The translations under genes and the position numbers were made by a program. Shown piece by piece: positions 1 through 64,000 of a stretch of DNA of 64,000 nt. The notes beneath the pieces were generated by a model that was given only the letters and a program-made list of their open reading frames with translations, was not told where the DNA came from and ran no database searches. Positions within the stretch are counted from its first letter, which is position 1. Each line of letters begins with the position of its first letter. Origin of the DNA: Deltaproteobacteria bacterium (lineage in GTDB: Bacteria; Myxococcota_A; UBA796; SXON01); NCBI GenBank assembly GCA_014191855.1, contig BJHF01000003.1, forward strand, positions 1 through 64,000, in the 5' to 3' direction.

Positions 1-784
1 CGGCGATGTCGAGGTTGGACATGATCTTCAGACGGCTCGTGATCGCGTGCTTGAGCCGGAGCGGCGGCTTCATGACCTCGTAGAGCATGCCGTCGATGCG
101 GTACCGGATGCGAAGCTGCTTTTCGTAGGGTTCGATGTGGATATCGGAGGCGCCCTTGCGGATCGCGTCGAGCAGCACGAGGTTGACGAGCTTGACGACG
201 GGTGCATCGCCGGCGCTCTTCTCGAGGTCGAGGACGTTGATGTCTTCGTCTACATCCCCGCCCAGCTCCAGGTCTTCTTCACCTTGCGAGAAGTCCACCA
301 TGACGTCTTCAAAGGTGACGTTGCTGGTGTAGTACTTCTCGATCGCCTCGGCGATCTGCCCTTCAGACGCCACCACGATGTCGATGTTGAAGTTCGTGAT
401 GAACTTGATGTCGTCGACCGCATAGATGTTCGACGGATCGGCCATCGCGACGATGAGCGTGTTGCCGGACTTGTTGATCGGGATCACCTGGTGGCGAACC
501 ACGACCTCCTTCGGGATGAGCTTGAGGACTTCGGAGTCGATCTCGAAGTCTCTCAGGTTGATCGAGGGCACTCCGTAGTGCTTGCTGAGGAACGAGGTGA
601 GCTCGTTCTCCTCGATGTACCCGAGCTTCGTGAGCTGGTGCCCGAGTCGGCCGCCCGTGGCCCGCTGCGTCTCCATCGCTTTCTGAAGCTGCAAGGGCGA
701 GACGAGGTTCTCGCGGACAAGCAGCTCACCGAGCCGCGCGTTGGACACACCGGATCCGGGGGTCGATTTCCGTTCGTCAGCCAT
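1..784 (-). CDS. pilB: Type IV pilus assembly ATPase PilB, N-terminal part (truncated by window start)
   Basis: Reverse-strand translation from ATG at 784: MADERKSTPGSGVSNARLGELLVRENLVSPLQLQKAMETQRATGGRLGHQLTKLGYIEENELTSFLSKHYGVPSINL... continuing to ...GASDIHIEPYEKQLRIRYRIDGMLYEV; typical PilB/GspE N-domain. Absent from the ORF track because no stop lies in the window. Confidence 0.9.
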   Translation of the reverse strand, partial: MADERKSTPGSGVSNARLGELLVRENLVSPLQLQKAMETQRATGGRLGHQLTKLGYIEENELTSFLSKHYGVPSINLRDFEIDSEVLKLIPKEVVVRHQVIPINKSGNTLIVAMADPSNIYAVDDIKFITNFNIDIVVASEGQIAEAIEKYYTSNVTFEDVMVDFSQGEEDLELGGDVDEDINVLDLEKSAGDAPVVKLVNLVLLDAIRKGASDIHIEPYEKQLRIRYRIDGMLYEVMKPPLRLKHAITSRLKIMSNLDIA

Positions 785-834
785 GGGGTTCCTCTGGGCG
801 CGCGCCATGGTAGCGCACTCGCGGGCCGCGCGGG

Positions 835-1908
835 CTAGCGGAGTTCGCCTTCGGCACCTTTCGGGGCCGCCGGACTCGAACGATCCTCGATCACCAGCCG
901 GGAGATCATGCTCATCGTGTCGGGGTTCACGCGCGCGGCGAGCGTCCAGACGCCCGTTGGATCGCGCCAGCCCGCGAAGGCCACTCCGTCGTCGCCGCCC
1001 TCCGAGCGCCCCTCCGCAGCATCCGCGCCGGGGAGCGCGCCGCCGCTCCGATGCTGAAGGGTCCAGTCGGCGCCGAGGCCGAAGTAGAGGCACACCACCA
1101 CGCCGGCGTCGTAACGGCCGCCGACGAGGCGCAGGGATTCACGGCTCAACAAGGGACATTCCGCGAGCGGGGGGGGCGCACCCGCTTCCTGCAGGCGCGC
1201 AGCCAACCGCAGCGGATTGCCCTCGACCAGCACGCCTCCGCTGGCCGAGAGCGCATCGTCGTGCAGCCGCACCGGATCCGGAGGCCGCCACGCGGACCAG
1301 CCTGCGAAGCCGAGGATCGCGAGGAGGGCGGCGCCACCGGCGAGGGCGAGGCGGAGTCGGGGTGGCGCGGGCGGGCGCTCGGGCGGGAGCGTGACGCCAG
1401 GCGGGAGGATCAGCGCATCCCCCGGCGGATTTCGGAGGAGCGCGGTGTGGACCAGCAGGCGCGCGTCGGTGTCGGCCGAAGGTTCCAGCAGGCGGTACGC
1501 GGCGCGGACCGTGGGATCGGGCGGGGTCCAGTCGAAAAAGAGATCTACGAGGTACCCGAGTCGCGTGCAGGCCGGGAGTTGGCGTACGCCCAGCTCATCC
1601 TGGGAAAGGGTGTGCGTGGGGAGCGGCCCGGTATCGGAGAAGGAAGCGAGGGCGTGCTCGTACAGCGCACGGCCCACCTGGGGCGCCACGCCCTCGTCGG
1701 CCCGAAACGACGCCGTTCGTTCCTGGAGATCCACGCGGAAGGAGCCCATCCAACCGAGGGCCTCGCTGTCCGCATCCACGAGCGCCCGGAACACCGACCA
1801 CGCCGCGCCAGCCTGGGCGTTCCAGAGCTGCGTGAACGCGGCCCCGGTGCCCGAGCGCAGCGCCCGAAGCAACCGGAACTCGGCGAGATCCATCGGGGTG
1901 AGCGCCAC
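835..1908 (-). CDS. Hypothetical single-pass membrane protein; N-terminus vaguely sigma-70 region 2-like
   Basis: 357 aa ORF; hydrophobic segment LRLALAGGAALLAILGFAGW mid-protein; N-terminus MDLAEFRLLRALRSGTGAAFTQLWNAQAG resembles ECF region 2 openings. Confidence 0.6.
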   Translation of the reverse strand: MALTPMDLAEFRLLRALRSGTGAAFTQLWNAQAGAAWSVFRALVDADSEALGWMGSFRVDLQERTASFRADEGVAPQVGRALYEHALASFSDTGPLPTHTLSQDELGVRQLPACTRLGYLVDLFFDWTPPDPTVRAAYRLLEPSADTDARLLVHTALLRNPPGDALILPPGVTLPPERPPAPPRLRLALAGGAALLAILGFAGWSAWRPPDPVRLHDDALSASGGVLVEGNPLRLAARLQEAGAPPPLAECPLLSRESLRLVGGRYDAGVVVCLYFGLGADWTLQHRSGGALPGADAAEGRSEGGDDGVAFAGWRDPTGVWTLAARVNPDTMSMISRLVIEDRSSPAAPKGAEGELR

Positions 1909-1983
1909 GGGGGAACGTCACGCCTCCGCGGTGTGCCGGCAAGCGTGGCGAACGATCCGGGGACGTGTCAGGATGGGGGCGGC

Positions 1984-3003
1984 ATGATGACCCTGCTGAT
2001 CCTCGCTGCCTGCTCCGCTCCGGAGCCGGCTGGCCGCGCAAGCTGGCGCGAAACGATGCCGGCCCCCGGGCCAGACCCGGCGCTGGCAGCAGCGGGAATC
2101 CCCCCAACCGCGAGCCCCGACCTCGCGGCGGGCATCGACACGGTGATCCTGCTCCCTGCGCAGGACGTGGTCCGCTTCGTCGCGCTCGGCGATGCCGGGC
2201 AGGGCAACGATCTGCAGTACAAGGTGGGCGATGCCATGTCCGCGATCTGCGCCATACGGGGCTGCGACTTCGCCGTGTACCTGGGGGACAACTTCTACAA
2301 CGACGGCGTGAACGACATCGACGATCCCCAGTTCGAGGAGAAGTTCGAGCTCCCCTACGCAAACATCGCGTTTCCGTTCTACGTGACGCTGGGCAACCAC
2401 GACTACGGCGCCGGCGGTTCGGGCTACGAGTTCTGGAAGGCCCCCTACTACATCGAGTACACGGATCGCTCGGAAAAATGGGTATTTCCCGCCCCCTTCT
2501 TCCGCGTGGACGCGGGCGTCGTTGAGCTGTTCTCGCTCGACACCAACGCGATCGTGTGGGGCTTCTTCGACGACCAGCTCGCGTGGCTCAACGAGCGGGT
2601 ACCGGCCTCAACCGCGGCTTGGACGGTCGCCTTCGGCCACCACCCCTACCTCTCGAATGGGCCGCACGGGAACGCCGGGCTGTACGACGGGCAGAACAGC
2701 AACGGCATCGGGGACGGCGAATACGTGAAAGAGGTCTTCGACCAGGCGATCTGCGGCAAGGTGGACCTCTACCTGTGCGGGCATGACCATAGCCGCCAGT
2801 GGTTGGAGGACACGTGCAACGGCACGGAGCTCATCGTGAGCGGCGCCGGGGCCACCACCACGAGCCTCGACGACACCAACCCCGTGCGCTTCCAGGAAGA
2901 CACCGAGGGATTCTTGTGGGTGGAGATGGACGCGACCCGCTTCACGGGCGTGTTCTACAATGAGAACGGCGTGGCCGAATTCGAGTACACGATCGAACGG
3001 TAG
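1984..3003 (+). CDS. Metallophosphoesterase, purple acid phosphatase-like lipoprotein
   Basis: Motifs LGDAGQ, YLGDNFYNDGV, LGNHDYG, GHHPYLSNG, CGHDHSRQ; lipobox LILAACS from ATG 1984 (longer ORF start at 1051 overlaps the opposite-strand gene). Confidence 0.88.
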   Translation: MMTLLILAACSAPEPAGRASWRETMPAPGPDPALAAAGIPPTASPDLAAGIDTVILLPAQDVVRFVALGDAGQGNDLQYKVGDAMSAICAIRGCDFAVYLGDNFYNDGVNDIDDPQFEEKFELPYANIAFPFYVTLGNHDYGAGGSGYEFWKAPYYIEYTDRSEKWVFPAPFFRVDAGVVELFSLDTNAIVWGFFDDQLAWLNERVPASTAAWTVAFGHHPYLSNGPHGNAGLYDGQNSNGIGDGEYVKEVFDQAICGKVDLYLCGHDHSRQWLEDTCNGTELIVSGAGATTTSLDDTNPVRFQEDTEGFLWVEMDATRFTGVFYNENGVAEFEYTIER

Positions 3004-3016
3004 GGGCCGCCGAGCC

Positions 3017-4120
3017 TCAAGGACCGTGGCCGCCGCCGCCCGGCAGCATGCCATCACTCGAGTCGCAACACTCGATGATCAAGGGCGCGCCCTCGGAGAT
3101 CCATGCGCTGCCGGTGCCGTCCTGCCAGCTCACATTCGGCGCGTACCCGATCTCGCGGCCCGAGCAGCTGCCTGCGTAGGTGAGCGTATAGCGGAGCTTG
3201 GCGATGTCGTATTCGGTCGGCGCGTACGGATCCGATGGCTCCACCGCCGCCTCGAGGTCTACGCTCCAGGCGAGCTGCGTGCTGCCATCGCTCGCCACCT
3301 CCTCGCGCAGCGGGGCCGGAGAGAGGTCGCTCGCGGTCCACCCCGGGGGGAGCTTCTCGAGCACCTGGGCCGTACCGTCCTCGCGGCCGAGGTTGTGCAC
3401 CTCAAGCACCACTTCCACCGACTGCTTTCCTTCCACTTCAAACCAGTTCATGTCGCGACCAACAATGAACACGGGCCGCTCGGCGATGTAGTCCCACACG
3501 TTGTGTTGGGTTTGGGGCACCCCGTCCGCGCGGCTGTAGTCGTCGTGGTCCTCCGTCGAATCCGAGTCGTCATCGGACGCGTCGTTCGTCCACTGCGAAA
3601 CCCGGGAAGGCGCCCGCGAGCCGTTGAACGAGTACGCGGCGCCGGAGGCGGTGTACTGGTTGTGCTCAATGCACCACCAGGCCTCCTGATCGTCGCCCCA
3701 CTCTGCATAGGGAATGTGGAGCTCCTCCCCGACAGGGAGCTCGGTGTCGCTCGTCGTGCCGGCGACCGCATCCTGCGACTCCGAGCTCAGGAACGTGTAC
3801 CAGCGCTCGAAGCAGATGGCATAGGGCCCCAGGTTGTCGACCACGATCCCGGCATAGCCGTAGCCGATGGTGGCGAACCCGCGGTCTACCGCTTCGGCCA
3901 GCTCGATGCACCCGTCCGGCTCGCACTCGGGGTACTCGATGTCGAGCTCCTCCTCGGCCGAGTCATCGGCGTTCGCCGAAGGATCCGCCGCCGTGTCGTC
4001 GGCCTCCTCCGCCCAGCCGGGCCAGGCCTCAGCCGCTCCAGAGTCCTTGGCGGCGTCCGGATTCGGGCAAGCGAGCAGCAGGGTAAGGATCACGACGCCT
4101 CCGCCAAGAGAACATAGCAC
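3017..4120 (-). CDS. Hypothetical lipoprotein with acidic linker and DUF11/CARDB-like domain
   Basis: N-terminal lipobox LTLLLACPNP, Asp/Glu-rich segment, C-terminal VEVVLEVHNLGREDGTAQVLEKLPPGW. Confidence 0.65.
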   Translation of the reverse strand: MLCSLGGGVVILTLLLACPNPDAAKDSGAAEAWPGWAEEADDTAADPSANADDSAEEELDIEYPECEPDGCIELAEAVDRGFATIGYGYAGIVVDNLGPYAICFERWYTFLSSESQDAVAGTTSDTELPVGEELHIPYAEWGDDQEAWWCIEHNQYTASGAAYSFNGSRAPSRVSQWTNDASDDDSDSTEDHDDYSRADGVPQTQHNVWDYIAERPVFIVGRDMNWFEVEGKQSVEVVLEVHNLGREDGTAQVLEKLPPGWTASDLSPAPLREEVASDGSTQLAWSVDLEAAVEPSDPYAPTEYDIAKLRYTLTYAGSCSGREIGYAPNVSWQDGTGSAWISEGAPLIIECCDSSDGMLPGGGGHGP

Positions 4121-4141
4121 CGGATTCGCGACGCGGCGGGA

Positions 4142-7100
4142 TCAGTTTCCCGCGCCGAGGATGAGGAATACCGCGCCGACATTGGTGAGGCCCGTCGTGG
4201 GGGAGTCGAAGTTCGTCGCCCCGACCAGCAGATCGTCGAAGCCGTCGGCGTCCGTGTCGCCCACGAAGTCCATCGAGGCGCCGAGCGCATCCGAAAGTAC
4301 GACGCCAGTTACCGCAAAGTCGGCGGTCGTGGACGCGTAGGTGCCCGCGCTGAGCGGACCGTACCACACGCCGGCCACGCCCACGCCGCTGAGCGGCAGG
4401 TCGAAGGAGGTCGCCGAAATGCCGATGTCGTCGTTCCCATCCCCGTTGAAGTCGCCGCCGCCGGCGACCGCGCGCCCGAAGAAGTCGCCGGAGGCGTAGC
4501 CCGTGAGCCGGATGCTCGCGGTGGAAGCCGCGCCGCTCACGACCGGTGACGCGAACACGTACGCCGCGCCCGACGTGCTGGAGCCGTTGGAGGCGCCGTC
4601 CGCGCCGAGGAGCAGGTCGTCGTCCCCGTCCCCGTCGAAGTCGCCGGCGCTGTCCACCGAGCGACAAAGCTGCGCGGACGCGACGGCCGGACCGGTGAGC
4701 GTGGCATCCACGGTCGTGGAAATCGCGCCGCCGGTGAGGCTGGCATCGCCGAACACCACGTACGCGGTACCGCTGTCTGTGGCGGTACTATCCGCCTTGT
4801 AGGCGCAGATCACGATGTCGCCAATCCCATCGCCCGAGATGTCCGGAACCAGGGCGACCACTTGCCCGGCCTGGTCGGAGCTTCCCGCCGTAGCGGTAAA
4901 CGCCGCGCTCGCCGCCGTGACGAGCTTCGTGCCGGTCGTGCCTCCAAAGAAGACGCCAGCCATACCGTCATAGATGGAGGAACTGCTCCCGGTGTCGTAG
5001 CCGTAGGCACCCACGACCGCGTCATCCCGACCGTCGTCGTTCACGTCATATCCACCCGAAACGTCATATCCAACGTTGTCGGATCCCGCGCGGCCCTGCA
5101 CGATCAGGCTGGCGCCCGTCTTGGAGGTGGCGCCAACGGGGTTCGAGAACACGTACGCTTCCCCGGCGACCGAGAAGGTCCCCACCTTCATGTTGGGCGC
5201 GCCGATCAGCACGTCCGCCGTCGTCGCGCCCACAAAGCTCCCGGCACTCGACACCTGGAACCCTAGGTAATCCGCGTTCGTCGTCGAGCTTCCGCTGAAG
5301 GTCGCGTAACCGGTCGTGCTCTGGGACAGCTCGGTGTCGCCGCTGAGCGCGCCGCCCGCGTAGAGCCACGCGCGCCCGGCGTTCGTGACCATGCCCGTGG
5401 GATCGTAGGTGTTTGCGCCGAACAGGATGTCGTCGTTTCCGTCGCCGTTGATGTCCCCCACACCGGCGCCGCTCACGCCCACGTTGTCGCTCGCGGTAAT
5501 GCCAAACCAGCTCGCCTGGTCGTAGCTGGTGATGAGCCCGCCACCGGTGAGCTCGCAGCCCGTATCGGAGCCGCCGCAATCATTCACGAGGAGATCGCCG
5601 CAGATCGTGGGCGCACCCGGGTACACCGTCGCCTCCACGTCGTCGCAGTCGGTGTCGTCGGCCACGTAGTCGGTGGGCGCGCTGCATGCATACGTGCTGG
5701 TGCCCGCGTCGCCATAGCCGTCGCCGTCGGAATCCGCGTACCAGTCCACGAACAGGCCGTCGTCCACGACCGTGTCACAGTCGTTGTCCACGCTGTCGCA
5801 CACCTCGGTCGCCCCGGGGTTGATCGCCGCATCCGCCTCATCGCAGTCGCCCGAGGTGGCGGAGGAGAGCGCTTCGTAGGCGTCCGAACAGTCGCCATCC
5901 ATGGAAAAGCGAGTGTCGAGCGATCCGTCCACGTACCCATCGTTGTCGTCGTCTTCGTAACAGAGCTCCGCGCCGTCGCAGTTGTCGTCGCGACCGTTCG
6001 CCGTGGTTTCCGGGGCGCCCGGATAAACCGTGTCCAGCGCATCGTCGCAGTCCGTGTCGTCCGTGACATACCCAGGGGGCTGATCGCACACGGATACACC
6101 GACCGCGGAGTCCCCGTAGGCGTCCGAATCGCCGTCCGCATAGAACGACGCTTGCCCGGAGGCGCCGCTGTCGTCGTCATCCGCGAGCTCGTTGCAGTCC
6201 TCGTCCACGTTCGCCGGGTCGCAAATCTCGGCTTCGCCCGGGTTCACGTCGATGTCGCCGTCGTCGCAGTCCGTCGCGTCGGCGACGTAGGCGGCGGGGC
6301 GGTCGCATAGCGTGGTAGAAACGCTGAGATCCCCGTACCCGTCGGAGTCGCTGTCGGCGTACCAGGTGCCCCGACCGGAGGCGCCCACGTCGGCATCGTC
6401 GGCTAGCTCGTTGCAGTCTTCGTCGACGTTCGCTGCGTCGCACACCTCCACCTCGCCGGGGTTCACACCGGTCTCGGTGTCGTCGCAATCGGTGCTGTCC
6501 GAAACGTACCCGCTGGGCTGATCGCAGTCGATTTCGGAGGCTGCGGCATCGCCGTACCCATCGCTGTCTGCGTCGGCGAACCAGGTGGCCACGTCTACCG
6601 CCGAGTCTTCGTCGACCTCCGTGTCACAATCGTCGTCGTCTCCGTCACATCGTTCGGTCGCGGCCGGGTTTTCCGTCGCGTCCGCGTCGTCGCAGTCCGT
6701 CTCGGGCTCCGCGTTGGTCCCCTCCCCTGCATCGGCACAATCGTCGTCCACCGAGATCACGGTCGAGGAGCTGGACATCGGCCGATACCCGTCACTGTCC
6801 GCGTCCACCCAACACAGCTCCCCGCCGTTGCAGTCTTCGTCGTCGCTGTTGCCAACCGTCTCCGGGGCGCCCGGGTGGTCGTCGCCGTCGGCATCGTCAC
6901 AGTCCAAATCATCGGCGACGTAGCCCGCGGGCTGATCGCAGAGGGTGGTGGAGATCGTGGAGTCACCGTACGAATCCCCGTCCGCATCCGCAAACCAGGC
7001 CGTCGCGCCAGTCACCCCGGCGTCGGCATCGTCGGCGCTGCCGGAACAATCTTCGTCGACGTTCGCCGAGTCACACACCTCAATCTCGCCGGGGTTCTCC

Positions 7101-8953
7101 CCCGGCGCCGCGTCATCACAGTCGGTGCTGTCCGACACATAGCCGCTCGGTTGGTCACAATCGATGTCCGACCACGCTGCGTCGCCGTACCCGTCTGCGT
7201 CCGCGTCCAAGAACCACGTCGCGACGTCGATGGCCGCGTCCTCGTCGACCACGCCGTCACAGTCGTCGTCGTCCCCATCACAACGCTCGTCCGCGGCCGG
7301 GTTCTCCGTGGCGTCCTCGTCGTCGCAGTCGTCATCCGTCGCCGAAAAGCCGCTGGGCATCTCACACGCCACGATGGCCGAGCCCGCGTCCCCATAGCCG
7401 TCAGCATCCGTGTCGGCGTACCAGGTGATCGCGTCCCCCGCAGTGCTCTCGTCCACGTCACCATCGCAGTTATCGTCCACGGCATTACACAATTCCAAGG
7501 CGGCAGGGTTCACCGAGGCCGTGGTGTCGTCGCAATCCGTAGTGTCAGCCACAAAGCCGCTGGGCATCGAGCAGGCCACGGTCGTCGACGCGGCGTCCCC
7601 GTAGCCGTCCGCATCGGCGTCGGCGTACCAGGTTGACGCATCCACCGCCGTGTCCTCGTCGATCGCGCCGTCGCAATTGTCATCGTCGCCATCGCAGCGC
7701 TCGTCGGCTCCCGGATATTCGGCTTCGTCGGTGTCGTCGCAATCTCCCGCCGAGGCCAACCAACCCGACGGTTGCGTGCATGCGACCTGACTATCCGCGG
7801 GATCCCCGTAGCCGTCGGTGTCGGCGTCGTCGTACCAGGTAGACGCGTCGATCGCCGTGGACTCGTCGACCACACCGTCGCAATTGTCGTCGTCGCCATC
7901 GCAGAGTTCGTCTGCGCCGGGGAATTCCGCCGCGTTGGAGTCGTCGCAATCGGTGGTGTCAAGAACATAGGCTGACGGCTGGTCGCAGGCGGCCAGGGTG
8001 GTGGCGGCGTCTCCGTAGGTGTCGCCATCCGCGTCCGAGTACCAGATCGTGGCATCTGCAGCGGTGGACTCGTCGATCACCGTGTCGCAGTTGTCGTCCA
8101 CGTCGTTGCAGAGCTCCACGGCGCCGGGGAAGTGGTCCGCGGAGGCGTCGTCACATTCGGTGCATGCCGCGTACCCGTCTCCATCGGCATCGTCGTACCC
8201 CACGGATCCGTCGCAATTGTAGTCGTTCGGATCCGTGCAATCGGTTTCGCTCGCGTTCGGGTGCCACGCTGCGCTCGTGTCGTCACAGTCTCCACTGTAT
8301 TCGGCGTAGCCCGCAGGCTGTTCACAAGCGACGAGCGTAACGTCCGTGCCGAAGCCGTCCGTGTCGGCGTCCTCGTAGAACGTGAGCGCGTCCACCGCGT
8401 TGTCGTCGATCGCTCCGGAACAGTCGTCGTCTACGCCGTTGCAGACCTCCACGGCACCGGGGAAAATCTCGTCATCCGCGTCGTCGCAATCCTCGCAAGC
8501 CGCGATGCCGTCGCCGTCCGAATCCGCGTAGCCTACCGAACCATCACAGTTGTAGTCGTTGGGATCGGCGCAGCCGTCCTCCGCCGCATCGGGATTGTAG
8601 GCGACGTCGTGATCATCGCAGTCTCCAGCGCTGGCGACATAGCCCTCCGGCGCGGCGCAAGCGGAGAGCGGTTGGGCGGGATCGCCGAAGCCATCCCCGT
8701 CCGCATCGAGGTAGAAGACGGTAGAGTTGGTCGAGCCGTCGTCGATCTCGCCGTCGCAATCGTTGTCCAAGCCGTCGCAAAGCTCGGCGGCCCCGTCGTG
8801 CACCGTGCCGTCCTCCTCGTCGCAGTCGGCAGCTCCGACATACCCATCCCCGTCGTTGTCCACGTCGAGGCCGGTCTCCTTGCCGTCGCCCGGCGTCGTG
8901 GCCGGCAAGCAAGCCGTGGCGAGGAGCAGAATCAGGAGAGCGCGCATGAGCAA
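4142..8953 (-). CDS. Large secreted lipoprotein: tandem MopE-type putative metal-binding repeats followed by FG-GAP/integrin-alpha-like repeats
   Basis: 1603 aa; ~20 copies of DADxDGYGD...C.xPxGxVxxxxDCDDxxxxxxPGAxExCDGxDxxCDGxVDE, then repeated GDINGDGNDDILFGA / GDFDGDGDDDLLLGA blades; N-terminus MRALLILLLATACLP is a lipoprotein signal. Confidence 0.88.
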   Translation of the reverse strand: MLMRALLILLLATACLPATTPGDGKETGLDVDNDGDGYVGAADCDEEDGTVHDGAAELCDGLDNDCDGEIDDGSTNSTVFYLDADGDGFGDPAQPLSACAAPEGYVASAGDCDDHDVAYNPDAAEDGCADPNDYNCDGSVGYADSDGDGIAACEDCDDADDEIFPGAVEVCNGVDDDCSGAIDDNAVDALTFYEDADTDGFGTDVTLVACEQPAGYAEYSGDCDDTSAAWHPNASETDCTDPNDYNCDGSVGYDDADGDGYAACTECDDASADHFPGAVELCNDVDDNCDTVIDESTAADATIWYSDADGDTYGDAATTLAACDQPSAYVLDTTDCDDSNAAEFPGADELCDGDDDNCDGVVDESTAIDASTWYDDADTDGYGDPADSQVACTQPSGWLASAGDCDDTDEAEYPGADERCDGDDDNCDGAIDEDTAVDASTWYADADADGYGDAASTTVACSMPSGFVADTTDCDDTTASVNPAALELCNAVDDNCDGDVDESTAGDAITWYADTDADGYGDAGSAIVACEMPSGFSATDDDCDDEDATENPAADERCDGDDDDCDGVVDEDAAIDVATWFLDADADGYGDAAWSDIDCDQPSGYVSDSTDCDDAAPGENPGEIEVCDSANVDEDCSGSADDADAGVTGATAWFADADGDSYGDSTISTTLCDQPAGYVADDLDCDDADGDDHPGAPETVGNSDDEDCNGGELCWVDADSDGYRPMSSSSTVISVDDDCADAGEGTNAEPETDCDDADATENPAATERCDGDDDDCDTEVDEDSAVDVATWFADADSDGYGDAAASEIDCDQPSGYVSDSTDCDDTETGVNPGEVEVCDAANVDEDCNELADDADVGASGRGTWYADSDSDGYGDLSVSTTLCDRPAAYVADATDCDDGDIDVNPGEAEICDPANVDEDCNELADDDDSGASGQASFYADGDSDAYGDSAVGVSVCDQPPGYVTDDTDCDDALDTVYPGAPETTANGRDDNCDGAELCYEDDDNDGYVDGSLDTRFSMDGDCSDAYEALSSATSGDCDEADAAINPGATEVCDSVDNDCDTVVDDGLFVDWYADSDGDGYGDAGTSTYACSAPTDYVADDTDCDDVEATVYPGAPTICGDLLVNDCGGSDTGCELTGGGLITSYDQASWFGITASDNVGVSGAGVGDINGDGNDDILFGANTYDPTGMVTNAGRAWLYAGGALSGDTELSQSTTGYATFSGSSTTNADYLGFQVSSAGSFVGATTADVLIGAPNMKVGTFSVAGEAYVFSNPVGATSKTGASLIVQGRAGSDNVGYDVSGGYDVNDDGRDDAVVGAYGYDTGSSSSIYDGMAGVFFGGTTGTKLVTAASAAFTATAGSSDQAGQVVALVPDISGDGIGDIVICAYKADSTATDSGTAYVVFGDASLTGGAISTTVDATLTGPAVASAQLCRSVDSAGDFDGDGDDDLLLGADGASNGSSTSGAAYVFASPVVSGAASTASIRLTGYASGDFFGRAVAGGGDFNGDGNDDIGISATSFDLPLSGVGVAGVWYGPLSAGTYASTTADFAVTGVVLSDALGASMDFVGDTDADGFDDLLVGATNFDSPTTGLTNVGAVFLILGAGN
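5560..8880 (-). repeat. In-frame tandem MopE-like repeat array (approx. 65-70 aa period)
   Basis: Near-identical units such as STWYADADADGYGDAASTTVACSMPSGFVADTTDCDD recur throughout; boundaries approximate. Confidence 0.8.
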
Positions 8954-9005
8954 CCCGGTGGGGCGCGACGTTAGCCCCGCCCCCAGAGGCCCGCAAGTGA
9001 CGAAT

Positions 9006-9701
9006 TCACGGCATTTCGGGCATGGGCAGGGGGAGCGGGCCTTCGTCGACGAGCGCGTCTACGAGGTCGAGCGTGAGCAGCGAGGGGTTCCCCGACCACG
9101 CCACCCGGCCCCCGCGAACGAACACCGCGTGCGGCACCCCGACGACGCCCCACGCCTCCGTCATCGAGCCATCCTCCTTGCCGATCGGGAAGCGCAAGAA
9201 GCCCTGCTCGATGAACGCCGCCAACTGCTCATCGGTCGCGCCACGCGTCATCGCCGTGACGCCAATCATTCCCAGCCCGCGCGCCTCGTAGTCGCGACGT
9301 AGCAGCTCCAACCCGGGCATCTCCTGTTGGCAGTGCGGGCACCACGGCTCGAAGAAGATCACCATCGTAACCGGATGATCTGACAGCGACCCGGGCGCGC
9401 CCACCCACTGCACCACCTCCAGTGGCGGCGCCGGCTGCCCGATCGTGGCGAGATCGGCCCCCCACCCCTCCACCAGATCCCGCCACGGGGAAGTGGGCCA
9501 GTCGACCAGGAACTGGGCGATGCCCGCGTTGGCCGCCGCAACGTCCACGCGCATCACGCTCACCTGGATCGCGGACACCTGATCCTCGGCGGGCACCTTG
9601 TTGGGCAGCGGCGCATCGGGCAGCAGATCCAGCGTTTCCTGGGTGAGCGGCGCGGGCGGCGGGGCATGCGGGCACCCGAGGAGCAACAATACGGCCAACA
9701 T
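9006..9701 (-). CDS. TlpA/redoxin-family thioredoxin-like lipoprotein
   Basis: FFEPWCPHCQQEMPGLELL (CxxC), GVVGVPHAVFVRGGRV; start set to MLAVLLLLGCPHAPP to avoid the overlapping upstream gene. Confidence 0.82.
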   Translation of the reverse strand: MLAVLLLLGCPHAPPPAPLTQETLDLLPDAPLPNKVPAEDQVSAIQVSVMRVDVAAANAGIAQFLVDWPTSPWRDLVEGWGADLATIGQPAPPLEVVQWVGAPGSLSDHPVTMVIFFEPWCPHCQQEMPGLELLRRDYEARGLGMIGVTAMTRGATDEQLAAFIEQGFLRFPIGKEDGSMTEAWGVVGVPHAVFVRGGRVAWSGNPSLLTLDLVDALVDEGPLPLPMPEMP

Positions 9702-9708
9702 CGCCAGC

Positions 9709-10737
9709 TCAGCCTGCGAGCTGCCAGATCGCATCGACCAGCTCGGCCGTGGTCGGCCAGTCCCAGCTCTGGCCGAATACGGCGAGGTCGTCCTTCTTCC
9801 CGTCTCCATCCTTGTCGAACTTGCTGTCGGTCCGGGTGGCCAGCGCCTCGAGCTGTTCCTGGGGAGTCGGATCCTCGTCCCAGAACTCGTAGGCGTTCAC
9901 TCCCAGGAACTTCGCGTCGATGTCCGTGATCGCCGTAACGGCGTCGCTCCGCGTCGCGCCCGCCGGGCACGATCCCTTCGGCATCTCGTGGCCATAGCTG
10001 GACTCGCGCAGCGCGTTCTCGGTGATCAACACCACCACCCGCTTGCTGTCGGGGCGGAAGCCCATCCCGCCTTCGGTGCCCGAGCCGGCGACGCCGACGT
10101 CGTACAGGCTGGCGACCTTGCCGCCGAACGCATCCCCTCCCGACTTGATGAACGGGGAGATGTCGTAGGTGGCATCGAGCTTACCGTCGCAGTCCTGGTC
10201 GTAGCCGATCCCGTTGCCGGCCTGGCGGATGGCCTCGTACCCATCCCCCGGGCCATCCCCTCCCCACTCCAGCTCCAGCGAGCTCGCCACGGAGGAGAGC
10301 CGGCCGCGATCCGTCGTGATCTGGGTGCCGAAGGTGTAGGGCTCGCCGCCCCAGGCGGTGTACCACTCGTCGTCCACATAGTAGTCGTCGAACTTGGCGA
10401 TGCCGACGGCCACGTTCGCGCCGCTGGCGAAGAGCGCATCGATCAGCGCCGCGGTGTTGAGCGCGAGATCGGCGTGGTAGCAGTCGTAGAAGTAGGCGAT
10501 GTCGATGAGCAGGACCACATCGACCTTGCCCTCGGGCACCTCCGTGCCGGGGTCCACCACCTCGCCCGAGTCCCGCCCCGAGTCCGCGGACTGCGACGTG
10601 TCGTCGGTGTTGGGGTCGAAGCTATCGCCGTGCTTCGGGCTCAACCGGGTGGGATCGTTGTCCGCCGCCAGGTCGTAGTCGGAGCAGGAGAGCCCGATCA
10701 GGGGGAGCGCAAGGAGGGGGAGCAAGGTGGAACGCAT
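9709..10737 (-). CDS. VWA-like lipoprotein with degenerate MIDAS
   Basis: Lipobox LIGLSCSDYD; VDVVLLIDIAYFYDCYHADLALNTAALIDALF; VVVLITENAL; calcium-like loops DQDCDGKLD and DKDGDGKKD. Confidence 0.65.
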   Translation of the reverse strand: MRSTLLPLLALPLIGLSCSDYDLAADNDPTRLSPKHGDSFDPNTDDTSQSADSGRDSGEVVDPGTEVPEGKVDVVLLIDIAYFYDCYHADLALNTAALIDALFASGANVAVGIAKFDDYYVDDEWYTAWGGEPYTFGTQITTDRGRLSSVASSLELEWGGDGPGDGYEAIRQAGNGIGYDQDCDGKLDATYDISPFIKSGGDAFGGKVASLYDVGVAGSGTEGGMGFRPDSKRVVVLITENALRESSYGHEMPKGSCPAGATRSDAVTAITDIDAKFLGVNAYEFWDEDPTPQEQLEALATRTDSKFDKDGDGKKDDLAVFGQSWDWPTTAELVDAIWQLAG

Positions 10738-10748
10738 GGCAATGCATG

Positions 10749-10765
10749 CGATAACCGGCTTATCG
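10749..10765. promoter_or_regulatory. Short perfect inverted repeat CGATAA-CCGGC-TTATCG in 35-bp divergent spacer
   Basis: cgataaccggcttatcg read directly between divergent genes ending/starting at 10737 and 10773. Confidence 0.4.
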
Positions 10766-10772
10766 GCGTTGC

Positions 10773-11186
10773 GTGCACGCCACTCTCACCTTCCTGCTGC
10801 TCCTCGGGGCCTGCGCGCCCACCCCGGCGGTGCCGGAGCCCGCTTCGACCACCGCGCCCCGCACGCCAGACGACCTTGAGCTCCGACGCCGCGCGATGAC
10901 CGACGAGCTTCGGGCCCTCGTTTCCGAGCTGGAAGCGGCCGGGCGGTATGACTGCTGCATCGCCCATCCATGCAAATTGTGCGCGGTGCGAGCCGGAGGT
11001 TGTCGTTGCGGCGAAGCGGCCCGGGCGGGCGAGCCGGTCTGCGAGGAGTGCGCGACGATGTGGCTCAAGGGCCAGGGAGCGGAGCCGGTGGAACGGTCCA
11101 GCATCCGCAGCTTTCTGGAGGCCGAACGCATGGCCAACGGGGACTACGGCGTGATCTGCGGCCAGCCGAGGCCAGCTACTCCCTGA
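10773..11186 (+). CDS. Small cysteine-rich lipoprotein
   Basis: GTG start; lipobox LLLLGACAPT; motif YDCCIAHPCKLCAVRAGGCRCGEAARAGEPVCEECATMWLKGQGAEP. Confidence 0.75.
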   Translation: MHATLTFLLLLGACAPTPAVPEPASTTAPRTPDDLELRRRAMTDELRALVSELEAAGRYDCCIAHPCKLCAVRAGGCRCGEAARAGEPVCEECATMWLKGQGAEPVERSSIRSFLEAERMANGDYGVICGQPRPATP

Positions 11187-12534
11187 CCACCGAGTCGAAG
11201 GTCGTTCCCCGGAGTTTTCGCCAGCCCTGCCGCGCGTCGTACAGCGTATGGGCCACCGACTGGATGCCCGCCACGGCGTACTGAAGTTTCCCCGGGTTCC
11301 AGAACTGCCCTTCGACGAGCTGGTGATCCTTGTCGATCAACCCGGTTTCCTTCGCCAGCTCGTAGAGGCGCGTGTGCGGGTAGATTCGGATTGGCTGCAT
11401 CATCAGCAGGGTGAACAACCGCAGGTGCCCCCCGAGCTCCCAGCGCGCGTGGGCGAGGAACTTCACGATGGCGTACAGCGAACGCAGGTCCTCCCCCGGA
11501 CTGTTCAGGAAGAAGCTGTACTCGACGTCCATCCCGTGACGTTTCGCCACGTCCACCGTGTACAACATGTCTTCGTAGCGGAAGTTCTTGTCGAGGTTGC
11601 GAAGCATCCGATCATCCACGTGATCCGGGCTGAACGACAACAACCCGCACCCGGCCCGCTTGAGCGCCACCATCAGCTCATCGGGGAGCGTGTTGCGGTG
11701 CTCGTTGAACCACGCCGACCACTTCACCTCCAGCTTCCGGCGGGTGATCTCCTCGCAAATCGCGATCGCGTGCGTGGCGGGGATGTTGAAGATCTGGTCG
11801 CACATGAACATCTGGCGAACGCCGTGATCGACGACAAGCCGCTCCATCTCGTCCACGACATCGACCGGATCACGCATGCGAACCCGGTGACCGAGCAGAA
11901 ATGTATCCGAACAGTGGATGCAGTGGAGGGAACAGCCCCGCTTCGCCTGGATGCCGACGGAAACGAAGGACGATGCGAGGTACGGCGCATGGGGGACGAG
12001 ATCCCGCACGGGCGCGAGGTTGTCCTTCCAGTCCACGCCCGGCGGCTGCCCGGTGTAGATGAGCTCGCCGTCGCGACGGAAGTACATGCCCTTGATGCGC
12101 TCAGGGTGCTCCACGTCCTCAAGCAACTCCCGGAAGCGCAGCTCGGCCTCGCCCCAAACCCCGATGTCGACCTCGGGCAGCCGCTGCATCATCACTTCGC
12201 TGTAGAGCGAAAATGCCGTTCCACCGGCAACGATCTTGACATTCGGCGCGACACGCTTGATGAGCTGGATCGCCTTCTGCTGCGGCTCGAAGTCGTCGGT
12301 ATGCAGGTGGGGCATGCCCACCTTCATGTTGCGAAGCGAGATCCCCACGACATCCGGTTGAAACTCACGAACCTTCGCCTCAAGCGCGGTGTACGGGTCC
12401 GCCCGGTAAAGGTTGACATCGAAGATATCGACGGCGTGCCGATCCCGAATGTGGGCGGCAAGGTAGGCGAGCCCGAGCGGGTAGACCAGCTCCATGTCGA
12501 GGGCCGTGAAGGCCTGTACCAGCAGGACACGCAT
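11176..12534 (-). CDS. B12-binding-domain radical SAM protein
   Basis: N-terminal cobalamin-binding-like fold (MRVLLVQAFTALDMELVYPLGLAYLAAHI), radical SAM motif KRGCSLHCIHC (CxxxCxxC). Confidence 0.85.
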   Translation of the reverse strand: MRVLLVQAFTALDMELVYPLGLAYLAAHIRDRHAVDIFDVNLYRADPYTALEAKVREFQPDVVGISLRNMKVGMPHLHTDDFEPQQKAIQLIKRVAPNVKIVAGGTAFSLYSEVMMQRLPEVDIGVWGEAELRFRELLEDVEHPERIKGMYFRRDGELIYTGQPPGVDWKDNLAPVRDLVPHAPYLASSFVSVGIQAKRGCSLHCIHCSDTFLLGHRVRMRDPVDVVDEMERLVVDHGVRQMFMCDQIFNIPATHAIAICEEITRRKLEVKWSAWFNEHRNTLPDELMVALKRAGCGLLSFSPDHVDDRMLRNLDKNFRYEDMLYTVDVAKRHGMDVEYSFFLNSPGEDLRSLYAIVKFLAHARWELGGHLRLFTLLMMQPIRIYPHTRLYELAKETGLIDKDHQLVEGQFWNPGKLQYAVAGIQSVAHTLYDARQGWRKLRGTTFDSVVRE

Positions 12535-12592
12535 GGGTAGACCATAGCCCCGGTACGCGGCGGGTGCGTGTCGGGCGGGCTACACGCGCAGG

Positions 12593-13474
12593 ATGCGGGT
12601 GCTGGAACACGAACCGCTGGCGGGGCATGGTTACTGGCGGGTCGGCGGGCCGCTGGAGCGGCTGGTGCTCGTGGACTCCGTCGAAGAGCTGCTCGCGCTC
12701 CCCCACATCGACCACGTCCTCGGGAACGGCTCGAACCTCCTGGTGCCCGACGAGGGGCTGCCGGGTGTCACGGTGAAGCTGGTCGGTGAGCTCCGAAACC
12801 TGACGGTCGAGGGCGATGTTGGGCGTGACGTGCTCGTGCGGGTGGGCGCTGGAATGCTCAACGCGGTGGTGCTTGCGCGGCTCGACAAGCTCGGGCTGGG
12901 GGGGCTCGGTTGCCTGGCAGGGGTGCCGGGTACGGTGGGAGGCGCGGTCGCCATGAACGCAGGAACGGCGCTGGGGGAGATCGCGGAGCGCCTCGTGGCC
13001 GTCGAGGGGCTCGACGGGCGGGAGTGGCGGCGAATCGACCGCACCTCGCTTCCGATGGCCTACCGCGAAGGGGGGCTCCCACGCGGATTCGTCGCCGTAG
13101 CCGCGCTCCTTCGCGCAACGCGTGTGGGGGTTGACGAAGAGCGGGCCCGGGTGGGCGAACATCTGTCGCGACGAAAAGCCACCCAGCCGCTCGACTTCCC
13201 GAGCTGCGGCAGCGTGTTTCGAAACCCACCGGGGAACCACGCTGGACAGCTCATCGAGCGGGTGGGACTGAAGGGTTGGCGCCACGGCGGCGCAGAGATC
13301 AGCGCCCTTCATGCGAACTTCATCGTGAACCGTGGGGGAGCGTCGGCCAAGGACGTGATGACCTGCATCCACACCGCGTGGTCGAGGGTGAAGGCGGAGA
13401 CTGGCGTAGCGCTCGTGCCAGAAGTGCACGTACTTGGCGCGTGGCCGGCTGCGCTCTGGCCGCTTTCAGGTTAG
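12593..13474 (+). CDS. murB: UDP-N-acetylenolpyruvoylglucosamine reductase
   Basis: FAD-linked reductase motifs: LGNGSNLLVPD, GLGCLAGVPGTVGGAVAMNAG, CGSVFRNPPGNHAGQLIERVGLKG. Confidence 0.92.
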   Translation: MRVLEHEPLAGHGYWRVGGPLERLVLVDSVEELLALPHIDHVLGNGSNLLVPDEGLPGVTVKLVGELRNLTVEGDVGRDVLVRVGAGMLNAVVLARLDKLGLGGLGCLAGVPGTVGGAVAMNAGTALGEIAERLVAVEGLDGREWRRIDRTSLPMAYREGGLPRGFVAVAALLRATRVGVDEERARVGEHLSRRKATQPLDFPSCGSVFRNPPGNHAGQLIERVGLKGWRHGGAEISALHANFIVNRGGASAKDVMTCIHTAWSRVKAETGVALVPEVHVLGAWPAALWPLSG

Positions 13475-13499
13475 CTCGGCGTCTCTCCGAGACCCCGCC

Positions 13500-14348
13500 A
13501 TGACCTCCACGCAGGCCGAGATCGACGTCAGCTACAGCGTCTCCAACGAGTTCTTCAAGCTGTGGCTCGATGAGAACATGCACTACACCTGCGCGGTGTA
13601 CCAGTCAGCAGACCAGTCGCTGGAGGCCGCGCAAGAGAACAAGGCGCAGGTGCTCTACGACTTCGCGGAGCTTGGCCCGGACAAATCCGTGTTGGACATC
13701 GGCTGCGGCTGGGGCTCGATGTTGGAGTTCTGCGTGCGCCACGGCATCAAGCGAGCGGAGGGCGTCACGCTCTCCACCGCGCAGGCCGAATGGTGCTACG
13801 CCCGCAAGCTCGACAAGTCTTCGATCCACATCTGCGACTACCGGGACTGGAAGCCGGCGGAGCCGTACGACGGCCTCGTTTCTATCGAGATGATCGATCA
13901 CCTCTGCTCGCCCGCACAGGCGCGCGAGGGGCGCGCCATCGAGATCTACCGGGAGTACTTCAGCAAGCTGGCGGAGTGGGTCCGCCCAGGCGCCCACTTC
14001 GGCTTTCAGGCCATCCTCACGAACAAGATCCCGCGCACCCGCAAGGACCTGCAGGATCTGCAGTTCACAGCCGACGTGATCTTCCCCGGCGGAAGGAACC
14101 CGCGCCTGGAGGAGCTCGTCACCGCGGTGAACCCCCACTGGGAGATCCGCGAGCTGCACACGCGCCGCGAAGACTACGGTCGCACCACGGGCGAGTGGCT
14201 CCGTCGCATGCGCCTCCACGAGGGCTACATCCGGGAAACCTGGGGCAACGCGCTCTTCGACGACTACGAGCGCTACCTCGACACCTGCGTGCGCGGCTTC
14301 GCGAACCACTGGACGAGCGACGTTCAGATGAAGCTTCGCCGGATCTGA
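13500..14348 (+). CDS. Cyclopropane-fatty-acyl-phospholipid synthase-family SAM methyltransferase
   Basis: LWLDENMHYTCAVYQ, VLDIGCGWGSMLEFCVRHG, GVTLSTAQAEWC, VSIEMIDHL. Confidence 0.85.
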   Translation: MTSTQAEIDVSYSVSNEFFKLWLDENMHYTCAVYQSADQSLEAAQENKAQVLYDFAELGPDKSVLDIGCGWGSMLEFCVRHGIKRAEGVTLSTAQAEWCYARKLDKSSIHICDYRDWKPAEPYDGLVSIEMIDHLCSPAQAREGRAIEIYREYFSKLAEWVRPGAHFGFQAILTNKIPRTRKDLQDLQFTADVIFPGGRNPRLEELVTAVNPHWEIRELHTRREDYGRTTGEWLRRMRLHEGYIRETWGNALFDDYERYLDTCVRGFANHWTSDVQMKLRRI

Positions 14349-14422
14349 GCTTCGGGCACTTCGCTCCGAGGGGCGACGATGCGGCCAGGCCGGCCAGCGC
14401 GCGGACCCCGAACCGCCGCCGA

Positions 14423-14854
14423 TTAGTCGGAGTAGCCGAAGTGGAACGGCTGCTCTGCACCCTGGGTGGGCAGGCTGGCCTCGTTCTGCGAGCCATCCAA
14501 GGCGAGCAGGTAGTACCACATCCCGCTTGAGTGCTGCTCGTCCTCCCGGATGGTGGCCTGCCATTCGTCACCATCCCCCTGGTGAGCGAAGCCAATGCTC
14601 TGCCAGTCCTTGCTGCTGTCGGTTTCGTTCCGGTAGTACAAGGAGGCCAGGAAGACTCCCGAACCCTCATCCGTGATCGACGCGGTGATCACCACATCCT
14701 CGCCGCTCGGCTGGTTGTCCGTGAGTGGCTCGAACACGATGACGGGCGGCACCTCGTCCCCCTCGGTGAAGCCAGAGTCTTCCCCCAGCGCGTCCGGGGT
14801 TTGCCCTACACCGCTGCCGGTGCACGCCATGCTCAGAATCAGCGTGATCGTCAT
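14423..14854 (-). CDS. Hypothetical lipoprotein with Ig-like domain
   Basis: Lipobox LILSMACTGSG; PPVIVFEPLTDNQPSGEDVVITASITDEGSGV. Confidence 0.6.
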   Translation of the reverse strand: MTITLILSMACTGSGVGQTPDALGEDSGFTEGDEVPPVIVFEPLTDNQPSGEDVVITASITDEGSGVFLASLYYRNETDSSKDWQSIGFAHQGDGDEWQATIREDEQHSSGMWYYLLALDGSQNEASLPTQGAEQPFHFGYSD

Positions 14855-14913
14855 CCGATCTCCTGCTCGCCAGTGTACCGCGAACCCTCGCGCGCCGCCG
14901 GGGTGCCGGAACG

Positions 14914-15474
14914 CTATTCCGTGCCGCCCGCGCGAAGGATCAGCCGGTAGGTCGTGAACTGCTCCTTGCCCGCCTGATAGAGCACGTTGCTCACCACATC
15001 GTAGGGAGTCTTCTCGTCGGCGATGACCATCACGTTGCCGTCGAACTGCGAGCCGCCGTGATCGCCGATGTACTTGATCGTTTCCCGGCGTGCACCCAGC
15101 GCTTTGCCAACTGCTCCCCAGCCTTCGGTGCCGGTGGGCTTGCCATCGGCCAGCACCACGATGCGTTTGTTGTCGACCATCACCGACGTCTTCGAGATGA
15201 TGAGCGAAACACCGGGCACCATCTCGGCCGTCGTGGTGCTCAGCGGCGGAGACAGATCCTCGCTCAAGGTGATGTTCTGCGGAGCAGCCTCGTACTGCTT
15301 GATCAGAAACACGAGGATGATGGTAAAGATATCCATCATCGCAGTGAGGTTCAGCCCCTCAACAGCGCTGCCCACCTTGGCGTGCTTTCGCCGCCGCATC
15401 ATCATCTCGTCGTCAGACTCGCCGCTCGGGGTGGAGTCGTGGATCTCGGAGCTGTGGGTTGCGGAGGGGGTCAT
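14914..15474 (-). CDS. ExbD/TolR-family biopolymer transport protein (cassette 1)
   Basis: VEGLNLTAMMDIFTIILVFLIKQY (TM Asp present), periplasmic MVIADEKTPYDVVSNVLYQAG. Confidence 0.88.
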   Translation of the reverse strand: MTPSATHSSEIHDSTPSGESDDEMMMRRRKHAKVGSAVEGLNLTAMMDIFTIILVFLIKQYEAAPQNITLSEDLSPPLSTTTAEMVPGVSLIISKTSVMVDNKRIVVLADGKPTGTEGWGAVGKALGARRETIKYIGDHGGSQFDGNVMVIADEKTPYDVVSNVLYQAGKEQFTTYRLILRAGGTE

Positions 15475-15935
15475 TGGGAGAGGCTGGTGGCAAGGGTGAT
15501 GGCCGGAAACAGGGGTCCCTGCTTGTCGGACCGGGCCGCGTCCATCACCTTCACGATTTCCCAGTAGGGCACCGTCTTGTCTGCGGTGACCACGAGGTTC
15601 TCGGAGACGTCGGGGATCGCGGTTCGCAGCTCACGCAGCCGCTTGGTGAGCGCCGTACATGGCCCCTTCATCACGCACTTCGGGAGCGGCTCCGCGCCCA
15701 TCGCGCCCGCTCCGCCCGCAAGGAGATTGATTTCCGTGGTTGCGATTGCGACGGTGATGAACGGTGCCTGCTCACCGCCGCCTCCCGCGCCGCCGTACGT
15801 TGGCGCGATGATCGGCGCTTCCTTGAGCTGCACCAGGTAGGCCGTGACCACGACCATGAACATGATCAAGTTCACCATGATGTCCAAGTACGGAACGAGG
15901 TTGAGCTCCTCCGTACCGCCGCCACCGCCTGCCAT
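15471..15935 (-). CDS. ExbD/TolR-family biopolymer transport protein (cassette 1)
   Basis: TEELNLVPYLDIMVNLIMFMVVVTAY (TM Asp present), VTADKTVPYWEIVKVMDAAR; overlaps next gene by 4 bp. Confidence 0.88.
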   Translation of the reverse strand: MAGGGGGTEELNLVPYLDIMVNLIMFMVVVTAYLVQLKEAPIIAPTYGGAGGGGEQAPFITVAIATTEINLLAGGAGAMGAEPLPKCVMKGPCTALTKRLRELRTAIPDVSENLVVTADKTVPYWEIVKVMDAARSDKQGPLFPAITLATSLSQ

Positions 15936-15938
15936 GCG

Positions 15939-16601
15939 CTACGCCTTCTTCTGCTCGCCCTCGGCGGGGCGATAGCCCTTACGCCACTGGGCGTGCACGT
16001 TCACAAAGTGGAACAGTGCGTGCTCGGTCTTCTCCACGATCTTCACTACCTGATTGTTCAAGATCAAGTGGAAGAAGATGCACAAGACCGCGATGCCGAG
16101 GCCGAACGCGGTGTTGTTCATCGCTTCGGAGATGCCCTTGCTGAGCGCGGCCGCTTTCGCATCCGCGGCGAGGGCACCGACCGCCTGGAACGCCCGGATC
16201 AGGCCGAGCACCGTGCCGACGAGGCCGATGAGCGTCGAGATGTTGGCGATCGACCACAGCCACCCGACTCGCGCGGTGACCAGCGGCCTGACTTCCATAA
16301 GGGACTCTTCGACCGCGAGCATCGGGCTCTCAAACCCATTGCGCATCAGCTTCAGGAGGTTTCTCGTGGCGCGGGAGAGCGCCGGAGAGGGACTGGCGGA
16401 GCAGACTTTCGCCGCGGCCTCGATGTTCCCAGCTTGCAGGTATCGATCGACGGCGGCCACGAAGGGCTTGTCGTTGATGCCGTAGCTGAAGAACAGCGAA
16501 TAGGCGCGCTCGACCACAACGGCCATTGCGAACGCCACGAAGAAGACGTTCACGACCATGAAGGGGCCGCCTGCGCGGAAGAACTCGATCACAGACTCCA
16601 T
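15939..16601 (-). CDS. MotA/TolQ/ExbB proton channel family protein (cassette 1)
   Basis: IANISTLIGLVGTVLGLIRAFQAVG...ISEAMNNTAFGLGIAVLCIFFHL. Confidence 0.9.
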   Translation of the reverse strand: MESVIEFFRAGGPFMVVNVFFVAFAMAVVVERAYSLFFSYGINDKPFVAAVDRYLQAGNIEAAAKVCSASPSPALSRATRNLLKLMRNGFESPMLAVEESLMEVRPLVTARVGWLWSIANISTLIGLVGTVLGLIRAFQAVGALAADAKAAALSKGISEAMNNTAFGLGIAVLCIFFHLILNNQVVKIVEKTEHALFHFVNVHAQWRKGYRPAEGEQKKA

Positions 16602-16769
16602 GCACTCTCCATCCCCATGGGGGGGAACCCACGTGTCAATCTACCACGCTGGGGGCGACGCGCCGCTACGACTCGGAAAGAGAGTTGCGATCGCGTCGCC
16701 CTAGCACCAAACAATGTTCCTCCAAGGCGATCTAACCGGGTCGGTAAAGGAACGGTTAGCACCGAGGGG

Positions 16770-18890
16770 CTACGAGCCGACCGTGGCGACGAGCGGGGCG
16801 ATGAGCAAGCTGACGACGCTCATCACCTTGATCAGGATGGCCACGCCGGGCCCCGAAGTGTCCTTGAACGGGTCACCCACCGTGTCGCCGACGACGGCGG
16901 CCTTGTGGGTTTCCGAGCGCTTCCGATGGCCATCGCCCAGGCCGCCCTTCTCGATGTACTTCTTCGCGTTATCCCAGGCGCCACCTGCATTCGCCATGAA
17001 CAGCGACATCGAGGCGCCGACGGCGAGCGCGCCCGCCAGCGTGCCCGCCAGCGCCGCCGGACCCATCGTGAAGCCGACGAGCACGGGGCCCAGCACGGCG
17101 ACCAGGCCGGGCAGGATCATCTGGCTGAGCGCCGCTGAAGTGGCGATGTCGACGATCTTGCTGGGCTCTGGCTCGGCCGTGCCTTCGCGCAGCCCCTTGA
17201 TCTCGTCGAACTGCCGCTTGATCTCGATCACGATGGCGCCCGCTGCCTTCCCGACCGCGAGCATCGTGCTGGCCGCCACAGCGAACGGCATGACGGCACC
17301 GACGAGCAGTCCGATGAGGATCTGCGGATTGTCGAGCGCGAGGTTCATCGAATGCCCCTCACCGAACTCCACGAGGCGAGCGTGGTTCACCTCAAGGCTG
17401 TACGCCGAGAAGAGCGCAACCACGGTAAGCGTTGCCGACCCGATGGCGAAGCCCTTGCCGATCGCCGCGGTGGTGTTGCCCACCGCGTCGAGCTCGTCCG
17501 TGATCTCGCGGACGGCGGGCGGAAGCCCGGCCATCTCGGCGATTCCACCCGCGTTGTCGGAGATCGGCCCGTAGGCGTCCACCGTCATGACGATGGCGGT
17601 ACCGCTGAGCATCCCAACCGCTGCGAGCGCGATGCCGTAGAGACCCAGCTCCCCCATCGCGTTGTTCGCCACGATGGCCACGCCGACCACCAGGAGCAAG
17701 CACACGCCAACCGACTCCATGCCCACGGCCATGCCGCGGATCACGTTGGTGCCAGCTCCGGTTTTCGCCGACTCGGCCACCGCCTTCACCGGCGCGTAGC
17801 TCCCGGTGTAGTACTCCGTGATGAGGCCGATTGCAGCGCCGCCGATCGCCCCGGCCGCGAGCGCGATGGTCACCGCCATCTTGACGTGGAACATCGGCAG
17901 GATCACCGCCGTCAATCCGACCATCACCACCGGCGGCAGCACCATCGCCGCGCGCAGCACGGTGGACGGTGCGCTGTTGCGCATCGCCCGCGCCACGAAG
18001 ATGCCGGCGACGCTGACCACCAGCCCAACGCCGGAGAGGACGAGGGGCAGGCCGACCGCCACTTCCCGAGCGCGATCCCCGCCTTCGACGAGCTGCGCGA
18101 TCACGCCCGAGGGAGCCGTGAGGCCGATCGCCATCGTGGCGACCACCGCAGCGACGAGGCTCTCGTAGATGTCGGCGCCCATACCCGCGACGTCCCCGAC
18201 GTTGTCGCCGACGTTGTCGGCGATCACACCAGGGTTCCGGGGGTCGTCTTCCGGAATGTTCTCGATCACCTTGCCGGCGATGTCGGCCCCCACGTCGGCC
18301 GCCTTGGTGTAGATACCGCCGCCGATGCGCGCGAACAGCGCGATGGACGAGGCGCCCACCGCGAACGCGTGCAGGCTGGAGCCCAACGTCGCGTTGGCGG
18401 CCACCGCCGCAGCGCCGTCTCCCACGCCCATCGGGTTCACGAAATACACCGCAAAGAGGCCGATCAAGGCCAAGCCGGCGACGCAGAGGCCCATGACGGC
18501 GCCCCCGTCGAGCGCGGTGAGAAGCGCGTTCGCCTTGCTCCCCGTCGCCGCCGCCTGGGCGGTGCGGACGTTTCCGTAGGTCGCCGCCTTCATCCCGATG
18601 AATCCGGCGCCGAGCGACAGGGCCGCGCCAGCCAGGAACCACAGGCCGGCGACCCAAGTGATCATCAACCCCAGCGCGACGAACACGACCGCGGCGTACA
18701 CCGCGAGCACCTTGTACTCGCGGGAGAGGAACGCCATGGATCCCTCACGGATGTAGCCAGCGATCCGGGACATCGTGGCGTTGCCCTCGGGCAGCGCACG
18801 CACGCGGAAGTAGAAGAAGGCGGCGATGACCAGGCTCAACACGCCGGCAGCGGCGGGGAGGTAGAGCCAGGATCCGAGCGGACCGTTCAT
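16770..18890 (-). CDS. hppA: Membrane-bound proton/sodium-translocating pyrophosphatase
   Basis: [93 protein letters not shown] start at 19004 too long, [16 protein letters not shown] start at 18890 chosen. Confidence 0.95.
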
Positions 18891-19015
18891 GGAGCGTTTT
18901 CCAGGGAGGCAATCGGGCCAGGGAGCGGCCCGGAGTTGGGGCGCCTTTCTGCCACGTTCGGCGCGCCCGTGCAAGCTGAACGGCGCGGAACCGGCCCCAA
19001 ACACGGGGCGTTCGC

Positions 19016-20350
19016 TCAGTCGACGACTTCGCCCACGAGGTCGTGCGCCGTCGCCTTGGTGATGCGAACCCGCCGCATCTGCCCAGCCTTTACGCTTTCA
19101 TCCGTCTCCGTGAGCCACACCTGGCCGTCCACGTCGGGCGCCTGCGTAGCGAGTCGCCCAACCAGTACGAGGGGGCTCTCCTTGCTCGGCCCGTCCACGA
19201 GGACGGTGGCCTCCGACCCGATGAGCGCCTTGTTCTTGCGCCGGGAGATGACCGCCTGCCGCTTCATCAGCTCCTTCTGCCGCGCCTTCTTCACCTTCTC
19301 GTCCACCTGACCTTCGAGCGTGGCCGCCGGCGTGCCATCTTCCGGGTAGTAGGTGAACACCCCCACGCGATCGAACTGCTCGGCGTCCACAAAGTCGCAC
19401 AGCTCGGCGAAGTCGGCGTCGGTTTCGCCCGGAAAACCTACGATGAACGTCGTGCGCAGCGTGACGTTGGGGATCCGGTCGCGGATGCGCGCGAGAACCT
19501 TCTCCTGGCCCTCTCGGCTCACGCCCCGCTTCATGGCCTTGAGCATCCGGCCGGAAGCGTGCTGCAGGGGGATGTCCACGTACTTCAGCACGCGCGGCTC
19601 CTCCGCAATCGCCCGCAACGCGCTCTCGGGCACGCCCAGCGGGTAGACATAATGAAGGCGAATCCAGCTCAATGTGTCGATTCGACCGAGGGCGCGCAGC
19701 AGCGTGCCGAGATCGGACCCATCGCTCAAATCGCGACCGTAGGCCGTGCTGTCCTGCGAAACGAGGTTGAGCTCCTTCACGCCCTCTTCTCCCAGGCGCC
19801 GCGCTTCGGTGACGAGTGAGGGCACCGTGCGGCTGCGGAGCTTGCCGCGAAGCTGCGGGATGATGCAGAACGCGCAGCGATGATCGCAGCCTTCGGACAA
19901 CTTCAGGTACGCGGAGTGGGGCGCCCAACTGTTGATGCGCGGCGCCATCTCGTCGTGCAGGTAGAGCGGAGTGTCGATGTAGCTGCGGGCGGCCTCGCCC
20001 TCCCGGGCCTGCAAAACCTCCGCAATCCGGTGATATTCGCCGGTGCCCAGGAAGTGATCGACCTCCGGCATCTCGAGCTCAAGGCTCTTTCCGTATCGCT
20101 GAACCATGCAGCCGGTGACAACCAGCTTCCGCGCGCGACCCGTCTTCTTCAGCGCAGCCATCTCGAGGATGGTGTCGATCGACTCTTCGGTAGCCGGGCG
20201 GATGAACGAGCACGTGTTCACCACGATGACATCCGCGTCTTCGGCTGAACTAACCAGCTCAAACGCGCCTTGTCGGAGCTGCCCGACCATGACTTCGGAG
20301 TCAACACGGTTCTTCGGACAGCCGAGCGAGATGAGGTGTACGCGCTCCAT
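19016..20350 (-). CDS. rimO: Ribosomal protein S12 methylthiotransferase
   Basis: MERVHLISLGCPKNRVDSEVMVGQL, LKLSEGCDHRCAFCIIPQLRGKLRSR, C-terminal TRAM domain. Confidence 0.95.
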   Translation of the reverse strand: MERVHLISLGCPKNRVDSEVMVGQLRQGAFELVSSAEDADVIVVNTCSFIRPATEESIDTILEMAALKKTGRARKLVVTGCMVQRYGKSLELEMPEVDHFLGTGEYHRIAEVLQAREGEAARSYIDTPLYLHDEMAPRINSWAPHSAYLKLSEGCDHRCAFCIIPQLRGKLRSRTVPSLVTEARRLGEEGVKELNLVSQDSTAYGRDLSDGSDLGTLLRALGRIDTLSWIRLHYVYPLGVPESALRAIAEEPRVLKYVDIPLQHASGRMLKAMKRGVSREGQEKVLARIRDRIPNVTLRTTFIVGFPGETDADFAELCDFVDAEQFDRVGVFTYYPEDGTPAATLEGQVDEKVKKARQKELMKRQAVISRRKNKALIGSEATVLVDGPSKESPLVLVGRLATQAPDVDGQVWLTETDESVKAGQMRRVRITKATAHDLVGEVVD

Positions 20351-21058
20351 CTACATCTGTACGACGGTGACGCCGGGCGGGGCCTTGAACACGAACTGAG
20401 TGTCGGGGATGTCGCCGCCCAGGACCATCCCCGTAAACGCCATCTTCACACCGACGCCGCCGGAGTAGGTGAGGTTGAGCTCCTGAAGGATGTAGCTCAT
20501 TTTTTTGAGCGTGATGTCCATCTGCACCAGAGAACCCGGCGTCTTCGGCTTCAGCGTGAGCTGGAAGATCGGCTTCGGAGGCACGGTTGCGACCGCCAGT
20601 GTGGCGTCGAAGAGCTCCGTGAGCCGACCGAGATCGTCGATCAACTGCACGGGACCGCCGCCGGTGCCGAGCTCCTTCTGCACGGTGACCTGCTTGGCCT
20701 GGGCCGCGTAGATCCACTGGGTGGTGCCATCCCCGACGACCGCGCTGGTGAGTGGGAGCCCGAGCTCCAACCTATATTTTCGAGGGCGCTCCAACAGGAT
20801 CTTCCCCCGTTGCTTCTCTTCAACCCCGGTCATGGGGTTCTTCGACGTTTGGACGAACTCGGCCCGGATGGTCTGCACACCTTTGTAGGTGGCCTGCACA
20901 ACCGGCACGAGCTCGCCGACGGTCTTCGGCTCGGCAGGGGCGCCCGCGGAAACCCACGCCGGCACGAAAAGAGCCGAGAGAAGCGTGAGAGCGGCGAGCG
21001 AGCGCGAAACGCGCAAAAGAACCTCCAAGCGGAACGGCGGCATACTCCACATCATCAT
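20351..21058 (-). CDS. lolA: Outer-membrane lipoprotein carrier protein LolA
   Basis: Signal peptide then VQATYKGVQTIRAEFVQTSKNPMTGVEEKQRGKILLERPRKYRLEL; QFVFKAPPGVTVVQM; exact start uncertain. Confidence 0.85.
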   Translation of the reverse strand: MMMWSMPPFRLEVLLRVSRSLAALTLLSALFVPAWVSAGAPAEPKTVGELVPVVQATYKGVQTIRAEFVQTSKNPMTGVEEKQRGKILLERPRKYRLELGLPLTSAVVGDGTTQWIYAAQAKQVTVQKELGTGGGPVQLIDDLGRLTELFDATLAVATVPPKPIFQLTLKPKTPGSLVQMDITLKKMSYILQELNLTYSGGVGVKMAFTGMVLGGDIPDTQFVFKAPPGVTVVQM

Positions 21059-21150
21059 CGGTCGCAAGGTAGCTCCGGGGCCGCGCACCGACGCCCGACC
21101 GCGGAATTGATTCGTTTCCGTGACGAAGCCTGACCAGCCCGGCGCCGCCG

Positions 21151-24100
21151 CTATTCCTGCGCGATCACCTTTCGGGGCTTGGCGCCGTCGGCCGGCCCGA
21201 CGATGCCGTTGCGCTCCAACTGCTCCATCAACAGGCACGCGCGGTTGTAGCCGAGCTTCAGGTGCCGCTGGATCATCGAGGTGCTCATCTGGCCTTTCTC
21301 CAGCGCCAACTCCACAATCTCGTCGTAGTAGCCAGACATCTCTTCGCCGAGCGGCTCAAGGTCCGAGTCGGGGTCATCCGACTCGTCGAGCCGGATCGCC
21401 GGGGCGTAGTTGGGCTTGCCCTGGGCGCGGCACATGTCTGCCACCCGCTTCACCTCATCGTCGCTCAGAAATGGGCCGTGAATTCGGGTGAGACTGCTCA
21501 CACCCGGGGGGACGAACAGCAGGTCGCCCTTTCCAAGGAGCTGATTGGCGCCGATGGAGTCGAGGATGATCTTGCTCTCCGTCGAAGTGCGCACCTGATA
21601 GGCCATCCGCGAGGGCATATTGCTGCGGATAAGCCCGGTGATGACATCCGCCGAAGGACGCTGCGTCGCGACGATCAGGTGAATCCCGCAGGCGCGAGCC
21701 TTCTGGGCGATTCGCGCGATGCTCATCTCAACATCCTTGCTCGCCACCATCATGAGATCGGCCAGCTCGTCGATCACGACCACGATGTACGGGAGCTTCT
21801 TCGGCGTCGGGATCAGCTCGCCTGCAGGCCATTCAGGGAAGAACGTCCTCGCCTTTGCCGAAGTCCAGTCCGCGGATTCGTGCTCCACCTTGGCGTTGAA
21901 GTTCTCGATGTTCCGCACCTTCCAGTCGCCGATCAAACGGTAGCGTCGATCCATCTCCTCACACGTCCACGCGAGCACCTTGCTGGCCAGCGTGGCGTTG
22001 GTCACCACCGGGTGGAGGAGGTGGGGAATCTCCTTGTAGAGCTCGAACTCGAGCATCTTGGGATCGATGAGGATCAGGCGAAGTTCCTGAGGTGTCTTCG
22101 TCATCAACAGCGAGACCAGCATCGCATTGATGCCGACGCTCTTGCCCGAGCCCGTGGTGCCGCCAACGAGCAGGTGCGGCGCCTTGGTCAGATCCGCCAC
22201 GTAAGGACGGCCTTCGGTGTCCTTTCCGAGCATGATCGGCAAGGTATGCCGTTGATCGCGGAACTCGGCAGACGAGAAGACATCGCGCGCCCAAACGGTG
22301 TGCCGCACCTCGTTCGGAACCTCCACGCCCACCACCCCTCGCCCCGGCAGCGGCGCGACGATGCGAATCGCGAGCGCCTTCATCGCCATCGCGACATCGT
22401 CCGCCAACGCGGCGATCTTGCTCAGCTTGATCCCGGGCGCGGGCTCGTACTCGAACATGGTGATGACCGGGCCAGGCCGGATCGCGGTCACGCGCCCCTC
22501 TACGCCGAAGTCCCGAAGCTTCAACGTGAGCTTGCCAGCGAGGTCGTGCAAACGCGACTCGTCGGCGGCGCCCACGATCGCGGGGTGCTCGTCCAGCAAC
22601 GAGAGCGGCGGCAATTGGAAGGGTTGGTTGGTTTCGCGCACGGCACCGCCGTCGTCGGTGCATCCGCCCGAGACGAGGTTCCCCGGCACCACCGCAGCCT
22701 GTTTTTTTCCCTTCGAAGGCCGAGGAAACGAGTCCGCAGCGGGGCCGACCGGCACGATGCTCGGCGCGGGAACGAAGACAGCGGGGTCGGCGACGGGGCG
22801 ACCGGACATGGAGGGGCGCGTGGGCGGATCGGCGTCGAGGCTCATGCCGAAGGCGTTGGACACCGGCGCCGGCGCCTGGCCACCGATCGGAGCGAGCGGC
22901 TCCACGTCGTCGATGCCGTCGAGGTCGTCATCAACGTAAACCGGCGACGCACGGTGCACTCCACCGAGGCTGCGCGGTGCGGGGACGTCGTACTCGTCGC
23001 CCTCGGGATCGGAGGCGGCCGGGGGTCCGGCTGCGTAGACGGGCGCGGGCGCGTAGGCCGGCGCCGCAGGTGGGCGGGCGGTAGCGGCGGGAGCGGCGGG
23101 AGCAGTAGCGGGCGTCCACGCCTGCGGCGCGGACGGCGCTGCTTGGGCCGGCGAAAACGCCTCTCGCGAACGCCGGGAACCGGAGACAGGGAGCGGCTCT
23201 CCGTCCAGCTCCACCTCGACCAGCGTTCGCGGGCTCACCAACGTGGCCCGATCGACCGGAGGCGCGTCGTACAAGCTGCGCGGCTTCGGCGCTGGCGCCG
23301 CCGACCAGACGCTTCCGTGAACCGACGGCAGATCGGCGACGGGCTCGACAACGTCATCTACGCTCGGGGCCGGACGCGCAGTGAGGCGCGCGGGCACCTG
23401 CGGAGCTGCGGCGGGCGGCGAAACTCGCGCTTCAACGGGAATCCCAGCCTCTGAAGCCAGCTCCTCCTCCTCCTCGTCCGCGTCGTCGTCATCGCCGCCA
23501 AAATGCGCACGCACGGCCGAACCCGCCCTCGACCCGATTGAAACCGCTCCACGGCCTGCGGCGAGCGTAGCCGCGCCCAGCATCCGCCCCACCTTCGGGG
23601 TGCCAGACTGAACGCGCTCCACCGTCGCCACCGCGAGGGGCTGCCAATTGATCCCAAACAACGCGGTGAGCGCCGCGAGGAGCCCCGTCGCAACCCCCAG
23701 GGCGCCACCCGCCCGCCCCACGTGCGAAACGAGCGCGTCGGATGTCAGCACGCCCATCAGGCCGCCAGGCGGAAACGCCCGGCCGGACGCATGCCCCAAC
23801 GCAAGATCGAGGGCCGTGGCCATCATCCAGATGGAGAACGCGCCCAGAAGCGCGTTCCAGACCGAGCTTGAGACGCGACCTGCGAGGCGCAGCACCAACC
23901 ACGCCCCGACCACGAGGACCGACCAGCTCGCCCATCCGAACGCCTGGTAGAGCAGATCAGCGGTGTACGCGCCCACGGGCCCGCATGCGTTCATCACCGC
24001 GGGCGCGGAATTCGCTACCGAGAACGAGGCATCTGAGGGCGACCATGAAGCAAGGCTGAGCGTGACAAACGCGCTTCCGGCCAGCGCCACCAAGGTGAGC

Positions 24101-24333
24101 ACTTGCCCCAACTGCACACGCCCAGGCGAGGGCTCGGCCTCGCGCTTCCGCTTACTCGACCCCTTCGATCGCGGGGCCGCCTCGCGCGTTGCTCCCGGTG
24201 AACGCGCCGGAAGGGCGGCGGAATCGGCTTCTTCGCGCCGCGGCCTTGAGCGGCGAACCAGCGGCGCCGCATCCGCCACGCTCGGCGGGTCGGACATCGT
24301 GGTTTCGGGAGCTTCGGTGCGTACACGGGCCAA
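21151..24333 (-). CDS. ftsK: DNA translocase FtsK/SpoIIIE
   Basis: N-terminal TM segments, long Ala/Pro linker, LLVGGTTGSGKSVGINAMLVSLL, VVVIDELADLMM, C-terminal winged-helix DEIVELALEKGQMSTSMIQRHLKLGYNRA. Confidence 0.95.
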   Translation of the reverse strand: MARVRTEAPETTMSDPPSVADAAPLVRRSRPRREEADSAALPARSPGATREAAPRSKGSSKRKREAEPSPGRVQLGQVLTLVALAGSAFVTLSLASWSPSDASFSVANSAPAVMNACGPVGAYTADLLYQAFGWASWSVLVVGAWLVLRLAGRVSSSVWNALLGAFSIWMMATALDLALGHASGRAFPPGGLMGVLTSDALVSHVGRAGGALGVATGLLAALTALFGINWQPLAVATVERVQSGTPKVGRMLGAATLAAGRGAVSIGSRAGSAVRAHFGGDDDDADEEEEELASEAGIPVEARVSPPAAAPQVPARLTARPAPSVDDVVEPVADLPSVHGSVWSAAPAPKPRSLYDAPPVDRATLVSPRTLVEVELDGEPLPVSGSRRSREAFSPAQAAPSAPQAWTPATAPAAPAATARPPAAPAYAPAPVYAAGPPAASDPEGDEYDVPAPRSLGGVHRASPVYVDDDLDGIDDVEPLAPIGGQAPAPVSNAFGMSLDADPPTRPSMSGRPVADPAVFVPAPSIVPVGPAADSFPRPSKGKKQAAVVPGNLVSGGCTDDGGAVRETNQPFQLPPLSLLDEHPAIVGAADESRLHDLAGKLTLKLRDFGVEGRVTAIRPGPVITMFEYEPAPGIKLSKIAALADDVAMAMKALAIRIVAPLPGRGVVGVEVPNEVRHTVWARDVFSSAEFRDQRHTLPIMLGKDTEGRPYVADLTKAPHLLVGGTTGSGKSVGINAMLVSLLMTKTPQELRLILIDPKMLEFELYKEIPHLLHPVVTNATLASKVLAWTCEEMDRRYRLIGDWKVRNIENFNAKVEHESADWTSAKARTFFPEWPAGELIPTPKKLPYIVVVIDELADLMMVASKDVEMSIARIAQKARACGIHLIVATQRPSADVITGLIRSNMPSRMAYQVRTSTESKIILDSIGANQLLGKGDLLFVPPGVSSLTRIHGPFLSDDEVKRVADMCRAQGKPNYAPAIRLDESDDPDSDLEPLGEEMSGYYDEIVELALEKGQMSTSMIQRHLKLGYNRACLLMEQLERNGIVGPADGAKPRKVIAQE

Positions 24334-24410
24334 GCTGACACCTCGTCAGTTCCCATCGTACCGCTTTCCTCTTGACGCGTCGAGAGCAACCCGAAATTCG
24401 CGGGATTCCC

Positions 24411-25235
24411 TCAGATCGCAGACTCGGGGATGTACACGTGATCTCCCGGCTTCAACGCCACGTCTGAAACCTGCCCCTTCAAGATTTTCCGCAGGTTGAT
24501 GATCACCTGCTCCTCGCCGCGGATCAGCTTCACTTTCGCCGTGAGCGCCGTTCCGTTGGCCCCGCCAGCGGCCGCGACCGCGGTGGACAACGTCATGCCG
24601 TCGTGGAACACGTAGCTTCCCGGCTTCTGAACACAACCATCCACGAAGATCTGCTGCGGCGGCGGGACGACGAGCGTATCGCCGGGCAGCACCTCGACAT
24701 CCGAAGCGGACTCCCCTTTCGACACCCGCTCAAGGTCCACGGCAATGACAGTTCGGGCGCCGCCCACCACGCGCCAGAGCTCCGCGCGCGGTGTGCTGGG
24801 GTCGACAAGACCACCCGAACGCACGAGGATATCACTCACCCGCATGTGCGCGGCGGTCATCGGGTATTCCCCTGGAGTAACGACGCCGCCCGTGACCTTT
24901 AGAATCTTGGAGGTGATCTGCACGACCGCCAGGACCACCTGAGGCTCCCGCACGTACCCGTCGCGCAGCCGCGCCTCTACCTGCTCCTTCGCCGCGGCGA
25001 CGGTGAAGCCAGCCACGGCCACCCGGCCCGCCGACGGAATCTCGATGGACCCATCCACCGCCACCGGAAAGGTGCCGCTCATGTCCAGAACGCCCAGCAC
25101 ATCCAGCCGGATCGTGTCCCCCGCTCCAATTTCGTACGTGACATCCACGCTTAGCGGCTCGGACTCCGCCGCCCGCGCCGAGGCACCGGCGAACGCGCCC
25201 AGAACCACCAGAAACCGGATGAACGCACCAAACAT
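24411..25235 (-). CDS. Polysaccharide biosynthesis/export protein (Wza-like, SLBB domains)
   Basis: YEIGAGDTIRLDVLGVLDMSGTFPVAVDGSIEIPSAGRVAVAGFTVAAAKEQVEARL; DTLVVPPPQQIFVDGCVQKPGSYVF; start MFGAFIRFLVVLGAFAGASARA chosen. Confidence 0.87.
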   Translation of the reverse strand: MFGAFIRFLVVLGAFAGASARAAESEPLSVDVTYEIGAGDTIRLDVLGVLDMSGTFPVAVDGSIEIPSAGRVAVAGFTVAAAKEQVEARLRDGYVREPQVVLAVVQITSKILKVTGGVVTPGEYPMTAAHMRVSDILVRSGGLVDPSTPRAELWRVVGGARTVIAVDLERVSKGESASDVEVLPGDTLVVPPPQQIFVDGCVQKPGSYVFHDGMTLSTAVAAAGGANGTALTAKVKLIRGEEQVIINLRKILKGQVSDVALKPGDHVYIPESAI

Positions 25236-25282
25236 CGCGCCGCCTGCCCCCAGCTTAGCACCGCCGCCGACGGACGCCTTCC

Positions 25283-26686
25283 TCAGTAGGTGAACGTCGC
25301 ACCGAGGGTGCCCGAGAAGTCGTCGTACTGGGTGCTGTAGAAGGTCGTGTCGCAGTCCTGCGAGCCACAGGCGCGCCTCGCCCAGGAGCCGGACGCCCCG
25401 GCCGACAGCCACGGCGTGAACTTGTACGACGCGTTTACCTTCGCGAGCAGGTTCTGGTCGGCTCGCGCGACCTCGCCATGGAAGTCGTCCAACCGGTAGC
25501 TCAGCTCGCCGCCGACGCCGAAGCGGTTCTGCAGCGTGCCTTCGTAGCGCAGGAATACGTAGTTATAGGCTACGTAGTTGGTGAACACCGCATCCTGGAA
25601 GTCCTTACGATATCCGGCCGTGAGCGTGTGCCCCCGAAGCGGCGCATAGGAGACCTGCAGGTTGATGAGCACCCCATCGCCGATCGATGTGTCGGTGGCG
25701 AACGTTTCCTCGCCCACCACGTTCAGCTCGTTCGACGAGCCAGCCAACGAGGCCGCCTTGGGATCTTCGAGCACCGTCGTCTCATCGTACGTCATCATCC
25801 CGAAGCCGACCTGCGCAGAGGCGGCGAGCTTCTGGGTGAACTGGCCGGTAACCCCGGCGGTGAGCCGCCACGCATCCGCGTCAGGCTTGCCGATGTAGCT
25901 GCCGATATCCGACCCTTCGATGTCGGGGCCGAGCGCTTCGATGAGGTTGTTGTCCCACCGAAGGAAGTTGTAGGAGAAGCTCGCGACCATCGAGGTTTTC
26001 GGCAGGAACTTCCACGTACCGTTCACGATTGGCCCGTACTGGGTGCGGCCGTTGAACGCAGCGTTGTCCTCCGTGGTGAGCACCTCGGGAACATCGTAGG
26101 TGTCGATTCCCACCTGCCCCAGGACGTCGAAGGACAGCGCCGAACCAGGCCGCAGCACGACGCCGCCGGACAAGTCGTTCCCGGTGTGGATCACGTTCGC
26201 AGTCGCGTTCCCCTCGGCGGTAGGCAGCTCGGCCGGGAGAGCTTCATTCTGGAACTTGTCGACCAGCTTCGCGCCGATCTTCGACTGCGGGAAGAGCTGC
26301 AGCGCGAGGTCCGCATCGAAGTCGGAGAAGCGATCCGCGTTCTCGGGGTGAAAGTCGTCGTCCGGGTAGAAGTCGATGAACTTCTTCAGACCGTAGCCCG
26401 CGCCCAGGTTGAAGATGACCGTGCGCGCGTTGAGATCGAGCTGCACGCGGGGCTTCAACACCCAGGCCATCGCGCTGACCTCGGGCGACTGATCGCCGCC
26501 ATCCGCCAGGTACAGGTTTGAGTGAGCTTCGATGCCGGTCATCACGGACGGGGTGATGACGGCATCGCCCGCGCGGATGTGGTCCCCCGGTGCTGCATAC
26601 GCAGGCAGGGATGCCCCCACCAAGAGCATGGCAACAAAACCGGCTTCGATCCTCACGTTCACAATCAGCCTCACCTTACGCGACAA
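25283..26686 (-). CDS. Outer-membrane beta-barrel protein (EpsL/putative exopolysaccharide locus OMP-like)
   Basis: Signal peptide (FVAMLLVGASLPAYA), alternating amphipathic strands, C-terminal ...DFSGTLGATFTY ending in aromatic residue. Confidence 0.72.
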   Translation of the reverse strand: MSRKVRLIVNVRIEAGFVAMLLVGASLPAYAAPGDHIRAGDAVITPSVMTGIEAHSNLYLADGGDQSPEVSAMAWVLKPRVQLDLNARTVIFNLGAGYGLKKFIDFYPDDDFHPENADRFSDFDADLALQLFPQSKIGAKLVDKFQNEALPAELPTAEGNATANVIHTGNDLSGGVVLRPGSALSFDVLGQVGIDTYDVPEVLTTEDNAAFNGRTQYGPIVNGTWKFLPKTSMVASFSYNFLRWDNNLIEALGPDIEGSDIGSYIGKPDADAWRLTAGVTGQFTQKLAASAQVGFGMMTYDETTVLEDPKAASLAGSSNELNVVGEETFATDTSIGDGVLINLQVSYAPLRGHTLTAGYRKDFQDAVFTNYVAYNYVFLRYEGTLQNRFGVGGELSYRLDDFHGEVARADQNLLAKVNASYKFTPWLSAGASGSWARRACGSQDCDTTFYSTQYDDFSGTLGATFTY

Positions 26687-26751
26687 TACCAGCGGCTGCT
26701 AACCCGGTCGGCCCGGGCTTGTCCCCGGATTCGACACCGGAAACTCACACT

Positions 26752-27282
26752 TCAGCTAGGCGTATCGATGGGGGGAATCACGACGTCGATGTACTCATCG
26801 ATGCTGTCCACCGTGCCTTCGGTTCCGCCCGAGATGGACGAAGCCGTTTTTCCTGACTCTCCCTGCGTGCTCTTGACGCATTGCTGCGCGGCGGCGAGCA
26901 GCTCCTTGGCCCGGCCGAAGAGCACGGCGAGCTGCCGGTACTCCCGATCCGCCGTCGCCATGTCCCCCCCCGCCATGTGCGTTTTCATCGCCGTGTTTGA
27001 GCGACCGGCGATCTCCTGGATGGTCTTGAGCTGGGGGAGCTTGTCCTCCAGGCACTTGATCATCTCCTGGTTCTTTGTCTTCTCCGCCTTCGCGGACTCC
27101 AGCAGCTTCGTAACCGTGGTAACGGCCGCATCGACCTCAGCCACCATCTCTGACGCATTCTGCGCCTTCTCCTTGGGCGTTGCCGTAGCCGACTGCTCGG
27201 CGGTGCTCGTGATCTCCGGCGTGGCGGCGCGCGCCGAAGGTGCCGTGAGGAGCATCAGGGGGAGGAGGACGATCATGAGCAC
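26752..27282 (-). CDS. Hypothetical periplasmic helical protein with two cysteines
   Basis: Signal peptide MLMIVLLPLMLLTAPSARA; coiled/helical MIKCLEDKLPQLK...LLAAAQQCVKSTQ. Confidence 0.6.
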   Translation of the reverse strand: MLMIVLLPLMLLTAPSARAATPEITSTAEQSATATPKEKAQNASEMVAEVDAAVTTVTKLLESAKAEKTKNQEMIKCLEDKLPQLKTIQEIAGRSNTAMKTHMAGGDMATADREYRQLAVLFGRAKELLAAAQQCVKSTQGESGKTASSISGGTEGTVDSIDEYIDVVIPPIDTPS

Positions 27283-27361
27283 GCTCCAGATAGAGGCGGT
27301 CTACCGGGGAGCATATCCCGAAGGCAACGCATTCGCTGGTACGAAGATCCGCCAACCGCGA

Positions 27362-28702
27362 TCACTGACCGGAGACGACCCACGCGTACTCGTCCACCGT
27401 GCCGGTGAAGCTCTCATCGAATCGCATCGTCCGCACCGCCTTCGCGATGCACGTGCCGAGCTCGTCGTTGCCCGTGGTGTTCTTGGTGACGGATGCGCCG
27501 GCGACCTTTCCCTTGTTGATGGTCCAGGTGACACCGACGCGACCGCTCGTGCTCGGATCCTGCTTCAGCGCGTTCTGCACGCACGTTTCGATGCGGCCCT
27601 TGTTCCCGCGTACGACCTTCTGAACCTCGCCAGCATCTCCCTCTGCGACGTCGATATCCCCGGCGGCGTCCGAGTCGATCCTGGCCTTCTTGACCTTGAT
27701 CGTCGCAGCATCGCCGGTACCCGCTTGACCCGCCGTTTGCGCGGTGATCCCCACCGCCGCATCGCCGGTGCCGCCGCCGGCGCCCGCCTTGAGCCCCACC
27801 GAGTCGGCCGTGGCCATCTCCGCGCCGTTCACGCCGTTGAGGGCCGCATCGAGCTGACCAGACATCGCCGCCTGATCGCCGATGATGTCGTTCGCGAGCT
27901 GATCGGAGCCGACGCCGCTGGTTCCGAGCATCTGTAGCAGCACGGACTTCTTGACTACGTTCTCTGCGGTGGCTTCCTGCTTCGCGGCCGGCGCGGCATC
28001 TTCCGTCTTGTCGGCGGGCTTCTTCACCTCGTCTGGCTTGGCCTCGTCGGTCTTGCCGATTTCGGTCGCTTCCGGCGGGAGGATGATCTTCTCGACGTCG
28101 ACCACGAGGTCGAGCGCATCCTCCAGGTGGTCGATCGCGTTGTCCTCCACCGGATCGGCCAGCAGGATCGCGATGTAGAACAACACCGCGATGCCGTTGA
28201 ACACGCCGAGCAAGCCAAGGAACAGCGGATCGTCGTCGTTGAACACGCGCGGTTTGAAGTCCGACGGCGTGACCGCTCGGACGGGCTCCGGAGGCGCGTT
28301 GACGAACTGGAACAGCAGGGTGGTGTTCCCAAGCGCGATCTTGCCACGCACGCTCTCGTTGAGCTGCAACGCCCAGAACTGGCCACGCTTCTGCATCTCG
28401 CCGCGAGTACGCAGATCCGACAGATCACGGATCCCATCCTTCCACGAGATCTTGCCCTCAACCGACTCCGGCACCACCAGCGCATAGCCGCCGGCGGACG
28501 GCACAAAAAGCTGGTGCGCCGGGCCGAGGCCCAAGTTCTGGAACGCGAATGTGGCGCGCTGCCCATCGCCGACGGTGACCGCCTCGCCCGCCCGAATCAG
28601 GCGTTCCTGCGCGATCTTCCCTTCCTGCACCACGCCGATTCGCAGCACCTTGGGGAGTTGTTTTTGGGCGGCCTGGGGTTGCGCGGCTGCAGACATGGGC
28701 AC
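27362..28702 (-). CDS. AgmX/PglI (GltG-like) gliding-motility-type protein: FHA-like N-domain, TM segment, TonB-like C-domain
   Basis: VLRIGVVQEGKIAQERLIRAGEAVTVGDGQRATF; TM LFLGLLGVFNGIAVLFYIAILLAD; C-term GRIETCVQNALKQDPSTSGRVGVTWTINKGKVAGASVTKNTTGNDELGTCIAKAVRTMRF. Confidence 0.8.
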   Translation of the reverse strand: MPMSAAAQPQAAQKQLPKVLRIGVVQEGKIAQERLIRAGEAVTVGDGQRATFAFQNLGLGPAHQLFVPSAGGYALVVPESVEGKISWKDGIRDLSDLRTRGEMQKRGQFWALQLNESVRGKIALGNTTLLFQFVNAPPEPVRAVTPSDFKPRVFNDDDPLFLGLLGVFNGIAVLFYIAILLADPVEDNAIDHLEDALDLVVDVEKIILPPEATEIGKTDEAKPDEVKKPADKTEDAAPAAKQEATAENVVKKSVLLQMLGTSGVGSDQLANDIIGDQAAMSGQLDAALNGVNGAEMATADSVGLKAGAGGGTGDAAVGITAQTAGQAGTGDAATIKVKKARIDSDAAGDIDVAEGDAGEVQKVVRGNKGRIETCVQNALKQDPSTSGRVGVTWTINKGKVAGASVTKNTTGNDELGTCIAKAVRTMRFDESFTGTVDEYAWVVSGQ

Positions 28703-28775
28703 CTATGGCTGGATACTTACCGCGCCGCCAGACACGCGCGCGTGAAAGAAGTTCAAAAAGTTCTCGCAGCGCCGC

Positions 28776-29252
28776 TCACTCGCCGCTCAGTACGAGGAAC
28801 CGGTAACGAGGGAAGCCGGCGCGCGCACCGCTCTCCAGAACCGCCCCAAGCACCGTCCACGACACGCGCTTGTCGCACTCCACGATCAGCACGGGCGGCT
28901 GCCCATCCAACGGGGTGGCGAGCGCCTCCCGCGCCCGGGTGAGCGCGGCGACAACAGGCAGCACCGCTTTCCCGTCCCGCGGAACCGAGGCATCCAGCGC
29001 ACCATCGCGCAACCCGGCCACGACCGCCCCGCCCACTTCGATCCCGTCGGGAGAGACGCGCACGGTGGCCCCCGACTCTGCGGGCCGCCGCGAGGATGCC
29101 GTAGGCAGCTCCAGCTTGGTGTCCCCCTGATAGTCGGGATCGTAGAACACCAGCAGGAACAGCAGGACCAAGGTGAACATATCGACCATCGACGTGATGA
29201 TCAGCCCGTGGTCGACCGCGTTGCGCTTACGACGACCTCGCGCGCGCCTCAC
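28776..29252 (-). CDS. ExbD/TolR-family protein (cassette 2)
   Basis: GTG start 29252 gives VRRARGRRKRNAVDHGLIITSMVDMFTLVLLFLLVFY (TM Asp present); GTGA overlap with upstream gene. Confidence 0.82.
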   Translation of the reverse strand: MRRARGRRKRNAVDHGLIITSMVDMFTLVLLFLLVFYDPDYQGDTKLELPTASSRRPAESGATVRVSPDGIEVGGAVVAGLRDGALDASVPRDGKAVLPVVAALTRAREALATPLDGQPPVLIVECDKRVSWTVLGAVLESGARAGFPRYRFLVLSGE

Positions 29253-29764
29253 GGAGCCCCTCCCGCCGCCGCGGGAACGCCCGCGCCATCTACCAGCACC
29301 GGATCCGAGAAGAGTGGGAGCACCTGGCCTCCCGACACACGCTGCGTCGCCGCGTCGAACACGCCGATGATGATGTCGTAGGAGATCGCCCCATCCGGCG
29401 CGACGATTACCGTGTTCGTGGCGGGGTGACGCTGGCGGGCAGCGACCATCGCATCGGACAAAGATGCAAAGTCGTAGTCGGCCGGCCCGCAGGGCGCTCT
29501 GCACGGCAGGTTGGCCTCACCGTCGCTCGATCCGCGGACCACGAATCCCGTGGGCAGGATCCGGACAACCACCCGTTCGGCGTCCTGTTCATCCAGCTTC
29601 TCGCGGCTTGGCGCCTCGCTGGCCGTGATCGTCGGGTTCTCGACGATGTGCTCGTTCACCGTCACGAACCGCACCGCGATCAGCACGATGGGGATGATGT
29701 GAACAATCGTCGACAGCACCGGCGTAAGATCGATCTCCGCGCCAACCGGATGCCGCTTGCGCAT
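29249..29764 (-). CDS. ExbD/TolR-like protein lacking the canonical TM aspartate (cassette 2)
   Basis: MRKRHPVGAEIDLTPVLSTIVHIIPIVLIAVRF followed by periplasmic domain with IVAPDGAISYDIIIGVFDAA; position of the usual Asp is Ser. Confidence 0.8.
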   Translation of the reverse strand: MRKRHPVGAEIDLTPVLSTIVHIIPIVLIAVRFVTVNEHIVENPTITASEAPSREKLDEQDAERVVVRILPTGFVVRGSSDGEANLPCRAPCGPADYDFASLSDAMVAARQRHPATNTVIVAPDGAISYDIIIGVFDAATQRVSGGQVLPLFSDPVLVDGAGVPAAAGGAP

Positions 29765-29767
29765 CGA

Positions 29768-30442
29768 TCAGCGACTCGGGAACGGCAGAACCGGCGCGCC
29801 ACCCGAGGACTCTTCCGCGGCGCGCAGCGCATTGAGCAGGTTGATCATCTTGAGGCCGTAGTGGTCGATCTCATCCAACAACGAGTTCGCCCGAGCCGCG
29901 ATGATGCCGTGCGCCACCAGCGTTGGAATCGAGACGATCAACCCAAAAAATGTCGCGTACATCGCCACGGCGATACCGCTGGACAGAAGCTGGCCGCGAG
30001 TCTGGGCGTCCGCCTCGCCCACCGCGTCGAAGGCGATGATCAGGCCGTGAATCGTGCCAAGGAGCCCGATGAGCGTGGAGACGTTCGCGATCATCGGCAG
30101 GAATGCGAGCCGCTGGTTGATCTGCGGGTGAACCTCGAGCGTGGCTTCCTCGATCGCGTCCCGCAATTCTCCGTCTGGCCGATCCGCCCGTAACAACGCC
30201 GCCTTCACGACCCTCGGCAACGCGGCCGCGGGCTCGGCGTTGCACAGCCGGAGCGCGCCGTCGACATCGCCATCGAGCAGCAAACGCTGCACCTGCCCCA
30301 TGAATGCCGGCCCGTGGACCGCTGCACGCAAGAACACGTAGAACGCACGATCCGCCGCGATGGTGAGCGACGAGAGCGCGCAGGCGAGGATTGGCCACAT
30401 GAAGATGCCGCCCTTCGCGAATCCGTCCAGGAGCACCTGCAT
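29768..30442 (-). CDS. MotA/TolQ/ExbB proton channel family protein (cassette 2, AglR-like)
   Basis: IANVSTLIGLLGTIHGLIIAFDAVGEADAQTRGQLLSSGIAVAMYATFFGLIVSIPTLVAHG. Confidence 0.9.
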   Translation of the reverse strand: MQVLLDGFAKGGIFMWPILACALSSLTIAADRAFYVFLRAAVHGPAFMGQVQRLLLDGDVDGALRLCNAEPAAALPRVVKAALLRADRPDGELRDAIEEATLEVHPQINQRLAFLPMIANVSTLIGLLGTIHGLIIAFDAVGEADAQTRGQLLSSGIAVAMYATFFGLIVSIPTLVAHGIIAARANSLLDEIDHYGLKMINLLNALRAAEESSGGAPVLPFPSR

Positions 30443-30448
30443 GCGGGG

Positions 30449-30658
30449 CTAGAACGGCTTCTGCGCCACGCTGTCCACGACCTTGGGGAGGAAGCTCTGG
30501 GTGAGCTCCAGGTCGTACTTCGGCGTGAGGTTCTGCTTGTTCATGATGATCGCGACTTCGGGCTTCTGGATCTTCACCTTGACCTCTTCGCCCAGCTTGA
30601 TGCCAGCGGAAGCCGGGTGCACGAGCAGCAACAGGGTGATCAGCATCAGTTCCCCCAA
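30449..30658 (-). CDS. Small (69 aa) predicted periplasmic protein
   Basis: MGELMLITLLLLVHPASAGIKLGEEVKVKIQKPEVAIIMNKQNLTPKYDLELTQSFLPKVVDSVAQKPF; signal peptide, sits between and overlaps cluster genes. Confidence 0.65.
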   Translation of the reverse strand: MGELMLITLLLLVHPASAGIKLGEEVKVKIQKPEVAIIMNKQNLTPKYDLELTQSFLPKVVDSVAQKPF

Positions 30659-32262
30659 GGTGTCGGTTCAGGTTCTGGTTCAGGCGACGGCGCAGGCTCG
30701 GGCGCGGGCTCAGGAGCGGGGATCGGCGCCGGCGCCCAGGTCGGATCGGGCGGGGGGGCCGGGACCGGCTCCGGCGCGGGTGTCCAGGTCGGCTCGGGCT
30801 GCGGGGCGGGGGCGGGCTCGGGTGCCGGTGCCCAAGTGGGATCGGGTGCTGGAGCAGGTGAGCCTTCCGGAACCGGGGCCGGAGCGGCTTCGGGCAGCGG
30901 GTCCGGAGCGGGCGTGGGCGCGGACTCAGGAGCGGGCGGCGGCAGCAGAGCAGCGGCCTCTTCGGCCTCCCGCTTCGCCCGGGCCTCCTCGGCCTCTTTC
31001 ACTGCCTTCTCCTGCTTCTTCCTCGACTTGTCCTGATCCTTACGAAGCTGCGCCGCCCACGCATCCAGCTCTGCGACCGGACCGCCACCTGCGCGACGGT
31101 ACGCTTCGATCTCGGCGAGCGCCGTGTCCCACGACTTCAGGTAGTCGCCGTAGAGCACGGCGAGGTTCTTGTGCGCCTCGGCGTTGCTCGGCTCCAGCCG
31201 CAGGGCGTCGTTATAGGCGCGGATTGCATCTTCGTAGCGACCTTCGCCCCGATACGCGATCCCGAGGTTCAACCGTGGGCCTGCTTTGTCGGGGCTGAGC
31301 GCGACGATGCGCTCCAACAGCGGGATCGCATCCCGGTAGTTGCGGTTATCAAGGTAATAACTGCTCAGATACCCGAGCGCGGCGCGCTGGTTCGGATCGA
31401 GCTCAAGCGAGGTAGAGAACGCAACGATCGCATCCCCGGTGAACCCGTCCCGGAGGTGAATCTGGCCAAAGTTCGCCTGCAAGCGGGCGTTCCGATCGGC
31501 GCCCTCGATAACTTCGAGCGCCTTGTAGGACATGAAGCGGGCAAGATCGACCTGGTTCGTTTCGAGGTACACCGAGGTGAGCTCGTTGTAGACCTCGATC
31601 GCCTTGCTGTTCACCTGCAGGGCCGCCTTCGCTTCCGCCACCGCGTCTGGATACCGCTTGAGTTGCCGCTGCGCGTCGATGGCTGCGACGCGAAGATCCA
31701 CATCCGCAGGGGCGTGACGAATCCCCGCCTGGAAGCTGGCGAGCGCGGCCTCGTACTGGCCGCGACGAGCGGAGAGCGCACCAAGGTTGAGCCAGGCCTT
31801 CGGAAACGCCGAGTCTACCTCGGTGGCGCGGAGCCACGCACGGCGGGCCTCCGTGTCGTCCCCCAGGATGTGCTGAGCGACCCCGATGTTGTAGGGGATC
31901 TCCACCATGTCGGGATAGGTGGACGTGAGGGGCTTCAGTAGCTCCAACGCTTGCTTCGCCCGACCGGCATCCTTCGTCGTGAGCATCGCCACGGCGTCCG
32001 ATAGCGATTTTTCGGGGCCGGTTTCGGCGGGGGCCGACCACGCCGCCGCCGGGTCGGCCGCAGGGATGCCCGTCGCCGAGGGATCCGCTGCCGGAGAGAG
32101 GCCCGAGGGGTCGGGCTGAGGGACCGGCTCCGCGGGAAGCGGTGCCGGGGCAAGCTCGGGGGCCAAGGTGGGCGAAGCTGCGGTGGGCAGCGGAGCCGAG
32201 GGCGCGGCGGGCTCGACCGGATGGGGCACGCACGCCAACGAGAGCAGCAGCAGTACGCTCAC
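30646..32262 (-). CDS. TPR-repeat lipoprotein with Pro/Ala-rich C-terminal tail (GltE/AglT-like by context)
   Basis: Lipobox LLLLSLACVPHP; serial TPR units (AWLNLGALSARRGQYEAALASFQAGIRHAP...); tail of PTWAPAPEPAPAPQPEPTW repeats. Confidence 0.8.
   Translation of the reverse strand: MSVLLLLSLACVPHPVEPAAPSAPLPTAASPTLAPELAPAPLPAEPVPQPDPSGLSPAADPSATGIPAADPAAAWSAPAETGPEKSLSDAVAMLTTKDAGRAKQALELLKPLTSTYPDMVEIPYNIGVAQHILGDDTEARRAWLRATEVDSAFPKAWLNLGALSARRGQYEAALASFQAGIRHAPADVDLRVAAIDAQRQLKRYPDAVAEAKAALQVNSKAIEVYNELTSVYLETNQVDLARFMSYKALEVIEGADRNARLQANFGQIHLRDGFTGDAIVAFSTSLELDPNQRAALGYLSSYYLDNRNYRDAIPLLERIVALSPDKAGPRLNLGIAYRGEGRYEDAIRAYNDALRLEPSNAEAHKNLAVLYGDYLKSWDTALAEIEAYRRAGGGPVAELDAWAAQLRKDQDKSRKKQEKAVKEAEEARAKREAEEAAALLPPPAPESAPTPAPDPLPEAAPAPVPEGSPAPAPDPTWAPAPEPAPAPQPEPTWTPAPEPVPAPPPDPTWAPAPIPAPEPAPEPAPSPEPEPEPTPWGN
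30649..30951 (-). repeat. Low-complexity Pro/Ala/Glu tail with recurring (D/E)PTW motif
   Basis: DPTWAPAPEPAPAPQPEPTWTPAPEPVPAPPPDPTWAPAPIPAPEPAPEPAPSPEPEPEPTPWGN. Confidence 0.75.
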
Positions 32263-35200
32263 TTGGCACCTCCAGACTTCGGCGATGCGGGCCCCGCGGT
32301 TTCCATGGTGCTGTCGTTCAGGGTACCCCGACTTTCCTGGCGCTCCGACGGGAATTCGATCGGGAAGCGATCATGGAGCAGCTCGACGGTCTTGCTGTTC
32401 CAGGTGCTCCAGCGCTTGTCGACGCGGGCTTTTTCGAGGGCGGCACCGAGCCGGGCCTTGCCCGTGTCCTCCGCTTTGATGCGGATCGGGCTGAACTTCT
32501 CGTCGACCAGATCCTGGAAGAGCTGTTGCTCCTCCTCGTTGAGGCCCGGGGGCAGCGGGTAGGCGTAGACGATGTCGGAATACGCGAAGTACGCGGCACC
32601 CTGGACGTAGAGCGCAGCCGCCGCTGCGTCATAGTCCTGGTACGTCTGGATCAACTGCAGCGCGTCGTCCGTGAGCTTCCGAAGCTCTTCCGGCTTCTTG
32701 GTGAGCACGAGCTCCGCGTTCGTCTTCTCGTTGGTGGTCCACTTGAACGTCTTGAACGCTTCAAGCTCGGCCACGAGGGCTTGCATCGGCGCGAGCGCCG
32801 CAAGCTTCCGCGCATCCGAGTTGACGCCCTTCGAGACGTTGTCGCGGAACGTGGCATCGAGATCTGCAAGCTTTTGCGCGGCTTTCCGCTTGTCCCCCTT
32901 CGCGAGGTACAGGTCGGAGAGCTTGGACTGGGCGATGATCGCGTGGCTGGCGTTGAAGCCCGGACGATCCGAGGGGAAGTTCCTCAGGTATCGCTCGTAG
33001 AATTCGATCGCCTGCGCGCTGCCGACGAGCTCCCACTGCTCGCCGGCCTTCCAGTAGATGATCTCGGCGTCGGGGACGTTGGGCAGGTTCGCGTACTTCT
33101 CGTACGCCTGCGCCGCTCCCTTGTGATCGCCGATGCCGGTGCGGAGGAAGGCGGCGCTGTAGAGGGCCGCGGGCGAATCCACGTTCTCTGGCGCAACCCG
33201 AACCAGAGTTTCGAAGTACCTGATTGCTTTGTCGAGCTCGAGGATGGAGCTGTAGCCGGACGCGATCCGGAAGTACAAGGACTTCGAGCGTTCGTCCGTC
33301 GGGTTCTCGTTGATGTACTTCTCGAACAGGACGTTGGCCTGCCCGGTTTGTCCACCGAGGTCGAGCTGGTTCGCCTGGTTGTAGAGCGCCACCGATGCGT
33401 ACTTGTGCTTCGGGAACTCAGCCAGGAACTTGCCATAACATTCGGCCGACCCCAGATGATCGCCGCCCCTTCCAGTCTGCAAGCAGATCTCGAGGGTGCC
33501 CTCGGTCACGATGTCTTCGACGTTCAGCTCGCGCGCCTTGGCAACGAGCGTGGGGATGTCGCCTTCGTTGGTATACGTCTGCAGGATGAGCTTCGCCGAG
33601 AAGCCCGCTTCTTTGCTTCCCGGGTATCGATTCACGACGGACTGCAGGCGCTTGCGCGCATCATCGTAGTAGCCGTGCGTGAACGAGATGACGCCGCCGT
33701 AGTAAGCCATGGCCGGGCGGATCTTGTCGAGGACGGGGATCCACTCCGGGTCACTGAACTCGCGGTCGGCGAGATCGTCGGCGGCGACCCGGAAGGCCGT
33801 TTGCTCGTCCGACACCATGTACTGCACGATCTGCTTGCCGAACGGCGTGGTGATGGTGTTCGTGACGAGGGCACCCTGCGGCACATCTTCGAGCTTCCCG
33901 TACTTGGCCAACGCGATCTGCTCGCGCGACTTCATGAGCTGGAAGCGGGCCCCATCCTTGAAGGTGCTGTGCGGGTTCTTCAGCACCTGCTGGTACTGGC
34001 GCGCCGCCTCCGCGAAGTCCCCCGCGCTGAACCACGCGTAGGCCAGATACCACTCGTACTGGTCATAGTCAGTCGCGAACGGGTACTTCTGCAGGAAGTC
34101 GCGGAAGGTGACCGCCGCGTCGCGACACATGGCCGCGTCCGTCGTTTCCCGGCAACGGATCAGCTTCTCCGTGGCCACGGTCGCGAGGGAGGACTCGATG
34201 AAGCCGCGCGCCTGCGCGATCGCATCCGGGTTGTTCTTGTTCGCGGCGTACCAGCTCGTCTTGTCGGAGTACTTCTCACCCAGCTCCTCAAGCGCCTGAC
34301 CGGCGGCCGAGTCGTTGTGAACCGGCATCTTCACCGCGTAGATCTGGGAGATCTCGTGCTGGTAGATCGGGTTCTGGGGGTGCAGGGGCCAGTTGGACTG
34401 GAGGAAGCGGTAGGTTTCGACCGACTCCTCGAACTTCGCCTGCGTGGTGAGGATGGACGCGAGGCGCTCGATGACGTCGTGTTCCCAGCGTTTGTCCCCC
34501 ACCTTCGCGAAGTGGGCCTTGGCGATGTCGACCGGCTTCTTTCCTTGGCGGTCCGCCATGTCGGCGTAGGAGATCGCGAGGTACTCAACCGCTTCTTTGC
34601 GGGTGTCGGCCACTCGCCCAGAGCGATCGTAGAGGGAATCGGAGTAGTCGAGGAGCTGGACGAGGTAGGCCAGCGCGCGATCGTACTCGTTTAGCTTGTA
34701 ATGCGACCAGCCAAGCTTATAGATCGCGCGATCGTAGTTGCGCCCGGTCGGCCCGTCGGCGAGGACGGCGCCGTAGTACTTGATGGCGGTGCGAACGTTG
34801 GCGACCGGGTCTTCCCGGGTGGCGGGGAGCTCGAAGTAATACTCGCCGAGCCGCATGTTCGAGTCGTTGGCGAAAACCGACTTCGAGTACCGGGTGACGA
34901 TGGCCAGGTAGGCATCTCGCGCCGCCTCGTCGTCCTGCTGCATCGCATTGCTCGACCCGTAGCACCAACCGAGCATGTAATAGGTGTCGGGGCGGTACTC
35001 AAAGTCGGGGTAGCTGGCCAGGATGTCGTTGTAGATGCCGATCGAGCGGCGGTAATCCTTCTCCGGAGGCTCGGGCAGCACCATGCTCGGGTTTGATTCC
35101 GCTTGATCCTGCAGCTTGCCGTACTCCTCGGTACGCGCGACAAAATCCAGCTCCGACTCATCGTAGTAGAGGTCGGCGAGCCGGAACTTCATGTCCGCCG

Positions 35201-35522
35201 AGTACCGAGTGTTCGGATAACGCTGGAGGAACGTTTCGAGTTTGGCGATTGTTACGCGGCGCAGCGTGTTGCCGTCGTCTTCCGCGCGGGCCATCGCCGC
35301 GCCAAACGAGGAGAGAATGCGGCTCCGCTCTTCTTCCTCAGTGAGATCCACGATCTGGCGGACGTCGCCTTCAAACTCGGCCATCCGGGCGGCGTAGCGC
35401 TCAGCCGTGTCCCGAAAAGCACGGAGCTCCGCCTCGTTGGGTTCGGCCTGCGCCTTGGCGGGCGCGAGGAGGGCCAGGAGCAGCAACGCAGAGAAGGATT
35501 GCGGGCGGAGGGAGGCGATCAT
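32259..35522 (-). CDS. Large periplasmic TPR protein (AgmU/GltD- or AgmK-like by context)
   Basis: 1087 aa with signal peptide and many TPRs (FLQRYPNTRYSADMKFRLADLYYDESELDF...); 4-bp ATGA overlaps with both neighbours. Confidence 0.8.
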   Translation of the reverse strand: MIASLRPQSFSALLLLALLAPAKAQAEPNEAELRAFRDTAERYAARMAEFEGDVRQIVDLTEEEERSRILSSFGAAMARAEDDGNTLRRVTIAKLETFLQRYPNTRYSADMKFRLADLYYDESELDFVARTEEYGKLQDQAESNPSMVLPEPPEKDYRRSIGIYNDILASYPDFEYRPDTYYMLGWCYGSSNAMQQDDEAARDAYLAIVTRYSKSVFANDSNMRLGEYYFELPATREDPVANVRTAIKYYGAVLADGPTGRNYDRAIYKLGWSHYKLNEYDRALAYLVQLLDYSDSLYDRSGRVADTRKEAVEYLAISYADMADRQGKKPVDIAKAHFAKVGDKRWEHDVIERLASILTTQAKFEESVETYRFLQSNWPLHPQNPIYQHEISQIYAVKMPVHNDSAAGQALEELGEKYSDKTSWYAANKNNPDAIAQARGFIESSLATVATEKLIRCRETTDAAMCRDAAVTFRDFLQKYPFATDYDQYEWYLAYAWFSAGDFAEAARQYQQVLKNPHSTFKDGARFQLMKSREQIALAKYGKLEDVPQGALVTNTITTPFGKQIVQYMVSDEQTAFRVAADDLADREFSDPEWIPVLDKIRPAMAYYGGVISFTHGYYDDARKRLQSVVNRYPGSKEAGFSAKLILQTYTNEGDIPTLVAKARELNVEDIVTEGTLEICLQTGRGGDHLGSAECYGKFLAEFPKHKYASVALYNQANQLDLGGQTGQANVLFEKYINENPTDERSKSLYFRIASGYSSILELDKAIRYFETLVRVAPENVDSPAALYSAAFLRTGIGDHKGAAQAYEKYANLPNVPDAEIIYWKAGEQWELVGSAQAIEFYERYLRNFPSDRPGFNASHAIIAQSKLSDLYLAKGDKRKAAQKLADLDATFRDNVSKGVNSDARKLAALAPMQALVAELEAFKTFKWTTNEKTNAELVLTKKPEELRKLTDDALQLIQTYQDYDAAAAALYVQGAAYFAYSDIVYAYPLPPGLNEEEQQLFQDLVDEKFSPIRIKAEDTGKARLGAALEKARVDKRWSTWNSKTVELLHDRFPIEFPSERQESRGTLNDSTMETAGPASPKSGGAK

Positions 35523-37891
35523 CGCTCGAGGTTCTCCCGGATCACGCGAAAGCGTTCGTCGAGCTCGTGCAGCATCGACGCGCGCTCGTCTACGAGCGTG
35601 TCCTGCTCATCATTGTTCTCCATCCGCCGAAGCCAGTACACGTCGACAATTCCCTTGTCGGCATCCACCACGTCCGCCTCAAACTCCGCCTGCAAGCCGC
35701 GCAGACCGATCAAAACCGCGCGGGTGGCCACGCTCTCCGTCGCGGCGGCGCTCGCATCGAGATCGCGACGCAGCTCGGTGACCTTTTGGGCGGTGGACGC
35801 AAGCCGTTGGCGCACGGCAGCGGTTTCCCGCGCCTCACCTGCAGCCACGGCCCGCGCGGCATCGGAGGAGCTCGTTTCAAGCTTCTCCAGGGTGGCCCAC
35901 AAACGGTCAATCTGCGCGTAGAGCGCGGCGCTGTCTGTGTCCTGCGCGTTGCGCCGGAGCGAGGCGACGCGGCTGCGCAGCGACGCATACTTCGTGATCG
36001 CCGAGGCCCGCCCCACGTCGTCCTCGCGGATGGACCCGGACTCCACCGCCCGAAGCACCTTCTTGCGCACCACCTCCGACTGCGCGGCCTCCAGATCCGA
36101 GGAGGCCTTCGCCAGGTCGGCGCGTGCAGTCTCAAGCTCTGACCTCACCTTCTCCGTTTCGGCCGGTGACAGCTTCGAAGAGCCGTTGCTCAGAACCTCG
36201 GCCAGGCTCCGACCGCTCGCCGCTGCCTCATCCGCAACCTGTTGGATGCGGAACGCGCGCTGCTGCACCTCACGAACCTGAGCTTCGTAGAGCTGAAGCC
36301 GGTCGGTCGTGCTTCCAACACTGGAGTCGGCCGCGGTGGCGCCCTCCTCAATACCGGCCAGCTCCTTGCCGAGCGCGGTGACCTCGGCCTTTACGGGGCC
36401 CGACGTCTTCGCGCGAAGATACTGCAGCTCCGCCTCGAGGAGACGCGCGCGCATTGCCAAGGCGGCGCCGCGCATGGTCGTGAGCTGGTTTCGTGCGGCC
36501 ACGAACATACCCAGCGTATCCTTCTCGGAAGAAAGCGCGGTTTGTAGATCCGCCACGTCCCGCTCCGCGCGGTCCAACTCTTGCCGCTGACGCCCCGTTT
36601 CCAGGTAGGCAGCGATCGCCCGGCTCACGTCTTCTCGACCGAGCAGCATCTCGATGGCGTACGCCGGCAGGCCGGAGGTGCCGCCCGTATCCCCGATACG
36701 CTCGATGAAATGCCGCGCTTCCGCAGTTCCCTGGCTCAGCTCTTCGAGGCGCGCCGCGACCGGCGTGTACGAGGCGACGACATCCTCGTAGGAGGTGCGT
36801 GCGGCGTCGTACTCCTTGAGCTTCATGTGCAGGTGGCCCTGAAGCACGCGCATCTGCGCGGTGTACTGGTGCTCGGGGTAGGCGAGGAGGAAGTTGTCGA
36901 CCTGACCCAGCGCATCGCGCCAGCGATCGGACGCATCCGCAGCGGCGAGCTCCGCTTCCCGAGAGCCACGCTCTGCGGCACCCTCACGAGCCTCGGCAGC
37001 GCTCCCCTGCTTGACGTAGCTCCACACCGACTCGTACAGCTTGTCGGCGAACTCGGGAGAGTTCCGATCGATCCGGCCGTAATACTTGCTGGCCTCCGCG
37101 AAGTCCCCCACCTCGTAACTGAGACGACCCAAGGCCAGGATCGCGAGATCCTGAACGCGCTTCTGGTCATCGTCCGACACGGCGGCGGTTTCGATCTTCT
37201 GGAACTCGGTCGTGGCCTGCTTGAGGTTCCCCTCCTGGATCATCAGCACGCCAAGCTGGTAGCGGGCGCGTGTGTACCAAGGGCTGGTGGGCGCGATGGC
37301 ATCGAACATCGACTTCGCCCGCGCGAACTCCTTGCGGTGCACGAAGGACTTCGCGAGGGTATAGTTGACGATATCGGTGGCCGGCACCTTGCCGGAGACG
37401 ATCCAGGTGTTGTAGTAGCCGGTGAACCCGGCATCGTCTCCAAGCAACGCATACACTTCAAGATTGCGGCGAACCGCATCCGCGAAGTAGGGGTGGGTTT
37501 GGCCCTTGTCCACGATGGAACGGTAGACCTCCTCGGCCGTGCGGAGGTTCCCCAGCTCCACGAGGCACTCCGCGAGGTACCACTCGGAGTCGCGCGCGAG
37601 GTCCGCGTTCCCGAGCGCGCGGGACTGCACCAGGATGTAGAAGCTCGTGGCCGCGCTCTCGTAGTCGCCGACCAGGTAGGAATAGACGGCATCCTCATAC
37701 CGCCGCCGGGCCTCGGACACGCCGATGAGGCCCGAGCGCTCGGAGAAGTTCAACCGGGTATCATCAACCTCGGAGCTCACTTTTCCGAGTTCATCCTCCA
37801 ATTCACGCAGGCGTTCGCCCGTCGCCTTGTCGGCGGCGTAGCTGAGCCCCGGAACGAACAGGAGCGCGAGGAGCAGCAGCCTACTTGCCAT
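35519..37891 (-). CDS. Periplasmic TPR + coiled-coil protein of the gliding-type cluster
   Basis: 790 aa; signal peptide MASRLLLLALLFVPGLSYA; TPR-like N-half, long coiled coil, C-terminal DERASMLHELDERFRVIRENLER. Confidence 0.75.
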   Translation of the reverse strand: MASRLLLLALLFVPGLSYAADKATGERLRELEDELGKVSSEVDDTRLNFSERSGLIGVSEARRRYEDAVYSYLVGDYESAATSFYILVQSRALGNADLARDSEWYLAECLVELGNLRTAEEVYRSIVDKGQTHPYFADAVRRNLEVYALLGDDAGFTGYYNTWIVSGKVPATDIVNYTLAKSFVHRKEFARAKSMFDAIAPTSPWYTRARYQLGVLMIQEGNLKQATTEFQKIETAAVSDDDQKRVQDLAILALGRLSYEVGDFAEASKYYGRIDRNSPEFADKLYESVWSYVKQGSAAEAREGAAERGSREAELAAADASDRWRDALGQVDNFLLAYPEHQYTAQMRVLQGHLHMKLKEYDAARTSYEDVVASYTPVAARLEELSQGTAEARHFIERIGDTGGTSGLPAYAIEMLLGREDVSRAIAAYLETGRQRQELDRAERDVADLQTALSSEKDTLGMFVAARNQLTTMRGAALAMRARLLEAELQYLRAKTSGPVKAEVTALGKELAGIEEGATAADSSVGSTTDRLQLYEAQVREVQQRAFRIQQVADEAAASGRSLAEVLSNGSSKLSPAETEKVRSELETARADLAKASSDLEAAQSEVVRKKVLRAVESGSIREDDVGRASAITKYASLRSRVASLRRNAQDTDSAALYAQIDRLWATLEKLETSSSDAARAVAAGEARETAAVRQRLASTAQKVTELRRDLDASAAATESVATRAVLIGLRGLQAEFEADVVDADKGIVDVYWLRRMENNDEQDTLVDERASMLHELDERFRVIRENLER

Positions 37892-38543
37892 CCGTGATCC
37901 GCTCGCACTTGAGCTCGAAGTCCACCTTGGCGCGCTCTTCGAAGGAGTTGACGACCCCCCCTCGGTCGCTCACCACGGCCCGGACAGTACAGGTTTTCCC
38001 AAGCTCGGCTGCGAACGCATAGTTGCTGCGTACGTTGATCTCGTAGTCCTTGGCGTAGGTGAACACACCGCCGCCGGTGGGGCGAATCTTGAGATCGACC
38101 GACAGGTTGTGGTTGCCAGGCGGCACCGCGCCGTCGTGGATCTTGAACTCGCGGCTGGTATCGAGGCTGCCCGCCGGATCGGCCTTGCTGAATTTCGACT
38201 GACCATCAAGCAAGTACTGCAGCGACTCAAGGCGGAACGCACCCGAGAGCTTGTTGACGTGCCAGATTGTGGCTCGAGCCCCTGAAGAGCTGCCCTCGAT
38301 CACGATCTCCTTGAGGAGTTGCAACGTGGCCTTGCTACGAAACACGCGCTCCTTGAGCGCATCAACCTGCTGCTCAACCGTGAGCAGCTCGCGGTTGAAC
38401 TCGGCCGTGGAGTCGGCGCCGCCCAGCACCTCTTCCTTCGTGGCACCCCCAGCATCCTCGCCGGCATGAGCAAGCGGCGAGGCCGCGATCGTGCCGAGGA
38501 GACCCACCACGGCGAGAAGGACGGACCAGCGAGTACGCAACAT
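37881..38543 (-). CDS. Periplasmic beta-rich hypothetical protein, first gene of TPR/motor cluster
   Basis: 220 aa, signal peptide, coiled-coil N-part then PPGNHNLSVDLKIRPTGGGVFTYAKDYEINVRSNYAF; 11-bp overlap with next gene. Confidence 0.65.
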   Translation of the reverse strand: MLRTRWSVLLAVVGLLGTIAASPLAHAGEDAGGATKEEVLGGADSTAEFNRELLTVEQQVDALKERVFRSKATLQLLKEIVIEGSSSGARATIWHVNKLSGAFRLESLQYLLDGQSKFSKADPAGSLDTSREFKIHDGAVPPGNHNLSVDLKIRPTGGGVFTYAKDYEINVRSNYAFAAELGKTCTVRAVVSDRGGVVNSFEERAKVDFELKCERITDGK

Positions 38544-38584
38544 GCAGGGACTCCAAGGGGGCTGCGACGCCTCGTAACGCGGAT

Positions 38585-40129
38585 TCAGTCTCCCCCGCCA
38601 TCCCCTGCTTCAGCCAGATTGCCGGTAACCCCGGCGAGGGAGCGGACGAGCTGGTCGTGAGCGGCGCGGGCACGAGCGGTCGAACCCTCGAGATCGTTGA
38701 CGAAGAAGGAGAAGGCGTAGTCCGTACCGTCCGCTGCCGTAACGTATCCGGCGAGGCAGAATACTCCAGCCAACGAGCCGGTTTTCGCCCGCACGCGGCC
38801 CTCCATCCCATCCTCACGGAACCGGTGCCAGAGGGTGCCATCCCGCCCACCCACGGCGAGCGTCGTGAGGTATTCGGGGCCAACATCCACGTTGGCATGC
38901 ATGTCGACCAGCACCGCATCCATGGCGCTCGGCGCGATCATCATTTCGCGCGAAAGCCCGGATCCATTGACGAATTTGTAACGATCGGCCGGCACGCCCA
39001 GCGAAGCCATGTAGTCGCCCAAAATCTTCACGCCTCCGGCGGTTGTACCCGGGAGCCCGCCCCGCTCGGCCGCCACTGTGCGGAGCACCTGCTCGGCGAT
39101 GAAGTTGTTGGACTGCTTGTTCATGTCGGTGAGGATCTCCGCCAGCCGCTCCGACTCCGCCTTGAACAGGAGCTTGGACTCGACCGGGGCCACCCCCACC
39201 TTGTGGCGACCCTTCACCTTGATCCCGACGGACTTGGCGAGCTCGCGGAAGACGGACACGTAGTTCCCGGTGGGATCAGCCAGCGTGCGGTAGACGTTGT
39301 CGGGGGCCTGGTCGACCGGCACGTTGCCCGTGAGCTTGTACGTTGCGATCTTGCTGTTCTTTTCGTCGAGGGTGCGCTCGACCTTCACCCAATACTTCGA
39401 GTTCGCGCGGCCCGTCGTGAGCTGGTTGTCGAGCACGAGCACATCGCTCGGCGTGTCGAACCCTGCCTGCGCCGCGCTGCCGACCGCGGCGCCGGGACGC
39501 ACGACGATCGTGGCGATGTTGTAGTTCAGCGACAGCGCGCCAAGCGCCGAGTAATACGTATTGCCATCCTCGAGATCTTCTGGTTTGTCCCATCCGGGGA
39601 TCCACACCCCGGGGCCGGCCATGTAGCTGTCGTCGAACACGATGTCGCCCTTGACCTCGCTCACGCCTTTCGCCTTGATATCGGCCACCATTCGCCACAT
39701 GCGCTCGACGACCATCGTGGGATCGCCCTGGCCGACGACGTAGAGGTTTCCCTCCAAAACGCCGTCCGCGCCGAGCTCACCGTCGTACTTGATCCACGTG
39801 GGGAACCGGTAGGCGGGCCCAAGCTCGCGAAGCGCAACCGCGCTGGTGATGAGCTTCATCGTGCTGGCCGGCATGAGCAGCCGATCATCGCCATAGGTGA
39901 AGAGCTTCGCCCCCGTTGCGGCGTTCACCACCTCCAGCGAGATGAGCGACTTCGAGAACACCGGCAGTGAAGGCACCAAGCCGAGCGCCGCTGCGAGATC
40001 GGTTGGCGGGGTGGTGGCGAGGATCGTGGCCTGGTCGGTCGCCGCCGCAGCGGCCGCCGCGGCAGGGCCATCCTCCGCCCGCGCCGACGAGATCAACAAG
40101 AACGAGAGGGCGAGCAGCAGAGGACGCAT
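38585..40129 (-). CDS. dacB: D-alanyl-D-alanine carboxypeptidase/endopeptidase (PBP4 family)
   Basis: SxxK motif LMPASTMKLITSAVALRELGP, SNNFIAEQVLRTV, VRAKTGSLAGVFCLAGYV. Confidence 0.92.
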   Translation of the reverse strand: MRPLLLALSFLLISSARAEDGPAAAAAAAATDQATILATTPPTDLAAALGLVPSLPVFSKSLISLEVVNAATGAKLFTYGDDRLLMPASTMKLITSAVALRELGPAYRFPTWIKYDGELGADGVLEGNLYVVGQGDPTMVVERMWRMVADIKAKGVSEVKGDIVFDDSYMAGPGVWIPGWDKPEDLEDGNTYYSALGALSLNYNIATIVVRPGAAVGSAAQAGFDTPSDVLVLDNQLTTGRANSKYWVKVERTLDEKNSKIATYKLTGNVPVDQAPDNVYRTLADPTGNYVSVFRELAKSVGIKVKGRHKVGVAPVESKLLFKAESERLAEILTDMNKQSNNFIAEQVLRTVAAERGGLPGTTAGGVKILGDYMASLGVPADRYKFVNGSGLSREMMIAPSAMDAVLVDMHANVDVGPEYLTTLAVGGRDGTLWHRFREDGMEGRVRAKTGSLAGVFCLAGYVTAADGTDYAFSFFVNDLEGSTARARAAHDQLVRSLAGVTGNLAEAGDGGGD

Positions 40130-40243
40130 GGAGGACCCCAGGAAGGGCAGGTCACCGGTGAGACACCGATGGGAAGGGAGACGCTCCGGCTATTCTCACG
40201 CACCTCGCGCACGAGGGCAAGACGATCAATAAAAAAAGCTAGA

Positions 40244-40265
40244 TGCATGTTCATATGTACATGCA
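40244..40265. promoter_or_regulatory. Near-perfect 22-bp palindrome TGCATGTtCATATGtACATGCA in divergent dacB/sppA spacer
   Basis: Read directly; both arms match with one symmetric mismatched pair; lies in AT-rich intergenic DNA. Confidence 0.6.
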
Positions 40266-40330
40266 GATCGAGCCATACCCACACGGCGTCAAGACTGCGC
40301 TTCCACGCCCCACCCCGTTACGCTCCCAGG

Positions 40331-42748
40331 ATGCTGTTTCTCCTGGCCACTGCCGCGTTCGCCGAGCCCGTAGAGCGCCCCGAGCTCCCGTTCAAGGGCG
40401 CCGCGGGCGAGGATGGCGCGCACACGCTGTACTTCAACCCCGCCCTGCTCAATTTCGATCGTGACCCGGTGTACGCCGTGTACTACGACACCGCCGACGC
40501 GGTGGCGGGCGGCGGAAACGCGCTGACGTTTGCCACGACGGGGAGCGGGGTGGGGGTCGGCGTGAGCTACCGCGACCTCGTAGGGTCTTCCGCGTGGTGG
40601 ACCCTGACCAGCGGCGTTTCCCTTCGCTTAACCGACTCCCTGGCCGCGGGCTCCGCGATCCACTGGCAGCTACCGAACGGAGGAAACGACAACTTCGTGA
40701 GCTGGGACCTGGGGCTCGCCTGGCGGCCGACATCCTGGTTGGGTCTCGGCGGCGCCGTGCTGAACCTCGGCTCGCCCGCCCCGGATCTCGGCGTCGTAAC
40801 TCGCTATGACGCGGGAGTCGCGCTGCGCCCGTTCGGAGACGCCTTGACGCTGGGCGTGGATTACCGTGCAGATACCCCGGTTTCAGGCGCAGTCGTTTCC
40901 TCGGTGGAGGCGTCGCTGCGCGTGAAGGCGGCACGCGGCATCTGGCTTCGCGCCTGGGGGGACCGGGCGCTCTTCCCCGACGCGCCCGTCGGCTTCGGAG
41001 GTTCGCTTGAGCTGCACTTCGCAGACCTCGCGGTCGGAGCGACGGCCCGGAGCGACTCGGCCGGGGCACCAGCCGGGGCCGGCGGCTATGTGACCAGCCT
41101 CGAAGGCACCGATCAGCTCTTCATGCCGGGGCGGCAGATCGCGGAGATCGACGTTTCAGGTTCGTTTCCGTATCAGCCGCAAGGGAGCCTCTTCGCCGCG
41201 CCGCAGGAGAGCTACCTCTCGCTTTTGCGCCGAGTGGACGCAGCCTCCCGCGATGGGCGCATCAAGGGAATCCTCCTTCGCATGGATGGAATGTCGCTCT
41301 CGCTCGCCCAGGTGGAAGAGCTGCGCGGAATCGTGAAACGGGCGCGCCACAACGGCAAGGCGGTGGTGGCCTGGCTGGCCGGGGGGGCCTCCAACGGCGA
41401 CTACCTCCTTGCCTCGGCCTGCGACAAGGTTTACCTGCATCCCGCAGGCGGCCTCGATCTCGTGGGGATCTCCGCCGAGGTTCAGTACTTCAAGGGCGCT
41501 CTCGACCTCGTGGGCGTGGGCGCGCAGTACGCACAGCGGGCGGAGTACAAGTCCGGCCCCGAGCCGTGGACACGCTCCAGCTCCAGTGATCCCGCGCAGG
41601 AAGAGATGGAAGCGTTGATCGACGATCTTTACGACACGCTGGTGTCGGGCATCGCGGAGGGGCGCGGGCGGAGCACCGACGAGGTGATGGCGATCGTGGA
41701 CGCAGGCCCGTACAGCGCCCGGGAGGCGCTGGCGGGGGGGCTCGTGGACGGACTGCTCTACCCCGACGAGCTGATGACCGAGTTGGAAGGCGTGTTCCCG
41801 GCAGACTACCACCTCGCGGAGGCCTACGGGCGGGAGACCGACGAGAGCGGCTGGAGCCCGCAGCGCGCCGTGGCGGTGGTGGTGGTGGACGGCCCGATCG
41901 CCGACGGGGAAACCACGTCGGGTGGGCTGCTCGGGGGCGCGGCGACGGGCGCGAAGACGGTGGTGAAGGCGCTAGAGGAAGCCGCAGAGAACCGTGCGAT
42001 CAAGGCGGTGGTGCTCCGGGTGGACAGCCCCGGCGGGAGCGCGTTCGCCTCCGACGAGATCTGGAGGGGCGTGGAGCGGGTGAAGGAGTCGGGCAAACCC
42101 GTGGTGGTATCGATGGGCGGCTACGCGGCGAGCGGGGGGTACTACGTGGCGGCGGGGGCCGACGCCATCTGGGCCGAGCCAAGCACGATCACCGGCTCCA
42201 TCGGCGTGTACGGGGGCAAGTACAACGCCGAGGGGCTGTTTGGGAAGCTCGGGATCAACACCGAGATCACCGCACGCGGGCGAAACGCCTCGATGTTCTC
42301 GATGTCCCGGCCCATGGACGCAGTGGAGTTCGCCGCGCTCGACCGCCTGATCGGCGAAACCTACGCCCAGTTCAAGGACCGCGTCGCGACCGGTCGAGGC
42401 CTGCAACCCGAGCAGGTGGAGGACGTCGCGCGGGGCCGGGTGTGGTCGGGCTCGCGAGCGAAGGAGAAGCACTTGATCGACGCATACGGCGGGTTCTTCG
42501 AGGCGCTCGACGACGCCCGTCTCCGCGCCGGGATGAACCCAGGCTCCCCCTACACCCTCGTGGTCATGGACCCGTGGTCGGGCCCGACCGCGTTGCCGAC
42601 ACAAGTGGCCTCCGTGGGGCGGATGGTGCGCCAGGCGCTCTCGCCAAAGCTCGAGGTTCCCCGCGAGATGGCGGACTTCTGGCGCCTGGCGGCGCTCCGG
42701 GACGAGCATGTGTTCGCGCTCCTCCCGTACGACCTCCGCATCCAGTGA
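40331..42748 (+). CDS. sppA: Signal peptide peptidase SppA (67K-type) with N-terminal beta-barrel-like domain
   Basis: C-part: RAEYKSGPEPWTR (Lys), VLRVDSPGGSAFASDEIW, MGGYAASGGYYVAAGADAIWAEPSTITGSIGVYGG (Ser). N-part: strand-rich YFNPALLNFDRDPVYAVYYDTADAVAGGGNALTF..., barrel-like. Confidence 0.9.
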   Translation: MLFLLATAAFAEPVERPELPFKGAAGEDGAHTLYFNPALLNFDRDPVYAVYYDTADAVAGGGNALTFATTGSGVGVGVSYRDLVGSSAWWTLTSGVSLRLTDSLAAGSAIHWQLPNGGNDNFVSWDLGLAWRPTSWLGLGGAVLNLGSPAPDLGVVTRYDAGVALRPFGDALTLGVDYRADTPVSGAVVSSVEASLRVKAARGIWLRAWGDRALFPDAPVGFGGSLELHFADLAVGATARSDSAGAPAGAGGYVTSLEGTDQLFMPGRQIAEIDVSGSFPYQPQGSLFAAPQESYLSLLRRVDAASRDGRIKGILLRMDGMSLSLAQVEELRGIVKRARHNGKAVVAWLAGGASNGDYLLASACDKVYLHPAGGLDLVGISAEVQYFKGALDLVGVGAQYAQRAEYKSGPEPWTRSSSSDPAQEEMEALIDDLYDTLVSGIAEGRGRSTDEVMAIVDAGPYSAREALAGGLVDGLLYPDELMTELEGVFPADYHLAEAYGRETDESGWSPQRAVAVVVVDGPIADGETTSGGLLGGAATGAKTVVKALEEAAENRAIKAVVLRVDSPGGSAFASDEIWRGVERVKESGKPVVVSMGGYAASGGYYVAAGADAIWAEPSTITGSIGVYGGKYNAEGLFGKLGINTEITARGRNASMFSMSRPMDAVEFAALDRLIGETYAQFKDRVATGRGLQPEQVEDVARGRVWSGSRAKEKHLIDAYGGFFEALDDARLRAGMNPGSPYTLVVMDPWSGPTALPTQVASVGRMVRQALSPKLEVPREMADFWRLAALRDEHVFALLPYDLRIQ

Positions 42749-44196
42749 TGAGCGCCAGCCCCGCCACCAAAGTACTCGTGTGCGACGACGACCGCGCCGT
42801 GCGTGGCGCGCTCAACGTGAACCTGGGCAAAGCCGGCTACGCGGTGACGTTGTGCGACTCCGCAGAGGAAGCGCTGGAGCGGCTCCGGGCCGAGCCGTTC
42901 GACGTGCTGCTCACCGACGTGAAGATGCCCGGGATGTCGGGAATGACGCTGCTCGGCGAGGTGCGGGTGCACTGGCCGGACACGCGGGTGGTCGTGATGA
43001 CCGGGTTCGGCTCGGTGTCCGACGCGGTTTCGGCGATGAAGGAGGGGGCCGCCGATTACCTGATCAAGCCGATCGGCCGAGACGAGCTGCTGTTGTTGCT
43101 GGAGCGCGCGCTCGAAAATCGCGCGCTGGTGCGGGAGGTGCAGCAGCTCCGCCGCGAGGTGGACGCGAAGTACGGGTTCTCCAATCTCGTCGGTTTGACG
43201 CCGGTGATGCACGAGGTGTATGAACAGGTGGACGCCGTGGCGGACTCCAACACGCTCGTGCTGATCAACGGAGAGACCGGTACCGGCAAGGAGCTGATCG
43301 CGCACGCGATCCACTACCGGTCGCGGCGGGCACAGGCCCCCCTGGTGGTCGTGAACTGCGGCGCGCTGCCGGAGAGCCTGCTGGAGTCGGAGCTGTTCGG
43401 GCACGAAAAGGGCGCGTTCACCGGGGCGATGCGCACGCACCAGGGGAAGTTCGAGCAGGCCGATGGGGGCACCCTGTTCCTCGACGAGATCGGGGAGATC
43501 CCGGCAACGGTGCAGGTTCGCCTCCTGCGCGTACTCGAAGGGGGCTCGTTCACGCGCGTGGGCGGCGAGCGCGCCCTGAAAGTAGACGTGCGCGTCGTGA
43601 CCGCGACGAATCGGGATCTACGCGCCGAGGTAAAATCTGGCAGCTTTCGGGCCGACTTGTTCTACCGACTCAACGTGTTCCCCATTCGGCTGCCGCCGCT
43701 TCGGGACCGCCTCGACGACATTCCCCTCCTCGCACGACACTTCCTCCAGAAGTTCGCAGAGCGCCACGGGCGACAGCCACCGCTCTTGAGCGAGGACGCG
43801 ATCGAACAGCTAAAGAGCTGGCGTTGGCCAGGGAATGTTCGCGAGCTGGAGCATCTGATGGAGCGCACGCTGCTGCTCAGCGGCGGAGGCGGCGAGATCC
43901 GGGCGATCCGCCTGCCCGAAGACGCGTACGTTGCGACCGAGCTCGCCGACGACTCCGCGGGCTCCGAAGGCGGCGGAGGCACCGGTGCCCCGGGCGCGCC
44001 GACGCTCGAAGAGATCGACGCGGGCGGCCTCCCCTCGCTCCTCGACCGGTGGGAGCGGGCGCTGATCGTCGCCGCGCTGGAGTCGGAAGGCGGCGTGCAG
44101 GCCCGCGCGGCGCGCCGCCTGGGCATCAGCCGCTCGAACCTGAACTACCGAATTGGGCGCCTGGGTATTGCGCTACAGGACGTGAAGTTCGCCTGA
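42748..44196 (+). CDS. Sigma-54-dependent response regulator (NtrC family)
   Basis: Receiver [14 protein letters not shown]...[12 protein letters not shown]+ [47 protein letters not shown]-terminal Fis-type [26 protein letters not shown] overlap with sppA. Confidence 0.95.
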
Positions 44197-44203
44197 AGGC
44201 GCC

Positions 44204-44252
44204 GCGATCCTCCCGAGCCGCGCCTGTGGAGGGACAGGGCCACGAGGATCGC
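44204..44252. other. 9-bp inverted repeat GCGATCCTC...GAGGATCGC in convergent spacer
   Basis: gcgatcctc at 44204-44212 and gaggatcgc at 44244-44252; no U-tract seen. Confidence 0.35.
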
Positions 44253-44263
44253 CCAGATGCTCC

Positions 44264-44551
44264 TCAGGGATCGAAGTAGAGGGCGCGCAGCTCGTCGCAG
44301 CTCATGTCCGTGAGGTCCTCCGAGGCGTCGGTGCACTGCTGCGTAGCGACGTCGATCTGGCGCAGCTCCAGCGTGAGCCGCTCCCGCTCCCACTGCGCGC
44401 GGCAGCGATCGCCATAGACCACGCGCTCGCTGGCATCAAAGTCTTCCCAGGTTGCACCCCAGCTCTCGAGGCACCCCTCAAGCTTCAGCGCCGTCGTGGC
44501 GCAGAGCTGATGACAGGTGTCGCTGCTGCACGCGATCAGGAAGAAGAGCAC
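44264..44551 (-). CDS. Small cysteine-containing lipoprotein
   Basis: MLFFLIACSSDTCHQLCATTALKLEGCLESWG...DRCRAQW...QQCTDASEDLTDMSCDELRALYF. Confidence 0.65.
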   Translation of the reverse strand: MLFFLIACSSDTCHQLCATTALKLEGCLESWGATWEDFDASERVVYGDRCRAQWERERLTLELRQIDVATQQCTDASEDLTDMSCDELRALYFDP

Positions 44552-44574
44552 CCGGGTGCGCTAACCGACCGCCG

Positions 44575-44611
44575 CAAAAAGCACGAAGGGCCGATCCTTG
44601 CGGATCGGCCC
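44575..44611 (-). terminator. Rho-independent terminator downstream of tRNA-Phe
   Basis: Minus strand GGGCCGATCC-GCAA-GGATCGGCCC followed by TTCGTGCTTTTT. Confidence 0.85.
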
Positions 44612-44618
44612 TACGAGA

Positions 44619-44694
44619 TGGTGGCCGGGGACGGGATCGAACCGCCGACACGGGGATTTTCAGTCCCCTGCTCTACCAGCTGAGCTACCCGGCC
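44619..44694 (-). tRNA. tRNA-Phe (GAA)
   Basis: GGCCGGGTAGCTCAGCTGGTAGAGCAGGGGACTGAAAATCCCCGTGTCGGCGGTTCGATCCCGTCCCCGGCCACCA; anticodon GAA, encoded CCA. Confidence 0.97.
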
Positions 44695-44741
44695 GGAAGT
44701 CCACCGCTATTATGCGCACCGGGGCTCGTCGTCAACCCGGA

Positions 44742-45011
44742 TCAGCTCCCGGGGTCGAGCCGCACCACGGCATCCGCCACGATGCGGGCCTGGCACGCCA
44801 GCCGCTGCCCGGGCGCGTCCAAAAACGGAGCCTCGGCCTCATCTTCCGGACCCAGAGCCCCGGCGATCAGCCGCACGCGACAGGTGTTGCACCCTGCGAA
44901 GCCGCCACAGGCCGCCTCCATCGGCACGCCCTCGCGCTCGGCCAGATCCAGCAGCGTTCCGCCCGGCTCCGCCTCAAAGCTCCGGCCGAGATCCTCGAAG
45001 GTGACCCGCAC
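44742..45011 (-). CDS. 2Fe-2S ferredoxin
   Basis: MEAACGGFAGCNTCRVRLIAG...QRLACQARI plant-type 2Fe-2S ligands. Confidence 0.88.
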   Translation of the reverse strand: MRVTFEDLGRSFEAEPGGTLLDLAEREGVPMEAACGGFAGCNTCRVRLIAGALGPEDEAEAPFLDAPGQRLACQARIVADAVVRLDPGS

Positions 45012-45015
45012 GCGC

Positions 45016-45387
45016 TCAGACGTCGAAGCTGGTTCCGCAGCCGCAGGAGCGCTTCACGTTCGGGTTCTCGATGTGGAAGCCCGCCCCGATGAGCTCATCC
45101 CGGAAGTCGACCTCGGAGCCGTTGAGGTACTCCTTGTGCAGCGGGTTGAGGAACACGCGCACGCCATCGAAGGTGTACACCTCGTCTTCCGGCTGGGGCG
45201 CCTCTTCGAACTCAAGCTGGTAGCTGTAGCCCGAGCATCCGCCGCCTTGAATGCCGAAGCGGAGGCCGTAGCCCTCCATCTGGTTCTCCGTGAGCATCCG
45301 CTTGATGTGCGTGACCGCGCCCTCCGTGAGACGAACGGCGGGAGCATCGGCGGCGACAGGGCTGGGCGTGACGGTTTGAGTATCCAT
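45016..45387 (-). CDS. erpA: Iron-sulfur cluster insertion/assembly protein (HesB/IscA/ErpA family)
   Basis: LRFGIQGGGCSGYSYQLEF ... CGCGTSFDV. Confidence 0.88.
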   Translation of the reverse strand: MDTQTVTPSPVAADAPAVRLTEGAVTHIKRMLTENQMEGYGLRFGIQGGGCSGYSYQLEFEEAPQPEDEVYTFDGVRVFLNPLHKEYLNGSEVDFRDELIGAGFHIENPNVKRSCGCGTSFDV

Positions 45388-45454
45388 TGGGGCAGTCTAA
45401 TCACGATTGCGGTGCAGCCGCGCCGGCGTCCCCGCAATTTGATAGTTCCACCGG

Positions 45455-46012
45455 GTGCGCGTACTGGTGGTAGACAACCTCGACAGCTTCACATGGTCGC
45501 TGGTGCAGCTCCTGCAGACGCTCGGCGCCGCCACGACCGTTGTTCGCGACAAGCTACCATTGAACGCGGGCGTCTACGATCTGGCCCTCTTGTCGCCGGG
45601 GCCGGGACGCCCTGAGGACCACCCGGCGCTGGTCGAGGCGATGCACACCCTCTCCTGCCCGATCTTCGGTGTTTGCCTTGGAATGCAAGCGATCGTGCTG
45701 CACTTCGGAGGCAGCGTGGTGCCGGCCCGGCAGGTGGTGCACGGCCGAACCAGCGCAATCCACCACGACCACCGCTCCTTCTTCGCCGGAATCCCCTCCC
45801 CCTTCCGGGCGACGCGGTACCACTCCCTCGCCACAACCGGCCTGCCGGACAGCCTTGAGGTGCTCGCCCACACCGCGGATGGCGAGATCATGGCGGTTCG
45901 CCACCGGGAAAGGCCGATCGCCGGCGTGCAGTTTCACCCGGAATCGGTGCGCACCGAGCACGGGCTCGCGCTCATGGGCGGCGCACTTCGGGAGCTCACG
46001 GCGCAGCGCTGA
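45455..46012 (+). CDS. Glutamine amidotransferase, anthranilate/aminodeoxychorismate synthase component II
   Basis: VLVVDNLDSFTWSLVQLL, LLSPGPGRPED, PIFGVCLGMQAI, VQFHPESVRTEHG. Confidence 0.9.
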   Translation: MRVLVVDNLDSFTWSLVQLLQTLGAATTVVRDKLPLNAGVYDLALLSPGPGRPEDHPALVEAMHTLSCPIFGVCLGMQAIVLHFGGSVVPARQVVHGRTSAIHHDHRSFFAGIPSPFRATRYHSLATTGLPDSLEVLAHTADGEIMAVRHRERPIAGVQFHPESVRTEHGLALMGGALRELTAQR

Positions 46013-46025
46013 GTACGCCGCGGCC

Positions 46026-46484
46026 CTACTTCTTTCGACGGCTGCCGCGCCCCAGCTCGCCGGCGATCCGGTCCAAAAGACCGTTCACAAAGGCGCGCGA
46101 CTCGGCCCCGCCGAAGCGCTTCGCCAGCTCGATCGCTTCGTTGATCGTGACGCTGGTCGGGATGTCGGCGCGCTGCGTGAGCTCCCAGGTTCCCAAACGC
46201 AAGATGTTCCGGTCCACGACCGGCATCCGGGCGAGACGCCAGTTTTCGCTGGCCGCTTCGATGCGCGCATCGATGGCCTCGCGATCATCCATGACGCCGC
46301 GGACGAGCTCAGTGGTGAACTCGATCTCCTCAGGGCCCACCGGCTCTTCGAGCGGCTCCCCCAGCTCGTCGAGCTGCGCGGACCACAGGCCCGACAGCGC
46401 ACCGGCGCCGCCCGCACCGGCCACATCGGCCGCATAGAGCGCTTGCAACGCGAACTCGCGCGCTCGGCGGCGACCGGCCTTCAT
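46026..46484 (-). CDS. nusB: Transcription antitermination factor NusB
   Basis: MKAGRRRAREFALQALYAADVAG ... NILRLGTWEL ... SVTINEAIELAKRFGGAESRAFVNGLLDRIAGE; start corrected from 46766. Confidence 0.92.
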   Translation of the reverse strand: MKAGRRRAREFALQALYAADVAGAGGAGALSGLWSAQLDELGEPLEEPVGPEEIEFTTELVRGVMDDREAIDARIEAASENWRLARMPVVDRNILRLGTWELTQRADIPTSVTINEAIELAKRFGGAESRAFVNGLLDRIAGELGRGSRRKK

Positions 46485-46486
46485 GA

Positions 46487-46954
46487 TCACTCCAGCTTCC
46501 GTAAGAGGTCGACCATCTCGATCGCGGAGAGCGCAGCTTCTACGCCCTTGTTGCCCATCTTGCCGCCGGCTCGATCCGTGGCCTGCTCCATGCTCTCGGT
46601 GGTGAGCACCCCGAAGATCACGGGGACCCCCGAGCTCATCCCCACCGCACCAACCGACTTCGCCGCCTCGCCCGCCACGTATTCGAAGTGGGCCGTGCCG
46701 CCGCGGATGACACAGCCGAGGGCGATCACCGCGTCGTAGTCGCCGCTTTCCGCCGCCTTTTTGCAAACCACGCCGATCTCAAAGGCGCCCGGCACCCGGA
46801 TGAGGTCGATGTTCGCATCCTCCGCGCCGTGCCGGATGAGCGTGTCTACCGCGCCCGCGACCAGCGCCTCGACGATGACCCCGTTGAAGCGGCTCGCAAC
46901 GATCGCGTACCGACCGCCCTTATCAACGAGATTGCCTTCCAGGATACGCGGCAT
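46487..46954 (-). CDS. ribH: 6,7-dimethyl-8-ribityllumazine synthase
   Basis: [67 protein letters not shown]. Confidence 0.95.
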
Positions 46955-46957
46955 CGG

Positions 46958-48175
46958 CTACTCCTGTGCGCCGCTGATCCCGAGCAGGTGCCCGAGCTGC
47001 GTACGCCGTGATTCAAGGAACCGACGCCTATCCGGGTGCGGCGCGATGGCCAGCGGCACCCGCTCGACCACGTGGAGCCCGAAGCCCTCCAGGCCGACGA
47101 TCTTGCGGGGGTTGTTGGTGAGCAGCCGCAATTCGCGCACGCCGAGGTCGACAAGGATCTGCGCGCCCGTGCCGAGCTCGCGGAGCGCGTTCGGCGGCTT
47201 GGGAGCCGTCAACTCGGGGGTGAGGTGCTCGCGTAGCCGCTCAATCATCGAGCCCTCGTCCCCGCCGTCGATGTGAAGATAGAGCAGTACGCCCCTACCC
47301 TCCTTCGCGATTGCGGCGAGCGCTGCGTCGATCTGGGCGGCGCTATCGCTCGTGAGCACCTTGAACACGTCTGCAGGGCCGCAGGCGGTTTGCACGCGAG
47401 TGAGGACCGGACCGGGGGCAGAAAGATCGCCCCGCGCGAGAGCCAGGTGGAGGCCGCCACCGGTGGCGCGGTAGATCCGGGCCCGGAATTCGCCGTGATC
47501 CGGGGTGGCGACCGTCGTATCGATCTCGATGTTCACCAGGCGCTCGTGGGTGAGGCGCCACCGGATGAGGTCGGCTACCGCGACGATGCGAATGCCATGG
47601 CGAAGGCCGAATTCCTTCAGCTCCGGGAGGCGAGCCATGGTCCCGTCGGCGTTCATGATCTCGCAGATGACGCCCGATGGCGTGAGGCCGGCGAGCCTCG
47701 CCAGATCGACGCTTCCTTCGGTTTGGCCGGTACGAACCAGCACTCCGCCGTCGCGCGCGCGAAGCGGAAAGACATGGCCTGGAGTGACGAGGTCGTTGCT
47801 GCCCTTGCCCTCCTCGATCGCGACGAGGCAGGTGCGGGCCCGATCCGCGGCCGAGATCCCGGTGGAGACGCCCTCACGGGCCTCGATCGACACGGTGAAC
47901 GCCGTAGAGAACGGCGAGCGGTTGTTCGTTGCCATCATCGGCAAGCCGAGGTGGTCCACCCGGGCCTCCGTGAGCGTGAGGCAGATGAGGCCTCGCGCGT
48001 GGGTGGCCATGAAATTGATCGCGTCTGCCGTGATCTTCTCGGTGGCGATCACCAGATCACCCTCGTTCTCCCGGTCTTCGTCGTCCACCAGGATGACCAT
48101 GCGGCCCGCGGCGATGTCCGAAATCGCGAGCTCGACACGACGGTCCGGGCTCTCCGACATCACTTCAAAGCTCAT
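46958..48175 (-). CDS. ribBA: 3,4-dihydroxy-2-butanone-4-phosphate synthase / GTP cyclohydrolase II-like fusion
   Basis: MVILVDDEDRENEGDLVIATEKITADAINFMATHARGLICL ... LLTNNPRKIVGLEGFGLHVVERVPL. Confidence 0.92.
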   Translation of the reverse strand: MSFEVMSESPDRRVELAISDIAAGRMVILVDDEDRENEGDLVIATEKITADAINFMATHARGLICLTLTEARVDHLGLPMMATNNRSPFSTAFTVSIEAREGVSTGISAADRARTCLVAIEEGKGSNDLVTPGHVFPLRARDGGVLVRTGQTEGSVDLARLAGLTPSGVICEIMNADGTMARLPELKEFGLRHGIRIVAVADLIRWRLTHERLVNIEIDTTVATPDHGEFRARIYRATGGGLHLALARGDLSAPGPVLTRVQTACGPADVFKVLTSDSAAQIDAALAAIAKEGRGVLLYLHIDGGDEGSMIERLREHLTPELTAPKPPNALRELGTGAQILVDLGVRELRLLTNNPRKIVGLEGFGLHVVERVPLAIAPHPDRRRFLESRRTQLGHLLGISGAQE

Positions 48176-48185
48176 AGCGACTCCT

Positions 48186-48812
48186 TCACGCTTCCCGGGT
48201 ATCAAAATAGCGACCGACGTAGCGGGCTAACACGTCGATCTCCACGTTCACGGTATCGCCCACGACCACGCCCCCGAACTTGGTGACCTCATCCGTGTGC
48301 GGGATGATCCCGACGGTGAGGCTCTGCGCGCCCACCTCGTTCACCGTGAGGCTTACGCCATCGAGCGTGACGCTGCCCTTCTTCACAAAAAACCTGATCA
48401 TCGATGCAGGTACTTCAACCTCGATTTCGGTGAATCCCTCCCGCCTGTCTACCCGGAGGAGGGTGCCGATTCCATCCACATGCCCTGTTACGAAGTGGCC
48501 GCCGAGCCGATCAGTAGGGAGCAGGGCGCGTTCCAGATGGACGCGACTCCCCGGTGCAAAATCGGACATTCTGGTCCGACGAAGGGTCTCCTCCCCCGCT
48601 GTCACCTGGAACGCCCCGCGCTCACTTCCTCGGCCTTGCGCCGAGCTTTCCCCAACTTCGGCGCGCTCAACCGTAAGGCATACGCCATCGCAGGCCACCG
48701 ACTCGCCGACGCTCAGGTCGGTGAATGGGCACTCGATCCACAAGGATCGCCCGGTTCCCACAGGGGTGACCGAGCGGACCGTGCCGAGCGCCTGGACCAG
48801 TCCGGTGAACAT
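48186..48812 (-). CDS. ribE: Riboflavin synthase, alpha subunit
   Basis: MFTGLVQALGTVRSV, ESVACDGVCLTVE, LGGHFVTGHVDGIGTL, TLDGVSLTVNEV. Confidence 0.94.
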   Translation of the reverse strand: MFTGLVQALGTVRSVTPVGTGRSLWIECPFTDLSVGESVACDGVCLTVERAEVGESSAQGRGSERGAFQVTAGEETLRRTRMSDFAPGSRVHLERALLPTDRLGGHFVTGHVDGIGTLLRVDRREGFTEIEVEVPASMIRFFVKKGSVTLDGVSLTVNEVGAQSLTVGIIPHTDEVTKFGGVVVGDTVNVEIDVLARYVGRYFDTREA

Positions 48813-48846
48813 CGCGCGGCGACTAACCCCAAACGGGGGGCTGCGC

Positions 48847-49911
48847 CTACCCGCGCTCCAGGCCCAGGCGGAGGTCGTCTCCGACGCGCTCCACGTGGTC
48901 GAACCGGAAGGCTGGCGCATGGGCCAGCGCATAGCCTTCCCCCGCCACAAATCCCGGACCGCCCGCGAGCACGCGCGCGTTCACGAAGAGCTCGATGCGG
49001 TCGACCACGCCCGCGTCCAGGAAGCTGCGGTGCACGTGCGCGCCGCCATCGACCAGCACCCGATGCAGCCCGCGCGAGGCCAGATCGCGAAGCACCGCAC
49101 GGACATCCACGCCGAGGCCGGCGCGGGGAACGCGGACCACCGTGGCGTTCAGGCCGGGATCGACCGCCTCAAAGCTGGTGTAGATGAGCGTCGTGCCACG
49201 CCGCAGCACGGCCGCGCCGGGCGGCGTGCGAAGCGTGCTGTCGAGCACCACCGGCACGGCATCTCGCCCCCCTGGAATGCGGGTTGTAAGCTCGGGATCG
49301 TCGGCGATCACGGTGCTGACGCCCACAACCAGCGCGTCGTGCTGATCGCGCAGGCGGTGGCTGAGCTCGCGAGCCGCGGGCCCGGTGATCCAGCGGGCTT
49401 CGCCGGAGGCGCTGGCGATGCGACCATCGAGTGTGATCGCCGCCTTCAACGTGAGCTCGGGAAGGCCCTCGGTGTGGGCGCGAATGAACCCCAACATCAG
49501 CCGGCGACACTCCGCCTCTCGCACGCCCACATCCACCTGCAGGCCAGCCGCGAGCAACTGCGCGATGCCTTTGCCGGCGACGAGCGGGAAGGGATCGACC
49601 GTGCCCACCACCACCCGCGCGATCCCCGCGCGGAGGATTGCGTCGGTACATGGCGCCGTTCGCCCGTGGTGACAACAGGGCTCCAACGTGACGTACATCG
49701 TTGCGCCGCGGGTATCGACGCCAGCGCGCTCCGCCGCGGAGAGGGCGTGAGGCTCGGCGTGGGCCTGGCCCGGAGGCTGCGTCCACCCCTCGGCGACGAC
49801 GCTGCCGTTTTGCACGATCACCGCCCCGACCGGCGGGTTCGGCGCCGTGCGCCCCAGCGCCCGCCGCGCCAGATCGAGCGCCAGCCCCATGAAGCGCGGG
49901 TCGTAGTTCAC
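48847..49911 (-). CDS. ribD: Bifunctional deaminase/reductase RibD
   Basis: MGLALDLARRALGRTAPNPPVGAVIV, HAEPHALSAAERAGVDTRGATMYVTLEPCCHHGRTAPCTDAI. Confidence 0.94.
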   Translation of the reverse strand: MNYDPRFMGLALDLARRALGRTAPNPPVGAVIVQNGSVVAEGWTQPPGQAHAEPHALSAAERAGVDTRGATMYVTLEPCCHHGRTAPCTDAILRAGIARVVVGTVDPFPLVAGKGIAQLLAAGLQVDVGVREAECRRLMLGFIRAHTEGLPELTLKAAITLDGRIASASGEARWITGPAARELSHRLRDQHDALVVGVSTVIADDPELTTRIPGGRDAVPVVLDSTLRTPPGAAVLRRGTTLIYTSFEAVDPGLNATVVRVPRAGLGVDVRAVLRDLASRGLHRVLVDGGAHVHRSFLDAGVVDRIELFVNARVLAGGPGFVAGEGYALAHAPAFRFDHVERVGDDLRLGLERG

Positions 49912-50363
49912 GGCTCGTGCCCCCGCTCCAAAAGCGGGCGTAGCACCTCAAGGAAGTCGGCCGGTGAGGTGATCTCGTGGTACACGGAAGCAAAACGGAG
50001 GTAGGCGACGTCGTCGAGCTTACGCAGCTCCGTCATGGCCAATTCGCCGATCTCCGCCGTCGGCACATCGCCGGAGCGCTTGGTGAGCTCACGCTCTACC
50101 CGAGCGCACGCCGCATCCAGCTGCTCCTCGGTGACAGGCCGCTTGCGACAGGCCAACCGAAGCCCAGCGAGGAGCTTGTCGCGGTTGAAGTGCTGCTTGC
50201 GCCCATCGCGCTTCACCACGTCGGGCAGCCGGAACTCGACGCGCTCGAAGGTGGTGAACCGGAAGCTGCACGACTGGCACTCCCGACGACGCCGGATGCT
50301 GTCCACCGCTTCGCGGCTATCCACCACGCGGGTGTCGGGGTGTTGGCAGCTCGGGCAGTCCAT
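49908..50363 (-). CDS. nrdR: Transcriptional repressor NrdR
   Basis: MDCPSCQHPDTRVVDSREAVDSIRRRRECQSCSFRFTTFERVE. Confidence 0.95.
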   Translation of the reverse strand: MDCPSCQHPDTRVVDSREAVDSIRRRRECQSCSFRFTTFERVEFRLPDVVKRDGRKQHFNRDKLLAGLRLACRKRPVTEEQLDAACARVERELTKRSGDVPTAEIGELAMTELRKLDDVAYLRFASVYHEITSPADFLEVLRPLLERGHEP

Positions 50364-50377
50364 CTCGGGCTCGACCG

Positions 50378-51616
50378 CTACCCGATGCCTGGAACGGGGA
50401 AACGGGCGGTCATGTCCCGCACTTCACCGCGGATCCGCGCCAGCCGTGCTTCGTCCTGCCCGTTGTCCAGCGCCTCGGCGACCCAGGCGGCGACCTGGCG
50501 GGCCTCCGCCGGGCCCATCCCCCGCGTCGTCATCGCCGGCGTGCCGATCCGGACGCCAGATGTCACGAACGGGCTGCGCTTTTCATTGGGGACAGTGTTC
50601 TTGTTGACCGTGATCCCCGCGCGACCGAGGGCGGCCTCCGCATCCTTCCCGCTGTAGGGCTTCTCGGAGAGATCGACGAGCATCAGGTGGTTGTCGGTGC
50701 CCCCGGACACGAGCGCGAACCCGCGCTCCGTCAGCGTTTCCGCCATGACCTGCGCGTTGTCGAGCACCGCCTGGGCGTACACGCGGAATGAGGGCTGCAG
50801 CGCTTCACCGAGCGCGACGGCCTTGGCCGCGATGACGTGCATGAGTGGCCCCCCCTGGGAGCCGGGGAAGACCGCGCTGTTCAGGCCCTTCATGAGCGGC
50901 TCGCGCGCGAACGCCATACCGCCGCGAGGGCCCCGCAGCGTTTTGTGGTTGGTCGTCGTGACGTAGTCGCAGTGGCCGAACGGGCTGGGGTGTAGCCCCG
51001 CGGCGACCAGGCCCGCGACGTGCGCCATATCCGCGAGGAGCAACGCCCCCACTTCATCGGCGATGCTGCGAAACGCTGCGAAGTCCCACAAGCGCGGGTA
51101 GGCGCTGGCGCCGGTGACGATCATCTTCGGGCGTTCGCGCAGCGCAATTTCCCGAACCTCGTCCAGATCGATGCGGCCGGACGCGTTCACCTTGTAGTGC
51201 ACCGCCCGGTAGAGCTTGCCCGAGCTGTTCGCCGGGGAGCCGTGAGTCAGGTGGCCGCCGTTGCTCAAGTCGAGGCCCAGGAGCGTATCCCCCGGCTTCA
51301 ACGCCGCGAGATAGACAGCGGCGTTGGCCTGCGCGCCCGAATGCGGCTGCACGTTCACGCCCTCGCTGCCCGGGAAGAGCTCCATGGCGCGGGTGCGCGC
51401 CAGATCCTCCACACCATCGACGAATTCGCAGCCACCATAGTAGCGCTTTCCGGGTAGACCTTCGGCGTACTTGTTGGTCAACACGCTGCCCGCTGCCTCC
51501 ATGACCGCGGCCGAGGCGTAGTTCTCCGAAGCGATCAGCTCCAGATCGTGGCGTTGGCGCTCACGTTCCAGCTCCATGAGCCGGAAAACGTCGGGGTCTT
51601 GCGAGGCGAGCGACAT
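50378..51616 (-). CDS. glyA: Serine hydroxymethyltransferase
   Basis: [62 protein letters not shown]. Confidence 0.97.
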
Positions 51617-51679
51617 GGGGAGGGCTCCGGGGGCCGGCGGGCGTAACCCGAGCGGCTGGGTGTGGCGGCGAAGTGGGGG

Positions 51680-52120
51680 CTACGCCTTTTCCAGCGCCGT
51701 AAACTTCGCGATGCGCCCGGCATGGCGGCCTCCTTCGAAATTCGCCCCCAGAAACGCATCAAGGATGTCCCCCGCCAGGCCCGGGCCGACGACCCGCTCG
51801 CCGAGGCACAGCACGTTCGCGTCGTTGTGCTGGCGCGTGGCCCGGGCGGTGAAGGTGTCGGCAACAACAGCCGCTCGTACGCCGGGGATTCGGTTCGCGG
51901 TCATCGCCATCCCCTGCCCCGTGCCGCAGACCAGAAGCCCGAAGTCGGCGGCGCCGCCGGCGACCGCCCTGCCAACCTGCACGGCGTAGTCCGGGTAGTC
52001 GCAGGAGGCGGCGTCGTGCGTGCCCACATCCACAACCTGATGCCCCTGGACCCGGAGCCGGGCAACGAGGGCGGTTTTGAGGGCGAGTCCGCCGTGATCC
52101 GAGCCGGTGACGATGCGCAT
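51680..52120 (-). CDS. rpiB: Ribose-5-phosphate isomerase B
   Basis: GSDHGGLALKTAL, DYPDYAVQVGRAVAGGAADFGLLVCGTGQGMAMTANRIPGVRAA. Confidence 0.94.
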   Translation of the reverse strand: MRIVTGSDHGGLALKTALVARLRVQGHQVVDVGTHDAASCDYPDYAVQVGRAVAGGAADFGLLVCGTGQGMAMTANRIPGVRAAVVADTFTARATRQHNDANVLCLGERVVGPGLAGDILDAFLGANFEGGRHAGRIAKFTALEKA

Positions 52121-52146
52121 GGGTGGGCCTCCGCACGCCGCCTACC

Positions 52147-52803
52147 CTATTGCCCCAGCGCCCGCCCCTCCACGACAAGCGTGCACGGCCCCGAAGCCCC
52201 CCCCTCGCAGTCGGCTTTTTCGTGGTCCAACCAGAGGATGATCCGCTCCCCGACCAGCGCGTTCACGCCCTCCGCGAGCCGCGGCGTGCCGGTGAGCGTG
52301 ATCTTGCCGTTGGCGCCAAGCAGCTCGGCGCGCTCGGCCTGCGCGCGCCGTTCGCCAGTTTCGACGACGACCCCGCCGGTTGCAACGACCGTATCGATCC
52401 GATCGGCATCGGCATAACTTACGTCCAATGCCCCACAACGCATCGTAACGGCACCCCGAACCACCACGACCTCCCCCTCGAAGTGGGCCGTGCGCTTCTT
52501 CAGATCCCAGGACGATCTTGCGGCGCGGATCTCGAGGGGCGGGCCGGCCGTTGCGGCGTGCGTGACGCTGGTCCGGCTGGCCGCGATCGGCGCGCCGCCG
52601 ACCAGATCCGCCTCGGCCCCGGCAAACGCGAGGGAGTAGCTACCGGACGCCGAGGTGGCCTCGACCGTGATCCCCTCCCCGGTGGCGACGGCCGGAAGGG
52701 GCTCGAGTGGCGACGGTGCGCAGGCCCCCATCAGGAGCGCGAGCGGCACCGCGGCAGGGATGCGGAGCAGCCCGACGGCGCGAATGCGCCGGGCCGCCCT
52801 CAT
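52147..52803 (-). CDS. LptC/LptA (OstA)-like LPS export lipoprotein
   Basis: Lipobox LLMGACAPS; LEIRAARSSWDLKKRTAHFEGEVVVVRGAVTMRCGALDVSYADADRIDTVVATGGVVV. Confidence 0.72.
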   Translation of the reverse strand: MRAARRIRAVGLLRIPAAVPLALLMGACAPSPLEPLPAVATGEGITVEATSASGSYSLAFAGAEADLVGGAPIAASRTSVTHAATAGPPLEIRAARSSWDLKKRTAHFEGEVVVVRGAVTMRCGALDVSYADADRIDTVVATGGVVVETGERRAQAERAELLGANGKITLTGTPRLAEGVNALVGERIILWLDHEKADCEGGASGPCTLVVEGRALGQ

Positions 52804-52804
52804 C

Positions 52805-55205
<2,401 letters not shown>

Positions 55206-55213
55206 CTCGTCGT

Positions 55214-57979
55214 TCAGAGCGAACAATCGTCGCTGCAGTCGAGGTGGGCGCCGAGGGTGTTGCTGCCCAGATCGTTGCCGGTGCACGCCGTGAGGGTGGT
55301 GCCGACGCACATCATCCCATACCCGGTGTTGGTGGCGAAGATGTTGTTCGTGACCGACGCGCTCACGGAGTCAAGGCTCAGGCCGTCGTCGCCGCCATCG
55401 AGCGCCAACGAGCTGTCGATGCTGACGACGCCATTCGTAAAGGTGAAGCTGTCGGAGGTGGAGGCTTCGACTTCCACACCGGTGAGGGTGATCACGGGCT
55501 CGCGCGTGCCGTAGACCGAGGTGGAAGTCGCATAATCGTAGTAGCTATAGCTGCCGCTGCTGCTCACGCCGTAGCCGCCGACATCCACCAGAGCCACGTC
55601 CTCCATGGTCCACTCCGCGAGTCCGGTGAGCACCACGCCGCTTCCAGAGACGACGTCGAAGCTGACGTCGGAGATCAGCGCGTACCCGCCGTCCGGCGTG
55701 TTGCCGTACAACGAGATGCCGCTACCGGTGACATCCGGCACCTCCACGCCGTCGATCTCAACTTCCGGGGCGTAGTGGCTCCAATATGCGTACACGACAT
55801 CGCCCCCGGCGCTCTCGGCCGTAAGGTCGGTGATCTCGAGCGACGCCTCGCTGGCCTGCACGATGCCGGCGATCGAGGCGCCCATGCTGATGTTCTCCAG
55901 CGTGAGCCCGGCCGGCGAGCCGTACTCGGTATCGTTCACGCCGTCGCCATCGCTGTCGTACATGTAGTAGTAACCGTAGGCGTAAAAAGCAGGCTGGCCG
56001 TAGGCATACTCGTAGGAGTACACGTCCTCCACCGTGCCGTCGGCGTGGATCCACGTCTGCGCGTAGCCGTAGCTGTACTCGCGCAGATCGCCGACGACCA
56101 GATCCTCCACCGTGGTGGTTCCATAGGAGCTGTACACGATCCACCCCGCGTGATCCGTGACGTTGTTCCCGCTGAACGTGACCGGGTCGGTGTCCGTGCC
56201 TTCGTAGTTGGTGAGGATCGTGCCGTTGTACCCCGACCAGGTGTTCCCGATGATGTCGCAACCCGACGTTTCAATGTACAGGCTGTCGTCGCCAGCGGTG
56301 AACGTATTGTCCTTGATCAAGCAGGCGGAGGAGGCGCTCGCATAGAAGTCTCGCCCGTACCCCGTGGACGAGTAGTGGTAGTAGCCGCCGGCGCCATCGT
56401 CGGAATCGCTCAAGTAGTAGGAGCGCGTGTTCGTGAAGCTGTTCCCCTCAAGAATGGTGGCGCCCTGGTAGTCGAACACCTGCCCGAAGGAGGAATACAG
56501 CTCGGTGGTGTTGGTGAAGGCGCTGCCGGAGAGCTCGAGGCTGCCGGTGAAGTTGATGACGCCGGCGCAAACGGCGTCGCTGAAGGCCGACCCAGACACC
56601 TCAGCGTTGGACTGAACCAAGGAGAGGCCCCAGCCTTCGGTGCCGCTGACGCTGGAGTTGGTGATCACGGCGTCGCCACCGTACATCAAGATGCCCGCAC
56701 CGCGGTCCACCGAGGTGTAGTAGGACCCATCCACCTCGTAGGTGCACTGGTCGATCCAGCTTGCATCGGGCTCGCGGACTCCGGTGACGTTCACCCCATC
56801 GTACGTACCCGTGCCCTCGTTCACGTAGAAGCCCCAGCGGCCGACGTTTTCGACGGTGACCGCCGAGACGACCGCCGTGACGTCCCCATTGTTGCGAGCC
56901 GAGCCGATGATCACGCCGAAGCTCTCGTAGTCGCTGACCGTGACGCCGGACATCGTAACGCCATCCGCCGCGAGGTAGATACCGCCACAATTCCCATCAA
57001 ACGCGTCGTAGTCGTGCGAGCAGGAGGTGAGCCCCGTGGTGCTCCCGCCGTTGAGGGACACGATGGTGTTGGTGACCGAGATGTCGGACTTCGACTGAAC
57101 GAAGATCCCTTGCGTCGTTGCCCCGTAAACCTCGACGCCATCCGCGGAGAAGGTGCTGCTGTCGGCCGCAATGGCGTAAGCCACGTCGTTGAACAGGTCG
57201 CCGTCGAGGACGAGCGCGCCGTCCGTGACGAGCACGCCGATGCCATCCGTTGCGGTGACGACGTTGTGGCTCATCGCCACCGACGCCCCTTCCCCGAACA
57301 CCGCGAAGCCGTCGGCCCCGGCGCTCGTCTCGATTACTCCATCGAAGATGTTGTTCGAAAGCGTGATCGCCGCGTCGCTCGAGGCCCACACCGCGTAGCT
57401 CGTCGGATCGGTGAACACGCAGCCATCGACGACCGCGGTGCCGCCGCTGAGGAACATTCCGCCGTACACCGGCGTGTTGAACGCGCTCGCACTCACGCTG
57501 AGATCAACGGCCTGGTTCGCCTCGATTCCGTAGTTGGCGGGGGTGGAGAAGACCACATCCGAGATCGCGACATCCGACGCCTGATCCACGGTGATGCCCG
57601 AACGCGTGCTGGTGATCGTGAAGCCAGAGACACCGGCGCTTGACCCGCTGATGTCGAACGCAGCCTCGTTCACCGGCGCATCGATGAACGTCGTTCCCGA
57701 GCCCGCGCCGACGACGTAAACGCCGACATCGAGCAGCACATTTTCGGTGTAGGTGCCGGCGCACACGTTGACCGTATCTCCCGCGGCGGCGTACTCCAAC
57801 GCGGCGGTGATCGTGGCGAAGTCGCCTTCTTCACCGTTGAGGTTGATGCAGCCGGGCGGGCCCAGGTCGATGTCGGCGGTATCGCCGGAGTCGTTCCCGC
57901 CGGCGCTATCGGAGTCCTTCGAGCCCCCGGGGCAGCCAACGGCGAGGGCGAGGAAACAGGGGAGGAGGACGAGACGCAT
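55214..57979 (-). CDS. Secreted lipoprotein with right-handed parallel beta-helix repeats
   Basis: Lipobox [19 protein letters not shown]; repeated [30 protein letters not shown]-type coils; [22 protein letters not shown] end. Confidence 0.8.
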
Positions 57980-58094
57980 GGGGCACTCCGGCGGCGCCCC
58001 CACGGTAGCGTCCGGAGCCGATTTCCACAAGCCGAACGCACCACCGGCGACCCAGGAGCACGGCACGGGGTTAGGCGCGGCGGCCGGAGGCAGC

Positions 58095-59651
58095 ATGGAT
58101 CCCGAACGCAAGGCCCTGTACGACGCGCTGGATCGGAACGACGCGCTCGCGCTCGCGGGGGGCGGGCCCGACGCGGTTGAACGGCAGCATCAACGCGGTA
58201 AGTTGACCGCCCGGGAACGGGTGGACTCGCTGCTCGACGCGGGCACCTTCCGGGAGCTGGATCGCTTCGTCGTGCATCGCTGCAACGACTTCGGCATGGA
58301 TGCCCGCCGGGTTCCGGGCGATGGCGTGGTGACCGGGTACGGGCGGATCGACGGGCGGCTGGTCTACGTGTTCGCCCAGGACTTCACGGTGTTCGGTGGC
58401 ACGCTCTCCGGCGCGTACGCCAAGAAGATCTGCAAGGTGATGGACCTCGCGATGAAGAACGGCGCACCGGTGATCGGCATGAACGACTCCGGCGGCGCGC
58501 GCATCCAGGAGGGCGTGGAGAGCCTCGGTGGGTACGCCGACATCTTCCTGCGCAATACCCTGGCCAGCGGCGTCGTGCCGCAGCTCAGCGCGATCCTGGG
58601 CCCCTGCGCTGGTGGCGCGGTTTACTCCCCGGCGATCACCGATTTTCTGGTGATGGCAAAGGGCACCTCGTTCATGTTCGTCACCGGCCCGGACGTGATC
58701 AAGGCCGTGACCCACGAAGAGGTGACGCAGGAAGCCCTCGGTGGGGCGACCGCCCACACGCAGACCTCCGGCGTGGCGCACTTCGCGGCCGAGGACGAGC
58801 AGGGCGCGCTCGCGATCGTGCGCGCCCTGCTCGCGTATTTGCCGCAGAACAACATGGAGGAGGCGCCCCGCCGCCGCACGGATGACCTGCCGAACCGGGA
58901 GATCCCGACCCTCGACGAGCTGGTTCCCACGAACCCGAACCGCCCCTACGACATCAAGGACCTGATCACCGCGGTGGCCGACGACAGCCAGTTCCTCGAG
59001 GTTCAGCCGGACTATGCGGCGAACATCGTGGTGGGGTTCATCCACCTTGGCGGCCGCAGCGTAGGCGTGGTGGCGAACCAGCCGGCCGTGCTCGCAGGCG
59101 TGCTCGACGTAAACGCCTCCGTGAAGGCCGCCCGGTTCGTACGCTTTTGCGACGCGTTCAACATCCCGCTCTGGGTCATCGAAGACGTGCCCGGTTTCCT
59201 TCCTGGCACCGCGCAGGAGCACGGCGGCATCATCAAGCACGGCGCGAAGCTGCTGTATGCGTTCGCGGAGGCCACAGTACCGAAGGTGACGCTGATCACG
59301 CGGAAGGCGTATGGCGGCGCGTACTGCGTGATGAACAGCAAACACCTGCGCGCAGACTTCAACCTCGCCTGGCCCACGGCGGAGATCGCGGTGATGGGCG
59401 CAGATGGCGCCGTGAACATCATCTTCCGCAACGAGCTCGGGCGCGCCACCGACGCGGTGGCGACCAAGGCGCAGCTGGTGGCGAACTACCGGGAGCGCTT
59501 CGCGAATCCGTACCGCGCCGCCGAGCTGGGCTTCATCGACGAGATCCTGCGCCCGCGCCACACCCGCACCCGGCTCATCGAGGCGTTCGACTCCCTGGAA
59601 AACAAACGTGAGAAGAACCCGCCACGGAAGCACGGGAACATCCCGCTGTAG
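58095..59651 (+). CDS. Acyl-CoA carboxylase beta subunit (carboxyl transferase; propionyl/acetyl-CoA type)
   Basis: [104 protein letters not shown]. Confidence 0.95.
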
Positions 59652-59715
59652 CCGCGGCGCCTTGCCAGCCGTGGCGCGCTGCATTAGACGCCGCCACTCG
59701 TTTGGAAGGAAGACC

Positions 59716-59970
59716 ATGGTCCGCATTCGCCTCACCCGCACCGGCGCGAAAAAGAAGCCCTCTTACCGTTTCGTGGTCTCCGACAAGCGCTCCCCGCGCG
59801 ACGGTCGTTGCCTCGAATACATCGGGCACTACAACCCGATGGTCGAGCCCCCCGTGGTCGTGGTCGACCTCGCGCGGGCCGACTTCTGGATCAAGCAGGG
59901 CGCGCAGCCCTCTGAGACCGTGGCGAACCTGCTGAAGCGCGCGCGCCTCGCCGCGCCGGCCGAGGCGTAG
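59716..59970 (+). CDS. rpsP: 30S ribosomal protein S16
   Basis: MVRIRLTRTGAKKKPSYRFVVSDKRSPRDGRCLEYIGHYNPM. Confidence 0.97.
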   Translation: MVRIRLTRTGAKKKPSYRFVVSDKRSPRDGRCLEYIGHYNPMVEPPVVVVDLARADFWIKQGAQPSETVANLLKRARLAAPAEA

Positions 59971-59974
59971 CCCC

Positions 59975-60208
59975 ATGGTCGCGCTCCTCCAGCACATGAT
60001 CAAGGGCCTCGTGAAGTCGCCCGATGCGATGCAGATCAACGAGGTGGAGGGCGAGTCCAGCGTGCTCTACGAGCTCACGGTCGCCGAGAGCGATGTGGCC
60101 TCGGTGAAGGGCCCCGACGGGGAGACGCTGCGCGCGCTCCGCACCGTGCTCAGCGCCTCCAGCGGCGAACGCCGTGCGGTGCTTGAGCTCGTTGAGCCCG
60201 ACGCCTAG
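59975..60208 (+). CDS. khpA: KH-domain RNA-binding protein KhpA
   Basis: LLQHMIKGLVKSPDAMQINEVEGESSVLYELTVAESDVASVKGPDGETLRALRTVLSA. Confidence 0.9.
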   Translation: MVALLQHMIKGLVKSPDAMQINEVEGESSVLYELTVAESDVASVKGPDGETLRALRTVLSASSGERRAVLELVEPDA

Positions 60209-60214
60209 GACTTG

Positions 60215-60724
60215 ATGGCCGACCGCATCGAGCTCGGCTCCGTCGTCGGCGTATTCGGCGTTCGCGGGGAGGTGCGCTTGCACCTGCACAATCGCGAAGA
60301 GAGCGTGCTGCGCGAGCCGCGCTCCGTTACCCTCGTTTCGCCGGATGGTGCAGAGCGCACCGCCACGGTTTCGGCGCGACCCGGGGCCGGAAAGCGAATC
60401 ATCGGCAAGGTGGACGGGGTGGGCACGCCCGAGGATGCGGCGGCGCTGATGGGCTGGACGGTGCACATCGACCGGTCGCAGCTCCCGGAAGCGGGGGAAG
60501 GCGAGTATTACGTCGCCGACCTGATCGGACTCTCCGTGGAAGACGAGAGCGGCACCGCGCTCGGCACGCTGGCCGACATCGTTCCGGGCGAACGCGACAT
60601 CTGGGTGGTAACCACCGACGCGGGCGAGGCGTTCTTCATCGCAACCCCGGAGACGCTGCGGCGCGTGGATACCGATGCGGGCGTGGTGGTGATCGCGGAC
60701 GGGGCACTCACGGCCGGGGAGTAG
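60215..60724 (+). CDS. rimM: Ribosome maturation factor RimM
   Basis: IELGSVVGVFGVRGEVRLHLHNRE ... YYVADLIGLSVEDESGTALGTLADIV. Confidence 0.93.
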   Translation: MADRIELGSVVGVFGVRGEVRLHLHNREESVLREPRSVTLVSPDGAERTATVSARPGAGKRIIGKVDGVGTPEDAAALMGWTVHIDRSQLPEAGEGEYYVADLIGLSVEDESGTALGTLADIVPGERDIWVVTTDAGEAFFIATPETLRRVDTDAGVVVIADGALTAGE

Positions 60725-60727
60725 CCC

Positions 60728-61513
60728 GTGCGCGTGGACATCCTCACCTTGTTCCCCGAGATGGTGACGCCGGCCCTCACGGGATCGATCCTGGGGCGCG
60801 CGGCGAAGGCCGGGGCCTGGAGCCTCGGCGTGCACGACGTGCGCGACCACGGGTTAGGCAAGCACCGCACCGTAGACGACGCCCCCTTCGGCGGCGGCAG
60901 CGGGATGGTGATGCGCCCGGACGTGGTGGCCGCGGCGATCGCCGAGGTGCGACGTCCTGAAAGCTACGTCGTGCTGCTCGAGGCGAGCGGAACGCGCTTC
61001 ACCCAGGCGGTGGCGCAGCGCCTCTCGGAGCGGCCCCACCTCGTGTTCGTATGCGGGCACTACGAGGGGGTGGACGCCCGCGTGCGCGACGTGCTGGTGG
61101 ATGAGGCCATCTCCATCGGCGACTATGTGCTCACCGGCGGCGAGCTGGCGGCCTGCGTGATCGTGGACGCCGTGGTGCGGCTGCTCCCCGGCGCCCTGGG
61201 GAACGACGCGAGCATCGTGGACGAAAGCTTCTCCGCGGGCCTGTTGGAGTACCCGCACTACACCCGCCCGCGCGACTTCGAGGGGCATCTTGTGCCCGAT
61301 GTGCTGCTCTCCGGCGACCACGGCAAGGTGGCGACGTGGCGGAAGCGCGCCGCCGAGGCGCGCACCTGGGCGCTTCGGCCTGATCTCGCCGCGGCGCTGG
61401 GGCTGCGCGATCCGGCGCTCGTTGCCGCGGAAACACAGGCGCTCGCGGAGGCGAAGGAGGCCCGCGCGCAAGCGCGAAGGGCTGCACGCGCGGCCCGCCG
61501 CGAAGGCGGCTGA
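60728..61513 (+). CDS. trmD: tRNA (guanine-N1)-methyltransferase
   Basis: [71 protein letters not shown]. Confidence 0.96.
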
Positions 61514-61514
61514 G

Positions 61515-61805
61515 CTACTGAATACAGGCGTTGGTCTTGTCTTTCGCCTGCGCCCGCATCACGTAGCAGAGGCCGTTGCACATCGCCCGACGGTCGGACT
61601 CCGCGAGCTCCAACCCGGGGTACCCGCCCTGGGTGGCGGCCAGGGCGGCGCAGTCGGGGTCCCGCGCCAGGCAGCGCGCTTCGCACGTTGCGCCCCGGCC
61701 GAGCGCCCAGCCCAGCTCACCCCGGTGCGCCTTCCACCATCCCCAACCGACGAGGAGGATGGTGGCGGTGAGGGCGAAGATCGCCAGCTCTCGACTACGC
61801 TTCAC
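61515..61805 (-). CDS. Small membrane-anchored cysteine-containing protein
   Basis: GTG start: VKRSRELAIFALTATILLVGWGWWKAHRGELGWALGRGATCEARCLARDPDCAAL...RAMCNGLCYVMRAQAKDKTNACIQ; GTGA overlap with upstream kinase. Confidence 0.6.
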   Translation of the reverse strand: MKRSRELAIFALTATILLVGWGWWKAHRGELGWALGRGATCEARCLARDPDCAALAATQGGYPGLELAESDRRAMCNGLCYVMRAQAKDKTNACIQ

Positions 61806-63391
61806 TTGACCGAACAGTTCTGGAATTGCGAGGTGCAGGTGAGCGTGGTGGTTCCACCAGTGGCCACCACCACGCCCCGCCTGGTGATGGTGGTGCCATC
61901 CGGGAAGGTGGCCACCGCGCTGTAGGTGCCCGCGGGCACCTCGCCACCCGAGAACGTGCCTGCTTCGCCGGAGAAGGTGACCGATGCCGCATCCCCCTTC
62001 ACGACGATGCGACCGGGGCCGGCTGCTGGCGCGGGCTCCACAGGGGGGGCCACGACCGACGCTGCAGGCGCCGGGGCCGGAGCCGCGCCCTTCGTCGGCG
62101 TAGCCACAGGCGGCGCTTTCGAAGGAGCGCCAGCCGGCTCCGGCTTCACCTTTGCCGGCTCCGTGCCCGGTTTTGGGCTTGCGGGCGGAGGTTGCGCCGT
62201 GGTCGGCGCCTTTGCGGCGGGCGTGGGCGCCGGCGCCTTGCTGACCGGCGGGGGCGCGGCGACACCGGGCACCGGAGCCGAAACGGGCGTGGCCTTGTCC
62301 GGCTTGTCTGGCCCAAACAGCAGCACCCCCACGATGATCACGGCAGCCACCAGCCCGGCCACCAGCAGCGCGGCCGGAGCCGCCAGCCACGACAGGGAGA
62401 AGCCCCCGGCTGCCCTTGGCTTGGAGAGCGGCAGCACCCCCGAGCGCTCGATGAGCAGCGTACCGGAACGATCCGCGGGTGCCTGGCCGCGGCGCTCTTC
62501 CTGGAGCTTCAGCACGCCAGGAACCACCCGCTCCGCCCACTCATCCAGCGTGTCGCCCGGGAGCGCCTGCCGGATGGTCGCAGCGAGGCGGGCCGTTTCC
62601 CGGGCGGTGGGCCGATCCTGCGCTTTCGGCGCGAGCATCTGCGCCACAAGGTCGTGCAGCGGCTGCGAGATCTCCTCGAGCCACGCCCACTGCGCGCGCA
62701 GCTTGTCGCCCGGGGGGACCCGATCCGCGTCCATCGCCGTTTTTCCCGGCTTCACCGACGTGAGCATCTCAAACAGGGTGACGCCGAGCGCGTAGATGTC
62801 CCCCGCGTGGGTATCTTCGCCGTAGAAGCGCTCCGGCGCCATGTACGGCACGGTGCCAAACGCCGCCTCGGAGGTGTGCTCTTCACGGTCCTTCATCTCG
62901 GCGCGCGCCACGCCGAAGTCGAGGATCTTCACCTCGCCCTGCGCCGTGACCCGCAGGTTGGAGGGCTTGATGTCGCGATGGATGAGCCGCAGGGGCTGCC
63001 CATCGGTGCCGTTCTGATGGTAGGCCGCGTGCAGCGCCCCGGCGACTTCCTCGATCATCGCCAAGGCCGCGACGGGCGGGATGGCGCCCTGCTTCAAGAG
63101 CTCCGTGATGTCGCAACCCTCGACGTACTCCATCACGATGGCCCAACTGCCATCGAGCTCCATCAGGTCATCGACGCGAACGATGGCGCGGTGACGAATC
63201 GCGGCCAGCATCCGCGCCTCATCCCGAAGCCGCCCCAACAGCCCGGGCGTGGAGACCTTCTCCGGGCGCAGCAGCTTCACCGCAACGCGACGATCCAAGC
63301 CGGAGCCGACGGTGTTGGCAAGGTACACGGAGCCGAACGCACCCTGGCCGAGGAGCGCGGCGATCCGGTAGCTTCGCCCGCCCCTCACCAC
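61802..63391 (-). CDS. Membrane Ser/Thr protein kinase with Ala/Pro linker and PEGA-like C-terminus
   Basis: YRIAALLGQGAFGSVYLANTVGSGLDRRVAVKLL, LIHRDIKPSNLRVT, KILDFGVARAE; TM LSWLAAPAALLVAGLVAAVIIVGVLLF. Confidence 0.93.
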   Translation of the reverse strand: MVRGGRSYRIAALLGQGAFGSVYLANTVGSGLDRRVAVKLLRPEKVSTPGLLGRLRDEARMLAAIRHRAIVRVDDLMELDGSWAIVMEYVEGCDITELLKQGAIPPVAALAMIEEVAGALHAAYHQNGTDGQPLRLIHRDIKPSNLRVTAQGEVKILDFGVARAEMKDREEHTSEAAFGTVPYMAPERFYGEDTHAGDIYALGVTLFEMLTSVKPGKTAMDADRVPPGDKLRAQWAWLEEISQPLHDLVAQMLAPKAQDRPTARETARLAATIRQALPGDTLDEWAERVVPGVLKLQEERRGQAPADRSGTLLIERSGVLPLSKPRAAGGFSLSWLAAPAALLVAGLVAAVIIVGVLLFGPDKPDKATPVSAPVPGVAAPPPVSKAPAPTPAAKAPTTAQPPPASPKPGTEPAKVKPEPAGAPSKAPPVATPTKGAAPAPAPAASVVAPPVEPAPAAGPGRIVVKGDAASVTFSGEAGTFSGGEVPAGTYSAVATFPDGTTITRRGVVVATGGTTTLTCTSQFQNCSVK

Positions 63392-63479
63392 GGGAGGAGC
63401 CTCCCGCGCCCAGCGCTGCTCGTGCCGTGCCGCATGACGGGAGATCCTACCACGCGCGAGCGCGCAGGCCCGCCGATTC

Positions 63480-64000
63480 TTAGCCCATCAGGCTCAGTTC
63501 GCCCGAACGCATCGCCGCGCGGCGCCCGGCGCCGACGCCGATCCACTGCACGGTTCCGTCGAAGCCCACGACGACGACTCCGCGAAGCACGCTCGCCGTG
63601 CGCGCGGCAATTTCTCGCTCACGTGAGGCTGCGAAGCGCCCGACGAACGCGAGCACCGCATCCTCCGCATCGCCCACGGGGAGCCCCGCGAAGACATGGA
63701 GCCCTTCCTCGGCCGCGCGCAGCACCGCGTCGGCGTCGTCGATGCCGGGCACGTCCGTCACCGCGACAGCGTCGGCGTCCTGCCGGAGCGCCTGCCGGAG
63801 GCCTTCGTGGAACGAGGCCACATCGGTACCCACCTCCCGCTGGCTGATGCTCGCGCGAGCATCCTGGTGCAACCAATCGATCGGGTCTTCGATGCTCACC
63901 AGCCGGCCCCACGCGCGCTCGTTGAACTCCCGGATGATGGCAGCGACCACGGCCCTGCGTTTGCGCGCACCCCCGATCAGCACCAGGCCCGGCGGCCCCT
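63480..64000 (-). CDS. PilT/GspE-family ATPase-like protein with degenerate nucleotide-binding motifs (truncated by window end)
   Basis: GPPGLVLIGGARKRRAVVAAIIREFNERAWGRLVSIEDPIDWLHQDARASISQREVGTDVASFHEGLRQALRQDADAVAVTDVPGIDDADAVLRAAEEGLHVFAGL aligns by eye with PilT core. Confidence 0.78.
   Translation of the reverse strand, partial: GPPGLVLIGGARKRRAVVAAIIREFNERAWGRLVSIEDPIDWLHQDARASISQREVGTDVASFHEGLRQALRQDADAVAVTDVPGIDDADAVLRAAEEGLHVFAGLPVGDAEDAVLAFVGRFAASREREIAARTASVLRGVVVVGFDGTVQWIGVGAGRRAAMRSGELSLMG

Follow-up and report, generated by a model that had tools for sequence, protein, structure and literature searches.

The gene at the end of the analysed stretch encodes a PilT-like protein (here pseudo-PilT) that is predicted to be a pseudo-ATPase, derived from PilT, restricted to one bacterial order and paralogous to the PilT/PilU retraction ATPases. 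The stretch (the window) is 64,000 nucleotides of contig BJHF01000003.1 (contig C3 of genome G000) from a deltaproteobacterium. Residues for ATP binding and hydrolysis are lost, and we consider it very likely that the protein is a pseudo-ATPase. An earlier note on the window had proposed this reading, which is strongly supported by losses common to all orthologues, intact reading frames, and low dN/dS.

Gene structure and relationship to PilT

The window truncates the pseudo-PilT gene, and the first 409 bases lie beyond it. The full gene (G000:C3:63480-64409, minus strand) is intact: it starts with an ATG at 64409, ends with a stop codon at 63480-63482, and encodes 309 aa in 309 codons with no internal stop. 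The intact frame described from the window part therefore extends to the whole gene, which contains no second ATPase core. The peptides quoted previously are all present on the minus strand of the window part (GLVLIGGARKRRAVV, SIEDPIDWLHQ, ISQREVG, SFHEGLRQALRQDADA, and DADAVAVTDVPG). A chance open reading frame in GC-rich DNA was ruled out by the homologue matches and dN/dS. Feature positions are given in Table 1. At the other end of the window (1-1093, minus strand), the start of contig C3 cuts off a PilB/GspE-type ATPase, of which the N-terminal part is present.

Table 1. Positions of the pseudo-PilT gene, its motifs, and the adjoining kinase gene in the window
Feature	Position	Strand	Remarks
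Pseudo-PilT gene, 3' part	63480..64000	-	Whole gene C3:63480-64409
Former Walker A, residues 141-153, GLVLIGGARKRRA	63951..63989	-	Two-residue deletion; G-x-R-x-R loop replaces GxxGxGK[ST]
ASP box EDPID, residues 174-178	63876..63890	-	Residue roles from PMC6858323
QREVG, residues 190-194, retained	63828..63842	-	Corresponds to E178/G180 region of PilT Gm
Former Walker B DAVAVTD, residues 213-219	63753..63773	-	PilT equivalent DhhhhGE
Former HIS box EGLHVFAGLP, residues 235-244	63678..63707	-	Both PilT histidines absent from the 23 aligned sequences
Downstream Ser/Thr protein kinase gene	61802..63391	-	Same strand as pseudo-PilT, 88 bp gap

Residues 19-279 of pseudo-PilT match TIGR01420 (pilT_fam) with an E-value of 2.4e-46, and the match spans model positions 2-263 of 343. 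The score (158.5 bits) is below the curated cut-off of 319.1. Pseudo-PilT has no match in PHROGs, and its nearest solved structure is G. metallireducens PilT4 (phmmer E 1.2e-35). AlphaFold models of the window protein (pLDDT 91.8, pTM 0.84) and of one member from family f3 of the order (pLDDT 92.7, pTM 0.83) are confident and PilT-like in fold, and the two have an identical order of elements when compared by helix and strand order only. In a Foldseek search with the window model, PilT4 and PilU ranked top (E about 1e-27 to 1e-26), and the best PDB match was PilT4 (E 2e-27, TM-score 0.81 by query). These matches indicate that pseudo-PilT is a genuine PilT homologue, and the models indicate that the PilT fold is retained.

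PilT/PilU proteins (TIGR01420; G. metallireducens PilT4, PDB 6OJY/6OJX) have the same two-domain fold and domain order as pseudo-PilT, with about 30% identity, and the RFR, ASP-box Glu, and QREV motifs are common to both. Unlike them, pseudo-PilT scores below the family cut-off, has a shorter C-terminus, is located outside pil clusters, and lacks Walker A, the HIS-box histidines, and in most orthologues the catalytic Glu and arginine finger 2. GspE, PilB, and TadA (PF00437, T2SSE) belong to the same superfamily, and the match of pseudo-PilT to this domain is weak (32.2 bits). These proteins are intact ATPases, unlike pseudo-PilT, and the extra N-terminal and zinc-binding regions of PilB and GspE are absent from it.

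Residues lost and retained

Residues were mapped onto PilT Gm, with roles taken from published work (PMC6858323; PMC5424180). The alignment contains 23 orthologues, and the sequences of two more (L062 and L063) were inspected directly. Walker A (GxxGxGK[ST]) is absent from all 25 orthologues; direct inspection of L062 and L063 found no GK[ST]. P132 and T133 are deleted in every aligned sequence, and the Walker A lysine (K137) is replaced by arginine in 21 of 23, resulting in a G-x-R-x-R loop in most. The earlier note had held that a conserved non-canonical P-loop would speak against a pseudo-ATPase. The replacement loop goes halfway in that direction: it is fairly conserved, but it is two residues shorter and lacks GK[ST].

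The catalytic E205 column contains Glu in 5 and Asp in 15 of the 23 sequences (D219 in the window protein), and the Gly preceding it (Dh4GE, Walker B) is kept in four. Neither HIS-box histidine (H223 and H230) is His in any aligned sequence, and T221 is lost in all. Arginine finger 2 (R98 position) is His in 19 and Arg in two, and it is thus lost in 21. The C-terminus is short, without AIRNLIRE and the region after it; pseudo-PilT ends near a degenerate AIRNLIRE remnant in family f1 and earlier in other lineages. The missing Walker A noticed in the window protein is shared by the orthologues of 24 other genomes and the loss of the Walker B Glu by most of those aligned; the HIS box, arginine finger 2, and the C-terminus add to the losses.

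Other PilT residues are retained, including R81 (23/23), arginine finger 1 (R83 position, 21/23), E178 (20/23), and the ASP-box E160 position (22/23; E174 in the window protein). The ASP-box E164 position is Glu or Asp in 17/23, and the Mg-coordinating position of this box is Asp in the window protein and Thr or Gly in five f3 members. D213 of the former Walker B survives. KVPxRP, LHRD, and R270 are newly conserved among orthologues and untypical of PilT. R81, E178, and the I163/S73 positions are open-interface contacts in PilT Gm, where the E178/G180 region makes such contacts (PMC6858323). The closed-interface partners T133, T221, and H230 (PMC6858323) are lost in orthologues, and so are the interface contacts T221-T133 and H230-T221.

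An ATPase with an unconventional site would fit the mostly Lys-to-Arg change in Walker A and the survival of E174, D213, and arginine finger 1. However, such activity is highly improbable given a short P-loop without GK[ST], no HIS-box histidines, a catalytic Glu that is mostly Asp or another residue, and the loss of finger 2. Absence of nucleotide binding is beyond proof from sequence.

Selection, distribution, and genomic neighbourhood

The three closest orthologue pairs (91-93% amino-acid identity, dS 0.55-0.86) have dN/dS values of 0.051, 0.072, and 0.122, indicating purifying selection on pseudo-PilT in pairs close enough to measure. In the remaining pairs dS is near or above 1, so their dN/dS is only rough. 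The ratio of N-terminal to ATPase-domain identity is 1.12 among orthologues, compared to 0.80-0.84 within canonical PilT and PilU-like groups and 0.64 between these groups (averages over related pairs, with no test of significance). This suggests that the N-terminal domain has taken over from the ATPase domain as the more constrained part, the reverse of the canonical groups.

Relatives were searched by protein sequence and the order by profile, which gave one orthologue per genome in 25 of 63 genomes; the other 38 are without the gene. Orthologues were accepted at 311 bits or more (range 311-424), and the next best match in the order scored 217; lower-scoring matches that were examined are canonical PilTs. 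In a sample of 379 genomes of the phylum, nothing outside the order scored above 253 bits, and the best out-of-order matches that were checked carry GK[ST]. A GTDB contig scan revealed no degenerate member outside the order in the few examined among the matches listed, and rare members may exist elsewhere. The genomes are mostly in fragments, with completeness of 72-99%, and every one that has a record title was assembled from metagenomes. In the tree, the 25 orthologues form one supported clade grouped largely by host family. Families f1 and f3 each group, with several forks unresolved and long branches flagged. This topology is as expected from mainly vertical descent, and the change to a pseudo-ATPase most simply predates the split of the order's families.

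Two arrangements predominate around the gene. In five genomes, including that of the window, rpsI is directly upstream with rplM beside it, and the kinase gene comes about 0.1 to 1 kb after pseudo-PilT. Most other lineages whose flanking DNA is long enough have pseudo-PilT immediately after ffh in the same orientation, often with a gap of no more than about 100 bp, and in several of these loci one or two GT9 glycosyltransferase genes come next. In two f3 genomes ffh is close by in the opposite orientation. In three other f3 genomes pseudo-PilT is followed by a co-oriented sigma-70 family factor gene (L172:8236-8955, L173:10366-11079, and L174:4992-5726). No pil, gsp, or tad gene was found beside pseudo-PilT in any locus read. 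Linkage to ffh was not accepted as proof of a role in SRP because the position may be neutral.

The earlier note placed pseudo-PilT next to a Ser/Thr kinase. The two adjoin in the window's close relatives and lie no more than a few kb apart in some further f1 genomes, but no kinase was found nearby in most lineages other than f1. Because it is mainly a neighbour in f1, the kinase was downgraded as a functional partner. The kinase in the window includes a hydrophobic segment, and its C-terminal part is rich in Pro and Ala; the same kinase is near the gene in several f1 genomes.

Rapid evolution and absence from 38 genomes could suggest a decaying pseudogene or an assembly artefact. The low dN/dS of the three close pairs (0.05-0.12) argues against decay, orthologues that were read have open frames, and independent genomes share identical losses. 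The ffh regions of 18 genomes without the gene were read, and no trace of it was detected there within 1.5 kb. In four of these 18 (G022, G028, G044, and G047; loci L247, L248, L253, and L237), a GT9 (heptosyltransferase-type) gene directly follows ffh, so the slot is cleanly empty. The decay that could have undermined the earlier reading was thus not found, and we rejected this explanation as having next to no likelihood.

Type IV pili of the hosts and the putative role

All 42 genomes of the order outside f3 have a protein passing the TIGR01420 cut-off, and a canonical pilT, which the earlier note suggested looking for, is present in the window's own genome (G000:C19:4061-5083). The cut-off is passed in only three of 21 f3 genomes (G032, G054, and G059). 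Seven f3 genomes carry pseudo-PilT, and in six of these (G039, G046, G050, G055, G057, and G061; 77-92% complete) no PilT/PilU-type protein near the cut-off was found. Loss of PilT in most of f3 appears to be the simplest reading, rather than incompleteness, because f3 genomes at 96-98% completeness also lack it. The other f3 matches that were examined belong to the GspE and TadA types. Four T2SSF domain matches are usual in the more complete f3 genomes (more in G027), a number that fits one GspF plus TadB and TadC; there is therefore no sign of the T4aP platform protein PilC in the f3 genomes surveyed. Most of f3 (e.g., G023, G042, G044, and G048) appears to have lost type IVa pili and kept type II secretion and Tad ATPases.

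The regulatory mechanism first suggested was mixing into PilT hexamers. As a subunit that co-assembles with PilT and damps retraction, pseudo-PilT would suit the canonical PilT in all 42 non-f3 genomes and the retention of arginine finger 1 and R97. The six f3 genomes keep pseudo-PilT without any PilT, so doping of PilT rings cannot be its general role; in addition, the T221-T133 and H230-T221 contacts are lost, and linkage to pil genes is lacking. We regard this special case of the wider proposal below as improbable; the pseudo-ATPase part of the earlier suggestion stands, and general mixing into PilT hexamers does not. Relatives persist in bacteria that appear to have lost the pilus retracted by PilT, and the job of pseudo-PilT is therefore probably other than powering or diluting the PilT motor.

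Taken as a whole, the best explanation, to which we give an even chance, is an order-restricted pseudo-ATPase derived from PilT/PilU that would partner a machine of the type IV filament kind, in regulation or as a scaffold. It would be independent of nucleotide and not a motor. Its N-terminal domain and the open-interface contacts that remain (R97 with the ASP-box region, and the QREVG loop with residues near A89) would still allow pseudo-PilT to join ring partners. Its partner could be PilT/PilU where these exist; in f3 it would have to differ and could be the ATPase of type II secretion (GspE), that of the Tad system, or further copies of pseudo-PilT in a homo-oligomer. In V. cholerae, ATPase-dead PilT still supports PilU-driven retraction (PMC6821130; PMC6762196). 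From this precedent and the retained interface residues we infer assembly with a ring or platform, and we tentatively propose that pseudo-PilT acts on a ring ATPase, its platform, or a filament-machine partner. Several points limit or oppose this explanation. The partner is putative, the retained interface residues may serve folding, PilT and PilU act as separate homohexamers in V. cholerae (PMC6821130), most genomes of the order (38 of 63) lack the gene, and the loci that were read do not place it with pil, gsp, or tad genes.

A role unrelated to type IV filaments is nearly as likely as a filament-machine partner. The PilT fold could have been repurposed, for example as a scaffold or a sensor that binds anions, with expression tied to the housekeeping gene ffh and with the G-x-R-x-R loop holding some ligand that is not ATP. 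This is a possible reading, held with some doubt. Consistent with it are the six genomes that keep pseudo-PilT without PilT, the common position between ffh and GT9 genes rather than beside pil genes, the arginine at the Walker A lysine position, and the newly conserved residues. On the other hand, interface-type PilT residues are still conserved, GspE or Tad ATPases in f3 genomes are possible filament partners, and the ffh neighbourhood may be neutral. It is rather unlikely that the family has left both ATP and type IV pili behind and now binds a ligand or acts as a scaffold, being expressed with the SRP gene ffh and having a new arginine loop for its P-loop.

The engineered PilT K136A of V. 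cholerae (PMC6821130; PMC6762196) is also PilT-like without ATPase activity, and it keeps a non-catalytic role there. Compared to this mutant, pseudo-PilT is natural, old, far more degenerate, and present in genomes without PilT. In a limited search of the open literature, the PilT/VirB11-like motor family yielded no naturally occurring pseudo-ATPase. Pseudo-PilT offers a natural way to tell the PilT residues needed for assembly from those needed for catalysis, and a selected, dead PilT that outlives the pilus would reveal a use for this fold beyond force generation.
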